DNA of 64,000 nucleotides from Erythrobacter sp. EC-HK427 (GTDB lineage: Bacteria > Pseudomonadota > Alphaproteobacteria > Sphingomonadales > Sphingomonadaceae). The stretch is taken from contig NZ_LR701479.1 of NCBI RefSeq assembly GCF_902498745.1, forward strand, positions 128,292-192,291, given 5' to 3'. Shown here piece by piece: positions 1 through 64,000 of the stretch (position 1 is the first letter of the stretch; each line of letters begins with the position of its first letter). The notes beneath the pieces were generated by a model. It ran no database searches. It was not told the origin of the DNA and saw nothing but the letters and a program-made list of their open reading frames with translations. Made by a program: the position numbers and the translations under genes.

Positions 1-807
1 TTTGCGCGCATCAGCACGCGGCTCGCCAAATCGGGACTGAAACGCGCCACCAGGCTCGACGTGTCGCAGCGGCTCTTGGCGGAGAAGATCCTCACAGTCG
101 CGCTGTGGGCTGTCGCCATCCTGATCGGGATCGACATTCTCGGCATCGACTTGACGGCGCTCGCGGTCTTTTCTGGCGCGTTCGGCCTTGCCATCGGCTT
201 CGGCCTGCAAAAGACCTTCGGCAATTTGATCGCGGGGATCATCCTCCTGATGGACAAGTCGATCAAGCCGGGGGACGTGATCGCGATTGCCGATCAGGCG
301 GGCAATGAAACCTTCGGACAAATCCGCAAAATCGGCATCCGCGCCGTCTCCATCACCACGCGGGATGAACGCGAATATCTGATTCCCAACGAAAACCTGA
401 TGGTCAATCAAGTGGAGAACTGGTCCTATTCCAGCCGCAAGGTGCGGATGCAGGTGCATGTCGGCATCGGTTATGGCTGCGATCAGAAGCTGGCGCAGAC
501 ACTGATGCTGGAAGCGGCGGCGAGCTGCAAACGGGTCCTCGAAACCCCCAAGCCGACCGTGTGGATGGCCGAATATGGCGACAACAGCGTCAATTACACC
601 ATCCATTGCTGGATCGAAGACCCGGAAATGGGCGTCGGCAATGTCCGTTCCGAAGTGCTCAACCGGTTGTGGGATCTTTTCCAGGAAAACGGCATCGAAA
701 TCCCCTACCCGCAGCGCGACCTCAATCTGCGCGACAATGCACAGTTCCAGCAATTGGTGGCAGCGATTTCGCAGCGGGTGGAAGCCAAGCGCGAGCCGGG
801 CGAGTAA
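1..807 (+). CDS. MscS-family mechanosensitive ion channel (5' truncated)
   Basis: C-terminal part of a small-conductance mechanosensitive channel, an inner-membrane pore that opens under hypo-osmotic tension. The reading frame is open to the first base, so the true start lies outside the window; a GTG at 61 is only an internal candidate. A hydrophobic Gly/Ala-rich stretch (visible residues about 29-75) fits the pore-lining helix TM3, with GLQKTFGNLIAG near its kink. The MscS beta-domain signature follows (LIPNENLMVNQVENWS), then the alpha/beta C-terminal domain. The next gene begins 69 nt downstream on the same strand, but a functional link to sulfur metabolism is not evident. The family assignment is firm; the subfamily cannot be set without the N-terminus. 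Confidence 0.93.
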   Translation, partial: FARISTRLAKSGLKRATRLDVSQRLLAEKILTVALWAVAILIGIDILGIDLTALAVFSGAFGLAIGFGLQKTFGNLIAGIILLMDKSIKPGDVIAIADQAGNETFGQIRKIGIRAVSITTRDEREYLIPNENLMVNQVENWSYSSRKVRMQVHVGIGYGCDQKLAQTLMLEAAASCKRVLETPKPTVWMAEYGDNSVNYTIHCWIEDPEMGVGNVRSEVLNRLWDLFQENGIEIPYPQRDLNLRDNAQFQQLVAAISQRVEAKREPGE

Positions 808-876
808 AGTTCACCTTCGCCCCCGGCAAAGCATTCTCGTTGGCGCTGGCGGCGCGATGCGGCCATCTGGGCCGCC

Positions 877-1632
877 ATGCAAAAAGGCACAATATACCTC
901 GTTGGCGCAGGGCCGGGCGATCCCGACCTGCTGACCCTGCGCGCGGCGCGGCTGATAGAACGCGCCGGATTGATCGTGCATGACGGGCTGGTCGATCCCG
1001 CCATCCTCGCCCTCGCCCGCCCCGATGCGGAGCTGGTCTCGGTCGCCAAGCAACGCGCGCGGCATACTCTGCCGCAGGAGGAGATCAACGGGCTGCTGGT
1101 GCGCGAAGCACTCAAAGGCCGCGATGTCGTTCGCCTCAAAGGCGGCGATCCGTTCATTTTCGGGCGCGGCGGGGAAGAGATGGAAGACGCGCAAGCCGCC
1201 GGTGTGCGGGTGGAGATCGTCCCCGGCATTTCCTCCGCCAATGGTGCCGCGGCTGCTGCGGGCATCCCCCTCACCCACCGCGATAGCGCGAGCATCGTCA
1301 GCTTCGTCGCCGGCCAATGCAAGGGCCTGTCCGAACAGGACTGGTCGGGCCTCGCAGGCGTCGGCCGCACGCTGGTGATCTATATGGGCGTCAAAACCGC
1401 TGGGCAGATCGCCGAAAAGCTGATGGCCGACGGCCTTGCGCCCGATATGCCGCTGGCGGTGATCGAGAACGCCTGCCGCCCCGAAATGCGCGTGCTGCGC
1501 GGGCCATTGGCGGCCTTGCCCGATCTGGTGGAAGCCGAGCAGGTGCAAAGCCCTGCGCTGATCGTGATCGGCGATGTGACGGCGCGCGCCAATGCCGCCG
1601 TCGCGGCTGTCGCTTCGGAGTATGCCTTGTGA
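877..1632 (+). CDS. cobA: Uroporphyrinogen-III C-methyltransferase
   Basis: SUMT uses two S-adenosylmethionines to methylate uroporphyrinogen III at C-2 and C-7, giving precorrin-2 for siroheme. The 251-aa protein is a single tetrapyrrole-methylase domain with the N-terminal VGAGPGDPDLLT loop, RLKGGDPFIFGRGGEE, and the SAM-binding GIPLTHRD segment. No CysG-type oxidase/ferrochelatase domain is attached. Its position in front of a siroheme-dependent sulfite reductase explains its job: cofactor supply. The ATG has no clear Shine-Dalgarno; a GCGGCC/GGCCGC hairpin (859-875) sits directly before it. Its stop overlaps the GTG of the next gene by 4 nt (GTGA), which suggests translational coupling. 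Confidence 0.96.
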   Translation: MQKGTIYLVGAGPGDPDLLTLRAARLIERAGLIVHDGLVDPAILALARPDAELVSVAKQRARHTLPQEEINGLLVREALKGRDVVRLKGGDPFIFGRGGEEMEDAQAAGVRVEIVPGISSANGAAAAAGIPLTHRDSASIVSFVAGQCKGLSEQDWSGLAGVGRTLVIYMGVKTAGQIAEKLMADGLAPDMPLAVIENACRPEMRVLRGPLAALPDLVEAEQVQSPALIVIGDVTARANAAVAAVASEYAL

Positions 1633-1925
1633 AAATCCTCACCGGAAATGATCTCAAAACCGGCGCGGTCGTGTGGTGGAACGGCCAGGGCTGGTCGCTC
1701 CATATCGCCGATGCCGTTGATGCAGGCGAGCACGCCGCCGATATCCTCGCCGCCGAGGAGAGCGCGCGCCGTGTCAACGCTTCCTACGCCATCGATGCGG
1801 AGTTGACCGATGACGGCCCGCGCCCCGCGCACATCAAGGATCGGGTGCGCGCCCTTGGCCCGACGGTGCGGCCCGATCTTGGCTACAAAGCCGCCGCCGA
1901 GCGCGGCTGGGACTGGGTGATCTGA
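1629..1925 (+). CDS. DUF2849 domain protein
   Basis: A 98-aa acidic soluble protein of the DUF2849 family, which in alphaproteobacteria is found between the SUMT gene and the sulfite reductase gene. The start is the GTG at 1629, overlapping the cobA stop; translation then reads VKILTGNDLKTGAVVWW, the usual family N-terminus, so longer in-frame extensions upstream (back to 1317) are rejected. It ends with WDWVI, and its TGA shares one base with the ATG of the reductase (TGATG). No catalytic motif is visible. A helper role in sulfite reduction is inferred from context only. Confidence 0.85.
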   Translation: MKILTGNDLKTGAVVWWNGQGWSLHIADAVDAGEHAADILAAEESARRVNASYAIDAELTDDGPRPAHIKDRVRALGPTVRPDLGYKAAAERGWDWVI

Positions 1926-3607
1926 TGTATATTTATGACCAATATGACCAGGCGATGGTCGATGCCCGTGTCGCGGAGTTCCGCGATCAGGCGCGCCGTC
2001 GGCTCGAAGGCAGACTGAGCGAAGACCAGTTCAAGCCGCTGCGGCTGATGAACGGGCTCTACCTGCAACTCCACGCCTATATGCTGCGCGTCGCCATCCC
2101 CTATGGCACGCTGTCGAGCCGCCAGATGCACGCACTCGCCGACATCGCGGACACATACGACAAGGGCTACGGCCACTTCACGACGCGGCAGAATATCCAG
2201 TACAACTGGATCAAGCTGGAGGATGCGGGCGACATCTTGGCCGATCTCGCCGAGGTGGAAATGCACGCCATCCAGACGAGCGGGAATTGCATCCGCAATA
2301 TTTCCTCCGACCATTTCGCGGGCGCGGCAGCGGACGAGCGGGTTGACCCTCGCCCCTATGCCGAATTGCTGCGCCAATGGTCGAGCCTCCACCCCGAATT
2401 CAGTTACCTGCCGCGCAAGTTCAAGATCGCGGTGATCGCGTCGGACAAGGATCGCGCGGCGATGCGGCTGCACGATATCGGCATCAATATCGTCCGCAAT
2501 GATAGCGGCGAATTGGGCGCGGCCTTCTATGTCGGTGGCGGCATGGGGCGCACCCCGATGATCGCTCCGCTGATCCGCGACTTCGTCCCGCTCGACCAGT
2601 TGGTGACCTACGCCGAGGCCTGTTTGCGCGTCTACAACCGCTACGGGCGGCGCGACAACAAGTACAAGGCGCGCATCAAAATCCTCGTCCATGAACTGGG
2701 CGCGGACGAATATGCGCGGCAGGTGGAGGCCGAATTCGCGCATCTGCTGGATCAGGGCGTCGAACCACCGTTGGCCGAGCTAGAGCGGATCAAGGGGTAT
2801 TTCGAGCTTCCCGAACCCCTCCGTCATCCCCGCGAAGGCGGGGACCCCGCTGCCTTTGCGCAGCGGATCGAAGCAAAGCTGGATTCCCGCCTTCGCGGGA
2901 ATGACGGCTTTGCGAAATGGGCGCGGCGCAATCTCAACCCCCACCATCATCCGGATTACACCTCCGCCGTCATCAGCCTCAAGCCCGTCGGCGGCATTCC
3001 CGGCGATGCGACGGCAGAGCAAATGCACCTGATGGCGGAACTCGCCCGCGAATACAGTTTCGATGAATGCCGCGTCATGCACACGCAGAATATCGTGCTG
3101 CCCCATGTCGAAATCGCCCGCCTTCCCGAACTCTACGCAAAGCTGTACGCAGCGGGCCTCGGTACGCCCAATCTTGACCAGGTGGACGATATTATCGCCT
3201 GCCCCGGCCTCGATTATTGCAGCCTCGCCAATGCCCGCTCCATCCCCATAGCGCAGAATATCTCGCGGCGGTTTGCGGAGACCGGCAAGGGCGATGTGCT
3301 GGGCGAATTGAAGCTCAAAATCTCCGGCTGCATCAATGCCTGCGGGCATCACCATGCGGGCCATATCGGCATTCTGGGCGTCGACAAGAAGGGCGTCGAG
3401 AATTACCAGCTGCTGCTCGGCGGGAGCGAGGCGGAGGACGTTTCGCTCGCCAAGATCACAGGCCCCGGCTTTGACGAGGCGGGGATTGTCGATGCGGTCG
3501 AAAAGGTCACCGACACCTATCTGGCCGAACGGCAGGAGGGCGAACGCTTCCTCGATACCTATCGCCGCCTCGGCATGGCTCCGTTCAAGGAGGCGCTCTA
3601 TGGTTGA
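1925..3607 (+). CDS. cysI: Nitrite/sulfite reductase hemoprotein (siroheme, 4Fe-4S)
   Basis: Siroheme/[4Fe-4S] reductase catalysing the six-electron reduction of sulfite to sulfide (nitrite is an alternative substrate in the family). The 560-aa protein has two ferredoxin-like half domains and siroheme domains; FTTRQNIQYNWI and TSGNCIRNIS lie in the N-terminal half. The cluster cysteines are in CPGLDYC and GCINACGHHHAGH near residues 425-480. Operon context (SUMT before, DUF934 and APS reductase after) favours sulfite. Residues about 300-327 are encoded by a palindromic repeat (2822-2906) that sits inside the linker before FAKWARRNL and keeps the frame open; it looks like a tolerated insertion. 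The stop overlaps the next start by 8 nt. Confidence 0.93.
   Translation: MYIYDQYDQAMVDARVAEFRDQARRRLEGRLSEDQFKPLRLMNGLYLQLHAYMLRVAIPYGTLSSRQMHALADIADTYDKGYGHFTTRQNIQYNWIKLEDAGDILADLAEVEMHAIQTSGNCIRNISSDHFAGAAADERVDPRPYAELLRQWSSLHPEFSYLPRKFKIAVIASDKDRAAMRLHDIGINIVRNDSGELGAAFYVGGGMGRTPMIAPLIRDFVPLDQLVTYAEACLRVYNRYGRRDNKYKARIKILVHELGADEYARQVEAEFAHLLDQGVEPPLAELERIKGYFELPEPLRHPREGGDPAAFAQRIEAKLDSRLRGNDGFAKWARRNLNPHHHPDYTSAVISLKPVGGIPGDATAEQMHLMAELAREYSFDECRVMHTQNIVLPHVEIARLPELYAKLYAAGLGTPNLDQVDDIIACPGLDYCSLANARSIPIAQNISRRFAETGKGDVLGELKLKISGCINACGHHHAGHIGILGVDKKGVENYQLLLGGSEAEDVSLAKITGPGFDEAGIVDAVEKVTDTYLAERQEGERFLDTYRRLGMAPFKEALYG
2822..2906. repeat. REP/RPE-like palindromic element inserted in the sulfite reductase gene
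   Basis: An 85-bp element bounded by long imperfect inverted repeats. The left arm begins CGTCATCCCCGCGAAGGCGG (2822) and the right arm ends CCGCCTTCGCGGGAATGACG (2906). The 'CGTCATTCCCGCG' type of arm is a common dispersed intergenic palindrome in alphaproteobacteria (recalled, not searched). Here it lies wholly inside a coding region and is translated as a Pro/Arg/Gly/Asp-rich segment without breaking the frame. It resembles the Rickettsia palindromic elements in behaviour. Confidence 0.85.
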
Positions 3608-4055
3608 TCCCGTCCTCGGCACCGGCCCCGATGCCGTGCAGCTGCGCTTCCGTGATGATCCGGTGGCGGACGGCGCGCAGGTGACTGTCGACTCGTTCCT
3701 CGAACAAGAGGACGCCTCCGCCGTGCGGATCGAACCGGGCGATGATGCGCGCGCGCTTCTGCCGCATCTGGCGCGGCTGCAACTGGTCGAGGTGAACTTC
3801 CCCGTGTTTGGCGACGGGCGCGGCTATTCCGCCGCCCGCTTGCTGCGCGAACACGGCTATACCGGCGAAATCCGCGCGGTGGGCGATGTCGGGGTAGACC
3901 AGATCGCCCATATGCGCCGCTGCGGGTTCGACGCCTTTGCGCCCGACAAACCGCTCGACGAAGCCGATGTCGCAGCGGCATTGGCGCGTTTTCCGGCCGT
4001 CTATCAGCCGACCACAGATGGCGCGGTTCCGATCTGGACGCTGCGTCATGGCTGA
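3600..4055 (+). CDS. DUF934 domain protein
   Basis: A 151-aa soluble protein of the DUF934 family, typically encoded beside sulfite reductase and APS/PAPS reductase. The visible core includes LQLVEVNFPVFGDGRGYSAA, then REHGYTGEIRAVGDVGVDQI and MRRCGFDAF, the conserved family segments. The ATG at 3600 overlaps the reductase stop by 8 nt (ATGGTTGA) and its own stop overlaps cysH in the same way (ATGGCTGA), so the three genes look translationally coupled. The biochemical role is not established; by context it serves assimilatory sulfate reduction. Confidence 0.9.
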   Translation: MVDPVLGTGPDAVQLRFRDDPVADGAQVTVDSFLEQEDASAVRIEPGDDARALLPHLARLQLVEVNFPVFGDGRGYSAARLLREHGYTGEIRAVGDVGVDQIAHMRRCGFDAFAPDKPLDEADVAAALARFPAVYQPTTDGAVPIWTLRHG

Positions 4056-4833
4056 GGCTGTTCGCCGCTTGGATGTGATCGACACCGCCCCTGCGTTTAT
4101 GCAGGCGGATGCGGACGCGCTGAATGCGCGGTTCGAAGGTGTCGAGACGCTTACCATGCTGCGCGCGCTGTTTGCCGAAGGCACGCTGGGCCGCGTTGCC
4201 GTCGTTTCCAGCTTCGGCACCGAAAGCGCGGTGCTGCTCGATCTGGTCGCCCGTGCTGACCGGAGCATTCCGGTGATTTTCGTCGATACGCTGAAGATGT
4301 TTCCCGAAACGCTAGCCTATCGCGAGACGCTGATCGCGCGGCTGGGCATCGAGAATGCCGACGTCGTGACCCCAAACGAGGACACACTTCGCGCCAAGGA
4401 CGAAACGGGTCTGCGCTGGTCATACGATCCCGATGGCTGCTGCGCGATCCGCAAGGTGGAGCCTTTGGCGCGCGCCAAGGCCTGGCTCGATGCGTGGATC
4501 TCGGGACGCAAGGCGTTCCAATCGGTCACGCGACAGAACATTCCGCGTTTTGAAGTCGAGGACGGGCGGTTGAAGCTCAACCCGCTGGGGGATTGGGTGA
4601 AGGCCGATCTCGACGCCTATTTCGAAGAGCGCAATTTGCCGCGCCATCCGCGGGAAGCGAAGGGCTTCCTCTCGGTCGGCTGCGCGCCTTGCACATCCCC
4701 AGTGGCACCGGGCGAAGACCCGCGCGCGGGCCGCTGGCGCGGTTGGGACAAAACCGAATGCGGCATCCACACCGACAGTGGTGGCACATCGCAGGCAAGT
4801 GACCTGCCGCCGGGTTACGAGCCCTTCCTGTAA
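4048..4833 (+). CDS. cysH: Phosphoadenylyl/adenylyl-sulfate reductase
   Basis: Reduces activated sulfate to sulfite with thioredoxin, feeding the upstream sulfite reductase. The 261-aa protein has a PP-loop-like SSFGTES segment (residues 54-60), the Cys pair C131-C132 in DGCCAIRK, the second pair C212 and C215 in VGCAPC, and the catalytic C238 in ECGIH. The CC...CxxC set binds a [4Fe-4S] cluster and marks the APS-type enzyme rather than the cluster-free PAPS reductase of E. coli. The start overlapping the DUF934 stop was chosen; longer upstream extensions lie inside that gene. No ATP sulfurylase gene is in the window. Confidence 0.94.
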   Translation: MAEAVRRLDVIDTAPAFMQADADALNARFEGVETLTMLRALFAEGTLGRVAVVSSFGTESAVLLDLVARADRSIPVIFVDTLKMFPETLAYRETLIARLGIENADVVTPNEDTLRAKDETGLRWSYDPDGCCAIRKVEPLARAKAWLDAWISGRKAFQSVTRQNIPRFEVEDGRLKLNPLGDWVKADLDAYFEERNLPRHPREAKGFLSVGCAPCTSPVAPGEDPRAGRWRGWDKTECGIHTDSGGTSQASDLPPGYEPFL

Positions 4834-4843
4834 GGTTGCTCGC

Positions 4844-5437
4844 TCACCAGCTGAGTTCGGGCGTATAGCCGTCGCGGCTTTCGCCGGGTGTGACGAAGCG
4901 CGCACCGACAATATGGATCGCCGCTTTGCGCAAATCAGGATTGCCGAGGCCGGGGATATATAGCTGTTCGAACAGGCCATCCGAATACAGCCCTGGGTCA
5001 ATGCGGGATATGACGCCATAGACATTGACGCTTTCGGCCACCGCACCTTCGCCCCGGAACGCCGAAAGCGGCTGCTTCACGCTCGCCTGCACCAGCATTG
5101 TCATCCCAAGCTCGCCGCCCCAATCGGTGGGCACGCCGCACATCAGCCGGGCCATGGCCGCGATTCCACCGCCCTTGCGATCCGCCATCTGTTCAACCTG
5201 CGCGTAATTCTCCCAGTCGAGCCACCAATTGCCGCTGGCCACCCGGCTGGCATCGGGCGCGATTCCAAAACGCAGTATCTTGGTGCCCGCCGCGATTTCC
5301 ACCCGGCGCGGATTGCGGATGCCGCCGGTCATTTCGTCGCTGTGCTTGGCTGGATTGAGCGTTACGTTGCCGCCCGCGACTTCGCGCAGCGCCTCTGCCC
5401 GCTGAAGATATTGTGCATTGATCGTCGCCACTGCCAT
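4844..5437 (-). CDS. Hypothetical protein (unrecognised, 197 aa)
   Basis: Not recognised. A 197-aa soluble protein with no signal peptide or membrane segment. It carries two tryptophan-rich patches (NWWLDWENY near residue 70; PTDWGGELGM near 105) and ends YTPELSW. It converges on cysH with a 10-nt gap, so it is not part of the sulfur operon. GGAGG lies directly before the ATG at 5437; with normal spacing it would serve the GTG two codons later (5431), so the start is uncertain by two residues. The 123 nt upstream (5438-5560) hold nothing I can name. Confidence 0.72.
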   Translation of the reverse strand: MAVATINAQYLQRAEALREVAGGNVTLNPAKHSDEMTGGIRNPRRVEIAAGTKILRFGIAPDASRVASGNWWLDWENYAQVEQMADRKGGGIAAMARLMCGVPTDWGGELGMTMLVQASVKQPLSAFRGEGAVAESVNVYGVISRIDPGLYSDGLFEQLYIPGLGNPDLRKAAIHIVGARFVTPGESRDGYTPELSW

Positions 5438-5560
5438 CCTCCGCCCACGCGTGCCACAAGGATGCGTCCCGTCCGGCCTCTAACCGGGCCGTGAAACCCA
5501 GCTTGCGTTGCGAATCGGCGCGAGTCCAGCGCAAAAATCGTGCGGCTCAAGCGTGCAATC

Positions 5561-6763
5561 CTAGCTCGCGCGCAGCAGCAGGCCGTAGGCGACCAGCGTG
5601 TCGATCACATCGTTCAGCTCTTCGCTATCGCTGACGCTGAAATCGCTTTTGCGCATCGATCCTGCGGCGATTTTCTCGCGCAGCTGATCCGCCAATTCGT
5701 CGCTCATCGGAATGCTAGCGCCCGACAGCACGATCTGCTGTTCGATCCCGCCATCTTCGTTCGGTGCCGCTTCGAAGCTGAACAGGATATGCTCGCGGAT
5801 CGTGAGCAGATCGTCCGGCCCAATGCCGTTGGCGAGCGATAGCAGCGCGCCCCGCAGACGCGGCCCCTGACCGCGCACGAAATTGCCCGAAAACGCGGCC
5901 AAAGTCGCATCAAAGCTCGCCTTCTCAGCCAACTCGTTCACCAGATGGCGAAAGGTCTGCGCATGGCGCTCGGTCACTTCGCCGCCTTCGAAAAACAGGT
6001 CGCGCGGCAGCGAGTGGCGCATTTCGGGGATGCGCAAGCTGGCCTCGGCCATCGCCTCCAGCATGAATTCCGCCCAGGTCTGCACCAGAATGCCGACAGT
6101 GATATGGAGGCTAGGCTCGTCGCCGTGATTGGGCGCGCGGTGCGCGGTGCCGCGCGGAACGTAGAGACACTCGCCGGGGTTGAGGACAAACTTTTCCTTC
6201 AAGTCGCCCGTATCGTGCACACCCTTGCGGAAGCTCTCGCCTTTGAAAGGTAGCCCATCGCGGTCGCCATAGATTTCCCATTCCTTCGCGCCGGAAATCT
6301 GGATCACGAAGACATCGTGATCGTCGTAATGCACGCCGAAGCCGTGGGCACTGGGCGGTGTGAGATAGATATTGGTCTGGATGCGCGCGCCGAATTGCCG
6401 CTCCAGCGCGAGGCAGAACTGGTAGAGCTTGCCATCGGCCAGATGCAGCTGCGGCAGGACGATCGTGGCGCCGTCACGGAAATTGTCGAGCACCGATCCG
6501 CGATCGACCACGCCATTGGCAAAGGTATATTCGGTTTCGGGCAGCCCTTCGCCCGATTTCGCCATGCTGATCGATGTCGGCGGCAATTCGCTGTCGGAGA
6601 GGATCTCGTCTATGCGGTCAAGGCTCAGCAAAGCAGCCGCGGCCTCGCTCTTCTGCGGCTTGCGGAAATGTCTGCGCTCGTAATATTCGGCGAAGAATTC
6701 ATCTGCCGAAAGCGGTGCAATCATCATCGCCAGCGCATCTTGCGCCGAAGTATCGAGGCTCAT
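5561..6763 (-). CDS. JmjC/cupin-type 2-oxoglutarate oxygenase (ribosomal oxygenase-like)
   Basis: A 400-aa protein of the cupin_4/JmjC family, which includes bacterial and human ribosomal oxygenases that hydroxylate ribosomal protein side chains using Fe(II) and 2-oxoglutarate. The iron triad is visible as H145 and D147 in VHYDDHD and distal H208 in PRGTAHRA; LNPGECLYVPRG is the usual strand before it. Residues 15-40 (MIAPLSADEFFAEYYERRHF) match the family N-terminus, and the C-terminal third is a helical/winged-helix region ending in LLLRAS. The substrate cannot be told from sequence. No operon partner is close. Confidence 0.85.
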   Translation of the reverse strand: MSLDTSAQDALAMMIAPLSADEFFAEYYERRHFRKPQKSEAAAALLSLDRIDEILSDSELPPTSISMAKSGEGLPETEYTFANGVVDRGSVLDNFRDGATIVLPQLHLADGKLYQFCLALERQFGARIQTNIYLTPPSAHGFGVHYDDHDVFVIQISGAKEWEIYGDRDGLPFKGESFRKGVHDTGDLKEKFVLNPGECLYVPRGTAHRAPNHGDEPSLHITVGILVQTWAEFMLEAMAEASLRIPEMRHSLPRDLFFEGGEVTERHAQTFRHLVNELAEKASFDATLAAFSGNFVRGQGPRLRGALLSLANGIGPDDLLTIREHILFSFEAAPNEDGGIEQQIVLSGASIPMSDELADQLREKIAAGSMRKSDFSVSDSEELNDVIDTLVAYGLLLRAS

Positions 6764-6848
6764 TTTTCCATTCCGGTTTCAGGTGCCAGAAACAGATCGG
6801 GGGCCAGCGATGCCAGCCCCCGATATGGTTTTCAGTGAATGCGCGAGG

Positions 6849-7241
6849 TTACGCGCAGGAACCGCGGCCACGGCCACGACCGGCACGGTCGCTATCGTCC
6901 GCGTCGGTCACGCCTGTGCGGCCATAACCGGCCTGGTCGTTCGGATCGCTATCGCTGGTGCCGTTGCTGGCGCCGCGACCACGGCCACCGCAATCGCTGT
7001 TCGCGCCGCTATCCGAATCGGTGACGCCCGAGGAGCCGCGGCCATAGCCGGCCCGGTCATTGGCGTCGGAATCAGTCAGGCCCGTACGTCCGTAACCGGC
7101 TTGGTCATTCGGATCGCTGTCGGTGCGGCCGGTGCGCGCCTGCTGCGCAATGGCCGGAACGGCGATAACAGTCGCCGCCGCTGCGCCCGTAATCAGGCCC
7201 ACAAACGAACGACGCGATACGGGCTTTGCTCTTTTTGCCAT
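6849..7241 (-). CDS. Small Tat-exported Asp/Gly/Arg repeat protein
   Basis: A 130-aa protein whose N-terminus has a twin-arginine signal (SRRSFVGLITG, then a hydrophobic stretch ending AIAQQA), so export as a folded protein is predicted. The mature part is almost entirely imperfect repeats of about 16 residues around TDSDPNDQAGYGRTG; roughly five units are seen, the third diverged and carrying a Cys (NSDCGGRGRG). The chain ends GRGSCA, giving a possible disulfide pair. The ATG at 7241 was chosen because GGGGGA precedes it and the Tat motif follows closely; an upstream in-frame start at 7295 is unlikely. The function is unknown; acidic DxDxND patches could bind metal, which is speculation. Confidence 0.8.
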   Translation of the reverse strand: MAKRAKPVSRRSFVGLITGAAAATVIAVPAIAQQARTGRTDSDPNDQAGYGRTGLTDSDANDRAGYGRGSSGVTDSDSGANSDCGGRGRGASNGTSDSDPNDQAGYGRTGVTDADDSDRAGRGRGRGSCA

Positions 7242-7381
7242 ACGAAAATCCCCCAACTTATGCCCCGGCGTCCCTGCCGAAGGTTTCCCAGGCACCTCTA
7301 TCCCACAAGGTGCCCTGATGAGGAGATACTAGATTTACAAATCGAAATGGCAAGCCCTCCCTACAAAAATGTCAGCAATTG

Positions 7382-8290
7382 TCATAACCACCCGTTATCG
7401 CGATACCATTGCGCGGTTTGCGCAAGTCCGCGCTGCGTTTCGACGACCGGCTGCCAGACACCCGGCGGCACGACTCGGGCGGGGTCGGACACCCAGTCAG
7501 GATGCGCCATATAGCGGGCGCGGTCGGGCGTCAGCTTGGCCCTGGCACCGCGTAGGGCGCGATCAAGTCTGCCCGCACCCAGCAGCAGGGCTGCGGGCAT
7601 GGCCGGTGCCCAAACCGCTTTCCCCATGGCCTTGCCGATGGCCTTGGCGAACCCGGTGTGCGACCAGCCGCCCAGCGTCCCGTCATCGGGTTCGAATATC
7701 CGTTCGCGCGATCCCTCGCCCGCATTGACCAGTGCCAGCAGCAGGCGCGCCAGATCCTCGACATGGATAAACGACGCGCGCCCCGCTGGCGGCATCGGCA
7801 TTACCCGCAGCCGTGCGGCGCGGAACAGTTCGAAAATTTCGGTATCGCGCGGGCCATAGACACCGGGCGGGCGCACGATCGTCCAGTCGAGCCCCGACAC
7901 TTGCACCACTTCCTCGCCCAACCGCTTGGAATGGCCATACATCGACAGACCCGGCTCGCGTGCGGCGAGCGAAGAGACGTGGATGAACCGGGAGACCCCG
8001 GCCTCGCGCGCGGCGGCAACGACGTTTTGTGTGCCCTCCACATTCCCCGCGCGAAAACCCGCAGCATCGGGCGCGTTCACGACGCCGGCAATGTGCACCA
8101 CTGCCGTAGCGCCCCGCACCAGTTCCGCCAGCGCGGGCTGGTCGGACAAATCGCCGCGCACCCAGCGCACGCCCTTGCGGTCGGGCTGCTCGCGCCGCGT
8201 CAGCGCGCTGACGGCCAGACTTCCCTGCTCTGCCGCGTCGAGCACCGCCTGCCCGACAAAGCCGGTGCCGCCGGTGATCGCGATACTCAC
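7382..8290 (-). CDS. NAD(P)-dependent epimerase/dehydratase (extended SDR)
   Basis: A 302-aa extended/atypical short-chain dehydrogenase. The Rossmann glycine motif GGTGFVGQAV is at residues 7-16, HIAGVVNAP follows the fourth strand, and YGHSKRLGE supplies the Y-x3-K pair. It resembles the NDUFA9-like nucleoside-sugar epimerase group common in alphaproteobacteria; no substrate is assignable. The start ATG overlaps the proB stop by 4 nt (ATGA), so it is probably co-transcribed with proB, although no pathway link is obvious. Confidence 0.86.
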   Translation of the reverse strand: MSIAITGGTGFVGQAVLDAAEQGSLAVSALTRREQPDRKGVRWVRGDLSDQPALAELVRGATAVVHIAGVVNAPDAAGFRAGNVEGTQNVVAAAREAGVSRFIHVSSLAAREPGLSMYGHSKRLGEEVVQVSGLDWTIVRPPGVYGPRDTEIFELFRAARLRVMPMPPAGRASFIHVEDLARLLLALVNAGEGSRERIFEPDDGTLGGWSHTGFAKAIGKAMGKAVWAPAMPAALLLGAGRLDRALRGARAKLTPDRARYMAHPDWVSDPARVVPPGVWQPVVETQRGLAQTAQWYRDNGWL

Positions 8291-9420
8291 ATCAGCACCA
8301 GATGATCGCGGTGGATCACCGCCGAGCGCGGCGTGTGGCCAAGGATCGCCTCCAGCGCATCGCTCTGCCGCCCCTTGATCGCCGCGACATCGTCCACGTC
8401 ATACTCGACGAGGCCCTTGGCAATTTCGGCGCCCGCCAGATCGAGCACCTGGATGATATCGCCTCGCTCGAAATTGCCGGAAACGCCGGTAATGCCCGCC
8501 GCCAGCACGCTCTTGCCGCGGCGCAGGGCGGCAACACAGCCGTCATCGACCGTGATCGATCCCCTAAAGCGCATCCGCCCGCCGATCCACCCGCGCCGTC
8601 CGCTTTCCTCGCGCTGGGGCACGAACAGCGTGCCCGCTTGCGAGGCCATGGCGCGCGCCAGCGGCATTTCGCTCCGCCCGTCGATAATGGCCAGCGCAAT
8701 GCCCGCCCGCTCGGCAATTTCGGCGGCGAGCAGCTTGGCGGTCATGCCCCCCGATCCGAGGCCGGAGCCCGATCCGCTATCGGCCATGGCGTGGATTTCC
8801 GGAGTCACCCCGCGCACTTCGTCCAGCCGCGTGGCGTCAGGCTCGCTCGGGTGCTTGTCATACAGGCCATCGACATCGGTCAGCAGGAAGATCCCGTCGG
8901 CATCGCAGGCCTGCGCCACCCGCGCGGCGAGCCGGTCATTGTCACCAAAGCGGATTTCGCCGGTCGCAATCGTGTCATTCTCGTTCACCACCGGCACCAC
9001 CCCGCTTTTCAACAGGCGGCGGATCGTGCCCGAAATATTGAGATAGCGGCTGCGGTTCTCAAAATCATCGAGGGTCAGCAGCATTTGCGCGGCGATGAGA
9101 TTGCGCTCGGCCAGCAGGCTCGCCCAGACCGAGGCAAGTTCGATCTGCCCGACCGAGGCCGAGGCCTGCGCTTCGGTCAGCGTCTTGCGCCCGCCGCCTT
9201 CGAATTGCAGCCGCTTGGCCCCGATGGCAATCGAACCGGAGCTGACCACCACAACGTCCATCCCCAGCTCGCGGGCCGTCCAGATATCGTGGACGACCGT
9301 GCGTAGCCACTCCATCTCCACCCGCCCCGACGCATCGACCAGCAACGCGCTGCCGATTTTGATGACCAGCGTCTTGCAGATCGTCGGATCGCGGAAATCG
9401 AGAAGCGTTTGAATGGGCAT
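8287..9420 (-). CDS. proB: Glutamate 5-kinase
   Basis: Catalyses ATP-dependent phosphorylation of glutamate, the first step of proline synthesis. The 377-aa protein has an amino-acid kinase domain (LVIKIGSALLVD at the start, then VVVSSGSIAIG and VPVVNENDTIAT) and a C-terminal PUA domain (about residues 285-360). The start at 9420 gives MPIQTLLDF; an in-frame start at 9444 adds eight unlikely residues. The last pathway enzyme, proC, is at 12925-13728 on the same strand; proA is not in the window. Confidence 0.94.
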   Translation of the reverse strand: MPIQTLLDFRDPTICKTLVIKIGSALLVDASGRVEMEWLRTVVHDIWTARELGMDVVVVSSGSIAIGAKRLQFEGGGRKTLTEAQASASVGQIELASVWASLLAERNLIAAQMLLTLDDFENRSRYLNISGTIRRLLKSGVVPVVNENDTIATGEIRFGDNDRLAARVAQACDADGIFLLTDVDGLYDKHPSEPDATRLDEVRGVTPEIHAMADSGSGSGLGSGGMTAKLLAAEIAERAGIALAIIDGRSEMPLARAMASQAGTLFVPQREESGRRGWIGGRMRFRGSITVDDGCVAALRRGKSVLAAGITGVSGNFERGDIIQVLDLAGAEIAKGLVEYDVDDVAAIKGRQSDALEAILGHTPRSAVIHRDHLVLM

Positions 9421-9501
9421 GGGGCAAAGGGTTAGGGCAAGCACCGGATGCGGGCCAGAGGGATTTTCTGCCTGCGTATCCCGCCTAATGAGGCCGCGCG
9501 A

Positions 9502-10569
9502 TCAGATGGGCGACCACGGCTTGGCTTCGGCAGGCTCCTCGCTGTCGTCATCGGGAACCGTATCGGGCTGTTCGGTCATGGTTTTGTCCGGCAGATAGCT
9601 GAGGACGGCGTCCAGCAATTTGGGGATTCCCGCGCCGGTCGCGCTGGAAATCACGAACACATCATCCGCCCCGGCCTTTTTCAGCTCGTCGCCAAAGGCA
9701 TCACCCAATTCGGCATCGGCCAGATCGAGCTTGTTGAGCGCAACCAGCCGTGTCTTGCCGTCAAGTCCCGCGCCATAGGCTTCGAGTTCGCTATCAACGA
9801 TCCGCATCGCTTCCACCGGGTCTTCCCCGGCGATGTCGATCAGATGGATGAGCACGCGGCAGCGTTCGATATGGCCGAGGAAGCGATCGCCAATCCCCGC
9901 CCCTTCTGCCGCGCCTTCGATCAGGCCGGGAATATCCGCCAGCACAAATTCGCGGCCCTTGTGGTTCACCACTCCCAGCTTCGGAACAAGCGTGGTGAAG
10001 GCGTAATCGCCAACTTTCGCGCCCGCATTGCTGACCGCGTTGATAAAGGTCGATTTGCCCGCATTGGGCAGGCCGACAAGCCCCACATCGGCGAGCAGTT
10101 TCAGCCGCAGCCACACCCACATCTCCTCGCCCGGCATCCCCGGCTGGTGCTGGCGCGGCGCGCGATTGGTGGAGGTTTTGTAGGAAGCATTGCCGCGTCC
10201 GCCGATCCCGCCTTCGAGCAGCACGATTTCCTGCCCTTCATGGGTGAAATCGGCGAGCACCTCTTCCTTGTCTTCAGACAAGACCTGTGTCCCCACGGGC
10301 ACGTCGATCACGAGATCCTCCGCGCCCGCGCCATAGCGGTCTTTGCCCATGCCATGCCCGCCGCGCGCGGCCTTGAAGTGCTGGGTATAGCGGAAATCGA
10401 TCAGCGTATTGAGGCCGGGCACCGCGCGCATGATGATATCGCCACCCTTGCCGCCATTGCCGCCATCGGGGCCACCATATTCGACATACTTTTCACGCCG
10501 GAAGCTGACCGCTCCCGGGCCTCCGCCACCGGATTTGAGATAGACTTTGGCTTGATCGAGGAAGTGGAT
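9502..10569 (-). CDS. obgE: Obg-family GTPase, apparent ATC start codon
   Basis: Essential ribosome-associated GTPase acting in 50S assembly and stress control. The 355-aa protein has the glycine-rich Obg fold (residues 1-158), then the G domain with GLPNAGKST (G1), DIPGLIEGA (G3), NKLD (G4) and SSATGAG (G5). The first ATG in frame (10431) would delete 46 residues of the conserved Obg fold. The homologous N-terminus ?HFLDQAKVYLKSGGGGPGAV starts at an ATC codon (10567-10569), preceded at 6 nt by GGAGA. No ATG, GTG or TTG occurs between this ATC and the in-frame TAG at 10618-10620. Either ATC is the true start or one base of an ATG is misread or mutated. Confidence 0.9.
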   Translation of the reverse strand: MHFLDQAKVYLKSGGGGPGAVSFRREKYVEYGGPDGGNGGKGGDIIMRAVPGLNTLIDFRYTQHFKAARGGHGMGKDRYGAGAEDLVIDVPVGTQVLSEDKEEVLADFTHEGQEIVLLEGGIGGRGNASYKTSTNRAPRQHQPGMPGEEMWVWLRLKLLADVGLVGLPNAGKSTFINAVSNAGAKVGDYAFTTLVPKLGVVNHKGREFVLADIPGLIEGAAEGAGIGDRFLGHIERCRVLIHLIDIAGEDPVEAMRIVDSELEAYGAGLDGKTRLVALNKLDLADAELGDAFGDELKKAGADDVFVISSATGAGIPKLLDAVLSYLPDKTMTEQPDTVPDDDSEEPAEAKPWSPI

Positions 10570-10575
10570 CGGAAA

Positions 10576-10580
10576 TCTCC
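10576..10580 (-). promoter_or_regulatory. Shine-Dalgarno deciding the obgE start
   Basis: GGAGA on the reverse strand, six bases before the ATC at 10569-10567. Its spacing is ideal for initiation at that ATC and useless for the internal ATG at 10431, which is why the longer product was annotated. Confidence 0.65.
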
Positions 10581-10610
10581 AGAAGTAAGGACAGGCGGAA
10601 GGAACGCTGA

Positions 10611-10694
10611 ACCGCTTCTAATAGCGGTATCGGGCCGCGTCCAGCGACCCGCAAGGGCGACCGCCCGCCCGCAACGGGCGCAGCTTGCCTGCGC
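10611..10694 (-). repeat. Stacked hairpins between obgE and tRNA-Ala
   Basis: The interval between the tRNA gene and obgE holds several short perfect hairpins: ACCGCT/AGCGGT (10611-10628), CGCCCG-CAA-CGGGCG (10666-10680) and GCGCAG/CTGCGC (10678-10694). They lie downstream of the tRNA on its strand and could act in 3' processing or termination, but no U-run follows. No coding potential was seen. Confidence 0.4.
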
Positions 10695-10726
10695 ATCCGG
10701 CCAAAATGCGGGCGTTAGCGGAAAAC

Positions 10727-10802
<76 letters not shown>

Positions 10803-10907
10803 GTTCCAGTTTGCCCCACTTTGCGTCATGCAAGGCGAAGGCGCGGCTCTTAGCCCGTTGCGGCGATGCCGAAAAGAGGGAAATTCGCCCGCGCGAACGC
10901 GGTACTG

Positions 10908-11858
10908 TTACCCTTCGTCACTGCCCGATGCGGTTGGCGGGACCACGATATCCTCGCCCGGAATGGGCTGCACCACCGGCGTGGAGACAGAGCCTTCATC
11001 CACCGGGATGATCGGGATCACCGCGCCCGATTCGTCGCCGGGAACGCTGACCAGCGCATCGGGCGCAAAACCCTGCGCGGCCACGCCCGCATTCTGCTGT
11101 TGCAGCGTATTGCCGTAAATCGCCACCCAGCCCGGCTGCGAGCGGCCATATTCGGTGCCGTAACGCACATCCCAAGCGGCCGACTGTACCTCGTAATCTT
11201 CGTAGGCGGAGAAGAAGGCTTCGAAGGCCTGCTCATAGCGTTGCAGGCCGTCGACGGCGAAAAGCGAGAAGTTTTCGGGCGCAGCCGCCAGATAGGCGTT
11301 GGCCACGTCGAGCGCGGCGGCACAGAAATCGCGGCGCGCGGGCGGCATGGCGAAATAGTTGTAGACCTCGGTCATCTCGGTTTCACGGTCACGGATCGCG
11401 CGGCGGCGGTCACCGCCCGCATCGCTGCGATAGCGCGCATCGAGCCGGGAATTGACGGCCGTGAGCAATCGAGCTTCGGCGCGCAGCATCGCGCCGTAAG
11501 CGTCCACGATCGGCTGATATTCGGCGCGGGTGCAATTGAGCGCGGCCACGTTCCAGCCGGAGCGGAAGTGCCAGATCGTCTCGTCCTCGCCCAGCCCGCT
11601 ATTCACCGTCTGCCGAATGCCCATGGCGTCCTTGCGCGGGAACTCCATCTGGTATGGCGCCTGTGACGGCGGGATCGGACGATAGGGGACGGTTTCCACC
11701 ACCACCGGCGGAGGCGGAGGCGGCGGCGGGGGAGGAGGAGGCGGTGGAGGCGTCGTCGCGCAGGCGGCGAGCAGAACGGCACCGCCCGCTGCGAAAGCCG
11801 CCTTGGCCGCCAACCGGCGGATGGTCAGAGGGGGACGGGATGCAGAGCCCTTCGTCAT
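10908..11858 (-). CDS. Proline-tract lipoprotein of unknown function
   Basis: A 316-aa secreted protein. The N-terminus is basic, then hydrophobic, with a lipobox (LLAAC), so anchoring as a lipoprotein is predicted. A run of 15 prolines follows shortly after the lipidated cysteine, which would act as a stiff spacer across the periplasm. The globular part (about 60-250) is helical, rich in Tyr and Ala, and has no motif I recognise. The C-terminus is again Pro/Val-rich (IPIIPVDEG, IPGEDIVVPPTA). Start at 11858 is preferred; an in-frame ATG at 11879 would add seven residues. Confidence 0.78.
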   Translation of the reverse strand: MTKGSASRPPLTIRRLAAKAAFAAGGAVLLAACATTPPPPPPPPPPPPPPPVVVETVPYRPIPPSQAPYQMEFPRKDAMGIRQTVNSGLGEDETIWHFRSGWNVAALNCTRAEYQPIVDAYGAMLRAEARLLTAVNSRLDARYRSDAGGDRRRAIRDRETEMTEVYNYFAMPPARRDFCAAALDVANAYLAAAPENFSLFAVDGLQRYEQAFEAFFSAYEDYEVQSAAWDVRYGTEYGRSQPGWVAIYGNTLQQQNAGVAAQGFAPDALVSVPGDESGAVIPIIPVDEGSVSTPVVQPIPGEDIVVPPTASGSDEG

Positions 11859-11936
11859 GTTACGCGCAAATCCTCTCATGCGGGCATTATGCCCGTGCTG
11901 TGCCTGAAGCGTAGCTGACTATCGCGCGCACGCCAT

Positions 11937-11974
11937 AAAGAAAATGCCCGGAGTGCAGATTTGCACCCCGGGCA
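11937..11974 (-). terminator. Rho-independent terminator after the Bax-inhibitor gene
   Basis: Arms TGCCCGGGGTGCA and TGCACTCCGGGCA (one mismatch) around a 4-nt loop, followed on the reverse strand by TTTTCTTT. It lies 48 nt beyond the stop of the reverse-strand gene at 12022. Confidence 0.85.
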
Positions 11975-12021
11975 CGTTCAAGCGAATCCGGCTTGCGGTG
12001 AATGACCGCCAGCGGCGCGTC

Positions 12022-12795
12022 CTATTCGCGGGCAGCGCCCATGAAGCGCAGCAGGAAGAGGAACATATTGATGAAATCGAGATAGAGGTTCAGCGCCCCC
12101 ATGATCACCATCTTGCCCAGCGGGTAGGCTGCGGCCACGCTAGGATTGGTCATCTTCAGCTGCTGGATCGTCAGATACTCGGTCTTCAAACGCTGCGTAT
12201 CATAAGCGGTGAGGCCTGCGAAAATCAGCACGCCGATGAAGCTGATCGCCAGATCAAGCGTGCTCGAACCGAGGAAAATGTTGATGACGCTGGCGATGAT
12301 CAGGCCGATCACACCCATGATCAGGAAGCTGCCCCAGCCGGAAAGATCCTTCTGCGTGGTATAGCCGAACAGGCTGAGGCCCGCGAAGGCACCAGCCGTT
12401 GCGAAGAACGTCGCCGCGATGGATGACCCGGTGTAGACGAGGAAGATCGTCGAGAGCGAGAGGCCCATCAGGACGGCAAAGCCCCAGAACATCGCCTGCA
12501 AAGTGCCGGTCGAGAAGCGGTCTCGGCCAAAGCTCATGGCAAAAACGATGGCGAGCGGCGACAATGCCACCAGCCACATTAGCGGGCCGCTGGCGAACTG
12601 GATCGCCAGCCCGCTCTGCGCGGTCAGCATCGCCACGATGCCCGTCAGCAGCACTGCCGACGCCATGTAGTTGTAAATCGAGAGCATATGCTTGCGCAGG
12701 CCTGCATCGAAGGTCGTGCGGCCAGTGACATCACCCGTCTGGCCCGGAGACACTCCGAAACCCTGCCGGGTCTGGTTGTCATTCCAATTTGCCAT
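12022..12795 (-). CDS. Bax inhibitor-1/YccA family membrane protein
   Basis: A 257-aa inner-membrane protein of the Bax inhibitor-1 family. About seven hydrophobic helices are visible between residues 35 and 250, after a polar N-terminus (MANWNDNQTRQGFG). FAGLTAYDTQRLK near residue 195 is the conserved family signature before the last helix. Bacterial members act in membrane-stress control, with YccA tied to FtsH and BsYetJ to proton-sensitive calcium leak; the exact role here is inferred from family only. It stands alone, with its own terminator. Confidence 0.92.
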   Translation of the reverse strand: MANWNDNQTRQGFGVSPGQTGDVTGRTTFDAGLRKHMLSIYNYMASAVLLTGIVAMLTAQSGLAIQFASGPLMWLVALSPLAIVFAMSFGRDRFSTGTLQAMFWGFAVLMGLSLSTIFLVYTGSSIAATFFATAGAFAGLSLFGYTTQKDLSGWGSFLIMGVIGLIIASVINIFLGSSTLDLAISFIGVLIFAGLTAYDTQRLKTEYLTIQQLKMTNPSVAAAYPLGKMVIMGALNLYLDFINMFLFLLRFMGAARE

Positions 12796-12924
12796 GTTTC
12801 AAAACTCCTTGTGCCCGGCCACCCCATAGTGGGCCGGATCGCTGATGATATTGGCATATTGCGAGCGATTTTCAAGGGAAACCGGACACGTGTCACACAG
12901 TATCATGTTAACCCTGAAATCGGC

Positions 12925-13728
12925 TCAATCGCGCGCCTCCCGCGCCATTTCCACGCTGCGATCGCGCGCGGCGCGCAAGGTTTTGGTCACCAATTGGGTC
13001 ATCGCCTCGGCATCGTCGAGCACATCCAGGCCGGCTCGCGTCACTCCGCCGGGGCTGGCGACCATATCCGCCAGCCTGCCGGGCGAATGTTCGGACTGCG
13101 CCGCCAGCGCGGTGGCGCCTTCGGTCATCGCAATCGCCAGCTCGCGCGCCTGATCCTCGGGCAAGCCCAACCGCACCGCCGCCGCACCCAGAGCATCGAT
13201 AAAGCGATAGACAAAGGCAGGGCCACTCCCGGCCAAGGCTGTGACCAGATCGAAGCGATCTTCGCCCACCCATGCAGGCGTGCCGAGATGCTGCATGAAG
13301 GCGAACAGCGCCTCGCGCGCTTCTTCATCCAGCCCTTCCTCCGCCAGCGCCATGGGCGATTTGCCCAGCGCGCAGGCGAGATTGGGCATCACCCGCACCA
13401 CCGCGCCCGCAGCGGGAAAATGGCGGCGCAGCACATCCAACTCCACCCCTGCCAGGACAGAGAGGACAACCGTGCTCTCGCCTGCAACACCTTGTAAAGT
13501 CGGCGCGATGGCGGCCAACATATGCGGTTTGAAGCCCAGCAACACGGCATCGAAATGCCGCACCTCGGGAACCTCGCGGAGCAATTCGACATTGCCCGGG
13601 ACGCTTTCGCGCGTGGGCGTTACAACGGTGAAACTTGCGCGCGGAACGCCGCCTGCCAGCCAGCCTTCGAGCATCGCACCCGCCATATTGCCGCAGCCGA
13701 CAAGAAGGATTTTCGCTGTGTCCGCCAT
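12925..13728 (-). CDS. proC: Pyrroline-5-carboxylate reductase
   Basis: Catalyses the NAD(P)H-dependent last step of proline synthesis. The 267-aa protein opens with MADTAKILLVGCGNMAGAM, the dinucleotide-binding loop, and carries GSGPAFVYRFIDALG and the C-terminal SPGGVTRAGLDVL signature. The ATG at 13728 follows GGAGGGGAA; a longer frame to 13887 is rejected because it has no family similarity. It sits 50 nt downstream of the ybjN-like gene on the same strand and is likely co-transcribed with it. Confidence 0.95.
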   Translation of the reverse strand: MADTAKILLVGCGNMAGAMLEGWLAGGVPRASFTVVTPTRESVPGNVELLREVPEVRHFDAVLLGFKPHMLAAIAPTLQGVAGESTVVLSVLAGVELDVLRRHFPAAGAVVRVMPNLACALGKSPMALAEEGLDEEAREALFAFMQHLGTPAWVGEDRFDLVTALAGSGPAFVYRFIDALGAAAVRLGLPEDQARELAIAMTEGATALAAQSEHSPGRLADMVASPGGVTRAGLDVLDDAEAMTQLVTKTLRAARDRSVEMAREARD

Positions 13729-13777
13729 TTCCCCTCCAGAATGTGCGTAATGCGCCATAACCGAGCCGGTGAAAGTC

Positions 13778-14284
13778 TCAAGCCTCTCCGGCGGCATCCA
13801 CCATCGCAGCGTCCAGCGCGGCGCGCGGGGACTTGTCGCCCCACAGCACGAACTGGAAGGCGGGGTAGAAACGGTCGCTTTCCGCAATCGCCGATTCGAT
13901 GGCCATCTGCGCCATGTCGATGCTCAGCATCCCGTCATCGCCCAGCATCAGCCCGTGGCGATAGAGCAGCATTCCGCCTTGCGACCAAATATCGAAATGG
14001 CCGAGCCAGAGCTGTTCGTTGATAAGCCCCAGCAATTCAAACGCGGTCGCCCGCTTTTCATCGCTGACGCGGATTTCGGGCAGGCAGAGCAATTGCAGCA
14101 CGCGGTCTTCCCGCCGCCAGATGGCGCGCAGCTGGTACGTCGTCCAACTACCCGGAATCTGGGCAGAAACTTCCTCTTCCACCGTCTGTTCATAGGCCCA
14201 GCCATGCGCTTCAAACAGCGCGCAAAGCATTTCGACAGGCGCCGCATCATCGGCTTCCTCGATCCGGGCGCGGGCAATGTTCAT
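13778..14284 (-). CDS. YbjN domain-containing protein
   Basis: A 168-aa soluble protein of the YbjN (type III secretion chaperone-like fold) family, known from E. coli as a stress and motility modulator of unclear mechanism. Visible core segments include EEEVSAQIPGSWTTYQ, LLGLINEQLWLGHFD, and the C-terminal FYPAFQFVLWGDKSP, which is typical of alphaproteobacterial members placed before proC. No strong ribosome-binding site precedes the ATG. The 161 nt upstream (14285-14445) hold nothing I can name. Confidence 0.85.
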   Translation of the reverse strand: MNIARARIEEADDAAPVEMLCALFEAHGWAYEQTVEEEVSAQIPGSWTTYQLRAIWRREDRVLQLLCLPEIRVSDEKRATAFELLGLINEQLWLGHFDIWSQGGMLLYRHGLMLGDDGMLSIDMAQMAIESAIAESDRFYPAFQFVLWGDKSPRAALDAAMVDAAGEA

Positions 14285-14445
14285 CGGGCGGGTCTGCGCT
14301 GTAAACTCATGCCATGCTTAATGCCTTGGCAAGCATAATCCGCGCAATCGGGGGGTCCGTAAACGGCTGGGCAAAACCCAACTGGCCTGTTTACAAGATG
14401 TGCACAACCTCCGCCCGCGCCCGTGCGATGCGGTGCGCAGCGGGT

Positions 14446-16044
14446 CTAATCGATGGCGCGCACTTCCTCGCCTTCGGCGCTGGTGAAGCGGAAGGAATCG
14501 ACGCCCGCCGCCGCCAGTTCGCTGACGAACTGGTTGGCTGCCTGCCGCGATTCGAACGGGCCGGTGACGAGGCGATTCGTCGCATTCCACGGCACGCTAT
14601 ACGCATCGCGCCCATCAAGCAGACCATCCGCGCTGCGCACGATGCGCCGCCAGTCGAAGCGAAAGGCGGCCGTGTCCTGCCCCGTCGCCACTTGCACCCA
14701 ATGGCGGCTGGGATGCGCGGGCGGCGCAGGCTCCGGCGCAGGCTGCGGTGGCGGGGCCGGGCGCGCCGGCTCGATCGTGGTGATGTCCACCGCGCCAGCC
14801 GCCGGAACGACCGGGAGACCGCCGGGGGGCAGGCGGAAATCGGCAAAGGCCTCGGCCAGTTCCAATTGCTCGCCGGTGCGTTCCTCCGGTTCGGCAAAAG
14901 CCACCGGCTCGGTGATGGTGAAGGACGGGCGCGGCGTATCGCTTGCGGGTATCGGCGGCGATGAATCCGCAACACTTGCAGCGTCGGCCAAGGCCTCGAC
15001 TTCGCGCGTTGCCGCCACGACTGGCGACGGCGCGCGCGGCGGCGGAGCGGGCATTTCGACCGCTGGCGGTTCAGCCGCTGCGAGGGCGGGCAATTCGCCC
15101 GATGGCTCACTCACCACTGGCGGCACGCTCACTGGCTGGACGGCGGCAACCACCGTCTCGGTCACCGCCGGGCCGAGCGGCTCGCCCGCCGGTGTCAGCC
15201 GATCATTCGCGGCAACTTCTGCAACCTCGTTGTCTGGCGCATCTGCCAGCGCGAGCACCTCGGCGCTGTCCTGCCCGATCTGCGCCACGGCGGGGAAGCG
15301 GCCCTGATTGGCGGCGGCGGCCTGCTGCGCGGGCGTGAGGCGGGGCATATATTGCAAATAGGGCGTGAGGCGCTGCGAGAGGCGCGGCGGCAGCATCGTT
15401 TCGGCAATCGTCATCGCTTCCTCGTCTCGCCCCAGAATGGCGAGCGCAAAGGCGCGGGTGCGGAAGGCGCGTCTGTCCTGCCGTTGCAGCAGCGGCAGCA
15501 GCGTGGTTTCCGAAGCCTCCGCATCGCCCGAAATCGCGTAGGAAAGCGCCAGCCGCCGGACGACCTCGTCATCCTCCTCACGCGACAGGGCCTGCCGGTA
15601 AAGCCGCTGCGCACGGCCGTTGTTGCCGACCAGATCATAGGCCAGCCCGCGTTCCGCCGCATAGGGCGCGAGATAGCCGCCTTGCAGATTGGCATTGTCG
15701 AACAGCTGGATGGCGGTCACCGCCTCGCCGCGTTGCACCGCGATCAGCGCCAGCCCGGTCAGCACGCGCGGGTCGCTCGGGCGTTCCTCTTGCGCGCGGT
15801 TGAAGAAGCCAAGTGCGGCGTTCGCATCACCCAGTTGCAGCGAGGCATTGCCCGCCGCGATCAGTGCAGGGACGTTGCGCGGATTGCTCGACAAGCGCGC
15901 GAGCGCGTCAGACAGTTCGCGCTGCGCCGGATCGGGCAGAGCCTGCACCACTTCCTGCGCCCGGGCGTCGCCAGAGGTCACGGTGATAGCGGGCATGATC
16001 GCCGCAGCCAGCGCGATGGTAGGAATGGAAAACCGCATAAGCAT
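14446..16044 (-). CDS. TPR and SPOR domain cell-envelope protein
   Basis: A 532-aa exported protein directly downstream of ftsZ. A signal peptide (residues about 1-30, ending GDARAQ) is followed by tetratricopeptide-like helical repeats up to about residue 250, e.g. NPRNVPALIAAGNASLQLGD. A long Pro/Ala/Glu-rich linker comes next, then a C-terminal SPOR domain starting at HWVQVATGQDTAAF and containing VTGPFESRQAANQF. SPOR domains bind denuded septal glycan strands, so a septum-located division role fits the position 69 nt after ftsZ. ATG 16044 was chosen over an upstream start at 16101 because the signal peptide follows it. Confidence 0.85.
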   Translation of the reverse strand: MLMRFSIPTIALAAAIMPAITVTSGDARAQEVVQALPDPAQRELSDALARLSSNPRNVPALIAAGNASLQLGDANAALGFFNRAQEERPSDPRVLTGLALIAVQRGEAVTAIQLFDNANLQGGYLAPYAAERGLAYDLVGNNGRAQRLYRQALSREEDDEVVRRLALSYAISGDAEASETTLLPLLQRQDRRAFRTRAFALAILGRDEEAMTIAETMLPPRLSQRLTPYLQYMPRLTPAQQAAAANQGRFPAVAQIGQDSAEVLALADAPDNEVAEVAANDRLTPAGEPLGPAVTETVVAAVQPVSVPPVVSEPSGELPALAAAEPPAVEMPAPPPRAPSPVVAATREVEALADAASVADSSPPIPASDTPRPSFTITEPVAFAEPEERTGEQLELAEAFADFRLPPGGLPVVPAAGAVDITTIEPARPAPPPQPAPEPAPPAHPSRHWVQVATGQDTAAFRFDWRRIVRSADGLLDGRDAYSVPWNATNRLVTGPFESRQAANQFVSELAAAGVDSFRFTSAEGEEVRAID

Positions 16045-16113
16045 GGGCCTATACCGGCACCGTCCGACACGGGCGAGACGCTTTGTGACCGCCCGTGTCA
16101 ATATTTGGACAGG

Positions 16114-17754
16114 TTACTGGTTGTTCTGCCTTCCGAGGAAGCGCGGAATACGCACCGAGCCGCCGTCGCCATCATCATCGTCATCTTCATCGTCGCCGGC
16201 TTTGCCCTGGCGCGAGAGATTGGCCATGCGTTCGAACAAGGTGCTGCCCCCGGTCGATGCCGGTGCGCCGCCGCCACCGCCCGCAACGGGCGTAGCGGCT
16301 TGGCCGCCCGATGCCTCGCCTTCGCCTGCGTCCTGCGCGGCGGCGGCTGCACCCAGCATCCGCGCACGGCGACCGCCAGCGGGTTGCACCGGCTCGTCCG
16401 CATCGGCGAGCCGCGACGCATCGAGCAAAAGCTCGTCCTCACCCTCATCGTCATCGATCAGGTCTGCTGGTGCGGGTTGCTGCACAGCTTCGGGTGCAGG
16501 CGCATAGGGTTCGGACGCGACCGCGTCCTCCTCAAGGTCGAGCGCGTCACCGCCGTAGCCATCGCTCCCGGCGCCATAGCCATCGCTGGCCCCGGCACCG
16601 AAATGGTCGTCCGCAGCGGGTTCGGGAAGCGGTTCTTCCTCGGCTGCGAAGTCCGCTGCGCCCAGATCGAGCGCATCGTCCTCGTCTTCAACCATATCCG
16701 GCTCTGCGGGGATCGGGATTGATGGGCGGGCAGGCCCGCGCGATGCCGACAGGTCGATCGAACGGGCGGGTTCCGCCATCTGTTCGCCCGACGTTTCGAT
16801 CCCGGTCGCCACCACGCTGACGCGGATCTTGCCGTCGAGTTCGGGATTGAACGCGCTGCCCCAGATGATGTTGGCTTCGCTATCCACCATTTCGCGGATG
16901 TGGTTCGCGGCCTCGTCCACTTCGAGCAGCTTCATGTCTTCGCCGCCGATGATCGAGATGATCACGCCCTTCGCGCCGTGCATCGACACACCGTCGAGCA
17001 GCGGGTTGGCGATGGCGCGTTCGGCAGCTTCGAGCGCGCGGTTCTCGCCCTCGCCCTCGCCCGTGCCCATCATCGCCTTGCCCATTTCGCCCATCACCGA
17101 ACGCACGTCGGCAAAGTCGAGATTGATCAGGCCCGGCATCACCATCAGATCGGTAATCGAGCGCACGCCCTGCTGCAGCACTTCGTCGGCTAACAGGAAC
17201 GCTTCCTTGAAGGTCGTTTCCGCCTTGGCAACAAGGAACAGGTTCTGGTTGGGAATGACGATCAGCGTATCGACATTCTTTTGCAGTTCTTCGATCCCGG
17301 CCTCAGCACTGCGCATCCGGCGCGTGCCTTCGAACAGGAACGGCTTGGTCACGACGCCGACGGTCAGAATGCCTTTGTCCCGCGCAATCTTGGCAATCAC
17401 CGGAGCCGCGCCCGTGCCCGTACCGCCGCCCATACCGGCGGCGATAAAGCACATATTCACGCCTTCCAGCGCGCGCTCGATCTCCTCGACCGTCTCTTCC
17501 GCCGCTGCCCGGCCCACTTCGGGACGCGAACCTGCGCCCAGGCCTTGCGTAATATCGGGCCCCAGTTGGATGCGGTGTTCCGCCGCGGACGTGTTCAGCG
17601 CCTGCGCATCGGTGTTGGCGACGATGAACTCGACCCCTTCAATATCGGCGTCGATCATGTTGGCGATAGCGTTGCCGCCTGCGCCACCCACGCCAATAAC
17701 CGTGATGCGGGGACGCAGTTCCTCCACCGAAGGCGGGCCGATATTGATGCTCAT
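16114..17754 (-). CDS. ftsZ: Cell division protein FtsZ
   Basis: Tubulin-like GTPase that polymerises into the Z-ring at midcell. The 546-aa protein has [15 protein letters not shown] near residue 25, the G-box [11 protein letters not shown] near 110, and the T7-loop segment [11 protein letters not shown] near 210. The polymerising core ends near residue 330; an unusually long acidic linker (Asp/Glu/Ala/Gly-rich, about 170 residues) leads to the C-terminal conserved peptide [12 protein letters not shown] that binds FtsA and other partners. It is the only dcw gene here preceded by a large gap (124 nt), which contains candidate DnaA sites, so it probably has its own promoter. Confidence 0.98.
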
Positions 17755-17855
17755 TGGTCAGTTCCCTCAGGGAGACACGCGAAGTGCGAAGACAAAAAAT
17801 TGATTACCGTATGTTTTGCCATAAAGTTTCCCGCTGCGTGAACGCATTTATGACA

Positions 17856-17875
17856 CTATCCACAACTGTGCATAA
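17856..17875. promoter_or_regulatory. Paired inverted DnaA-box-like sites before ftsZ
   Basis: CTATCCACA (17856-17864, top strand, one mismatch to TTATNCACA) faces a perfect TTATGCACA read on the bottom strand (17867-17875), two bases apart. They sit in the AT-rich 124-nt gap between ftsA and ftsZ, just after the ftsA stop. In Caulobacter, DnaA activates ftsZ, so a similar role is plausible but unproven. Confidence 0.5.
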
Positions 17876-17878
17876 GTA

Positions 17879-19174
17879 TCAGAAATACTCCTTCATCGCA
17901 GTCCACACACGCATCACCGTTGCCAGCGGGCCATAACTGCCGGCCTGCGTGAAGCGCGAGCCGACCGAACGGATGTCGATCGGGTCTTCCGCAGCATAAA
18001 GCACAAGGCCGAGCAACGTAGCAAAGCCGGGGGCGGAATGCGCTTCGGGCAGGCCGCGCAAGGCCACCGGACGGCCGATCCGCACCGGCACGCCCAGCGT
18101 GCTTTGCGCGTAATCGGCAAGGTCGGCCAATTCCGCGCCGCCGCCGGTAATCACGATCTGCCGCGCGCCCGATCCGGCGTTGCGGCTGATATAGCCCATG
18201 TCTTCCAGCGCATTGGCGATCTCGCGCAGCAACTGGTCAAGCTCGCCCGATATAATTCCGATCAGTTCGGCTCGCGGCACCTGGTTGCGATCATCCGCAC
18301 CGCGCGCCACCGGCCCGCGCCCTTCTTCGCCCGGCGCGGTCACCGCGATCATTTCGCGCGTGTCGCTCGCCCGCGAAATCGCCGAGCCGTTGACGCATTT
18401 GAGCCGCTCGGCCTGGAAGCGGCGGATGGAAAAGGCGCTGGCAATGGCGTCGGTAATGTCGCTCGATCCGCGAGGGATTGCCCGCAAGCCCACCAGCATT
18501 CCGGCGGCATAGACCGAGACATTGGTCACTTCGCCGCCAAACTCGACCATCGCCACGCCCAGATCGCGTTCCTCTGCGGTGAGACAGGCGTAACCGGTGG
18601 CCAGCGGACTGGCGACCACGCCTTCAACATCGAAATGCGCGTTCTGCACTGCTTCGGTGACATTGCGGATCGGCGCGCCATCGGCCTGCATCACATGGAC
18701 ATCGACCCCCAGCCGGTCTGCATGCAGTCCTTTGGGATTGGCGACGCCGTGCGCGCCGTCGAGGAAATAGCAGGCGGGCTGCGCATGGAGCACAGTGCGG
18801 CCATCGGGCCGGATGGTATCGCGCGCAGCCACCAGCAGCGCCTCGATATCCTCCTCCTCGATCCGCCTGCCGCCAATGGCGATTTCAATCGGGCGGATTT
18901 CGCTGGCAAGGCCCGCGCCCGAACAGCCGATCCACACGCTGTCGACCCGCGTATTGGCGAGCTTTTCGGCCCGGTCGAGCGCGTCACGCACGGCATAGGT
19001 TGCCGCCGCCATATCCACCACATAGCCGCGGCTGATGCCCTGGCTGGCGCGGTGGCCGCTGCCCAGTACCTGCATCTCGCCATTTTCCATCAGCGCCGCG
19101 ATCATCGCGGAAATACGGAAAGAGCCGATATTGACCGCGCCAAAGACACGGGTGATGCGTTGCTGGCTGCTCAT
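17879..19174 (-). CDS. ftsA: Cell division protein FtsA
   Basis: Actin-like ATPase that tethers FtsZ to the membrane and recruits later division proteins. The 431-aa protein starts SSQQRITRVFGAVNIGSF (phosphate-1 region), has the 1C-domain segment after residue 85, and the phosphate-2/adenosine region IVITGGGAELADL. The C-terminal GPLATVMRVWTAMKEYF is the amphipathic membrane-targeting helix. Its ATG overlaps the ftsQ stop by 4 nt (ATGA). Confidence 0.97.
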   Translation of the reverse strand: MSSQQRITRVFGAVNIGSFRISAMIAALMENGEMQVLGSGHRASQGISRGYVVDMAAATYAVRDALDRAEKLANTRVDSVWIGCSGAGLASEIRPIEIAIGGRRIEEEDIEALLVAARDTIRPDGRTVLHAQPACYFLDGAHGVANPKGLHADRLGVDVHVMQADGAPIRNVTEAVQNAHFDVEGVVASPLATGYACLTAEERDLGVAMVEFGGEVTNVSVYAAGMLVGLRAIPRGSSDITDAIASAFSIRRFQAERLKCVNGSAISRASDTREMIAVTAPGEEGRGPVARGADDRNQVPRAELIGIISGELDQLLREIANALEDMGYISRNAGSGARQIVITGGGAELADLADYAQSTLGVPVRIGRPVALRGLPEAHSAPGFATLLGLVLYAAEDPIDIRSVGSRFTQAGSYGPLATVMRVWTAMKEYF

Positions 19175-20085
19175 GAGCTTTCCTCCTCCATGGAGACTTC
19201 CTGCGCCTCCGACCGGCCCGGGATCGACATATACATGCGCGGCGCGTTGCGCATATCGAAGCTCGCCGCCTGCCCGCCGATCAGCCGGTGCACCCCGTCT
19301 GCTTGGGCAAAGCTGATAAGCGCGGCGGCAGCGCGATCCTCGCCTTCGGGCAGCGCGAGGCGCTGGTCGGTGGCGAAGGTCAGGTTCCAGCGGCGGTTAC
19401 CAATCCATTCGGCGCCGGTAATCTGGCTTTGCAAGGCGGGTGCTGCATCGAGCAAGCGGGTGAGATCCTCCACCCTATCTTGTGCGCCCGGCCCTTCGAT
19501 GCGGAGATATTCGGAAGCCGCTTCGCCCGAAATCGGTTCCAGCTCCACGCCCGTAGGATCGATCAGCATCAGCCGGTCGGGCCGCGCCAATACGGCGTGC
19601 GGTTCGCGCTCGATAATGTCGATCACCAGCGTATCGGGCAATTGCCGCGACACGCGCGCATCGCGCACCCATGGCAGTTCCAGCAATTCCTCGCGCAGGC
19701 CCTGCAGATCGACATGGGTCATCGCGAGGTTCTGCTGGCCAAGCGCGCGCTCATACACCGTCTGCACATTCATCCGCTCGACGCCGCGCGGCTGGATGTG
19801 CTGCACTTTGTATCCGGCGTTGGAAGCGACATGGGCGAAGCGTTCGGACACAACCGTGGTCGCGCCGGAGACATTGGCGATAAACAGCGCCAGTGCCGCC
19901 GCTGCGGCAAGGATGAAGAGGGTGAAAGTCTTCTGCAACTGTGCTTCGGTAAAAGGCAGCAGTGCAAGCCCGCGCCCGATAATCGACTGGCCGGTGCTGC
20001 GCGCCCGCCGCGCGCGCTGGCGGGTATCCTGCGCGCGGGCCTGCCGCCGTACCCCTTTGGTATTGCGGGTGACCTTGCGCGCCAT
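19171..20085 (-). CDS. ftsQ: Cell division protein FtsQ
   Basis: Bitopic inner-membrane divisome protein linking early and late division proteins. The 304-aa protein has a very basic cytoplasmic N-terminus (MARKVTRNTKGVRRQARAQ), one transmembrane helix (about residues 60-80), a POTRA domain with VQHIQPRGVERMNVQTVY, and the FtsQ beta domain (LPWVRDARVSRQLPDTLVID). ATG 20085 shares its A with the ddl stop (TGATG); a frame extending to 20157 lies inside ddl and is rejected. Confidence 0.95.
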   Translation of the reverse strand: MARKVTRNTKGVRRQARAQDTRQRARRARSTGQSIIGRGLALLPFTEAQLQKTFTLFILAAAAALALFIANVSGATTVVSERFAHVASNAGYKVQHIQPRGVERMNVQTVYERALGQQNLAMTHVDLQGLREELLELPWVRDARVSRQLPDTLVIDIIEREPHAVLARPDRLMLIDPTGVELEPISGEAASEYLRIEGPGAQDRVEDLTRLLDAAPALQSQITGAEWIGNRRWNLTFATDQRLALPEGEDRAAAALISFAQADGVHRLIGGQAASFDMRNAPRMYMSIPGRSEAQEVSMEEESS

Positions 20086-21044
20086 CAGATTGTCCCGAAA
20101 TGCCGGAGCGCGTCGGCCACGATCATTTCGCACAAAGCGGGATATTCGATGCCGCAATGCTTCGCCTGTTCGGGCACCAGGCTGAGCGGCGTCATGCCCG
20201 GCTGCGTGTTCGTCTCCAACACGAAGAGCCCGGCCTCGCCCTGCTCGTCATCCCAGCGGAAGTCCGTCCGGCTAGCACCACGGCATCCGAGAATGCGGTG
20301 CGCCTGCTCGGCATGATGGCGGCAGAGGGCGGCGATGTTCTCCGGGATATCGGCAGGGAAGACGTGGGTGGTGCGCCCGTCGGTATATTTGTGCTCGAAA
20401 TCGTAGAAGCCGCTGTCAATTATCAGCTCGGTCACGCCCAGCGCGCGCAGGCCATCCTCGGTCGCAATGACCGCCGTCGTCAGTTCGCGGCCGCGAATAT
20501 AGGGTTCGGCGAGCAGCTGTTCGAATTGCTGCCACGGCCCCGTCGCATCGCGGCTGATCGGATTACCGTAATTGCTCTCGTCTGTCACAATCGCCACGCC
20601 GACCGAGGAGCCTTCATTGACGGGTTTGAGCACGTAAGGCCGCGCAATCGGGTCGCCGTCGAAAAGCTCTGCCGATTTGACCACGCGCCCGCCCGGCATC
20701 GGCACGCCATGCGGGACGAGCGCCTGCTTGGTCAGTTCCTTGTCGATAGCGACAACCGAGGTGGCGAGGCCCGAATGCGTGTAGGGCACGCCCATCAGAT
20801 CGAGCATTCCCTGCACCGTGCCGTCTTCCCCCGGCACGCCGTGCAGCGCATTGAACACGACATCGGGCGCGGCTTCGGCAATGCGTGCGGCAACATCGCG
20901 GCCCATATCGAGCCGCGTCACGCGGTGGCCTGCACTTTCCAGCGCGCCCGCCACCCCTTCGCCGGACATCAGCGAGACTGGCCGCTCGTTCGCCCAGCCG
21001 CCCATCAGGACGAGGATGTGATATTTTTGCGAAAGTATGCTCAC
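20085..21044 (-). CDS. ddl: D-alanine--D-alanine ligase
   Basis: ATP-grasp ligase producing D-Ala-D-Ala for the peptidoglycan stem. The 319-aa protein begins [20 protein letters not shown] from a GTG at 21044 that overlaps the murB stop (GTGA). HGVPGEDGTVQG and the ATP-grasp core (VLKPVNEGSSVGV, REL near 180, TDFRWDDEQG) and the metal-binding ETNTQPGMT near the end are visible. The longer frame to 21245 runs through murB and has no family similarity. Confidence 0.96.
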   Translation of the reverse strand: MSILSQKYHILVLMGGWANERPVSLMSGEGVAGALESAGHRVTRLDMGRDVAARIAEAAPDVVFNALHGVPGEDGTVQGMLDLMGVPYTHSGLATSVVAIDKELTKQALVPHGVPMPGGRVVKSAELFDGDPIARPYVLKPVNEGSSVGVAIVTDESNYGNPISRDATGPWQQFEQLLAEPYIRGRELTTAVIATEDGLRALGVTELIIDSGFYDFEHKYTDGRTTHVFPADIPENIAALCRHHAEQAHRILGCRGASRTDFRWDDEQGEAGLFVLETNTQPGMTPLSLVPEQAKHCGIEYPALCEMIVADALRHFGTI

Positions 21045-22006
21045 GGCCTGCCCACCCGCTTGATTTCCCATTCGAGGCTCACGCCCGTTTTCTCCGATAC
21101 GCGCCGCCGCACTTCCTCGCCCAAACCTTCGATATCGGCGCTGGTGGCATTGCCGGTGTTGATGAGGAAATTGGTGTGCTTCTCGCTCACCTGCGCGCCG
21201 CCCATGGTGAGGCCACGACATCCTGCCTCGTCCACCAGTTTCCACGCGCTGTTGCCCGGCGGGTTCTTGAAGGTCGATCCGCCGGTTTTGGTGCGCAACG
21301 GCTGCGACGTTTCGCGCGCTTCGGCGATGCGATCCATCTCCGCGCCGATGGCTGCGGGATCACCCGGCTCGCCCTTGAACCGCGCGGCGACCACTATTGC
21401 CCCGTCGGTCAGCCGCGAATGGCGGTAGGAATAGTCGAGATCGCCCACCGGCAGGGTCAGCAGCGCGCCATTGGGCATCACCACATCGCAATCGACCAGA
21501 ATGTCCGCCACTTCGCGTCCATAGGCACCGCCATTCATGCGGACGAAGCCGCCCACCGTGCCGGGGATACCGCGCAGAAATTCCAGCCCCGAAATCCCCG
21601 CATCGCGCGCCGTGCTCGATACCAGAATGCCCGGTGCGCCGCCGCCGCATTCGATCACGCAATCGCGCTTTACTTCGACCGTGCTGAACGCCTTGCCCAG
21701 TCGGATCACGACGCCCGGAACCCCGCCATCGCGGATGATGAGATTGCTGCCGAGCCCCAGCGCCATTACCGGCGTACCGGGTTCAAGCTGCGCCAGAAAC
21801 GCTCGCAAATCCTGCAGGTCTGCGGGTTCGAACAGCCAGTCCGCCGCGCCGCCGCTTTTGAACCAGACCAGCTTGGCGAGCGGCGCGTCCTTCTTCAGAT
21901 CGCCGCGCACATCGGTGGGGATAAGGCCGCCCATCGAAGGTTCCTCCCCGCCGCCCGGAGCACCGCTGACGCGCCGCCCTTCGCCAAATTGCAATCCGCC
22001 GCTCAC
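21041..22006 (-). CDS. murB: UDP-N-acetylmuramate dehydrogenase
   Basis: FAD enzyme reducing UDP-GlcNAc-enolpyruvate to UDP-MurNAc. The 321-aa protein shows the family N-terminal [20 protein letters not shown]-binding [32 protein letters not shown], and the C-terminal [20 protein letters not shown] with the catalytic Ser. The GTG at 22006 overlapping the murC stop (GTGA) was chosen to match its neighbours; an ATG at 21934 is an alternative that trims 24 residues. Confidence 0.95.
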
Positions 22007-23439
22007 GCGCCATTCTCCGTGGCCCGCCGTGCGGCGATATCGGCGGCGAGGCCGGCTGCCCATTTGGTGATATCGCCCGCGCCGAGGCACACGACCATAT
22101 CGCCGGGCGCAAGTTCTGCGCTGAGTTTTTCCGCCAGATCGGCAGGGCCATCCACAGTTTCCGCATGGCGGTGCCCCCGCGCTTTCAATCCGGCGAGCAG
22201 CGCGCCGGAATCGATACCCTCGATCGGGTCTTCACCCGCCGCATAGACGGGCGCGGCATAGACGAGATCGGCATCGCTGAAAGCACCCTGAAAGTCTTCG
22301 AGATGATCGCGCAGGCGGGTGTAGCGATGCGGTTGCACGACCGCGATCACACGCCCTTGCGCAGCGTCTCTCGCTGCCGAAAGCACGGCGCGGATTTCCA
22401 CCGGATGATGCGCGTAATCGTCGATCACGATGGCCGGATCGCCCTCGTCAAAGGCAATCTCTCCGACACGGGTAAAGCGTCGCTTCACCCCGCCGAACCG
22501 GGCGAAGCCGTCGCGGATGGCTTCGGGCGTGCAGCCCATTTCCAGCGCCACAGCAATCGCCGCGCAGGCATTCTGCACATTGTGCCGCCCCGGCATGGGG
22601 AGCGCGATATTCCCGATCCGCGTCTCGCTGCCGTCACGGTCGCGCGAAACCGCATCGAAATGCGTGACGCCGCCCTTGGGCACGATATTCTCCGCGCGCA
22701 GATCGGCATGGGTGGAAAAGCCGTAGGTTATCACCCGCCTATCGCGCACTTTGGCGATGACATTGCGCACCTCGTCATGATCGAGGCACAGCACCGCCGC
22801 GCCGTAGAACGGAACGTTCTCGATGAACTGGACGAAGGCGTCCTTCACCTTTTCGAAATCGCCGTAATGATCGAGATGTTCGGGATCGATATTGGTGACA
22901 ACAGCGATGGTGCCGTCGAGCCGCAGGAAGCTGCCATCGCTTTCATCCGCTTCCACCACCATCCAGTCCGACGCGCCCAACCGCGCGTTGGAACCGTAGC
23001 TTTCGATAATCCCGCCATTGATAACCGTGGGATCAACCCCGCCTGCATCGAGCAGCGCCGCGACCATGCTGGTCGTCGTCGTCTTCCCATGCGTCCCGGC
23101 CACCGCAACGGTGCGCTTCAGCCGCATCAGCTCGGCGAGCATTTCGGCGCGGCGTACCACGGGAATGCGGTTTTCCAGCGCGGCGGCGACTTCGGGATTG
23201 GTGCGTTTGACCGCCGTGGAGGTCACCACCACCACCGCATTGCCCAAGTTCGCCGCATCATGCCCGATAAACACCTGCATCCCCGCTTCGCGCAAAGCGA
23301 GCACGCGGGCGCTCTCGGCCATATCGCTGCCCTGCACCGTATAGCCGAGATTGTGCATCACTTCGGCAATGCCGGACATACCGATCCCGCCGATACCGAC
23401 GAAATGGATCGTCCCGATATCGGTGCCGATGGCCTTCAT
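22003..23439 (-). CDS. murC: UDP-N-acetylmuramate--L-alanine ligase
   Basis: First amino-acid ligase of the Mur pathway. The 478-aa protein has the N-terminal [17 protein letters not shown] nucleotide fold, the ATP-binding [12 protein letters not shown] (near 120), [10 protein letters not shown], and [11 protein letters not shown]. The ATG at 23439 overlaps the murG stop by 4 nt. The preceding in-frame extension to 23598 lies inside murG and is rejected. Confidence 0.97.
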
Positions 23440-24710
23440 TCGCTGCGTTCCTTGGCCGAGCCGTTGACGGCTGCTTCCTGCGCCTTGGCGCGCTGCGCGC
23501 CCTCGCCCACGCGGATGACGTCCATCATATCCGCACCGCCAAAGCTCTCGACCAGATCGGCCAGATCGCTCGCCGCATCGGGACGGCCGCAATTCCACGC
23601 CGCGTGCGCCGCATTGGCAAGCGTGTCAGGACGCTGCGCCATAGCTTGAATCTGGCGGCTAACATCGCGCGCCATTTTTTCCAGCGTGTCCGATTGCTTC
23701 AATCGTTCGGCATTAGCCTTCGTCGAACCATCCGCCAGATCGAGATCGGCCACCGTGCTCATCGGCTGCTTGATCGCCCGCGCGCCGCCCGCCTTCACCA
23801 TTTCGCGCGCATTGGCGGTCTGGTGATCGTCGGTCGCAATGGGCAGCGGGATCAGGATTGCGGGGCGACCCACAGCGGTCAGTTCGGCAATGGTCGAAGC
23901 ACCCGCGCGCCCGATAAACAGATGCGCATCAGCCAGCCGCGCGGCCATATCCTCGAAATAGGTGCCCAGCTCTGCCGGAATGTCATATTGCGCATAGGTT
24001 GCGCGCACGCCTTCCAGATCTTCGGGGCGGCATTGCTGCGTTACCTGCAAACGGCTGCGCAAAGCGGTGGGGAGCATCGAAAGGCCCAGCGGCACAATCT
24101 GCGATAGCACCCGCGCGCCCTGGCTGCCACCGGTCACCAGCACGCGGAACAGCCCGTCTTCGGTGAAGGGCGGAAACGGCTCTTCGCGCAAAGCCAGCAC
24201 GTTCGGGCGCACCGGATTGCCCACCAGATGCGTCTTGCGCGAATGCTTGGCATCCAAACGGCTGACTTCGGGATAGGCGGTGGCGATCGCATCCACCCGC
24301 CCCGCCATCAGCCGGTTGACGCGGCCCAACACCGCGTTCTGTTCGTGAATGACGGTGGGGATTTTCATCGACTGCGCGCCGAACAGCGCGGGCAGAGCGG
24401 GATAGCCGCCAAAGCCGATCACCGCGCTCGGCTCAAATGTCTCGAACAGGCGCTTGGCCATGCTCCGGCCCTTGAGTACCGCCTTGATACCCGACGGCCA
24501 GCGTAGCGGGTTCTTGCCGAAGCGGCCTGCGGGCAAAACGTGCGCGGTGAGGAAATCGGGCTTGCCGGGAATGGCCGCGCCGCGATCATCGGTGATCAGC
24601 GCGACATGGTGCCCGCGCCGCTCCAGCTCATGCGCCAAAGCGAAAGCGGGCGTCAGATGCCCGCCCGTGCCCCCTGCGGCCAATACGAAATGGCGCGATG
24701 ATCCGGTCAT
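23436..24710 (-). CDS. murG: UDP-GlcNAc:lipid I GlcNAc transferase
   Basis: Peripheral membrane glycosyltransferase converting lipid I to lipid II. The 424-aa protein begins with the G-loop [16 protein letters not shown], has the second G-loop [12 protein letters not shown], and [20 protein letters not shown] for UDP-GlcNAc. It is longer than the usual 350-370 aa because of an Ala/Glu-rich C-terminal tail after about residue 370. Its ATG overlaps the ftsW stop (ATGA). Confidence 0.97.
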
Positions 24711-25936
24711 TTTGCGTCCTCACTCTCAAACGATGCTTTCAGATCGAAAGGCTCTCGTTGGAGATAGGGGTTCCGCCTAGTCACCGCCAGCAACAGTCCC
24801 ACGGTGAAACAGATCGCCAGCGTGGACGACCCGCCATAGCTGATCAGCGGCAAGGTCATCCCCTTGGAGGGGAAGAGCTGGAGATTGACCAGCATATTGA
24901 TGAAAGCCTGCCCGCCGAACAGCGCCGTCAACCCGCTCGCCGCGAGGATGATGAACAGCCGGTCTTCCTCCACCATACGCACCAGCACGCGCAGCACGAT
25001 GGCGAGATAGAGCACCACGATCAGCCCGCACACAACCAGTCCGAATTCCTCGCCGATCACGCTGAAAATGTAGTCGGTATGCGCTTCGGGCAGGCGCATT
25101 TTCTGCTCGCCGAGCCAGAACCCGCTGCCGAACCAGCCCCCCGCCTGCAACGTGCGGCTGGCAAGATCGACATGATCGTAAGCGGTCGGTCCGCCCAGAA
25201 ACGCGTCGATGCGGTTGCGGGCATTGTCGTAGAACATATAGGCCGCCGCCAGCAGCGCCACACCGCCGCCCACCAGCATGCCGATGCGCTGGAGCGGCAA
25301 CCCCGCCAGCATCACCATCACGAACCACGCGCCGATAAACAGGATCGCATCGCCCAGATTGGGCTGGAGCATCAACAGCGCGCCGATCATCGCCACATAA
25401 GCGCCCGATGCGCCGATCACCGGAATCTTCGGGTCGCGCACTTTCCATGAAAGAATCCACGCCATGCTGATGGCGAAGGCGGGTTTCAGAAACTCGCTCG
25501 GCTGGAGCGACATCCCGATATTGAGCCAGCGTTTGGCCCCGTTCACTTCATGGCCGATCAGCGGCACCAGACACATCAGGAACAGCATAACAGCGGCGAG
25601 CACGATGGATCCGCGGCGCAGCAGCTGCATCGGCATGAGCGAGGTGCCAATCATGACGCCCAGCCCCATGAATTGCAGGACGATATGCGACTGGAAGAAA
25701 TACAGATCGGGGAGTGTTGTCTCGGGCGTGGACAGGCGTGCTGCGCTCGCCGGAGACGCCGCTGCGACCGCCAGCGTGCCGATCAGCATCAGTGCGATCA
25801 CCAGCGCCAGCAGCACACGGTCAACTTCGCGCCACCAGACGCGCAATTCGTGCTGCCAATCGAAATTCTTGCCCGCACCGCGCGGCAGGGCCAGTTTTTC
25901 ACCGGGACGCGGAATGTAGATTTCGCCGCCGCTCAT
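24707..25936 (-). CDS. ftsW: Lipid II polymerase / division protein FtsW
   Basis: SEDS-family integral membrane glycosyltransferase that works with FtsI at the septum. The 409-aa protein has a polar N-terminus (SGGEIYIPRPGEKL) then about ten transmembrane helices; the SEDS signature LISYGGSSTLAICF lies near the C-terminus, and SEFLKPAFAI is the conserved mid segment. ATG 25936 shares one base with the murD stop (TGATG); the frame to 25981 is inside murD and rejected. Confidence 0.96.
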   Translation of the reverse strand: MSGGEIYIPRPGEKLALPRGAGKNFDWQHELRVWWREVDRVLLALVIALMLIGTLAVAAASPASAARLSTPETTLPDLYFFQSHIVLQFMGLGVMIGTSLMPMQLLRRGSIVLAAVMLFLMCLVPLIGHEVNGAKRWLNIGMSLQPSEFLKPAFAISMAWILSWKVRDPKIPVIGASGAYVAMIGALLMLQPNLGDAILFIGAWFVMVMLAGLPLQRIGMLVGGGVALLAAAYMFYDNARNRIDAFLGGPTAYDHVDLASRTLQAGGWFGSGFWLGEQKMRLPEAHTDYIFSVIGEEFGLVVCGLIVVLYLAIVLRVLVRMVEEDRLFIILAASGLTALFGGQAFINMLVNLQLFPSKGMTLPLISYGGSSTLAICFTVGLLLAVTRRNPYLQREPFDLKASFESEDAK

Positions 25937-27315
25937 CAGCCCATGCTCCCCGCTTCGCCCGCCGGCTCGTCCAGCCCGCACGCTTCCCTGTCCCCGTCAC
26001 AGCACAATTGCGCGACCAGTTCCTTGAAGGTGTCCCCGCGAATTTCATAATCGCGGAACTGGTCGAAACTGGCGCAGGCCGGGCTCAGCATCACGACATC
26101 GCCGGGCACCGCGTTCTGCCGCGCTTTATTGACCGCTTGCGCCAGCAATTCGCACGGCTCCACCGGCATATGCGGTTCGAGCAGACGAGTGAACAGCGCC
26201 CCCGCCTCACCAATCGTGTAAGCGCGCGCGACATTGCCGAAATGCGGCGCGCAATCGTTCAGATTGTCTTCCTTCGCCAGCCCGCCGCAAATCCAGTGGA
26301 TGCGCTTGCGGCCCTCTTCCGGGGGGAACGCGGCGAGCGCGGGCGCGGTGGAAGCGGGGTTGGTGGCCTTGCTGTCGTTGACATAGAGCACACCGTCGCG
26401 GGTGGTCACGCGCTCCATCCGGTGCGGGAGGCCGGGATAGCTGCGCAGGCCGTCGGCGATCTGCCCATTGGAGAGGAACAGTTCCCCGCAAATCCGCGCA
26501 GCAAATGCCGCGTTCTCCAGATTGTGCGGGCCTTGCAGCGTCGGCCAATCCGCTTGCCCGGCGTCATCAAAGTCGGGGCCAAGCCATTCGAACGGAGCAT
26601 TTGCTCCCCTGAGCGCAGCGATGGCTGGCAAGTGCGCCGCAGATTCCGGCAGCAGCGCGACGCCGAAATCATCCAGCATCCACATCAGCCGCGCCTTGGC
26701 GGCGGCATAGGCTGCAAAGTTTTCGTAACGATCCAGATGGTCGGGTGTGATGTTGAGCAGAGCCGCCACTTTGCATTTGAGCGAGTAGGTGAGGTCTATC
26801 TGGTAACTCGACAGCTCCAACACATAGACCGGCAAGCCCGCGTCGTTAGCCTCCAGCGGCTGCTGCGCCATGATCGGCAGGCCGATATTCCCGCCCATGA
26901 TCGTGGACACACCCGCAGACTTCAGAATGTGGTGCACCAGCGCAGTGGTGGTTGATTTGCCGTTTGTCCCGGTAATGCCGACCACAAAATGTTCGGGCAG
27001 TTCCGCCCGCGCCTGGGCGAACAGCTCGATGTCGCCGATCACTGGCACGCCCGCCGCCTTCGCGCGCGGCACCAGCGGATGGGTGTTGAGCGGCACGCCA
27101 GGGGAGACGACAATCGCGTCAAACCCTTCCAGCGGTATCTCCAGCGGATCGGCAATCTCCGCGCGGCCCGCCAGCGCCTCGCGCGGTTCGAGCTGGCGAT
27201 CCCATGCAGTCACACGCGCGCCACTCGCCAGCAGGCTCTCCACCACGGCCATGCCGCTGCGCGCCAGCCCGAGCACCATGTATTGCTTGCCGGAAAAGGC
27301 GCGCGCGGTAATCAT
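25936..27315 (-). CDS. murD: UDP-N-acetylmuramoyl-L-alanine--D-glutamate ligase
   Basis: Adds D-Glu to UDP-MurNAc-Ala. The 459-aa protein has the N-terminal [16 protein letters not shown], the ATP site [15 protein letters not shown] near 115, [13 protein letters not shown], and NDSKATNP. A short additional C-terminal tail ([14 protein letters not shown]) extends beyond the usual family end. Its ATG overlaps the mraY stop by 4 nt. Confidence 0.97.
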
Positions 27316-28382
27316 CGAACCTTCAAAGTCGCAAGGCCAATCACCGCGAGGACGATGGCGATGATCCAGAAGCGGATCACGACCTTGCTTTCGCTCCAGC
27401 CCAATTGTTCGAAATGGTGGTGGATGGGCGCCATGCGGAAGATGCGCTTGCCCGTCCGCTTGAACCAGAAAACCTGCACGATCACGCTGACCGCTTCGAG
27501 GACGAACAACCCGCCGATAATGCCCAGCACGACCTCATGGTGGCTCGCCACGGCAATCGCCCCCAGCGCGCCGCCCAGTGCCAGCGAGCCGGTGTCACCC
27601 ATGAACACCGCCGCAGGCGGCGCGTTATACCACAGGAAAGCGAGCCCTGCGCCCATGATCGCGGCACACAAAATGGCCAGTTCCCCCGCGCCCGGCACGT
27701 GCGGAATGCCCAGATATTCGGAAAAATCGACGCGCCCCACCAGATAGCAGATCACGAGGAAGGCCCCGGCCGCGATCACCACCGGCATGGTGGCGAGGCC
27801 GTCCAGCCCGTCCGTCAGGTTCACCGCATTGCCCGCACCCACGATCACGAAGGCGGCGAACACGTAATAGAACGGCCCCAGCGGAATCTGCACATCGCTG
27901 AAGAAGGGCACATACAGATCGGTGTTGATCTGGCTGACAATCAGATAGCTGGCGATGCCGGCCACGATAAATTCGCCCAGCAGCCGGATGCGGCCCGAAA
28001 GCCCGGCGTGGCTGCGCTTGGTCACCTTGTCGTAATCGTCGAGAAAGCCGATCAGGCCGAAGCCCATGGTCACCGCCAAGCAAGCCCAGACAAACGGGCT
28101 CGACAAGTCCATCCACAGCAGCATGGAAATCGTCAGCGCGATCAGGATCATCAGCCCGCCCATGGTCGGCGTGCCGACTTTGGCCTGGTGGCTGGCGGGG
28201 CCATCCGCACGGATCGGCTGGCCCTTGCCCTGCCGCACCCGCAACATATTGATGAATTTCGGGCCGATAATCAGGCCGATCAACAGCGCCGTCATCATCG
28301 CCGCGCCGGCGCGGAACGTCTGATAGCGGATGAGGTTGAAAAGCCCCTCGAATTCAAGCATTTCGGCGAAGAAATAGAACAT
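27312..28382 (-). CDS. mraY: Phospho-N-acetylmuramoyl-pentapeptide transferase
   Basis: Integral membrane enzyme making lipid I from UDP-MurNAc-pentapeptide and undecaprenyl phosphate. The 356-aa protein has about ten transmembrane helices; catalytic and Mg-binding motifs are visible as [21 protein letters not shown] and the C-terminal [11 protein letters not shown]. It begins 24 nt after murF, the only gap in the run between mraZ and ftsA. Confidence 0.97.
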
Positions 28383-28406
28383 GGGTTAGCGCATTGGCCT
28401 TTGCTG

Positions 28407-29860
<1,454 letters not shown>

Positions 29861-29864
<4 letters not shown>

Positions 29865-31330
29865 TGTGCGCCTCCCGCCAGTTCCGCCGCGCATTCGCGG
29901 GCCACGGTCACATCGTCAAACGGCAACACCCGCATAGTTTCTCCTGCACCCACAATCTGTCCCTGCTCGTGGCCCTTGCCCGCGACCAGCACGATATCGT
30001 CCTTGCCCGCCTGCGCGATAGCAGCGCGGATGGCATCGCGCCGCCCGCCGACTTCCTGCGCGCCGGGTGCGCCTGCGAGTACGGCGGCGCGAATGGCTGC
30101 GGGGTCTTCGCCGCGCGGATTGTCGTCGGTCACTATAACCACATCGCTCGCTGCCATGGCCGCTTCGCCCATAGGCGCGCGCTTGCCGGTGTCGCGATCC
30201 CCGCCCGCGCCAAAAACGGTGATAAGCCTGCCCGCCACGTGCGGCCGCAAGGCGGCAATCGCGGCGGTAAGCGCATCGGGCGTGTGGGCGTAGTCGATAT
30301 AGACCGGCGCGCCGCTGGCGGTAATCACCGCGCGCTCCAGCCGCCCGCGCACGGGTTGCAGCCGCGCCACCGCATCGAACACCTGCGAGGGGTTCGATCC
30401 GGTTGCGAGCGCCAAGCCCGCCGAAGTGAGCGCGTTCGCCACTTGATAGGCACCGATCAGCGGCAGGCGGAAGCGCCGCTCCTGCCCCTCATGCTCCACC
30501 GTCAGTTCCTGCCCCAATGGGGTGGCCGTGCGCGCGACAAGACGGATATCCGCGCCCTGCTCGCCCACCGTGAACACCTTCAGACCGCGCGCCTTGGCGA
30601 CAGCGATGGCCCGCGCAGACCATTCGTCATCCGCCCAGATCACCGCCGTGCCATCATCGTCGACCACTTCGGTGAACAGCCGCATCTTGGCCGCGAAATA
30701 GTCTTCCATATCGGTGTGGTAATCGAGATGGTCGCGGCTGAGATTGGTGAAGCCGCCCGCTTTTACCGACAGGCCTTCATTGCGGAACTGGCTGAGGCCG
30801 TGGCTCGATGCCTCATAGGCAACATGGCTCACCCCTTCGCGCGCCAAGCCGGTCATGTTCGCAAGGAATGTGACGATGTCGGGCGTGGTGAGGCCGGTGG
30901 AGACGCTTTCTTCGGGCGTGGTGACGCCCAGCGTGCCGATGCTCGCCGCCCGCTCCCCGCACATCCGCCAGATTTGCCGCGTCATTTCAACGCAGGAGGT
31001 CTTGCCATTGGTTCCCGTCACCGCGACGACAGTGTGCGGAGTCGGTTGGAAGAACCGCGCGGCAATCTGCGCGAACAGGCGGCGCGGATTGTCGCTGGGA
31101 AGATGCAGCGCACCCGCCACACGCGCTTCGGGCCGTGCCACCACGGCGACCGCGCCGCTGGCAATGGCGGCGGGAATGAAATCTTCGCCATTCACCGCGC
31201 TGCCCTGAAACGCGCCGAACACATTGCCGGGCGCAATCTTGCGGTTGTCTATGGCAAATCCAGTGATGCGCACATCGCCGGTATCGCCCGCGTCCGCTCC
31301 GGCAATCGCTGCGCAATCGACCAGCCGCAT
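29861..31330 (-). CDS. murE: UDP-MurNAc-Ala-Glu--meso-diaminopimelate ligase
   Basis: Adds the third stem residue. The 489-aa protein has VTGTNGKTSCVEMTRQI for ATP, YEASSHGLSQFR, and TDDNPRGEDPAAI; the DNPR motif predicts meso-diaminopimelate specificity, as expected for a Gram-negative. The ATG at 31330 shares its A with the ftsI stop (TGATG); a TTG one codon earlier is also in frame. Confidence 0.97.
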
Positions 31331-33090
31331 CAATTGCCTCCCACCAGCGGGCGCAGATCAGTCAGATCGATATCGCGGCTTTCGTCGGGATAGATGCCCA
31401 GCTGCGGCCCGATGCGCGGCACCAGCCGACCGACAATCGGCGCGGCATTCCACGCTGCGGTGCGCTGGAAGCTGCTGGCGGCGGTGCCCTGCGGTTCGTC
31501 GAGCATGGCGATGATGACATAGCGCGGATTGTCCATCGGGAAGGCGGCAGCGAAGGTGGAGACCAGCGTCGTCTGGCGATACCCGCCCACACCGGGCTTT
31601 TCCGCGCTTCCGGTCTTGCCGCCGACGCGGAAGCCCGGCGTATCGGCGTTGCGGCCGGTGCCATAGGCGGTAATCATCCGCAGCAGCTGGTTCATTCGCG
31701 CGCTGGTGCTTTCCTTGAACACGCGGCGGCCGCGCGGGGCCTGGCCGGGCGCAATCCGGTTGAGCGTCGCCGGACGCCAGATGCCGCCATTCACCATCGC
31801 CGCATAGGCACTGGCCAGATGCAGCGGCGTCACCGCAATGCCGTGTCCATAGCCGACGGTGATCGCGCGGATGCGCTGCCAATCGCCCGCTTCCCAGATC
31901 GGAAAGCCGCGCGCGGGCAGTTCGATATAGGGCCGTTCGTTAAAGCCCAGCTCCACCATATATTGCCGCAGGGTCGCAGCGCCCATTTCGTCAACGATGT
32001 GGCCGGTGACGATATTGCTCGAATGCATCAGCATTTCGGGCGTGTTGAGCGAGGCCCCCAGCGGGTGGCTGTCCTGGATCATGTGGCCCTGCACTTCGTA
32101 GGGCGTCGCGCCAAAGCGCCGCCGCATATCAACCACCGCGCCGCTATCGATCGCGGCAGCCACGGTGAGCGGCTTGAAGGTAGAGCCCAATTCATAGACC
32201 TGATTGGTCACGCGGTTGAACGCGGGCGCAGTGATGCCGCGCGCGTGTTGTTCGTCTGTCACCCGCACATCGTCAGCCGTCACGGCATTGGGATCGAATT
32301 CGGGCAGCGAAGCGAGCGCGAGCACTTCGCCGGTGTCGACATCGAGCACAATCCCCGCCGCGCCGGTGGCGTTGACCGACAGCATCCCGCTGCGCAGTTC
32401 TTCTTCCAGCGCGCCCTGCACCCGCATATCGATGCTGAGCGCCACCGGTTCACCGCGTGTCGCGGGATCGAGCAGCCGGTCGTTGAGGACTTGTTCCATC
32501 CCGACACGGCCATTCCCGTCCGAACCGACATAGCCGAGCACGTGCGCCGCCATGGAGCCTTGCGGATAGTGGCGGTCTTCCTCTTGCGGCAGTTCGAGCG
32601 CAAGCTCGCCGATCTGCATTACGCGGTTTGCGTCCTCGGGCAGGATGCGGCGGCGGATATAGGCGGGCCGCCCTTCGGCGAGGATGCGCGCGGTATCGAC
32701 CACGTCGAGATCGGGGAAAATCGCCGCGAGTTCCCGCGCCACCGCTTCAGGTGAACGCACCAGCGGCGGGCCGCCGTCGCCGCCCTCGCTCATCGCATTC
32801 GGGTTATACCACAGCGCATAGGCGGGGAACGCGCGCGCCAGCGGCACGCCGTTGCGGTCGGTAATCTCGCCGCGCGGCGGCAGCAGCGCATCGGCCAGAC
32901 TGTGCTGCGCTGGCCCGCGCTCGACCGCGCCAATAAAGGTCAGCCGCACCAGCGCCGCCAGCCCGAGCAGCGCGAAGATCAGGATGACCAGCAGCAGCCG
33001 CAGCCGCGCTTGCAGCAGCGAACGGCGACGGAAGTCCACCATCCCCGCCTGGGTCGCAATGATCGTGCGGGGGGCGGCGAAAGCGCTCAA
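31330..33090 (-). CDS. ftsI: Septal peptidoglycan transpeptidase (PBP3)
   Basis: Class B penicillin-binding protein cross-linking septal wall, partner of FtsW. The 586-aa protein has a cytoplasmic N-terminus, one transmembrane helix (about 32-52), a non-catalytic pedestal domain, and a transpeptidase domain with GSTFKPL (active Ser of SxxK), SSN and GKTGSAEKPG (KTG). The TTG at 33090 overlaps the ftsL stop (TTGA); an ATG 16 codons later is an alternative start. Confidence 0.95.
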   Translation of the reverse strand: MSAFAAPRTIIATQAGMVDFRRRSLLQARLRLLLVILIFALLGLAALVRLTFIGAVERGPAQHSLADALLPPRGEITDRNGVPLARAFPAYALWYNPNAMSEGGDGGPPLVRSPEAVARELAAIFPDLDVVDTARILAEGRPAYIRRRILPEDANRVMQIGELALELPQEEDRHYPQGSMAAHVLGYVGSDGNGRVGMEQVLNDRLLDPATRGEPVALSIDMRVQGALEEELRSGMLSVNATGAAGIVLDVDTGEVLALASLPEFDPNAVTADDVRVTDEQHARGITAPAFNRVTNQVYELGSTFKPLTVAAAIDSGAVVDMRRRFGATPYEVQGHMIQDSHPLGASLNTPEMLMHSSNIVTGHIVDEMGAATLRQYMVELGFNERPYIELPARGFPIWEAGDWQRIRAITVGYGHGIAVTPLHLASAYAAMVNGGIWRPATLNRIAPGQAPRGRRVFKESTSARMNQLLRMITAYGTGRNADTPGFRVGGKTGSAEKPGVGGYRQTTLVSTFAAAFPMDNPRYVIIAMLDEPQGTAASSFQRTAAWNAAPIVGRLVPRIGPQLGIYPDESRDIDLTDLRPLVGGN

Positions 33091-33650
33091 TTCCCGGCAG
33101 CTCCCGCGCTGGCGATCACAGTAGCGCGCTGCGATGCGCGGTTCACCGGCGCGGCGAGCGGATTGGAGATGACGGTAACGGCAAGCCCGCTGCCATTGTC
33201 CTCGTGGGCTTCCGCCCCTTGGAGCACGGCGGGATCAACCGGCTCGCCGGTCAGCGGCGACACCAGCTGCGGAAATTCAGGCAGATCCTCGCCCGAACGC
33301 AGGCCAGCAAGCCGGATCGGCGCAGGCGCATCGGCCGAGCGCGGCACGCCGAAGCTCGCCAATTGGCGCGGATTGTCAATGAACTGGTCAGCCTCTGGGG
33401 CCTGGAAGCCGAAGTCCACGCGGTTCCAAGCGGCCAGCTGCACATGGTTGGCGCGGGTGAGGAATTCAGTTTCCAGCAGCAGCTTGTGCTCTTCCAGCTG
33501 CACAATCTCGCGCTCCGCCTGCACTACTTCGGCGTGCACGGCGGTCACCCGCAGATGCAGCATGATGTAGAGGACAAAGCAAATGCCCAGCGCGGCAATC
33601 CAGCCGATGCGGCGGACGGGCTTGGGCGGCGTGACAGGAAGCTGGCTCAT
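33087..33650 (-). CDS. ftsL: FtsL-like cell division protein
   Basis: A 187-aa bitopic membrane protein in the ftsL position between rsmH and ftsI. One transmembrane helix ([17 protein letters not shown], residues 15-33) is followed by a coiled-coil with [20 protein letters not shown]. The protein is roughly twice the E. coli length, with a Pro/Ala-rich periplasmic tail of about 90 residues. FtsL proteins diverge too much for sequence identity alone; position and architecture support the call. Confidence 0.85.
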
Positions 33651-34597
33651 GCGGCGTTCTCCCGTGCCGGGGCGGCGGTGCGGATGGCGGCGCGCAAAGT
33701 GGCGGAACGCGCGCGCGGATTGCGATCCAGCTCGGCAGCGGAGGGCCGGATCGCTTTCGACAGGTGCCCGAAACGCGCCGAGGGGACGGACTGCGTTTCG
33801 GGCAGGTGTCGCGAGCTGCGGGGGTTCTGGTTCGCAGCATCGCGGAGGAAGGTCTTGACCATGCGGTCTTCAAGGCTGTGGAAGCTGACGACAGCAAGCC
33901 GCCCGCCTTCCTTCAGCAGCGCTTCGGAGGCGGCGAGCGCGGCGTCGAGCTCGTCAAGCTCGCCATTCACATGGATGCGGATGGCCTGGAAGCTGCGGGT
34001 CGCCGGGTCTTTCTTGTCGCCGGGGCGGTAGCGCAAAGCCTTGCGCACGACTTCTGCCAATTCGCCGGTCGTGGTCAGGGGGCGGGCGGCCACAATCGCG
34101 CGGGCGACGCGGCGCGACTGGCGCTCCTCGCCATATTTGTAGAGCACATCGGCAATATCGGCTTCGGCAGCTTCGTTGACGAAGTCAGCGGCATTGGGGC
34201 GCGAGCGGCTCATCGTCATGTCGAGCGGGCCATTGCTGCTGAACGCAAAACCGCGCTCGGCCTGATCGAGCTGCATCGAGGAGACGCCGATATCGAGCGT
34301 GATCCCGTCCACCTGCGCAATGCCCGCTTCCGCCATCTCCTCGACCATTTCGGAAAAGCGGCGCGGATGCAGCACCAGGCGCGGGGTATCGCCTTGGGTT
34401 TCCGGCCACTCGCGGCCAGCCGCAATCGCATCGGGATCGCGGTCGAAAGCGTGCACGATGGCGCCGCGTTCCAGAATGGCGCGGGTGTAACCGCCCGCAC
34501 CGAAGGTTGCATCAATTATGACATCGCCGGGCTGCGGATCGAGCGCGTCGATCACTTCATCGAGCAGCACGGGGATATGCGGGGCGGGCGCGATCAT
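33647..34597 (-). CDS. rsmH: 16S rRNA (cytosine(1402)-N4)-methyltransferase
   Basis: SAM-dependent methyltransferase for C1402 in the decoding centre. The 316-aa protein has [13 protein letters not shown] at the N-terminus, the SAM loop [44 protein letters not shown] and [13 protein letters not shown]. The ATG at 34597 overlaps the mraZ stop by 4 nt. A frame back to 34708 lies in mraZ and is rejected. Confidence 0.96.
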
Positions 34598-35100
34598 GCG
34601 CCTTTTCCTCGCGCGGATTTGGCGCGCGCCTCTTCGGCTTCGGCAAGGCACAGCTCGTACTGGTCTTCCCAGTCGCTGCCCATCGCGCCAAGCTGGTCGA
34701 GATCCCAAAGCGTGATGAAATTGCCGCCACCAAGGAAGCAGATATTGTCGCCAATCCCGCCCACTTTGCAGAACTTGGGCGGCAGCACGAAGCGACCGCT
34801 CTTGTCATAGGGGACCTCGGTAAAGACCCACATTTTGGTGGAGCGCACTTCGCGGTTGTAATCCTGCCCGCGGCGGACGGCGTTGTCCTCTTCCTTGTCG
34901 AGGATATCCTCGAACAGTGCGGTGCGCGAAAGGCCAAAGGCGCGCAGGGCTTTGTAGTCAGGGTGGGTGCCGATGCACAAAGTGCCTTCATCGCCCAACT
35001 CGGCAAAGACCTTGCGGAACAGCGGAGGCAGGACGAAGCGATCCTTTTCGCCGCGAAGCGAAAAGCCCTGCCCTCTGTATCCTGTCGGCCGCTGCGACAC
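34594..35100 (-). CDS. mraZ: Transcriptional regulator MraZ
   Basis: First gene of the dcw cluster; in E. coli MraZ represses its own promoter by binding repeated GGG-containing boxes, and RsmH antagonises it. The 168-aa protein has the two tandem AbrB/SpoVT-like halves, marked by [13 protein letters not shown] and [15 protein letters not shown]-terminal tail of Ala/Glu/Lys extends it slightly beyond the usual 150 aa. The start is GTG at 35100 with GGGGAA eight bases before it; no better ATG is in frame. Candidate operator boxes lie 131 bp upstream. Confidence 0.94.
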
Positions 35101-35230
35101 GTTCCGATTCCCCGTCCTGACTTCCCCGTGGACACATCTCCCCCGCTCCGGGCCGCGCGCAGACGCGACCAGACCGCCCCGAAAACGGGACGCAGCACGG
35201 GCTTGTTGTCCGATGAAATGGGTGAATAAC

Positions 35231-35280
35231 GCGGGTTAACGCGGGATGGAAGGGGAAATTACGGGAAATTGTGGGATAGT
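35231..35280 (+). promoter_or_regulatory. Five-copy MraZ-box-like array upstream of mraZ
   Basis: Five consecutive 10-bp units, each starting with a GGG box and followed by a 5-bp AT-rich spacer: GCGGG-TTAAC, GCGGG-ATGGA, AGGGG-AAATT, ACGGG-AAATT, GTGGG-ATAGT. E. coli MraZ binds GTGGG-like repeats with the same 10-bp period. The boxes read on the top strand, opposite to the operon. The rest of 35101-35297 is leader sequence with no promoter I can place confidently. Confidence 0.65.
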
Positions 35281-35297
35281 CACGTAAGTCACTGTTT

Positions 35298-36143
35298 TTA
35301 CGGAGGCGGAATGCCTCCGGTTATGGTTACCTCATCCATGGTTGAGGGTGATACACCGTCCGTATCTGACTGAGACTCGCCCACAAAGTGTGGAATCGGG
35401 GGCCCATTTCCCGCGCTATCCCCGAATCCGGGAAAAATCGCTGCCGCCAGCGCGAAGAGCGCCTCAGGCGCGCCTTCTATCGGGCCGTGGAAATCGAGCA
35501 TGGCGGAATCGGCTATTGCCAGCACTTCGCCCTCGCCTAGCGTGCAGCGGGCAATCACGGCGTGATGCTCAAGCGTGCAGCCGTCACCCGTCGCGGCGAA
35601 TTCTCCGGCGAGATTGACCGGCACCTGCGTCCCGTCAAATCCGCTATGCCGCACGCCTTCGGCCTGACTGTCGTCAAAGCGCAGTTGCAGTCCCCAATGA
35701 TTGAGGATTGGCGAGAGCAGCACCGTATCCTGCGGTCGCCGCCGGTCACCAAGGCCGAAGCGCGATTCTCCGGTCATCATGGGGTCGGCAAACAGCAGCA
35801 GGCGCCCGCCTGCGCGCACCCAGCTATCAAGCGCAACATTCTCCTCGCCCGTCAGCCCGCGCGGCTGCGCCAGCAACAGCATGGTGTGCGGCGCGAGGGC
35901 GTCTGCCGAGAGATAATCAAGCGGTGCCAGCTGCGCGCGCTGTTCGATCAGCGAACGCGCCCAATGCGGTTCCGCTGCGCCGGATAGAATGTCTTCGATA
36001 CCGGCAGCCTCGCCCCAGACGAGCGGGATAGTGCCCATCACCGCAAGCTGCGGAACCGACGATTGCTCCCGCTCCTGCGCCATTACCGGCATCGCCCCGC
36101 ACAGCAATGCAGCGGCCAGCAAGGCCTTACTGCAATTGCGCAT
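35298..36143 (-). CDS. DUF4350/GldG-like secreted protein
   Basis: A 281-aa protein with a signal peptide (residues 1-23, ending MPVMAQ). The mature part resembles the DUF4350/GldG-type Rossmann-like domain: LDYLSADALAPHTMLLLAQP and WVRAGGRLLLFADP, then a region around GDGCTLEHHAVIARCTLGEGEVLAIADS that matches the strand-turn pattern of these proteins. The C-terminus is polar. The ATG at 36143 overlaps the end of the upstream gene by 17 nt; frames extending to 36320 lie wholly inside that gene. The function is unknown. Confidence 0.72.
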   Translation of the reverse strand: MRNCSKALLAAALLCGAMPVMAQEREQSSVPQLAVMGTIPLVWGEAAGIEDILSGAAEPHWARSLIEQRAQLAPLDYLSADALAPHTMLLLAQPRGLTGEENVALDSWVRAGGRLLLFADPMMTGESRFGLGDRRRPQDTVLLSPILNHWGLQLRFDDSQAEGVRHSGFDGTQVPVNLAGEFAATGDGCTLEHHAVIARCTLGEGEVLAIADSAMLDFHGPIEGAPEALFALAAAIFPGFGDSAGNGPPIPHFVGESQSDTDGVSPSTMDEVTITGGIPPP

Positions 36144-36516
36144 TGGAAGTCGGATCAGGAACATCGCCGGTCGGCTGGGTCTGCGGCGCGGAGGAGCCGG
36201 ATGGCGTAGGCGTTGCGGGCAAGGCCGGAGCCACCCCTGCCTCCACCAGCGGATCAGCGCCAGCGGTGGGCGTTCCGCTTGGCTCGACCGTCGGCGCGGC
36301 TTCGGGAACCACAGAAGCATCGGTTTCCTGCACCCGGTTGCCGATCACATCCGCCAGACCGATCAGCAACACCATGCCGAGAATGCCCAGCCCGCCGACT
36401 TGCAGCCGCTGCATCCGTTCGGAACGCGAACCGCCCAGCGGGCCACCAACGGGCACGGACGCAGGCTCTGGATGCGCGTTGCGCCGTTTCAGATACTCTC
36501 GCGGATCAAACGCCAT
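36127..36516 (-). CDS. Single-pass membrane protein of unknown function
   Basis: A 129-aa protein: basic cytoplasmic N-terminus (MAFDPREYLKRRNAHPEP), one transmembrane helix (about residues 40-60, QVGGLGILGMVLLIGLADVI), then a low-complexity Pro/Thr/Ala/Glu tail. No family recognised. It lies 19 nt after cysK and overlaps the next gene, so the three may form one transcript. Confidence 0.72.
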   Translation of the reverse strand: MAFDPREYLKRRNAHPEPASVPVGGPLGGSRSERMQRLQVGGLGILGMVLLIGLADVIGNRVQETDASVVPEAAPTVEPSGTPTAGADPLVEAGVAPALPATPTPSGSSAPQTQPTGDVPDPTSNAQLQ

Positions 36517-36535
36517 GGGACAGCAAGCTACACGA

Positions 36536-37549
36536 TCAAGATGAACCTAGCCAGTCGAATACGGGCAGGTTTTTGCTCGCTAACCATTCGGCGTTGTAGA
36601 GCGTGGAGAGGTAGCGGAAGCCAGTATCGCACAGGATTGTCGCCACCCGCGCATCCTGCCGCCCTTCGGCGACCAATTGCCGCCCCAGCGCCACCGCGCC
36701 CGCAACATTGATGCCGCTGGAAAGGCCAAGGCACAGCCCCTCTTCGCGCAGCAGCCGCGCGACCCATTCGAGCCCTTCCTCGTCGGAAATGCGGAATTGC
36801 GTGTCGATCGGCGCGTCTTCCAGATTGGCAGTGATGCGGCCCTGCCCGATGCCCTCGGCGACGGAAGTGCCTTCCGATTTCAACTCGCCCGTGGCGAAAT
36901 AGGAATAGAGCGCCGCGCCGTGCGGGTCGGTGAGCGCGATGCGGACATTCTCGTCCATCGCCTTCAGCCCCATGCCCACGCCCGAGATCGTACCGCCCGT
37001 ACCCGCCGCGCAGGTAAAACCATCCACCCGCCCTTCCAGCTGCTCCCAGATTTCGGGCGCAGTGCTTTCGATATGCGCGCGGCGGTTGGCGACATTGTCG
37101 AACTGGTTCGCCCAGACCGCGTTCTCCATATCCTCGGCAATGCGGCGGCTGGTATGGACGAAGTGGTTGGGGTCGGCGAATTTGGTCGGAGGAACGGTGA
37201 CGAGCTCCGCACCCAATGCCCGCAACGTGTCCATCTTCTCGCGCGACTGGTTGTCGGGCATCACAATCACGGTCTTGTAGCCCAACGCATTGGCCACCAG
37301 TGCAATCCCGATGCCGGTATTGCCCGCCGTGCCTTCGACGACCGTGCCGCCCGGCTGCAGCTCGCCCCGCGCCTCAGCATCGCGGATGATCCACAGAGCG
37401 GCGCGGTCTTTAACGCTGGCGCCCGGATTGGCGAACTCGCACTTCCCCCAAATCTCGCACCCCGCCGCCTCGCTCGGGCCGGACAAGAGGACGAGCGGCG
37501 TGTTGCCGATAAGGTCGAGCGTGTCGCTACGGACGGGGGCGTTGATCAT
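36536..37549 (-). CDS. cysK: Cysteine synthase A-type enzyme
   Basis: PLP enzyme joining sulfide to O-acetylserine, the step after the sulfite reductase encoded at 1925-3607. The 337-aa protein has LIGNTPLVLL, the Schiff-base lysine in NPGASVKDRAALWII, EGTAGNTGIGIALVA, and the phosphate loop GTGGTISGVG. It has a somewhat variant asparagine loop (GTAGNTG) of the CysK/Cys-beta-synthase superfamily. Substrate inferred; a related PLP lyase function is less likely. Confidence 0.88.
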   Translation of the reverse strand: MINAPVRSDTLDLIGNTPLVLLSGPSEAAGCEIWGKCEFANPGASVKDRAALWIIRDAEARGELQPGGTVVEGTAGNTGIGIALVANALGYKTVIVMPDNQSREKMDTLRALGAELVTVPPTKFADPNHFVHTSRRIAEDMENAVWANQFDNVANRRAHIESTAPEIWEQLEGRVDGFTCAAGTGGTISGVGMGLKAMDENVRIALTDPHGAALYSYFATGELKSEGTSVAEGIGQGRITANLEDAPIDTQFRISDEEGLEWVARLLREEGLCLGLSSGINVAGAVALGRQLVAEGRQDARVATILCDTGFRYLSTLYNAEWLASKNLPVFDWLGSS

Positions 37550-37626
37550 GGAAGGGAATTAGGGCGAGCGACTGCGAAGCGCAATGCGATAGGTTTCTTG
37601 CGGTTTGCCAAGGTTGGTTTCGGAAC

Positions 37627-37654
37627 AAAAAATCTCTCCCATTTCGGGAGAGAT
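37627..37654 (-). terminator. Rho-independent terminator after the ferredoxin gene
   Basis: Perfect 9-bp arms ATCTCTCCC and GGGAGAGAT around a 5-nt loop, followed on the reverse strand by six T residues (37632-37627). It lies about 110 nt beyond the ferredoxin stop. Confidence 0.82.
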
Positions 37655-37722
37655 ACGAAGACTTGGCAGCTTGCTGCCTAGTCGCAGTTCAGAGGGCGCC
37701 GCGTGCGAGCATTCGCTCGCAA

Positions 37723-37757
37723 CCCCTCTCCCAACCCTCTCCCGCAAGGGGAGAGGG
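37723..37757. repeat. Dispersed CTCTCCC palindrome
   Basis: CCCCTCTCCC, then CCCTCTCCC-GCAA-GGGGAGAGGG. Elements of this look are common between genes in sphingomonads (recalled). A related copy in the other orientation is at 44893-44930. A separate small hairpin TGCGAGC-ATTC-GCTCGCA lies just before it. Confidence 0.6.
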
Positions 37758-37765
37758 CAAGATCC

Positions 37766-38083
37766 TCAATCTTCCTCGGCAATCGTCACTTTCAACCCGC
37801 TCAAATCATCGGTGAACGGTATCTGGCACGACAGGCGCGAGGTCGGCGCGCGGTGGTCGCTGCTGTCGAGTAGATCGTCCTCGTCCTCGCCCATCGGCGG
37901 CAGCTTTTCGGCGAAGGCCGGGTCGACATGGACGTGGCACGTCGCGCACGAACAGCAGCCGCCGCACAGCGCCAGCAGCTCGTCAAAACCATTGTCGCGG
38001 ATCGCTTCCATCACAGTCAGGCCGCTTTCAACCTCGATGGTGGATTCCTCGCCTGCGCGATTGACGACGGTGAGTTTAGGCAT
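37766..38083 (-). CDS. [2Fe-2S] ferredoxin, adrenodoxin type
   Basis: A 105-aa soluble electron carrier. The cluster ligands are in [17 protein letters not shown] (Cys-x5-Cys-x2-Cys arrangement) and the fourth Cys in SRLSCQIPF; the acidic GEDEDDLLD loop is typical of adrenodoxin-like proteins that donate electrons to monooxygenases or iron-sulfur assembly. The ATG at 38083 with GAGGA upstream gives the family N-terminus [13 protein letters not shown]; an in-frame ATG at 38146 is rejected. Partner unknown; ferredoxin-NADP reductase is encoded 776 nt away on the other strand. Confidence 0.92.
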
Positions 38084-38160
38084 GGGCTTGCAATTCCTCT
38101 CAACTAAAGCGAGGCGGGAGCTAGGCAATCGCGCCCGCATTGGCAAGGATGGACGTTGGG

Positions 38161-38778
38161 ATGGGGCTTACAGCTGCGCAGATCAAGCACGCGCTTGATG
38201 AAGTGTCGGGCCGCGAACCGGCGTTTGCCGCTGCGCTGGAGAAGGCAGGCTATCCCGAACCGCGCATCCGCCCGCGTGGCTATATGACGCTGCTGCGCAC
38301 AATTGTCGGTCAACAGGTGAGCGTCGCAGCGGCATCCTCGATGTGGAACAAACTGGAGGCGGAACTGGGCGAAGACTTTACCCCCGCCTGCCTGCTGGAA
38401 CGCGATTTCGATACTTTGCGCGCCTGCGGCTTGTCGCGGCAAAAGCAGGGCTATGCCCGCAGCCTGTGCGAGCTGGTGAGCGCGGGCGAAGTGGATTTCG
38501 ACAACCTTCCCGCAGATGACGAGGAAGCAATTGCCGAGCTGACCAAGATCAAGGGCATAGGCCGCTGGTCAGCCGAGATTTATCTGCTCTTCGCCGAGGG
38601 CCGCCCCGACATCTGGCCCGCGGGCGATCTGGCGGTGATGGCGGGCTTGGGCAAAATCCTCGGGCTGGAAGAACGCCCCGACGAAAAGGCCACCCGCGCG
38701 CTCGCCGAACCCTGGCGCCCCCATCGCGGCGCGACCGCGATCTTCACGTGGCACTGCTACAACAATCCGGCGCTTTAG
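38161..38778 (+). CDS. DNA-3-methyladenine glycosylase II (AlkA-type)
   Basis: HhH-GPD base-excision enzyme removing alkylated purines. The 205-aa protein has [18 protein letters not shown], the helix-hairpin-helix [15 protein letters not shown] and the catalytic Asp in [12 protein letters not shown]. It lacks the AlkA N-terminal domain, as is usual in alphaproteobacteria. The start at 38161 was preferred over in-frame TTG 38140 and ATG 38149; up to seven residues uncertain. It diverges from the ferredoxin gene. Confidence 0.9.
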
Positions 38779-38858
38779 GGTCTTAACATCCCGGCCGGAC
38801 ACTTTTCGCCATCTCGCCCGTAGTATGGGCGCAACTATGACAACAGGAGTATGGGGCG

Positions 38859-39614
38859 ATGGCTTACACCATGGAGAAGGTGCTGCGTGTGCGGCACTGG
38901 AATGACGGGTTGTTTTCCTTTTGCATAACCAGGCCACCAAGCTTCCGTTTCCTGTCCGGTCAATTCGTGATGCTCGGCCTGATGGTGGATGGCAAACCGC
39001 TCTTACGCGCCTATTCCATTGCCTCGCAACACTATGCGGAGGAGCTTGAGTTCCTCTCCATCATCGTGCCCGATGGACCGCTGACCTCGCGCCTTCAGCA
39101 TATCCAGCCGGGCGATGAGATTTTGCTGGGCGCAAAGCCCGTCGGCAGCTTGGTCATCGACGCCGTGGTGCCGGGCAAGCATCTCCATCTTTTCGGCACA
39201 GGCACCGGTCTCGCGCCTTGGATCAGCTTGGTGCATGATCCGGAGGTGTATGAGCGCTTCGACCGTGTCACCGTGCAGCACACCGTGCGCCATGTGGAGG
39301 ACAGGGCCTATTTCACCCTGCTAGACACGCATCTCGCCAATGATCCGCTGGTCGGCGAAATGGCCGCCGAGCAGCTTGTCTATGATTGGGTCGCCACGCG
39401 CGTGGCGAAGAGCAGCCATGGTGATCCGCGCCGTATTACAGAGCGTATTCGCGACGGCAGCTACCCGCTCAATCCGGAAACCGACCGGGTGATGTTGTGC
39501 GGCTCTATGCCGATGATCACGGAATGCTCGAAATTGCTCGATGAAATGGGCTTTGTGGAAGGAACGCTGTCGCACCCGGCCACCTACGTTCTGGAGCGCG
39601 CCTTTGCGGGCTGA
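38859..39614 (+). CDS. fpr: Ferredoxin--NADP reductase
   Basis: FAD flavoprotein moving electrons between NADPH and ferredoxin or flavodoxin. The 251-aa protein has FAD motif LLRAYSIAS, VPDGPLTSRLQ, the NADP loop FGTGTGLAPWISL, and CGSMPMITE. The C-terminus LERAFAG replaces the more common aromatic-ended tail of subclass II enzymes. AGGAG precedes the ATG. A ferredoxin gene is just upstream on the other strand, so they may work together. Confidence 0.95.
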   Translation: MAYTMEKVLRVRHWNDGLFSFCITRPPSFRFLSGQFVMLGLMVDGKPLLRAYSIASQHYAEELEFLSIIVPDGPLTSRLQHIQPGDEILLGAKPVGSLVIDAVVPGKHLHLFGTGTGLAPWISLVHDPEVYERFDRVTVQHTVRHVEDRAYFTLLDTHLANDPLVGEMAAEQLVYDWVATRVAKSSHGDPRRITERIRDGSYPLNPETDRVMLCGSMPMITECSKLLDEMGFVEGTLSHPATYVLERAFAG

Positions 39615-39627
39615 GGGCTACGACCCG

Positions 39628-40911
39628 TTAGGCCGTCTCCGCAACCCAATCCTTGCGCAGTGACTTGCCAGCGAGCGCCATCAGCAGCGCGGCGACGCCA
39701 TACAGCACCAGCGAGTAAAGCATTGAATAGCGCAAGGCCTCGTCGCCATAGGTCGGAGTGAGGAAATCGGACAGCGCGCCCAGCGCGTAAATCCCGCCGC
39801 CAAGGCCGATCAGATTGTTGATGAGCAGGAACAGTGCCGACGCGGTCGAACGGGCGGCGGGCACCACCAGATGCTGGATCGCCGAGAGCACCGGGCCAAG
39901 CCAGATATAGGCAAGCGCTTGGGGCAGCAGGAACAGCACGAAAGCAAGTTTCCAGTCACTGCTCGTAATCCCGGCGGCGAATAGCGGCGCACCTAGGAAG
40001 AAGGCCACGGCGGGCACCCAAGCGTAGAACGCTCGATCGCGTCCGCCCAGCCGGTCGGCCAGCAATCCGCCCGCCAGCACGCCGATCACCCCGCCGATCA
40101 GCAGGATCGCGCCGAAGAATTGCGAGGCTTCGACCAGCTCGAAACCGAAGCTGCGCATCAGCAGGCTCGGCAGCCAGAAGGCGATACCGTAGCCGAGCAT
40201 GGACGACATCGCCGCGCCAAAGGACAGGAACCAGAACGAGCGTTTGCGCGCCAGAATGCCAGCGGTCTCCGCCAGCTTGGGCTGGACCGGAAGCGGTGCA
40301 GGATTGTCCACGGAGACAACCGGCTTGGCCTTGTCGCGCACCAGTATCTTGAACACCGGCACAATCAGCACGCCGAGCAGTCCAACCGTGAAGAAGGCCG
40401 TGCGCCAGTCCACCGTCGCCGCGATATAGCCGCCGAGCAGCACGCCAAGGCCCGATCCGATGGGGATGCCCAGCGAATAGACCGAGAGCGCGGTCGCCCG
40501 CTGCTCGCTGGGGAAATAGTCGCCGATCAGTGCGTAGGAGGGGGCCACCCCGCCCGCCTCGCCAATGCCGACACCCAGCCGTGCGAGGAAGATGTGCCAG
40601 AAATTCTGCGCAAGGCCGCACAATGCCGTGAACCCGCTCCACGCGAAGAGTGAGACCGCGATCACCCAGCTGCGGCTCGTCCGGTCAGCCAGCGCCGCCA
40701 AGGGCACCGCCATGGTCGAATAGAGGATGGCAAAGGCAATGCCGCCCAGCAGCCCCAATTCGCCATCGGTTAGGCCAAGATCGGCCTGCACCGGCGCGGC
40801 GAGGATCGAGAGGATCTGCCGGTCGATAAAGTTGAAGATATAGACCACCAGCAGCATCCCCAACACGACATTGCGGTTGGGATCGGGCTTGGCTGCAGTG
40901 GCCGTGGTCAT
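39628..40911 (-). CDS. MFS transporter (Spinster-like)
   Basis: A 427-aa major facilitator with about 12 transmembrane helices. The N-half has IDRQILSILAAPVQADLGLTD and the loop-2 motif PLAALADRTSRSWV; GIGEAGGVAPSYALIGDYF is the Spinster-like motif of the fourth and fifth helices. The ATG overlaps the stop of the hydrolase by 4 nt, so it is the last gene of TBDR-hydrolase-MFS. Substrate unknown; by context it could import what the receptor brings into the periplasm. Confidence 0.88.
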   Translation of the reverse strand: MTTATAAKPDPNRNVVLGMLLVVYIFNFIDRQILSILAAPVQADLGLTDGELGLLGGIAFAILYSTMAVPLAALADRTSRSWVIAVSLFAWSGFTALCGLAQNFWHIFLARLGVGIGEAGGVAPSYALIGDYFPSEQRATALSVYSLGIPIGSGLGVLLGGYIAATVDWRTAFFTVGLLGVLIVPVFKILVRDKAKPVVSVDNPAPLPVQPKLAETAGILARKRSFWFLSFGAAMSSMLGYGIAFWLPSLLMRSFGFELVEASQFFGAILLIGGVIGVLAGGLLADRLGGRDRAFYAWVPAVAFFLGAPLFAAGITSSDWKLAFVLFLLPQALAYIWLGPVLSAIQHLVVPAARSTASALFLLINNLIGLGGGIYALGALSDFLTPTYGDEALRYSMLYSLVLYGVAALLMALAGKSLRKDWVAETA

Positions 40912-41774
40912 TGCGCGTGGTCTTTCAGAAAAGCGGTGATCGCCGCCAGCGCGGCGGGCTCATCAAGCAAAGGCGCATGGCCTCTGCGGGGAACCTCCAC
41001 ACTGGCGAAGGGGCCAAGGTGTCGGGCTTGCATGGCAGCAAGCGTATCGCGGTCAAGCAAATCCGACAATTCGCCGCGAATGGCCAGCACAGGCGTTTGC
41101 CCCAGCATTTCCCACAAGGGCCACATATCGGGCTGCGGCTGGCTCTCGTCTTCGGAAAAACCCTGTGCGATGGCGGGATCATAGGCGAAGGCGATGCCGT
41201 CCACCGTCTCACGACAGGTGCGGTGCGCCCAGCCGAGCCAGTCCGCTTCGCCGAAATCGGGAAAGGCCGACTGGTTGATTGCCGCGCAAGCCTTCGCCGC
41301 CGCGTCCCAATCGGGAAACACCGTCCCGCCGCCGACATATCCCTTAATGCGATCCAGCCCCTCTTGCGAAAGCACCGGGCCGATATCGTTGAACACGATC
41401 AGCGGAAACGCGCCCGGCTGCATCGCGTTCATCACCATCGCTATGAGCCCGCCCATCGACGTGCCGATGATACCCGCGCGCTCGATGCCCAGCGATGCAA
41501 GCAGCGCGAACATATCGGCGGCGTAAACATCAGGGCGGTAATTGGCCGGATCGCGGTCATAATCCGACAGCCCACGGCCGCGCTGGTCGGGCACGATCAG
41601 CCGGTATTGGCCCGCCAAATGCGCTGCCAGCAGCGCGAAATCGGCACTGTTGCGCGTCAGCCCGTGCATCAGCAGCAGCGGCTGGCGATCATTTTGGCCA
41701 TCGCCCCGATAGTCGCGGGCGAACAGCTGCAGCTGCCCGCACGCGCTATCATAATGGTGCTCGCGATAATCCAT
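40908..41774 (-). CDS. Alpha/beta hydrolase
   Basis: A 288-aa serine hydrolase. The nucleophile elbow is GTSMGG (Ser about 113), the oxyanion region LLMHGLTRNSADF, DQRGRGLSDYDRDP, and the C-terminal His in RRGHAPLLDEP. No signal peptide, so cytosolic. The ATG at 41774 is spaced 6 nt from AGGAGG (top-strand complement at 41781-41786); nearby ATG 41777 and GTG 41780 are alternatives. It sits between a TonB receptor and an MFS transporter, suggesting ester or lactone turnover of an imported compound, which is inference. Confidence 0.88.
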   Translation of the reverse strand: MDYREHHYDSACGQLQLFARDYRGDGQNDRQPLLLMHGLTRNSADFALLAAHLAGQYRLIVPDQRGRGLSDYDRDPANYRPDVYAADMFALLASLGIERAGIIGTSMGGLIAMVMNAMQPGAFPLIVFNDIGPVLSQEGLDRIKGYVGGGTVFPDWDAAAKACAAINQSAFPDFGEADWLGWAHRTCRETVDGIAFAYDPAIAQGFSEDESQPQPDMWPLWEMLGQTPVLAIRGELSDLLDRDTLAAMQARHLGPFASVEVPRRGHAPLLDEPAALAAITAFLKDHAQ

Positions 41775-41804
41775 CATCACCCTCCTGAACCGGTGGGAAC
41801 CGGA

Positions 41805-44147
41805 TCAGAATTCGATGGTGGCCGTCACATATACCTGGCGCGGATTGCCGTAGAAGGCCGTCAGCGTGCCTTCGCGGCCCAGATTGCCCGTCGGCTGGCC
41901 GCCGGTCAGGATCGGCTCACCCGTGGTCGGGTTGACCGCGATGAAGGTGTAGCCCGAGGTACGGTATTCCTGATCGGTCAGGTTGCGCCCATACAGGCCG
42001 AGGCTCCAGCCGCTATCGTCGGTGTAGAGGATGCTGGCATCGAGCAGCGCATAGCCATCCTGATCGAGGAAGGGGCTGGGAACTTCGAACTGCGTCGTGG
42101 AGCTGCGGAAGGACAGCGTGCTGCCCAGATACAGCTCCCCATTGGCCAGCGGGGTCGCATAGCCCAGCGTCGCCGCGCCGCTCCATTCGGGCGTGTTCTG
42201 CACTTCGCGGAATTCGGAAACGTCGGTCGGCACGCCGCCGATATTGGTGATGAACTGGGTATATTCGGCATTGATCCAGCCGAGCGCGCCCTGGAAGCGC
42301 AGCTCGTCCCCGCTGCCCAGCAGATCGCGGGCGAGCACCGCGTTGGTTTCGAATTCGAGACCGTAGAACTCCGCTGCACCGGCATTCGACACGACACCGC
42401 AAAAGGTCTGGATGCCGCCGACATTGCAGGCGACCGAACCCGGAATCTGCACATCGGTGTAATCGGCATAGAAGGCGGCCACCGCGATATAGAGATCGCC
42501 GTCCAGCAGATCGCCCTTGTACCCCAACTCATAACTGTCGACGCTTTCCGGCGCGAAGCTGAGGAAGTCGGCGATCTCGTCATCGGTCGGTGCGCCGGGG
42601 GTTGCGGCAGGCGCGTTCACGCCGACACCGCGCGGATCGAAACCGCCGCCTTTGAAGCCTTGCGAGAAGCTGGCGTAGATATTGTGGTCAGGCGTCGGCT
42701 GGAAGCTCAATGAGACGCGCGGGGTGAACTTGTTGAATTCCTCCGAGCCTTCGAAATTGGTGCTCGGCGCGCCGAACGCGATGCCCGCACCCCCGAAAAC
42801 CGGCGAACCGCCGCCGAGATAATTCTGCCGCAGAATGTCCGCCGTCCGCTCGTCCCACGTATAGCGGCCGCCGACCGAAAGGCTCAGCTGGTCGGTAATG
42901 TCGTAGCTGAAGTCGCCGAACACGGCGAAGGTCTGCGTATCGACATTGGCCTGCGTGAACGCGGTGAAACCGGCAAAGGTGGTGAACAGGCGCACGTCGA
43001 ACTGCGTGTCCGCGCGCGCGTCGAGGTAATAGGCACCCATCAAGCCGGTGAACGGCCCGCCATCGTCCCACAACAGCTGGACTTCCTGGCTCAACTGTTC
43101 GTTCGAATAGAAGGCGGGAACGTCCAGATCGACGGCAGGCAGCGCGTCGAAATCAATCGGGCTCGCGCTTTCATCCGCACGATAGGCGCTGATCGAACGA
43201 AGCGTCAGCGCATCGGACAGGTCAAAGCGGATATTGGCGGCAATGCCCCATGCTTCCACATCCTGCACGGGATCAACCAGCCCGCCGCGCGTATCGAACA
43301 CATTGTCCAGCACCGGCGCACCCGAAAGCGCGCCCGGGATCAGCCGGTGGCCGCCGCGCGCATTGCTGCGGTCATGCGTGTAGTCGCCCGAAATGCGCAC
43401 GAAGACCGGTTCCCCGCCCCCGCCGATTTCCAGCGTGCCGCGTGCCGCCCAGATATCCTTGTTGTAATTGTCTTCGCCCGTGGTGAGATTTTCGCCGAAG
43501 CCCCCGCGCGAAAGCCGGGCAACTGAAGCGCCGATGCGCACCGGATCGGCCAGCGGGGCCGAAACCGACACGACACCCTCGGCACGGTCAAACGAGCCAT
43601 AGGTCGCGCGGGCGCTGAGAGTGAATTCGTCGGGCAGTTCGCGGGTGACATATTTCACCGCGCCGCCAATCGTATTGCGGCCATACAGCGTGCCCTGCGG
43701 GCCGCGCAGCACTTCGATCCGCTCGATATCGTAAATGTCGAGAACGGCAGCCTGCGGGCGGTTGAGATACACGTCGTCGAGATAGATGCCGACGCCCTGC
43801 TCGAAGCCGGAGACCGGATCCTGCTGGCCGATGCCGCGGATAAAGGCCGAGAGGGTGGAGTTGGTACCACGCGATTCCTCCAGCGTGGTGTTCGGCGTGA
43901 TCTGCGCGATATCAGTGATGTCGGACGAACCGCGACGCGCCAGCTCCTCGGCTCCGAAGGCGGTGACGGCAATCGGCACATCGACCAGATTCTCGTCACG
44001 ACGGCGCGCGGTAACGACGATGCGGCCTCCGCTGACCGTATCCTCCGCTTCGGGATCGCCCTCTGCAACCTGCGCATAAGCGGGCGTGGCAAAGGCAGTG
44101 AGCACAAGTGCGGCGGCAGTGGACTGCCAAAGAGCGGCTTTCGACAT
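41805..44147 (-). CDS. TonB-dependent receptor
   Basis: Outer-membrane gated beta-barrel of 780 aa. Signal peptide residues 1-25 (ending AYAQ), TonB-box region GGRIVVTARR, plug domain with VPIAVTAFGAEELARRG and IERIEVLRGPQGTLYGRNTI, then a barrel ending in YVTATIEF with the C-terminal aromatic. It belongs to the large sphingomonad group not restricted to siderophores. The gene is divergent from a TetR regulator across 109 nt containing a palindrome, so repression by that regulator is likely. Ligand unknown. Confidence 0.93.
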   Translation of the reverse strand: MSKAALWQSTAAALVLTAFATPAYAQVAEGDPEAEDTVSGGRIVVTARRRDENLVDVPIAVTAFGAEELARRGSSDITDIAQITPNTTLEESRGTNSTLSAFIRGIGQQDPVSGFEQGVGIYLDDVYLNRPQAAVLDIYDIERIEVLRGPQGTLYGRNTIGGAVKYVTRELPDEFTLSARATYGSFDRAEGVVSVSAPLADPVRIGASVARLSRGGFGENLTTGEDNYNKDIWAARGTLEIGGGGEPVFVRISGDYTHDRSNARGGHRLIPGALSGAPVLDNVFDTRGGLVDPVQDVEAWGIAANIRFDLSDALTLRSISAYRADESASPIDFDALPAVDLDVPAFYSNEQLSQEVQLLWDDGGPFTGLMGAYYLDARADTQFDVRLFTTFAGFTAFTQANVDTQTFAVFGDFSYDITDQLSLSVGGRYTWDERTADILRQNYLGGGSPVFGGAGIAFGAPSTNFEGSEEFNKFTPRVSLSFQPTPDHNIYASFSQGFKGGGFDPRGVGVNAPAATPGAPTDDEIADFLSFAPESVDSYELGYKGDLLDGDLYIAVAAFYADYTDVQIPGSVACNVGGIQTFCGVVSNAGAAEFYGLEFETNAVLARDLLGSGDELRFQGALGWINAEYTQFITNIGGVPTDVSEFREVQNTPEWSGAATLGYATPLANGELYLGSTLSFRSSTTQFEVPSPFLDQDGYALLDASILYTDDSGWSLGLYGRNLTDQEYRTSGYTFIAVNPTTGEPILTGGQPTGNLGREGTLTAFYGNPRQVYVTATIEF

Positions 44148-44189
44148 CGATACTCTCCCAAGGTGATTTTTTTCTATCTCGCGTCGATA

Positions 44190-44216
44190 TTGAAAGTTGA
44201 ACCACCTTTCAACTTT
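44190..44216. promoter_or_regulatory. Nested palindromic operator between TonB receptor and TetR genes
   Basis: Perfect inverted repeat AAAGTTGAA-(6 nt)-TTCAACTTT (44193-44216) overlaps a second one, TTGAAAG-(9 nt)-CTTTCAA (44190-44212). Their position in the divergent gap, 43 nt before the receptor gene and 41 nt before the regulator gene, is where a TetR dimer would be expected to bind. Confidence 0.68.
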
Positions 44217-44256
44217 TTTCTTTGCACACTGCCCCCATTGCCGTTAGCGGTGTTGT

Positions 44257-44883
44257 ATGCCTGCATCGCCTGCCGTCTCGGAACCCGATCACAAACCCCC
44301 GCGCACAGCGCGCGGGCGCGAGACCTTGCGCAAGCTGCTGGATGCGGCGGCGAAAGAGTTTGGCGAGAAGGGCTTTCACGAAGCCTCGATCAGCAGCATC
44401 ACTCGCCGGGCGGGCACGGCGCTGGGCAGTTTCTATACCTATTTCGACAGCAAGGATGCGCTGTTCCGTGCGCTGGTGAAGGACATGAGCGGGCAAGTCG
44501 CGGCGCGCGCACGCGAGGCGATTGCACCGGAGCAAAGCGCCTTCGCGATCGAACAAGCGGCTCTGCGCGCCTTCCTGCAATTCGCGCATGAGAAGAAGGA
44601 AATCTACCGCATTATCGACGAATCCGAATTCGTCGATCCGGCGGGGTATCGCCAGCACTACGAAGCCACCGCCGCGCGCATTCTCGAAAGGCTCAAGGCG
44701 GGCGAAGCGGCGGGAGAGTTCCGCGACGGGCTGGAAGAAGCGCACGCCTGGGCGCTGATGGGGATGAACGTTTTTCTCGGCCTGCGCTACGCCGTGTGGT
44801 CGGACGGCGACGAGGCCGAGCGGGTGTCGGCACTGGCGAATGCGATGCTGCGGACGGGGATTGGTGCGCGGTCTGAGGACTAG
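44257..44883 (+). CDS. TetR/AcrR-family transcriptional regulator
   Basis: A 208-aa repressor-type regulator. The N-terminal HTH domain (about residues 15-62) reads LLDAAAKEFGEKGFHEASIS then RRAGTALGSFYTYFDSKDAL, the family signature. The C-terminal ligand domain is helical. It is divergent from the TonB receptor-hydrolase-MFS series and probably controls it and itself through the palindrome at 44190-44216. There is no clear Shine-Dalgarno. Confidence 0.9.
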   Translation: MPASPAVSEPDHKPPRTARGRETLRKLLDAAAKEFGEKGFHEASISSITRRAGTALGSFYTYFDSKDALFRALVKDMSGQVAARAREAIAPEQSAFAIEQAALRAFLQFAHEKKEIYRIIDESEFVDPAGYRQHYEATAARILERLKAGEAAGEFRDGLEEAHAWALMGMNVFLGLRYAVWSDGDEAERVSALANAMLRTGIGARSED

Positions 44884-44892
44884 CGCAAAATA

Positions 44893-44930
44893 CTCCCGTC
44901 CCCGTGGGGAGGGGCTGGGGGTGGGGGTAC
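44893..44930. repeat. Dispersed CTCCC/GGGGAGG repeat
   Basis: CTCCCGTCCCCGTGGGGAGG followed by a G-rich GGGCTGGGGGTGGGG tract. It resembles the reverse complement of the element at 37723-37757 and sits right after the TetR stop, where it may also aid termination. Confidence 0.5.
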
Positions 44931-44955
44931 GGCATCCGCACTGGCGCGCGCCACT

Positions 44956-44991
44956 CTGGATTGCCGCGTTGCTTCGCTCCTCGCAATGACG
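44956..44991. repeat. Dispersed palindromic repeat (GGATTGCCGCG...CGCAATGACG type)
   Basis: Begins CTGGATTGCCGCG and ends CGCTCCTCGCAATGACG. Short elements of this look recur between genes in many alphaproteobacteria (recalled). It lies in the 183-nt gap between the TetR gene and the S9 peptidase gene. Confidence 0.6.
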
Positions 44992-45066
44992 GTTCACCCA
45001 TCCACTGTGTTGTGAAAGGCGGCGTCACTCCCTACCTCTCCCGCTCGGGACCAATTGGGAGCATTC

Positions 45067-47019
45067 ATGACCACCACCGCCGCAAACCGCATCGCCGCAA
45101 CCCCGCTCATTTCGCGTGACGCGCTATTCGGCAATCCGTCCCGCGCGGCCGGGCGGATCAGTCCCGATGGCAAGTGGGTCAGCTGGATGGCGCCGTGGGA
45201 AGGCGTGATGAACATCTTCATGGCCCCCTTTGACGATCCCGAAAACCCACGCCGGATGACCAGCGTGACAGATCGCCCCATCCCCACCTATCTCTGGGCG
45301 CCCGACAGCCAAAGCCTGCTGTATATCCGCGACAAGGACGGGGACGAGAATTTCCTGCTCTATCAGGTCGATCTGGAAGGCAAGGCGGAAAAATGCCTGA
45401 CCCCCTTCGCCAACACCCGCGTCCAGCTGGTGGGCGGGTCGGACACGATCAGGGACAAGATACTGGTCGGCGTGAACAACCGCGATCCGCGCTTCCACGA
45501 TGTGCATCTGCTCGATCTCACAACCGGCGCCCTGGAACTGGTATTCGAGAACAATGCCTGGGCAGCCCTCTCCGCCGATGACAGTCTGACGCTGCGCTGG
45601 GCCATGCGGCAGAACGCATCGGGCGGCACCGATATGCACGAGATCGTCGACGGCGTCGTGGCTGCGACCCCGCGCGAAAGCACCGGCCTTGATGATGCGC
45701 TCACCACCGGCATGGCGGGCTACACGACCGATGGCAGCACGCTATACTGGCTCGACAGCCGCGGGCGTGACACCGCCGCACTTTATGCCGAGGACACCAA
45801 GACTGGCGAGCGCACTCTCATCGCCGAGCACGCCAAGGCCGATATCGGCGGCACCATGCGCGATACGCGAACGGGCGAGGTGCAGGCCTATAGCGTCACC
45901 TATCTGCGCACCGAGCATCACGCGATTCACGAAGGCATCGGCGCTTCGCTCGCCTGGCTGCGCGAGCGGCTGCAAGGCGATTTCGGCGTCCAATCGCGCA
46001 CCGATGACGATCTGCGCTGGCTGGTATGGAACGACCCGCTGACCGGCCCCATCGCCTGCTATCTGTACGACCGCGAGGCGGAATCGCTGACGCTGTTCTT
46101 CGTCACCAAGCCGGAGCTGGAAGGCGCGCCGCTCCAGCCGATGCATCCGCGCGAAATCACCGCGCGCGACGGGCTGACCCTGCCCAGCTATCTCACGCTG
46201 CCTCCGCAGGTTGATCCCGATGCAGACGGTGTGCCCGATGCGCCCGTCCCGATGGTGCTGCTGGTGCATGGCGGGCCGTGGGCGCGCGACGCTTACGGCT
46301 TCAACCGCACCCACCAATGGCTCGCCAATCGCGGCTATGCGGTGCTGAGCGTCAACTTCCGCGGCTCGACCGGCTTCGGCAAGAGCTTCATCAGCGCCGG
46401 CAACAAGCAATGGTCGGGCAAGATGCATGACGATCTGATCGACGCGGTCGAATGGGCGATTGCCGAGGGCATTGCGATGCGCGACAAGGTGGCGATCATG
46501 GGCGGCTCTTATGGCGGATATGCCACGCTGGTCGGGCTGACCTTCACGCCCGATTTGTTCGCCTGCGGGGTGGACATTGTCGGCCCGTCAAACCTTGAAA
46601 CGCTGCTGGAAACGATCCCGCCCTATTGGGAGCCGCTGGTGAAGCAATTCCACGAGCGGATGGGCGATCCGACGACGGCGGAAGGAAAGCAGTTCCTGAA
46701 GGACATTTCCCCGCTCTACCGCGCCAAGGATATCGTGAAGCCGCTGCTGATCGGCCAGGGCGCAAACGATCCGCGCGTGAAGCAGGCGGAAAGCGACCAG
46801 ATTGTCGAGGCGATGCAGCGCGACGGGGTGCCCGTCACCTACGTCCTCTTCCCCGATGAAGGCCATGGCTTCGCCCGCCCCGAAAACAACATCGCTTTCA
46901 ACGCGATCGCCGAAAACTTCCTCGCCGAAGTGCTAGGCGGACGGGCCGAACGGGTGGGCGATGTGCTGGCCGCCTCCACCGCAGATATCCTCGCGGGCAA
47001 GGAGTATGTGGGGCTGTAG
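45067..47019 (+). CDS. S9-family prolyl oligopeptidase
   Basis: A 650-aa serine peptidase of the S9C/acyl-aminoacyl group. An N-terminal beta-propeller (about residues 20-370, with SPDGKWVSWMAPWEGVMNIF) precedes an alpha/beta-hydrolase domain with VHGGPWARDAYGFN, the nucleophile in GGSYGGYATL, Asp in GANDPRVKQAES and His in EGHGFARPEN. No signal peptide is seen, so cytosolic. The ATG at 45067 has GGAG six bases upstream; an in-frame TTG at 45055 is less likely. No operon partner is firm. Confidence 0.93.
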   Translation: MTTTAANRIAATPLISRDALFGNPSRAAGRISPDGKWVSWMAPWEGVMNIFMAPFDDPENPRRMTSVTDRPIPTYLWAPDSQSLLYIRDKDGDENFLLYQVDLEGKAEKCLTPFANTRVQLVGGSDTIRDKILVGVNNRDPRFHDVHLLDLTTGALELVFENNAWAALSADDSLTLRWAMRQNASGGTDMHEIVDGVVAATPRESTGLDDALTTGMAGYTTDGSTLYWLDSRGRDTAALYAEDTKTGERTLIAEHAKADIGGTMRDTRTGEVQAYSVTYLRTEHHAIHEGIGASLAWLRERLQGDFGVQSRTDDDLRWLVWNDPLTGPIACYLYDREAESLTLFFVTKPELEGAPLQPMHPREITARDGLTLPSYLTLPPQVDPDADGVPDAPVPMVLLVHGGPWARDAYGFNRTHQWLANRGYAVLSVNFRGSTGFGKSFISAGNKQWSGKMHDDLIDAVEWAIAEGIAMRDKVAIMGGSYGGYATLVGLTFTPDLFACGVDIVGPSNLETLLETIPPYWEPLVKQFHERMGDPTTAEGKQFLKDISPLYRAKDIVKPLLIGQGANDPRVKQAESDQIVEAMQRDGVPVTYVLFPDEGHGFARPENNIAFNAIAENFLAEVLGGRAERVGDVLAASTADILAGKEYVGL

Positions 47020-47043
47020 CACCCCGGATAGCCGAAGTTTTAA

Positions 47044-47071
47044 TTGACAGTAATGTCAGCAACGCTATCCA
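47044..47071 (+). promoter_or_regulatory. Sigma-70-like promoter giving a possibly leaderless mRNA
   Basis: A perfect TTGACA (47044-47049) is 16 bp from TATCCA (47066-47071), and the ATG of the SDR gene is only 7 nt after that, with no Shine-Dalgarno. An inverted repeat TGACA-GTAA-TGTCA (47045-47058) overlaps the -35 box and could be an operator. Confidence 0.45.
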
Positions 47072-47078
47072 TCTCCCC

Positions 47079-47894
47079 ATGAAAGACTACAAGAGCATCC
47101 TCATCACCGGCGGCGGTTCGGGTATTGGCCGTGCTGTGGCGCAGCGTTTTTCGCGCGGGGGCTGGTTTGTCGGGCTGGCCGATATCAACGAGGCGGGCAT
47201 GGCCGAAACCGGCGCGCTGCTGCCCGAAGGCACGTGGTCGGCGCACGTGCTCGACGTGCGCGATCCGGCGCAATGGGACAGCGCGCTCAAGGACTTTCAC
47301 GCAGCCTGCGGCGGGCGGATTGATGCGCTCGCGAACAATGCCGGAGTCCCGCTGGGCGGCGATCTGGCAGATCTCACTATCGAAGAAATCGACCGTACGC
47401 TGGCGATCAATCTCAATGGCGTGATCTACGGCGCACGCGCCGCCTATCCTTATCTCAAAGCAGCCGCGCCCGGCTCCTGCCTCGTCAATACGTGCAGCGC
47501 GGCGGGGCTTTACGGGCAGGCGGGCATGACCGTGTATTGCGCGAGCAAGTTCGGCGTGCGCGCGATTACCGAAAGCCTCGATGTCGAATGGGCGGCGGAC
47601 GGCATTCGCGTCACCGATGTGATGCCCAGCTTCATCGACACGCCTTTGCTCGCGCAATCGAGCCACCATGGTGACAACACCCAGATCCGCGACCGCGTTG
47701 CTGCTGCGGGTCTGGAATTTACGCCGGTCGAGGAGGTTGCGGAAACTTTCTGGCGCGCGGTGCATGGCGACAAGCTGCACAATACCGTGGGCAAAACCGC
47801 GAAGAAGATCGAAACTGCCGCGCGCTGGCTCCCCTCCTACATCCGCAGCAAATCGCGCGATCTGGCCGAGCGCGGGTTGAAACCGATGGGTTGA
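47079..47894 (+). CDS. SDR family oxidoreductase (first of two paralogs)
   Basis: A 271-aa classical short-chain dehydrogenase. TGGGSGIGRAVAQRF (NAD(P) loop, residues 9-23), NNAGVPLGGDLADL, catalytic Ser region NTCSAAGLYG, and YCASKFGV (Y-x3-K) are present. The C-terminus is extended with a basic helix (KKIETAARWLPSYIRSKSRD), also found in the next gene. Substrate unknown. The start has no Shine-Dalgarno; see the promoter at 47044-47071. Confidence 0.92.
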   Translation: MKDYKSILITGGGSGIGRAVAQRFSRGGWFVGLADINEAGMAETGALLPEGTWSAHVLDVRDPAQWDSALKDFHAACGGRIDALANNAGVPLGGDLADLTIEEIDRTLAINLNGVIYGARAAYPYLKAAAPGSCLVNTCSAAGLYGQAGMTVYCASKFGVRAITESLDVEWAADGIRVTDVMPSFIDTPLLAQSSHHGDNTQIRDRVAAAGLEFTPVEEVAETFWRAVHGDKLHNTVGKTAKKIETAARWLPSYIRSKSRDLAERGLKPMG

Positions 47895-47910
47895 CCTGCA
47901 AATTCCGACT

Positions 47911-47991
47911 GCCCTGAGCTTGTCGAAGGGCTACATTTGCTCTTCAAGCGCGAAGAGAACAGAAAAAGCAGTCCTTCGACAGGCTCAGGAC
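47911..47991. repeat. Palindromic repeat between the two SDR genes
   Basis: An 81-bp element with 22-nt imperfect arms: left GCCCTGAGCTTGTCGAAGGG, right CCTTCGACAGGCTCAGGAC. 'CCTGAGC(C/T)TGTCGAAGG' arms are a widely dispersed repeat in sphingomonads (recalled). It fills most of the 128-nt gap. Confidence 0.8.
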
Positions 47992-48022
47992 GGTAGGCAA
48001 GAGGACGCTAAGGGAGGGCCAG

Positions 48023-48853
48023 ATGCGCACACGCAAAAGCATTTTCATCACCGGCGGCGGCAGCGGGATTGGCCGTGCCATGGCGCAGCATTTCGCCGCG
48101 CAGGGCTGGATGGTCGGCATTTCCGATCTCAACCAGCAGGGTATGGACGAAACCAAGGCCCTGCTGCCCGATGGCCAGTGCAAAACCTACAAATTCTCCG
48201 TCACCGATATCGCTGCATGGGACGATGCCCTCGCCGATTTCACCCGCATCACCGGCGGGAAGCTGAACGTCCTCGCCAACAATGCTGGCCTGCCGTCGGG
48301 TGGGCCGCTGACCGAAGTCACGCATGAGGAAATCGACCTGCTGATCGATGTGAACCTGCGCGCGCTGTTTTACGGCGCGAAGGCCGCCTTCCCTTATCTG
48401 AAAGCCGCTGCGCCCGATGCCTGCTTGCTCAACACCGCCAGCGCGGCGGCGATTTACGGCATGGCCAACCAGAGCGTCTATGGCGCGACCAAGGCGGGCG
48501 TGCGCAGCATGACCGAGAGCTTGGACGCAGAATGGTCAGCCTACGGGATCAAGGCGCGCTCGATCATGCCCAGCTTCATCGATACCCCGCTGCTGCAAAA
48601 CCCACCCAACCGCAGCCGCAACACGCCGATACGCGACTCGGTTATCAAGGCGGGCCTCGAATTCACGCCAGTAGAGGAAGTCGCGCAAGAAGCGTGGAAC
48701 GCGGTGCATGGCGACAAGGTGCACGTGCTCGTCGGCAAAACCGCGCGCAAGATGGGCTTTATCGGCAAATGGTTCCCCGGCAAACTGCGCCAGCGCGCCA
48801 AGACCCTGGCGCAGGCGCACGAAAAGAGCGAGGGGCGGCCGGCGAACGCTTAG
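48023..48853 (+). CDS. SDR family oxidoreductase (second of two paralogs)
   Basis: A 276-aa short-chain dehydrogenase clearly paralogous to the preceding gene: FITGGGSGIGRAMAQHF, NNAGLPSGGPLTEV, NTASAAAIYG, YGATKAGVRSMTESLDAEW, and PSFIDTPLL in the same places. GGAGGGCC precedes the ATG. It ends overlapping the convergent DUF1697 gene by 4 nt (stop codons interleaved). Tandem duplication is inferred; substrates unknown. Confidence 0.92.
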   Translation: MRTRKSIFITGGGSGIGRAMAQHFAAQGWMVGISDLNQQGMDETKALLPDGQCKTYKFSVTDIAAWDDALADFTRITGGKLNVLANNAGLPSGGPLTEVTHEEIDLLIDVNLRALFYGAKAAFPYLKAAAPDACLLNTASAAAIYGMANQSVYGATKAGVRSMTESLDAEWSAYGIKARSIMPSFIDTPLLQNPPNRSRNTPIRDSVIKAGLEFTPVEEVAQEAWNAVHGDKVHVLVGKTARKMGFIGKWFPGKLRQRAKTLAQAHEKSEGRPANA

Positions 48854-49356
48854 GGGGTAGCCGCCGCCATCGCCGCCAGCTTGCGCACGGTATTCATATT
48901 GCGCCCCGTGCACAGCTTTGCGCCCGGGACAACCAGCTTGGAACGCCCCATGCCGCTGGGGTGGTTGATGAAAATCTCCCGCTCGCCCAGCGCCAGTTCT
49001 TCGTCCGCCTGATGCCGCACGCCGTCCAGCGACGGCGCTCCATCGGTGAAGATCACCAGCAATTGACTGCCCACCGCATCGGGAAAGGGATTGCGCGCGA
49101 CAACCGCCGCCATCCCGGCTCCGGTGCGCAAAAGGATGGCGGGAGATGCGCCGAACTCTGCCTCAATCGCGCCGGTCAGCGTGGCCCGTACCGCCTCCGA
49201 ACCATCCGGCCCGGTGAACACCAGATTGCCGCTGGCGATATAGCTTTGCACATCGGCAAAGCCCGCCGCCGCGACCGCCGCGCGCAGGGGAGCCATCGCG
49301 ATTTTGCCCGTGCCGCCGACGTTCACCGCGCGCAGCAGCGCGACCCAGCGGGTCAT
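48850..49356 (-). CDS. DUF1697 domain protein
   Basis: A 168-aa soluble protein of the DUF1697 family. The N-terminus [20 protein letters not shown] and SYIASGNLVFTG are the family signatures, and AKLCTGRNMNTVRKLA is the usual C-terminal end. The ATG at 49356 overlaps the preceding stop (ATGA); the extension to 49554 is inside that gene. The biochemical role is not known. Confidence 0.92.
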   Translation of the reverse strand: MTRWVALLRAVNVGGTGKIAMAPLRAAVAAAGFADVQSYIASGNLVFTGPDGSEAVRATLTGAIEAEFGASPAILLRTGAGMAAVVARNPFPDAVGSQLLVIFTDGAPSLDGVRHQADEELALGEREIFINHPSGMGRSKLVVPGAKLCTGRNMNTVRKLAAMAAATP

Positions 49357-50510
49357 TCGGGCTCGATCATCGCGACCATCGACAGCCGCACCGCTTGCCC
49401 TTCCAGCGAGAGGAACGGCTGCGCTTCCTCCCATGGCAGCACAATGGTTTCCGCGCAGGCAGAGGCGACATGGGGCAGGATCGGAATCATCGCGACGCCT
49501 TCCCGCGCCAGCCCGACATTCCAGCTGCTTGCGGAAAGCTGCATCTCCTCGCACTCCGCGCCGATTGCCGATCCGGCATAGGGGCGCAGGGCATTGAGGA
49601 ACGGTTCGGTCGCAGTACGATAGACGTAGCTATCCACCCCGCTTTCAACCAGTTCGCTCGCCAGTGCCGCTTCGTTGAGCCAGCTTGCAGGATCGACCTC
49701 CTCGCCCGAATTGCGATCAAACACGCGCCGCTCGCTCCAATAGGATCCATGCGCACCGCCGCAATAGACCCCGTTCGATTCCAGCGCGACCAGCCAGCGA
49801 TAGGTCAGCAGTTCGGGTTGCAGATGGCGGCCATATTCGCCGTTCATCGCGCGGTCGGCCACCATTGCCAGACATTCGGCATGGGCGTCGCCCATATTGC
49901 CCGCAGGCAGAACCGCCCGCAGCGCAGCGTTGATGGAGTTGTCGTAATAGCGTTCGGGCGGAATGGTGAAGGTGCTGATCTGCACTGCGTCATATCCGCC
50001 AATCGCCTCCTCGCGCAGATGCTCAGGCGCAAGATAGGTATATTGCACGATGCTGGTGCCATCGAACACCGCCGCGTTCTGCGTAACAGTGCCCCCGCGC
50101 AAGCGGGGGGCCATAAAGGCCTCGCTCGAACACGGGCTCGCATATTCGTCGGCCAGCACAATTTCGCGGCGCTCCAGCCGGACGCGCTGCACCGCGTCGC
50201 CTTCGCGCCAACTGCCGAGCAGCGTATCGCCGGTGGCCTCGCCCAGCTGCCACATCGGCAAGAGCGAATCGTCCCTATCCGCAGCGCCCGCCCCCATCTG
50301 CCGCCAACCGCCGTCCTCTTCGATCAGCATGGTGAGGCGCATATCGTCCATGCGATAGAACACGCCATTGCCGTTGAAACAGGCGAGGATCGGGCTGTCA
50401 CCCAGCGTGCCTTCCCAAACGCCGTAGAGCGGCTCTTCCGCAGACTGCGCTGTTGCCGGAAGGCTCACAAAAGCGGCGATACCCAGCGTGGCCAGTCGCA
50501 GCGCGTTCAC
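49353..50510 (-). CDS. Secreted protein of unknown function (DUF3298-like C-terminus)
   Basis: A 385-aa exported protein. Signal peptide 1-22 (ending PATAQ). The second half (about 190-385) carries the pattern of DUF3298-type domains: [37 protein letters not shown], and [11 protein letters not shown] near the end. It shares the [14 protein letters not shown] type motif with the lipoprotein at 53433-54266. The GTG at 50510 overlaps the phhB stop (GTGA). Function unknown. Confidence 0.75.
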
Positions 50511-50800
50511 GCCAGAAGCTCCTCGATCGCGCGCGCCAGCTTCATGTCCCGCATGGAAAGCCCGCCCGCGTCATGCGTCGTCAGTTCGATCTGCACCTTG
50601 TTGTAAACATTCGACCATTCGGGATGATGATCGTGCTTTTCGGCGAGCAGCGCGACCTGCGCCATGAAGCCGAACGCCTGACTGAAATCGCCGAATTCGA
50701 ACGTGCGACCGATGGCATCGCCATCGCGGGTGAAAGCCCATCCGTCGAGCGCATCCACCAGCAATTCGGCCTCGCGCCTGCCCAAAGCTTCAACGGTCAT
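50507..50800 (-). CDS. phhB: Pterin-4a-carbinolamine dehydratase
   Basis: Recycles the pterin cofactor of aromatic amino acid hydroxylases by dehydrating 4a-hydroxytetrahydropterin. The 97-aa protein has [17 protein letters not shown] and [13 protein letters not shown], the catalytic His pair and Asp. The ATG at 50800 starts [14 protein letters not shown], as in the family; the in-frame extension to 50863 is rejected. No hydroxylase gene (phhA) is in the window. Confidence 0.95.
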
Positions 50801-50853
50801 CCTGTGTCCCCCTGCTTGCGTGTTCGCCCCTTCATGCCCTAACGCTTCGCGCA

Positions 50854-51438
50854 ATGGAACCATGTCGATTAGCCGCGAGTGACCTTGCCTGCCGCCGCGG
50901 CGACCGCGTGCTGTTTTCCGGCCTCGCTTTCGCGCTGGAGACGGGCGAGGCCTGCCATGTGACGGGGCCGAACGGCATCGGGAAAAGCTCGCTGATCCGC
51001 ATTCTTTCAGGGCTTATGCGCCCCTTTGCGGGCGAAGTAACGCACACGGGCAGCATGGGCCTGGTGGACGAACGCCTTGCGCTGGACGAGCATTTGCCGC
51101 TGGGCAAGGCCTTGGGTTTTTGGGAGCGGATTGACCGGTGCAGCGATGCCAGCGGAGCCATCGCGGCGATGCAGATCGCGCATCTGCTCGATGTCCCGGT
51201 GCGCTATCTTTCCACCGGCCAGCGCAAGCGCGCGGCGATTGCGCGGCTGCTCAATAGCGGGCGGCGCATCTGGTTGCTGGACGAGCCGCTGAACGGCCTC
51301 GATACACAGGCCAAGGGCGCAGTCGAAGCACTGGTGGCACAGCATTGCGGCGGCGGCGGAATCGCGCTGGTGGCGAGCCATCAGGATTTTGCCGTGCCCG
51401 ATATCCGCAAGCTGCATCTGCCGGATTTCATCGCATGA
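50854..51438 (+). CDS. ccmA: Heme exporter ATP-binding subunit CcmA
   Basis: ABC ATPase of the cytochrome c maturation system I, working with CcmB/C to release holo-CcmE. The 194-aa protein has Walker [13 protein letters not shown], the signature [15 protein letters not shown] (variant of LSGGQ), Walker [13 protein letters not shown] and the switch His in VASHQDF. Its TGA overlaps the ccmB ATG (ATGA). It is divergent from phhB across 53 nt. Confidence 0.94.
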
Positions 51439-52097
51439 GCGTGGTGATGACTCTCCTCAAACGCGATCTGGCCGCGCTGATGCCGGGCAGTTCACGCGGC
51501 AATTCGCTGCTGCCGCTCCTTTTCTTCCTGGCGGTGGCGATGCTGTTTCCCTTTGCCGTGGGGCCGGATGCCGAGCTGCTTGGCGCAACGGGCGGCGGGA
51601 TGATCTGGGTGGCGGCGCTGCTCGCCGCGATCTTGCCCTTGGACCGTCTGCTCGCGCCCGATCTCGAAAGCGGGTTCTTCGATCAATGGGCACTGCGCGG
51701 GGTGACCGAGGAAGTGATCGTCGCCGTGCGCCTGCTCGCCCATTGGCTGAGCTTTGGCCCCTTCATCCTGCTCGCCAGCTTCCCCGCGAGCGCGCTGCTC
51801 GGCATCGATGGAGCTACCTTGCACACCGTCCTGCTCGGCCTGCTGGCGGGAACGCCGGGGCTGGCCGCGATCGGCATTATCATCAGCGCGGTGACCGTAG
51901 GCCTGCGCAGCGGCGGCGCGGCATTGTCCGGCCTGCTGATGATCCCGCTCGCCGTGCCGCTGCTAATTTTCGGCGCAGGCGCGCTCTCGACCGGCGGCGA
52001 AGGCGGGCTGGCGTTGACCGGAGCGATCAGCCTGGTGCTGGTGGCGATAGCACCCTTTGCCGGCGGCGCGGCAATCCGGGCGACGCGGGAGGGGTAA
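51435..52097 (+). CDS. ccmB: Heme exporter permease CcmB
   Basis: Membrane subunit of the CcmABCD heme-handling complex. The 220-aa protein starts [20 protein letters not shown] and has six predicted transmembrane helices; WVAALLAAILPLDRLLAPDL and GFFDQWALRG are family hallmarks. The frame to 51345 lies inside ccmA and is rejected. ccmC, D, E, F, G, H are not adjacent: the next gene is convergent. Confidence 0.94.
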   Translation: MSVVMTLLKRDLAALMPGSSRGNSLLPLLFFLAVAMLFPFAVGPDAELLGATGGGMIWVAALLAAILPLDRLLAPDLESGFFDQWALRGVTEEVIVAVRLLAHWLSFGPFILLASFPASALLGIDGATLHTVLLGLLAGTPGLAAIGIIISAVTVGLRSGGAALSGLLMIPLAVPLLIFGAGALSTGGEGGLALTGAISLVLVAIAPFAGGAAIRATREG

Positions 52098-52101
52098 GCC
52101 C

Positions 52102-52467
52102 CTACTCCACCGGCTGGTAATCCGCCCGCCGCAGGGTCAGCATATAATCGACCAGCAGCTCCACCTCGTCATCTACGAGATAGAAATCCATTTGTTCGGG
52201 GTAGTTGTGCGCCTCGGTCAGCCAGCTGGTCAGCGTTTCGCGGGTCAGGCCCGGCGTGTTGGCGATCACGGCCCATTCGGGCGCATTCGGGTTGGGCGAG
52301 AGGCCATAGGGTTCGACCGAGTGGCACTGCGAGCACGCCGCCTGCGCCAGCGCGTGCGCCTCGGTTCCGGCTTGCGGGTTCGCGGACGCGGCGGGGTCGG
52401 GCGCGGTGTGCTGGCACGCGGCGAGCAGCGCGGTGCAAGCGGCGATTAGCGCGATATTCCGGTGCAT
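52102..52467 (-). CDS. Small c-type cytochrome lipoprotein
   Basis: A 121-aa exported monoheme protein. Lipobox LLAAC at about residue 18 predicts lipid anchoring; the heme motif is CSQCH (near 48) and an axial Met may be in EQMDFY near 93. The C-terminal helix LVDYMLTLRRADY is typical of class I cytochromes. It needs the Ccm system, two genes of which converge on it 4 nt away. ATG 52467 is preferred over 52473 for spacing to GGGAG. Redox partner unknown. Confidence 0.88.
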   Translation of the reverse strand: MHRNIALIAACTALLAACQHTAPDPAASANPQAGTEAHALAQAACSQCHSVEPYGLSPNPNAPEWAVIANTPGLTRETLTSWLTEAHNYPEQMDFYLVDDEVELLVDYMLTLRRADYQPVE

Positions 52468-52535
52468 TGTCATTCTCCCTCACCCTGTTGGAAGGAGGCT
52501 ATAGCAGCAAATGGCCCGCGTGAATTTGCGCCAGA

Positions 52536-53363
52536 TCAAAAATAGGGCGGCTGGTGCAGTCCCTTGGGTGAAGCGGTGAAAATCTCCGCGCCGTCTTCGG
52601 TAATGCCGATCGAGTGTTCGAACTGCGCCGACAAGGACTTGTCGCGCGTCACCGCCGTCCAGCCGTCATTGAGCAGCTTTACGTGCGGGCGGCCCAGATT
52701 GATCATCGGTTCGATAGTCATGAACATGCCCGCTTTCAGCTCCGGCCCGGTGCCAGCGCGCGCGGCGTGGACGACTTCGGGCGCGTCGTGGAACAGGCGG
52801 CCAAGGCCGTGCCCGCAGAAATCGCGCACCACGCCATAACGGTGGCTTTCCGCGTGCCGCTGGATCGCCGCGCCGATATCGCCCAGCCGCGCGCCGGGGC
52901 GCACCTGCGCAATGCCCAGCATCAGGCATTCATACGTAACCTCCACCAGCTTCTTGGCCTTCAGCGAAGGCTCGCCGACAAAAAACATCCGGCTGGTATC
53001 GCCGTGCCAGCCATCCAAAAGCGGCGTCACGTCAATATTGACGATATCGCCATCCTTCAGCCGCTTGTCCGACGGGATGCCGTGGCACACCACATGGTTG
53101 ATCGAGATGCAGCAGCTATGCGTGTAGCCGCGATAGCCGAGCGTTGCGGGCACTGCGCCGCCATCCAGCGTCATTTCGCGCACCACGCGGTCAAGCTCTT
53201 CGGTGGAAACACCGGGCTCGACCCGCTGCGTCAATTCATCGAGGATCTGCGCGGCCAATTGCCCGGCCTTGCGCATCCCTTCAAAGCCTTCGGGCCCGTG
53301 GAGCTTGATGGTGCCGTCGCGATAGACCGAGGTGTCGGCGGTTACGTGCTGATATTGCGTCAT
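52536..53363 (-). CDS. map: Methionine aminopeptidase, type I
   Basis: Removes the N-terminal Met from new proteins with a dinuclear metal centre. The 275-aa protein shows the ligands in NIDVTPLLDGWHGDTSRMF (two Asp), GHGLGRLFHDAPEV (His), TIEPMINLG (Glu) and the final Glu in FEHSIGIT. Slightly longer than E. coli Map owing to an N-terminal extension (TVYRDGTIKLHGPEGFEGM). It lies 69 nt after the lipoprotein gene on the same strand. Confidence 0.97.
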   Translation of the reverse strand: MTQYQHVTADTSVYRDGTIKLHGPEGFEGMRKAGQLAAQILDELTQRVEPGVSTEELDRVVREMTLDGGAVPATLGYRGYTHSCCISINHVVCHGIPSDKRLKDGDIVNIDVTPLLDGWHGDTSRMFFVGEPSLKAKKLVEVTYECLMLGIAQVRPGARLGDIGAAIQRHAESHRYGVVRDFCGHGLGRLFHDAPEVVHAARAGTGPELKAGMFMTIEPMINLGRPHVKLLNDGWTAVTRDKSLSAQFEHSIGITEDGAEIFTASPKGLHQPPYF

Positions 53364-53432
53364 GCGCTGCCATATAGCGTCGAAACGGGCAAAATGCGAG
53401 GCAGGCTTTCGCCCCGCCGCTCACACTGTCCC

Positions 53433-54266
53433 TTACTCGGCAACCGCAAAGGCTGAACGATATTGTGGCTTCACCGCCGCCAGCACCGCTTCGTCCACCG
53501 GGAAGGTGAACTCATACGCGCCTTCGGCATAAGGCCCCGCGACATAGGGCGCGATCTGCACGCCGATCCGGTTGAAATTGCGGCGGTTGCTCGAACCAAG
53601 CAGGACATTGGTATCTTCCAGCGCCACGCAGTTCTGATAGGGATCGTCCGGTTGCGGCTCGACCGCATCGCCGCGCCGCTCCGCCCGCTCGGCGTTCAGT
53701 GCTTCGCACAAGCGGTCTCCCATTGCGCTATCGAGCGCCTCTGCGGAGGTAAACAGCGCCAGCGGTTCCAGCGCGCGCCGGTTCTCACGATCCCAGACAA
53801 TCGAATCGAAGCCGTAATTGGGATGCGCGCCGCCGTAATAGGTATCGAGCGCGGCGGAGAGGCTGAGCCAGCCGGGCAGTTGGGCCACGACTTCCCACAC
53901 CGTGCTGCTGGAATATTTGTTGAACGGAAAACCGTTGTCGCGCGCCTCGTCACGTCCTTCATTGGCCTCGCGCTCCAGCGTGGCGCGCTGGCGATCCATC
54001 CGTTCGTCGAGCCATGCGGCAAGGCCCGGCTCCTCGCCCGCTTCCTGCGGATAGGCGTATTCGAACAGGAAGGTGTCGGTTTCCTCGGTGATCTCACGCG
54101 CGCCGCCGGTTGGCGCATCGGGCGCGGGCGTGCCGCTGGCCGAAGCGCTGGCAGTGGGCGACGGCGTGGCCGAAGCCTCGGCCACCGGCTCTTCCCCGCC
54201 ACCCAATGCGTCGCAACCCGCCACAGCGAGCGCCGGAACCGCAAGGCACAGGAATCGTCGGATCAT
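53433..54266 (-). CDS. DUF4163/DUF3298 lipoprotein
   Basis: A 277-aa lipoprotein: signal MIRRFLCLAVPALAVAGCD with lipobox AVAGC, a Ser/Thr/Ala/Pro linker, then DUF4163 (FLFEYAYPQEAGEEPGLAAW) and DUF3298 (YYGGAHPNYGFDSIVWD, FPVDEAVLAAVKP). This two-domain unit also occurs in RsiV and PdaC-like envelope proteins. The ATG at 54266 was chosen for the signal peptide; the frame continues to 54305. It may be co-transcribed with map; divergent from the aminopeptidase. Confidence 0.88.
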   Translation of the reverse strand: MIRRFLCLAVPALAVAGCDALGGGEEPVAEASATPSPTASASASGTPAPDAPTGGAREITEETDTFLFEYAYPQEAGEEPGLAAWLDERMDRQRATLEREANEGRDEARDNGFPFNKYSSSTVWEVVAQLPGWLSLSAALDTYYGGAHPNYGFDSIVWDRENRRALEPLALFTSAEALDSAMGDRLCEALNAERAERRGDAVEPQPDDPYQNCVALEDTNVLLGSSNRRNFNRIGVQIAPYVAGPYAEGAYEFTFPVDEAVLAAVKPQYRSAFAVAE

Positions 54267-54315
54267 CACGCGAGCAGCCTTTCCAAACGCGAGCGAAAAC
54301 GGCAAGCGTTATTCT

Positions 54316-55710
54316 ATGAGCATTGCAACAGATCTGATCCAGCCGGACCGCGGGCAGGACGCCGTCGCCATCCATCTCGTCAACAAATCCGGGTTCGAGG
54401 AATTCGCCAAAGGCCTCTCCGGCCCGCAACGCGCGGCATTGGCGGCACAGAAGTTCAACGGCAGCGGCTATCAGGTGGGCATTGTGCCCGCCAAAAGCGC
54501 CGAAGACGACACCTGGTTTGCAGTCGGCGGCGTGGCCGATCCGGCGGAACTGTCCAGCTGGTGCCTTGCCAAGCTGGCGGAAGACTTGCCCGAAGGCACC
54601 TATCGTCTGCATGGCCGCCAGCCCGGCCCGGCCCTGTTCGGCTGGCAGAGCGCGCAATACCGCTTCACCCGCTACACCGACAACCCCGATGCCGAGGGAC
54701 CGCGTGTCCTGCTGACCGAGGATGTCGCCAAGATCGACCTCGCTGTTGCCGAGGCGCAGGCCTGCGCGCTGGTGGCGACGCTCGTCAACACGCCCGCCGA
54801 AGACATGGGCCCTGCCGCGCTGGAGGCCGAGGCGGAACGGATCGCCAAGGCGCACAAGGCAGAGCTTGAGGTCATTCGCGGCGATGCGCTCGAAACCGGC
54901 TTTCCCATGGTGCACATGGTGGGCCGCGCAGCCGCGCGCAGCCATGCGCCGCGGCTGATCCGCTTCACCTGGGGAAATCCGGCGCATCCCAAAGTGGCGA
55001 TTGTCGGCAAGGGCGTGTGTTTCGATTCGGGCGGGCTCGACATCAAACCGGCGAGCGGAATGCTGCTGATGAAGAAGGACATGGGCGGCGCTGCGCACGC
55101 GCTGGCATTGGCCGAGCTGGTCATGCAGGCGGGCCTCAAGCTGCATTTGCATTGCATCGTTCCGGCGGTGGAAAACGCGATTGCGGGCAACGCCTTCCGC
55201 CCCGGCGACGTGCTGAAAAGCCGCAAGGGGATCACCGTGGAAATCGGCAATACCGATGCCGAGGGTCGCCTCATCCTCGGCGATGCGCTGACGCTGGCGA
55301 GCGAGCACGAGCCCGAACTGGTGATCGACTTTGCTACGCTCACCGGAGCCGCCCGCGTGGCGGTGGGGCCGGATTTGCCCGCGCTCTTCACCCGCCGCGA
55401 CCAGACTGCCGAGCAACTGATCGCCGCAGGCAAAGCGCATGATGACGAGCCGTGGCGCCTGCCGATCTGGGAGCCGTATGGCGAATGGCTGAAATCGGAC
55501 ATCGCCGATATGAACAACACCCACACCAACGGCTTTGCCGGGGCCAGCGTTGCCGCGAGCTTCCTCGACCGGTTTGTGGGCGAAGACATTGACTGGGCGC
55601 ATTTCGATACCTTCGCCTGGCGGCCCGTGCCCAAGCCCGGCAGGCCCAAGGGCGGCGCGGCGCTGGGCCTGCGCGCGGCCTTCCATATGCTGCGTGGCCG
55701 CTACGGTTAA
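54316..55710 (+). CDS. pepA: Leucyl aminopeptidase (M17)
   Basis: Dizinc exopeptidase. The 464-aa protein has an N-terminal macro-like domain and a catalytic domain with GKGVCFDSGGLDIKP (Lys and Asp ligands), MKKDMGGAAHALALA, and NTDAEGRLILGDALTL (Asp, Glu ligands and Arg). It is the alphaproteobacterial short form. The ATG at 54316 gives MSIATDLIQPDRGQD; in-frame sequence back to 54073 is antisense to the lipoprotein gene and rejected. Confidence 0.95.
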   Translation: MSIATDLIQPDRGQDAVAIHLVNKSGFEEFAKGLSGPQRAALAAQKFNGSGYQVGIVPAKSAEDDTWFAVGGVADPAELSSWCLAKLAEDLPEGTYRLHGRQPGPALFGWQSAQYRFTRYTDNPDAEGPRVLLTEDVAKIDLAVAEAQACALVATLVNTPAEDMGPAALEAEAERIAKAHKAELEVIRGDALETGFPMVHMVGRAAARSHAPRLIRFTWGNPAHPKVAIVGKGVCFDSGGLDIKPASGMLLMKKDMGGAAHALALAELVMQAGLKLHLHCIVPAVENAIAGNAFRPGDVLKSRKGITVEIGNTDAEGRLILGDALTLASEHEPELVIDFATLTGAARVAVGPDLPALFTRRDQTAEQLIAAGKAHDDEPWRLPIWEPYGEWLKSDIADMNNTHTNGFAGASVAASFLDRFVGEDIDWAHFDTFAWRPVPKPGRPKGGAALGLRAAFHMLRGRYG

Positions 55711-55792
55711 CGCACCGCTGTTCGGGCAACTTGCCCAAAGCGCGTGACGCAGCTAAGCGCGCCACGTATTTTGCTGGAGAGGACATCTCGGG

Positions 55793-56152
55793 TTGCCATC
55801 GGGTGATGCAATAGAGGCGGGCAGTAAGCCGCAGGGGCCGTTTATCCTTGCGGGGCCTGTTGCGCGGCCCGATCCGGCATCGGTGCCCCTGCGCGGCGAT
55901 CTGGCGCATATCGCGCTCGCCGGACGCTATTTCGTGCCGCATTATGCCGTTCCCCAGCCGCGCACGGTGCTGCCCGGCGGCGCGCCGCTGCTGCGTGAAA
56001 ACCGGGATGGTGCAGAGGAATTGTGCGTGCTGATGGAAGGCGACAGTTTCGAAGTGCTCGATGTGACCGGCGATTGGGCCTGGGGCTGCCTCGGCGTAGA
56101 AGGGCCGGTCGGCTATGTCCGCGTGGGCCTGCTGGAACCGCTCATCGCATGA
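55793..56152 (+). CDS. Orphan SH3-domain protein (C40 peptidase N-terminal fragment)
   Basis: A 119-aa protein corresponding to the N-terminal SH3 module of NlpC/P60 (C40) peptidases that in related genomes follow the leucyl aminopeptidase gene (recalled). RGDLAHIALAGRYFVPHYAV, then LRENRDGAEELCVLMEGDSF, and GDWAWGCLGVEGPVGYV match that domain. The catalytic Cys-His domain is absent: the chain stops at VRVGLLEPLIA and argC begins at once (ATGA). The start is TTG at 55793, weakly supported. It may be a truncated remnant or an independent small protein. Confidence 0.72.
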   Translation: MPSGDAIEAGSKPQGPFILAGPVARPDPASVPLRGDLAHIALAGRYFVPHYAVPQPRTVLPGGAPLLRENRDGAEELCVLMEGDSFEVLDVTGDWAWGCLGVEGPVGYVRVGLLEPLIA

Positions 56153-57075
56153 CCTACACCGTTTTTATAGACGGCGCTGAAGGCACGACGGGCCTTGAAA
56201 TCGCGCAGCGGCTGGAAGGGCGCGCGGAGTTTGATATCATCCGCCTGTCCGATGCCGAGCGCAAGGATCCCGATTGCCGCCGCACGTCGCTCAATTTCGC
56301 CGATTTCGCCATTCTCTGCCTGCCCGATGATGCCGCGCGGGAAGCGGTGGCGATGCTGGATGCGGACAGTGGCACCCGCGTGATCGACGCGTCCACCGCG
56401 CACCGCACCGCGCCGGGCTGGATATACGGCTTCCCCGAACTGGTCGGGCCGAGCGTGGTGGCAGGCGCCAAGCGGGTCGCCAATCCCGGCTGCTACCCCA
56501 CCGGCTTCCTCGCTCTGCTCGCGCCGCTGGTGCGCGCCAAGCTGTTGCCGCGCGACTGGTCGTATTCGGTCAATGCGGTGTCGGGCTATTCGGGGGGCGG
56601 CAAAGGCCTGATCGCCCGCTTCGAGGAAGAAGGCGATATCGCCTTCCGCTCCTATGGCATGAGCCTTGATCACAAGCATCTGGCGGAAATGCAGAAAAAT
56701 GCCGGATTGCAGTATCCGCCGGTTTTCGCACCCGCCGTGGTGCCCGCCTTTCGCGGGATGCTGGTGGAAATACCGCTCGGCCTCTCCGCCATGCGCACGG
56801 CCGCTTCGGCAGACAAGTTGCGCGCCGAACTCGCCCGCTATTACGCCGATGCGCCGCTCGTCACCGTCCACGAAGACCGGCCCGCCGAACTGCTGCTGCG
56901 CGCGGACGAACCTGCTTCCGACCGGATCGACCTGTGGGTGATGGCGGACGAAGCGGGCACCAGTGCGCGGCTGGTGGCGCGGCTCGATAATCTCGGCAAA
57001 GGCGCAGCGGGTGCAGCGGTGCAATCGCTCAACCTGATGGCCGGATGCGATCCGCTGGCGGGCCTGCGGGTCTGA
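56149..57075 (+). CDS. argC: N-acetyl-gamma-glutamyl-phosphate reductase
   Basis: NADPH-dependent third step of arginine synthesis. The 308-aa protein is of the shorter class 2 type. It begins TYTVFIDGAEGTTGLEIAQR (Rossmann loop), has the catalytic Cys in RVANPGCYPTGFLAL and VSGYSGGGKGLI. The ATG at 56149 overlaps the preceding stop; the frame back to 56023 is rejected. No other arg gene is near. Confidence 0.95.
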   Translation: MTYTVFIDGAEGTTGLEIAQRLEGRAEFDIIRLSDAERKDPDCRRTSLNFADFAILCLPDDAAREAVAMLDADSGTRVIDASTAHRTAPGWIYGFPELVGPSVVAGAKRVANPGCYPTGFLALLAPLVRAKLLPRDWSYSVNAVSGYSGGGKGLIARFEEEGDIAFRSYGMSLDHKHLAEMQKNAGLQYPPVFAPAVVPAFRGMLVEIPLGLSAMRTAASADKLRAELARYYADAPLVTVHEDRPAELLLRADEPASDRIDLWVMADEAGTSARLVARLDNLGKGAAGAAVQSLNLMAGCDPLAGLRV

Positions 57076-57133
57076 TTTCCCGGCGCCTTTTTGCGCTCTA
57101 ACTGCCCAGCTTTTGGGCACGCCTGCCTCCTAA

Positions 57134-57706
<573 letters not shown>

Positions 57707-57764
57707 CCCGGCCTTCGCACACCCCCTTACCCAACACTAATTTACCTCAGGAGAACAATCCAAA

Positions 57765-59174
57765 ATGGCAACCGCAGCAGACATCGTGAAGCAGATCGCA
57801 GACGAGGAAATCGAATGGGTCGATCTCCGCTTCACCGACCCCAAGGGCAAGTGGCAGCACCTGACGATGGTCGCCAGCGCGCTCGATGAAGACCAGCTGG
57901 AAGAAGGCCTGATGTTCGACGGCTCCTCGATCGCTGGTTGGAAGGTCATCAACGAATCCGACATGATCCTGAAGCCCGATCTGGACGCGACCTATATGGA
58001 CCCGTTCAGCGCCACGCCGATGATGGTCATTTGCTGCGATATCGTCGAGCCGAGCACGGGCGAAGGCTATAACCGCGATCCGCGCTCGACTGCGAAGCGC
58101 GCCGAAGCCTATCTCGCCACCACCGGCATCGGCGATACCGTCTATGTCGGCCCCGAAGCCGAATTCTTCATGTTCGACGATGTCCGGTTTGAAGACGGCT
58201 ATGCCGGCAGCGGCTTCCAGATCGACGATATCGAACTGCCGACCAATACCGGCGCGGAAATCGAAGGCGGCAACATGGCGCACCGTCCGCGCGTCAAGGG
58301 CGGCTATTTCCCCGTCGCGCCGGTGGACAGCGCGGTCGATATTCGTGGCGAGATGGTCTCGACCATGCTCGAAATGGGCCTACCTTGTGACAAGCACCAC
58401 CACGAAGTCGCCGCCGCGCAGCACGAGCTGGGCTTGACCTTCGGCACGCTGGTGGAAACCGCCGACCGGATGCAGGTCTACAAATATGTCGTGCACCAGG
58501 TGGCCCACGCCTATGGCAAGACCGCGACCTTCATGCCCAAGCCGATCAAGGATGATAACGGCTCGGGGATGCACACGCATATGTCGATCTGGGCCGATGG
58601 CAAGCCGACCTTCGCGGGCAATGGCTATGCCGGTCTGTCGGACAACTGCCTCTATTACATCGGCGGCGTGATCAAGCACGCCAAGGCGCTGAACGCCTTC
58701 ACCAACCCGACCACCAACAGCTACAAGCGACTGGTGCCGGGCTTTGAAGCGCCCGTGCTGCTCGCCTATTCGGCGCGCAACCGTTCGGCATCGTGCCGCA
58801 TTCCCTACGGCTCGGGCGAGAAGGCGAAGCGCGTGGAATTCCGCTTCCCCGACGCGATGGCCAACCCCTACCTCGCCTATGCCGCGCTGCTGATGGCGGG
58901 TCTGGACGGCATCCAGAACAAGATCCATCCGGGCGAGGCGATGGACAAGAACCTCTACGATCTGCCCCCGGCAGAGCTGGCCGAAGTGCCGACCGTGTGC
59001 GGTTCCTTGCGCGAGGCGCTGGATTCGCTGGCGGCAGACCACGACTTCCTGCTGGCAGGCGATGTGTTCTCCAAGGACCAGATCGAAGCCTATATGGAAC
59101 TGAAGTGGGAAGAAGTGATGCGCGTGGAAACGACCCCGACGGCGGTCGAATTCGACCTGTATTACAGCGCGTAA
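57765..59174 (+). CDS. glnA: Glutamine synthetase, type I
   Basis: Dodecameric enzyme for ammonium assimilation. The 469-aa protein has the N-terminal Asp-50-type loop [25 protein letters not shown] (metal-binding Glu), [30 protein letters not shown], and the adenylylation Tyr in [18 protein letters not shown] precedes the ATG. It is co-transcribed with glnB and ended by the terminator at 59301-59330. Confidence 0.98.
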
Positions 59175-59182
59175 TGTGATGT

Positions 59183-59206
59183 GCGAGGGGCCATCCGGCC
59201 CCTCGC
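59183..59206 (+). terminator. Strong hairpin just after glnA
   Basis: GCGAGGGGCC-ATCC-GGCCCCTCGC: perfect 10-bp arms beginning 9 nt after the glnA stop, with no U-run. It may stabilise the 3' end or act in Rho-dependent termination. The sequence after it (to 59300) looks like a dispersed CGCTTCGCTGCGGGCGGCC-type repeat. Confidence 0.5.
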
Positions 59207-59300
59207 CTCCTCGCTTCGCTGCGGGCGGCCAGTCGGCCTTGCGGTGCTTTCGACACCGAAGCAACCGCCCTCAAGTAACGAAGCGATAGGTAGAAAGTAG

Positions 59301-59330
59301 AGCCGCCCGGAGCGATCCGGGCGGCTTTTT
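59301..59330 (+). terminator. Rho-independent terminator of the glnB-glnA operon
   Basis: Perfect 11-bp arms AGCCGCCCGGA and TCCGGGCGGCT around GCGA, followed by a T-run. It stands between glnA and the convergent gene at 59339. Confidence 0.92.
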
Positions 59331-59338
59331 GTTACTTG

Positions 59339-61420
59339 CTAGCTATCCATTTCCGCCAGAATGCCATCCAGTTGCTTGTAGACCGACCTACCCCAGAGCG
59401 ACTTGTCGAGCCTTTCCATCACATTTTCGATGCCGGCTTCGACGCTAGTATCAGAGCAAAACGTATCAACGTCCTCCGCTTCAGCCAGCAAAGCTGCGAC
59501 AAATTCGGCAGGGTTCAGAACGTTGGGGGCTTCCTTGAACAATCCATGCCATGACTTTTCGTAAGACACGGTTTGCCACTGCTGCAGAAAGAACCATATT
59601 CCGAAACGCAATGCTTCAGGCGTCGCAAACCCCGTCCGTTTGGCCATTGCAGGAAAGACGCGCCGGGCTGCAAAGTAATCATGTTCCTGATCGATGATCT
59701 TTACCCATTCGCGCAGCGCATCAAATCCGGCGTCGTCCAGCATCGCAAGCGTCAAAGCCGTTTCGGACAAAGCGCCCGGACTGTGATCCGATGGCCCCGA
59801 TTTCGGCGACACCGAACGTTCCTCGTATAAGGCAGCGGCCTGCCTGCCATAAGCCATTAACAGCGCGCGCAATTCCGGCAGGAAGATTGCCACCTGATCC
59901 GCGTCAAGCTTCCTGATAGTTTCGCAGAACTTTTTCTCGCCAATGCGCTTTTTGTCGATACGGATTCTTAGAGCGAACTGGTCTCCGAAGATCAGTTTCT
60001 TCAAACCCTCTTCTTCCAGCCTGCTCCGCATTTGCGCAAATGCCGCAGCAACGCTCTGCCCGCTCCAGTCATCGCATTCGAAGACCTGTGTCGAGCGTTG
60101 CCTGACATAGGCATTGATGTCTCTATATGCTTCCGGGCTGATTGATTTGTAGCGTGAAGATGCTTCGTCAACGGGTCGCAATTCGTCTAGTGTTCCGTTG
60201 ATCGAAGCATGGCGATGGTACTTGTGCTCCACATACCGGTAACCACCAGCACTGTCGGGGTCTGGCACCATTCCTGAACGGGACTTCCGCGCAGATTCAT
60301 TCCTCCAAACAACCGTAAAGCCTTCCGAATCGTCGTCCCAATCGACTCTCTCGATCCAGTGATAAAGCCATCGCTCCATACTATCCTCGGAAGAGAACCC
60401 GTTCACTCTTTTGGCCGACCAAAGGTATTCACTAAATTCCTCCATGCTCTCCAAGCTTCCGAGGTGCTCTAGTATAGGCAATTTATCCTCGAATACCTCG
60501 TCATGCCGGACAACAAATTCTTGAATCCGCTCAAACGGGTCAAGGCGGTAGAGATCGACGCCGCGACCGACCGGAACGCGAGCCGGCCTCCTGTTTCCGC
60601 GAGGGAAACTCAAAACGTTCAACAGCCCTTTGAGCGGCGATTGTGGCCGATCCGGAAACATTTTCCGATGCGTCGCCAAGGCCCATTGCCCATCGGGACT
60701 GAAAAAGCCGATTTCTGGTCCGTAAAAGCCACGCAGCACTTCCGGTAAACCTGTCTGCAGCTCCGCCGTCAGCGTTTCGGGATCGAAGATCGCAATCGCC
60801 GGAGTAGAAGCAACCCGACCGATACATACCAGCTTTCCATCTGCACGCGGTGCGATTGTGAGGCCAGAATACTCTGGATGTATCTGTAAACGCCTGCCTA
60901 TTTTGCCATCGACAGAGAATTGCCAGATATGGGACGCACGGTCTGCCATTTCGCCGCCTTGGCCGCGGATCTTCAACAACTCTCTATCAAGCTCAGAAAC
61001 GAAAACAGACCGGTTTGCTTCTGAGTAGCACCAGGATAGCCGGTAATTGTTCTTGGTATGGAAAAAGAATTCGGGGTTCGAAGCAAAACTGGTTTGTCTG
61101 CGCTCCACCGTATCGAAGATGGCCAACTGGGATTGGTGCGAATAGCGGCCGACAGCAAGGACATACCGTTCGTCGAGGTTGTGCATTTTGGCGGGGAAAT
61201 TCTCAAAGGGGAGAAAATACCACGCTTCGGGAGTGCCAGAATTGACTTCGACAGCAGTCAACCCACAGCTGTCTATAGGCGACGTCCGGATGTCCATATC
61301 CGCTCCAAATTCCCGATCACGAAAAACTACGACAAAAGCTTTGTGGCTCGCGCTGCTGGGCAGCAATGCTAACAAAAGCAAGGTGAAAGGCCAGCCCTTC
61401 CTCACCACACGTCCACCCAC
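59339..61420 (-). CDS. Large protein of unknown function (693 aa)
   Basis: Not recognised. Two parts are visible. Residues about 60-300 have recurring strand patterns such as YVLAVGRYSHQSQLAIFDTV, SGLTIAPRADGKLVCIGRVA and GFFSPDGQWALATHRK, compatible with a beta-propeller. Residues about 440-693 are helical and charged, with LDADQVAIFLPELRALLMAY and RFGIWFFLQQWQ. From GTG 61420 the N-terminus looks like a signal peptide (VRKGWPFTLLLLALLPSSAS); from ATG 61297, which has GGAG five bases before it, there is none. Base composition is visibly less GC-rich than the neighbours, hinting at transfer. Convergent to glnA, divergent from the antiporter. Confidence 0.7.
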   Translation of the reverse strand: MGGRVVRKGWPFTLLLLALLPSSASHKAFVVVFRDREFGADMDIRTSPIDSCGLTAVEVNSGTPEAWYFLPFENFPAKMHNLDERYVLAVGRYSHQSQLAIFDTVERRQTSFASNPEFFFHTKNNYRLSWCYSEANRSVFVSELDRELLKIRGQGGEMADRASHIWQFSVDGKIGRRLQIHPEYSGLTIAPRADGKLVCIGRVASTPAIAIFDPETLTAELQTGLPEVLRGFYGPEIGFFSPDGQWALATHRKMFPDRPQSPLKGLLNVLSFPRGNRRPARVPVGRGVDLYRLDPFERIQEFVVRHDEVFEDKLPILEHLGSLESMEEFSEYLWSAKRVNGFSSEDSMERWLYHWIERVDWDDDSEGFTVVWRNESARKSRSGMVPDPDSAGGYRYVEHKYHRHASINGTLDELRPVDEASSRYKSISPEAYRDINAYVRQRSTQVFECDDWSGQSVAAAFAQMRSRLEEEGLKKLIFGDQFALRIRIDKKRIGEKKFCETIRKLDADQVAIFLPELRALLMAYGRQAAALYEERSVSPKSGPSDHSPGALSETALTLAMLDDAGFDALREWVKIIDQEHDYFAARRVFPAMAKRTGFATPEALRFGIWFFLQQWQTVSYEKSWHGLFKEAPNVLNPAEFVAALLAEAEDVDTFCSDTSVEAGIENVMERLDKSLWGRSVYKQLDGILAEMDS

Positions 61421-61556
61421 ACCCCCACATTCCGCTTGAACATCCCGCGCCGCGCGCGCAAATGCTGCGCCACCACCGGGCCCCTCTGGCGCGCGCTACC
61501 GGAGCGCTCGCGATGTCGGCGGGATTGCTTGTGCTTTCCGGCGGATTTTCGATCAT

Positions 61557-62507
61557 ATGACTGCTCTGCTTATTCTGGGCGGCCTTGCCCTTCTCGCCAT
61601 CGGAGGCGAACTCCTTGTGCGCGGCGCGGTGGGGCTGGCGGCCATCCTGCGCATTTCCCCGTTGCTTGCCGGCCTGACGATTGTCGGCTTCGGCACCTCG
61701 ACACCCGAGCTGGCGACCAGCATCCAGGCCGCCTTTGCCGGTTCGCCCGGGATTGCAGTGGGCAATGTCATCGGCTCCAACATCGCCAATATCCTCTTTA
61801 TTCTCGGAGTGAGTGCCGTTTTCCTGCCGCTTGCGGTGCGACCCGATGCGTTTGCCCGCGACGCGATTGCGCTCGCCGGATCGACCGCTTTGTGCGTGGG
61901 TGCGGTGATGCTTGGCGCAATCGGCGCACTGGCGGGGATCGTCCTGCTTGCCAGCCTCGTCGCTTATGTCATCTGGGCCTATCGCTCGGAAAAGGACAGC
62001 GGCGGTGCGGAGGAAGAGCGACATATCGCTGAGGTCGAGGATACCGCGCCCAAAACGCACAGCACGCCGATCCTGCTCGGCATGGTCGTCGCCGGACTTG
62101 CCGCCGCGATTTTCGGCGCAGGGCTGCTGGTTGATGGCGCGGTGATCCTTGCGCGCAGTGCGGGGATGTCCGAATCGGTAATCGGGCTCACCATCGTAGC
62201 GGTCGGCACGTCGCTGCCTGAACTGATCGCCTGCCTCGTCGCGGTCAATCGCGGCCATTCGGAAGTGGCGCTGGGCAATATTGTGGGATCAAATATCTAT
62301 AACGTGCTCGGTATTCTTGGCCTTACCGCGATTATCCATCCGCTCGCGATCCCTGCTGAAATCGCACAGGTCGATATCTGGGTGATGGCCGGAACCACCG
62401 CGTTGTTGCTTGTGATGCTGCGCACCGGGTGGAAGATCACTCGCATGGAAGGCGGTGTGCTAGTGGCGCTCTATGTCGCCTATACCGCTTTCCTGTTGAT
62501 GCGGTAA
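61557..62507 (+). CDS. Calcium/sodium antiporter (CaCA, YrbG-like)
   Basis: A 316-aa membrane exchanger with about ten helices in two inverted halves. Each half carries an alpha-repeat: GFGTSTPELATS with GNVIGSNIANIL, and AVGTSLPELIAC with GNIVGSNIYNVL; the Glu residues bind the cation. A charged cytosolic loop lies between (EKDSGGAEEERHIAEVED). The 136 nt upstream (to the start of the divergent unknown gene) show no clear promoter. Confidence 0.95.
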   Translation: MTALLILGGLALLAIGGELLVRGAVGLAAILRISPLLAGLTIVGFGTSTPELATSIQAAFAGSPGIAVGNVIGSNIANILFILGVSAVFLPLAVRPDAFARDAIALAGSTALCVGAVMLGAIGALAGIVLLASLVAYVIWAYRSEKDSGGAEEERHIAEVEDTAPKTHSTPILLGMVVAGLAAAIFGAGLLVDGAVILARSAGMSESVIGLTIVAVGTSLPELIACLVAVNRGHSEVALGNIVGSNIYNVLGILGLTAIIHPLAIPAEIAQVDIWVMAGTTALLLVMLRTGWKITRMEGGVLVALYVAYTAFLLMR

Positions 62508-62586
62508 CCGCCAAGCGGATACGAAAACGCTGCGGAAAGCCAGTGGTCTCCGCCGCGCCTCGGGACAATCGTTTTGACTAGCGCGT

Positions 62587-63240
62587 CTAGCGGGGCTTGA
62601 GCAGCCCGCGCTTGCCGGTCGACCAGAAGGCAGCGATCAGCAGGAAGGAAGCGAACATCGTCATCCAGTCGAGCATGGCGGGGCCAGGCACATATTCCAG
62701 ATGCGCTGCCGTTGCCCAGCCGCCGCCGATCGTCATGACGAGATAGAAGGCAGTAGCGGCGGTCTCGCGGCTCACCTGTTGCATCATTTCGTCCATCAGC
62801 TTGAGCTGGCGGTTGCCCGCCCACCAGCTACCGATCAAAGCGGCCACCAGCACAGCAAGGGCAACGCCAGCGGGAACAGGGCCGAGCGGCTGCGCAAAAG
62901 CGAGCAACATCAGCGCTGCGCCCAAGGGCACCATGCTGATGGTGCTGTAGAAGAGGATCTTGCGCTGCTCCATCAGCTCCTCCGGGTCTTCGACATTGAG
63001 AAACTTCGCGCCCACCTTGGGGCTGATGACGCCCACGCCTGCCATCAATCCCACAATGACGTAAAGCAATCCGATTGTCGCGGCGATTTCGCGCGACAGC
63101 CCGATGGAGCCCAATGCACCGCTTTCGATAACGCCCCCCAGGATGCGGGTTGTGACCAAGCCAATCGCTGCGCCAACACCTACTGAAATCACCAGCTTGC
63201 GGGTCTTGCTGCCCGACTTTTGTTCGTTAGCCATATCCAT
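62587..63240 (-). CDS. Membrane protein of unknown function, paralog B
   Basis: A 217-aa protein with about six transmembrane helices. It is paralogous to the gene at 63477-64000: SPKVG, LMDEMMQQVSRE, GGGWATAAHLEY, AMLDWMTMF and GKRGLLKPR align with APKVG, FMDELMRAASLE, GGSWAAVGYLGL, ALDWLSLF and NKRGMLDE. ATG 63240 shares its A with the stop of the HTH frame (TAATG). Function unknown; such proteins commonly neighbour small XRE regulators. Confidence 0.82.
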   Translation of the reverse strand: MDMANEQKSGSKTRKLVISVGVGAAIGLVTTRILGGVIESGALGSIGLSREIAATIGLLYVIVGLMAGVGVISPKVGAKFLNVEDPEELMEQRKILFYSTISMVPLGAALMLLAFAQPLGPVPAGVALAVLVAALIGSWWAGNRQLKLMDEMMQQVSRETAATAFYLVMTIGGGWATAAHLEYVPGPAMLDWMTMFASFLLIAAFWSTGKRGLLKPR

Positions 63241-63480
63241 TACTCCGAACCTTCCTGTGCTTGGGGTTCCCAATCATCGATAAACAAGTCCGGCACGCTC
63301 ACGCCGAACAGCTTCGCCATGCGCAATGCCAGCGGCAGCGAGGGATCGTATTTGTCGGTTTCCACCGCATTGATCGTCTGCCGCGACACGCCGAGCCTGC
63401 GGGCCAGTTCGCCCTGGCTCCACGCGTGCTTCTCGCGGTGTTCCTTACCCTGCGGTGAGACCGGTTGGCGCGCGGCTCAT
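63240..63480 (-). pseudogene. XRE-family HTH regulator, apparently frameshifted near its start
   Basis: The reverse strand encodes WSQGELARRLGVSRQTINAV then ETDKYDPSLPLALRMAKLFG and VPDLFIDDW, a complete small XRE regulator of the type with RQTINAVE in the recognition helix. No ATG, GTG or TTG exists in that frame between it and the stop of the upstream gene. The expected coupled ATG at 63480 (overlapping that stop, ATGA) opens MSRAPTGLTAG in another frame and stops at once (TAA). A one-base change near 63446-63448 would join the two into one protein of about 79 aa. Either a recent pseudogene or a sequence error. Confidence 0.7.
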
Positions 63481-64000
63481 TCATCGAGCATCCCCCGCTT
63501 GTTCGCCGCAACAGTCGATCCCACAAGCGAGAACCCCCAGAACAGGCTAAGCCAATCCAGCGCATAGGGCGCGCGGACGAGACCGAGATATCCCACCGCT
63601 GCCCAGCTGCCGCCGATTGCCAGCATGAAGCCATAAGTCCAGACCGCCGATTCAAGGCTCGCCGCGCGCATAAGTTCGTCCATAAATGGCAGGCTCTTCA
63701 TCCAGAACGTCAGACCCGCGATCATCAGCAGGAAGAAGATTGCCCCGCCGGCCACCGGATTCAGCCAGACGTTCGGGCCTGATAGCGTCAGGACGATCAG
63801 GGCCAGCCCCAGAAATACGACTGCCGCAGTTTGCATGAGATAAAGCGAACGGGAATCCACAAGGTCCTGTGCATTCGGGCCCGTAAGGAGGCCCTGTCCC
63901 ACTTTGGGTGCGGCAAGTGCTGCCAGCAAGACCAGTCCAACGAGCAGGTAGAAGCCCCCAATACTAAGCGCCACAACGCCCGACAGGCCGAGTGCGTCCA
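63477..64000 (-). CDS. Membrane protein of unknown function, paralog A (5' truncated)
   Basis: At least 173 aa; the frame is open at the window edge, and the codons before the GTG at 63974 (DALGLSGV) align with the N-terminal part of paralog B (GALGSIGLS), so the true start lies beyond. Several transmembrane helices are visible, with APKVGQG, SLPFMDELMRAASLE and IGGSWAAVGYLG matching paralog B. It ends ANKRGMLDE, its TGA overlapping the ATG of the HTH region. Confidence 0.8.
   Translation of the reverse strand, partial: DALGLSGVVALSIGGFYLLVGLVLLAALAAPKVGQGLLTGPNAQDLVDSRSLYLMQTAAVVFLGLALIVLTLSGPNVWLNPVAGGAIFFLLMIAGLTFWMKSLPFMDELMRAASLESAVWTYGFMLAIGGSWAAVGYLGLVRAPYALDWLSLFWGFSLVGSTVAANKRGMLDE

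Follow-up and report, generated by a model that had tools for sequence, protein, structure and literature searches.

An ATC codon at the start position of obgE in Erythrobacter sp. EC-HK427, with ATT at the same position and a GGAG leader motif in two related species

The window, a stretch of 64,000 nucleotides of Erythrobacter sp. EC-HK427, carries on its reverse strand the gene for the GTPase ObgE. The coding sequence after the start codon occupies positions 9502..10566 and comprises 354 codons and a stop, as delimited by translation, curated models, and structure matches. Positions 10620-9502 of the reverse strand were translated as a stop followed by KRFSVPSACPYFWRFP-I-HFLDQAKVYLKSGGGGPGAV, and the frame ran from there to the stop codon at 9504-9502 without an internal stop. 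The product was assigned to the Obg/CgtA family as ObgE on the basis of full-length matches to the curated models NF008956 (439.6 bits, cut-off 300) and TIGR02729 (439.5 bits, cut-off 280). Solved ObgE structures matched the product from residue 2, and the N-terminal Obg domain (PF01018, residues 4-157) and the G domain (PF01926, residues 160-279) were both complete. A protein search of the source genome (G000; 3.14 Mb, 3 contigs) returned five matches, namely obgE and four others, and the three listed of these four were 32-37% identical to it in the GTPase part only. A second obg copy carrying the function was considered, and none was seen in G000, the similarity among the listed matches being confined to the GTPase part.

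Upstream of obgE and on the same strand, a tRNA-Ala(CGC) gene is located at 10727..10802, and a copy near obg was also found in 6 of the 10 relatives' loci that were scanned. An interspersed GC-rich repeat, which has many short matches across the genomes of the genus, lies between this tRNA gene and obgE at about 10630-10697. At 6849-7295, also on the reverse strand, lies the gene for a short protein that combines a Tat-like signal with TDSD...GYGR-type repeats and gave no Pfam match at E 0.1; two genes for similar proteins are close together in G009, a genome of the same genus (L175, 9216-9857 and 10048-10425).

At the position where the Obg start is expected, the codon is ATC (10567..10569, reverse strand), and it directly precedes HFLDQAK. 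It is preceded on the same strand by a GGAG Shine-Dalgarno core (10577..10580) and the 7-nt spacer ATTTCCG (10570..10576); read as GGAGA (10580-10576), the motif is 6 nt away. The region in which a start could lie is bounded by an in-frame TAG at 10618..10620, and ATG, GTG, and TTG were all absent from the 16 sense codons between this TAG and the ATC. The earlier note had described these same features, namely an intact Obg N-terminus with ATC at the Met position, GGAGA 6 nt from it, and no usual start back to the TAG, and its description was borne out on all three counts. The first in-frame ATG, GTG, or TTG downstream is the ATG of codon 47 (10429..10431, reverse strand), which a gene caller limited to these three codons would choose, yielding a 309-aa ORF and cutting 46 Obg residues, part of the N-terminal Obg domain among them. 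With the comparisons below taken into account, it is very probable that the ATC is a true feature of the DNA and serves as the start codon of obgE.

For the comparison with relatives, 40 genomes of the genus, which as compared here includes Aurantiacibacter luteus, were searched, and 39 obg loci were read, G018 being left out as a genome with matches to the GTPase part only. The start codon was ATG in 36 of the 39 loci, ATC in one (G000), and ATT in two (G009 and G011), and GTG or TTG was found in none. An AUH start (AUU, AUC, or AUA) was thus present in 3/39 loci and is not conserved over the related species; conservation of this kind holds for infC and ccpN but does not strictly define genes with AUH starts. 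In each of the 39 loci the codon is directly followed by HFLDQ[A/S]K, and 28 of them have a stop within five codons upstream; for these two reasons the start of the Obg family was placed at this codon. The same two features make it very unlikely that translation begins elsewhere, whether at the internal ATG of codon 47, at another upstream non-AUG codon, or at an upstream TTG in G011. Candidate codons for such a start do exist, since codon 47 is ATG in G000 and G009, codon 46 is GTG in G011, and the leader of G011 (L197, L178) has a TTG in frame with the ATT and five codons upstream of it. This TTG overlaps the GGAG region and has no GGAG at the usual distance from it; it may be a second possible start, in which case the ATT would possibly be dispensable there. 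An AUH codon with no in-frame AUG, GUG, or UUG up to the upstream stop was accordingly found in G000 and G009 alone among the three non-ATG genomes. Starting at codon 47 would cost the protein 46 residues of the GTP1_OBG domain, the domain that in E. coli touches the peptidyl-transferase centre according to PMC4028186, and neither GGAG nor AGGA occurs in the 20 nt before codon 47.

Outside the genus set, all 80 named obg loci of the GTDB collection, which by title belong mostly to other genera of the same group and at least six of which overlap with the 39-genome set, start with ATG. A pattern consisting of ATH followed by the Obg N-terminus was matched in 2/397 family genomes (G000 and G009), a sample that holds 12 genomes of the genus with G011 not among them, and in 2/385 class genomes (G000 and G886). 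The match in G886 was discarded as a chance match with stops in frame that is not obg. This pattern is blind to obg genes with different codons after the start, and a version allowing any NTN start fits 311 of 396 order genomes. The Fisher comparison of 3/39 with 0/385 (p = 0.0007) is too strong, as it takes all 385 genomes as readable.

The identity of the start codon was found to be linked with the ribosome-binding site. GGAG was present in the 20-nt leader of all three non-ATG genomes, in each case 7 nt from the codon, vs none of the 36 ATG genomes (p = 1.1e-4), and the contrast persisted without G011 (2/2 vs 0/36, p = 0.0014). Under the looser definition of a strong Shine-Dalgarno given in PMC5622118 (AGGA, GGAG, or GAGG), the counts were 3/3 and 8/36 (p = 0.018). 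The ATG genomes have TAAGG or GAGG in place of GGAG in 27 of 36 cases. With GGAG 7 nt away, the codon is preceded by a strong, well-spaced Shine-Dalgarno in all three. When the 39 leaders were ranked by the energy computed for pairing with the 16S tail, G011 was first, G009 second, and G000 seventh; these energies separate non-ATG from ATG genomes less sharply than the GGAG motif does. Predicted folding of the mRNA start region did not clearly set the three non-ATG genomes apart.

This link bears on the possibility that one base of an ATG was misread in sequencing or assembly; a single-base error was what the earlier note had named as the main alternative. ATC is one base away from ATG, and ATG is the codon in 36 of the 38 genus relatives and in 80/80 named relatives. 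The assemblies of G009 and G011, both given as 100% complete, nevertheless read ATT at this position, and the GGAG leader is common to the three non-ATG genomes and absent from the 36 ATG genomes; because an error would not be tied to an upstream motif, this explanation is now considered very improbable. The earlier note had also held that ATG in relatives would speak against the ATC. Most relatives do carry ATG, but the two ATT relatives and the linked change in the leader lead us to read ATG as likely the ancestral state rather than as the sign of an error in G000. As for a cause lying further upstream, tRNA-Ala(CGC) precedes obg in G000 and G011 and is absent from the 13 kb around obg in G009, and the tRNA gene was therefore dismissed.

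Locus genes whose start position does not vary served as controls. The start of bax was ATG in 38/38 genomes with a match, and that of ybjN was ATG in 36/38, the other two being unaligned at the start. For proB, ATG was found in 35/39, with CCC, GCG, and GGT in three genomes and one genome unaligned, and none of these codons was ATH. The cupin, epimerase, proC, lipoprotein, and SPOR genes were excluded as controls because their start position varies; one row of the epimerase alignment has ATT at the aligned start place. According to PMC5622118, 61,358 ancestral AUG starts gave rise to 363 changes to GUG and 113 to UUG (476 together), 2 to CUG, and 1 to AUU. Since published changes from AUG go mostly to GUG and UUG, three AUH changes with no GUG or UUG in one gene of one genus are unusual. 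Under the published spectrum, the probability that all three changes would be AUU-like is about 9e-9, or 2.5e-7 with CUG counted, both being rough values in which AUC is pooled with AUU; for G000 and G009 alone, the AUU-like probability calculated by hand is about 4e-6.

The main rival to a throttling of Obg synthesis through IF3, the reading developed below, is compensated drift, that is, an AUC start that is real but represents a mildly harmful change tolerated after a better Shine-Dalgarno had been gained, and that has no regulatory meaning. Stronger Shine-Dalgarno sequences compensating weak GUG and UUG starts are reported in PMC5622118, and the non-ATG start occurs in just 3/39 species, on separate branches. 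Drift does not readily account for the spectrum, given that GTG or TTG, by far the commoner change, is found at this codon in 0/39 genomes, that the rough probabilities above are very small, and that no ATH start occurs in the other locus genes with a fixed start position. It is regarded as a possible but less likely explanation.

Whether the non-ATG starts arose once or several times was evaluated on a maximum-likelihood tree built for the 39 genomes from seven proteins encoded at the locus (2182 columns), in which G000, G009, and G011 occupied separate places; the tree is drawn from the genes of one locus, and several of its nodes have low support (57-71). Forced monophyly of the three genomes was rejected (583 log units, AU p = 0.000273), and each pair as a clade was rejected as well, by 150-525 log units, a gap that may be overstated since the pairwise constrained trees came from a fast search. 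By our own count, a single origin would take nine returns to ATG on this tree, which makes separate gains the simpler account. Because the three genomes lie on separate branches, long maintenance of the rare start is not evident in any of them. The leaders themselves show some likeness. The string GGAGATTTCCGAT occurs once each in 11 of the 40 genus genomes; in G000 and in G011 it lies in the obg leader, and the 7-nt spacer between GGAG and the start codon is identical in these two genomes. In the 42-nt leader, G000 and G011 are mutually nearest (22/42), an identity reached by 57 of 741 pairs, and the nearest leader to that of G009 is also that of G011 (21/42). Over the first 60 bases of the coding sequence, G000 and G011 show no particular likeness (43/60, G011 ranking 27th of 38). 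The common GGAGATTTCCGAT could have arisen by convergence or by transfer of a very short tract, and together with the closeness of the three leaders to one another it would count to some degree against full independence of the three gains.

The reading of the obgE AUC that we favour, and hold to be reasonably probable from the known behaviour of such codons, as in infC and sigR, is that it is a real start that lowers the yield of Obg and makes it sensitive to IF3. AUC would be decoded by the initiator tRNA as fMet, while the GGAG 7 nt away, a good Shine-Dalgarno, would hold the 30S subunit in place at the near-cognate AUC. IF3 destabilises initiation complexes unless the codon is AUG, GUG, or UUG, and for this reason Obg synthesis would be low on AUC and would rise as IF3 activity drops, as for infC. 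The limiting and regulatory role that the earlier note had proposed for the codon would agree with published cases. From the intact frame, the absence of another usual start in G000, the ATT codons of G009 and G011, and the association with GGAG, we infer use of the AUC in the cell, a reduced yield, and dependence on IF3. Several observations weigh against this reading, namely the lack of conservation of the rare start, with ATG in 36 of 38 relatives, its scatter over separate branches, the upstream TTG of G011, the less sharp separation by pairing energy, and the unremarkable folding of the start region. That the AUC was selected as a control is doubtful, and the idea that obgE has repeatedly come under start-codon control by IF3 in the genus is put forward only tentatively.

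IF3 keeps the ribosomal subunits apart from the 30S side. According to PMC4028186, ObgE of E. coli is an anti-association factor of the 50S subunit and has been proposed as a checkpoint of late assembly, so a link between IF3 and its synthesis would make sense. If the proposal is true, an AUC or AUU obgE would raise the output of Obg whenever there is too little free IF3 for the 30S subunits present, and the two anti-association factors, IF3 and Obg, would be joined in a single feedback loop. AUU, AUC, and AUA starts are known for few bacterial genes and would be unexpected in an essential, apparently single-copy ribosome-assembly GTPase. The genus would then provide a natural experiment, with AUG obgE in most species and AUC or AUU together with GGAG in three separate lineages, which could separate IF3-coupled control from compensated drift.

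The obgE start was compared with the non-canonical starts described for other bacterial genes, to which it would add a case with an unusual evolutionary pattern. Like infC, which starts with AUU, AUC, or AUA, obgE has a near-cognate AUH codon after a strong Shine-Dalgarno; in the genus, the corresponding layout of infC is GGAG, 6-8 nt, and ATA. The ATA of infC is kept in all readable genus genomes, whereas the AUH of obgE is found in 3/39, and autoregulation of infC is described for E. coli in PMC5472188, whereas the control of obgE by IF3 is a prediction. The same source reports repression by IF3 of the non-canonical starts of infC and of sigR (GTC) of Streptomyces; sigR resembles obgE in being a gene other than infC with such a start, and differs in encoding a sigma factor rather than a ribosome-assembly GTPase and in having GTC rather than AUC or AUU. 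For Staphylococcus aureus, PMC13009471 describes extended Shine-Dalgarno sequences before infC (AUA, measured), cvfC1 (AUU), and ccpN (AUA), and a lowered yield was measured there for cvfC1 and ccpN, both of which combine AUH with a strong Shine-Dalgarno as obgE does. S. aureus and B. subtilis have the rare start of ccpN in common, whereas that of obgE is sporadic within one genus. The sigR start is experimental and those of ccpN and cvfC1 were mapped by ribosome profiling (PMC13009471), whereas the start of obgE was read from sequence, as were the AUU starts of lepA in two species (PMC1780047). LepA is, like ObgE, a ribosome-linked GTPase, and it needs an AUU start for its full length; it belongs to another GTPase family. 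The AUU start of E. coli pcnB limits expression according to PMC1780047, where it is spelled pncB, and a title cited in PMC13009471, and it is likened to obgE by this description. No report of a non-AUG start of obg was found in a literature search that covered titles and the beginnings of abstracts, with most subscription journals outside it; the word obg is absent from the text seen of PMC13009471 and occurs in that of PMC1780047 only within the reference list.

The start region of infC in the genus was read as GGAG, 6-8 nt, and ATA in 38/38 readable genomes (33 + 5), a set that leaves out G026, in which the locus is cut, and G018, which has a partial match. An ATG is found seven or eight codons further in without a GGAG before it, and this, together with the layout at the ATA, makes ATA the likely start of infC in the genus. 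In G025, G029, and G030, an in-frame stop lies two codons before the ATA. An upstream in-frame ATG, GTG, or TTG was absent from 19 of 33 loci and present in 14, so that ATA is not the sole possible start in the latter. In G000, infC is located on contig C2 around 1630405-1630659 (L186), and automatic annotation may miss its ATA start.

A generally relaxed initiation system was considered as an explanation and set aside, since in 33 IF3 sequences the private substitutions numbered 1 in G000, 1 in G011, and 6 in G009, and none was shared. The six substitutions in the IF3 of G009 (L265) were unseen in the other genomes compared. The initiator tRNA of G009 is identical to that of several relatives; the search for this tRNA gave no match in G000 and one weak match in G011 (71%, E 1.4e-4). 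The anticodon stem of initiator tRNA is typically GGG/CCC. All 23 full-length initiator tRNA genes that were read (L274-L296) have AGG/CCU instead, and the GGG/CCC initiator tRNA string is present in 1 of the 40 genus genomes. Three further stretches, L298, L299, and L300 (from G008, G004, and G027), contain 3' parts of the initiator tRNA gene with no 5' half in the stretch read, and these may be remnants of attachment sites left by elements that integrated at this tRNA gene.
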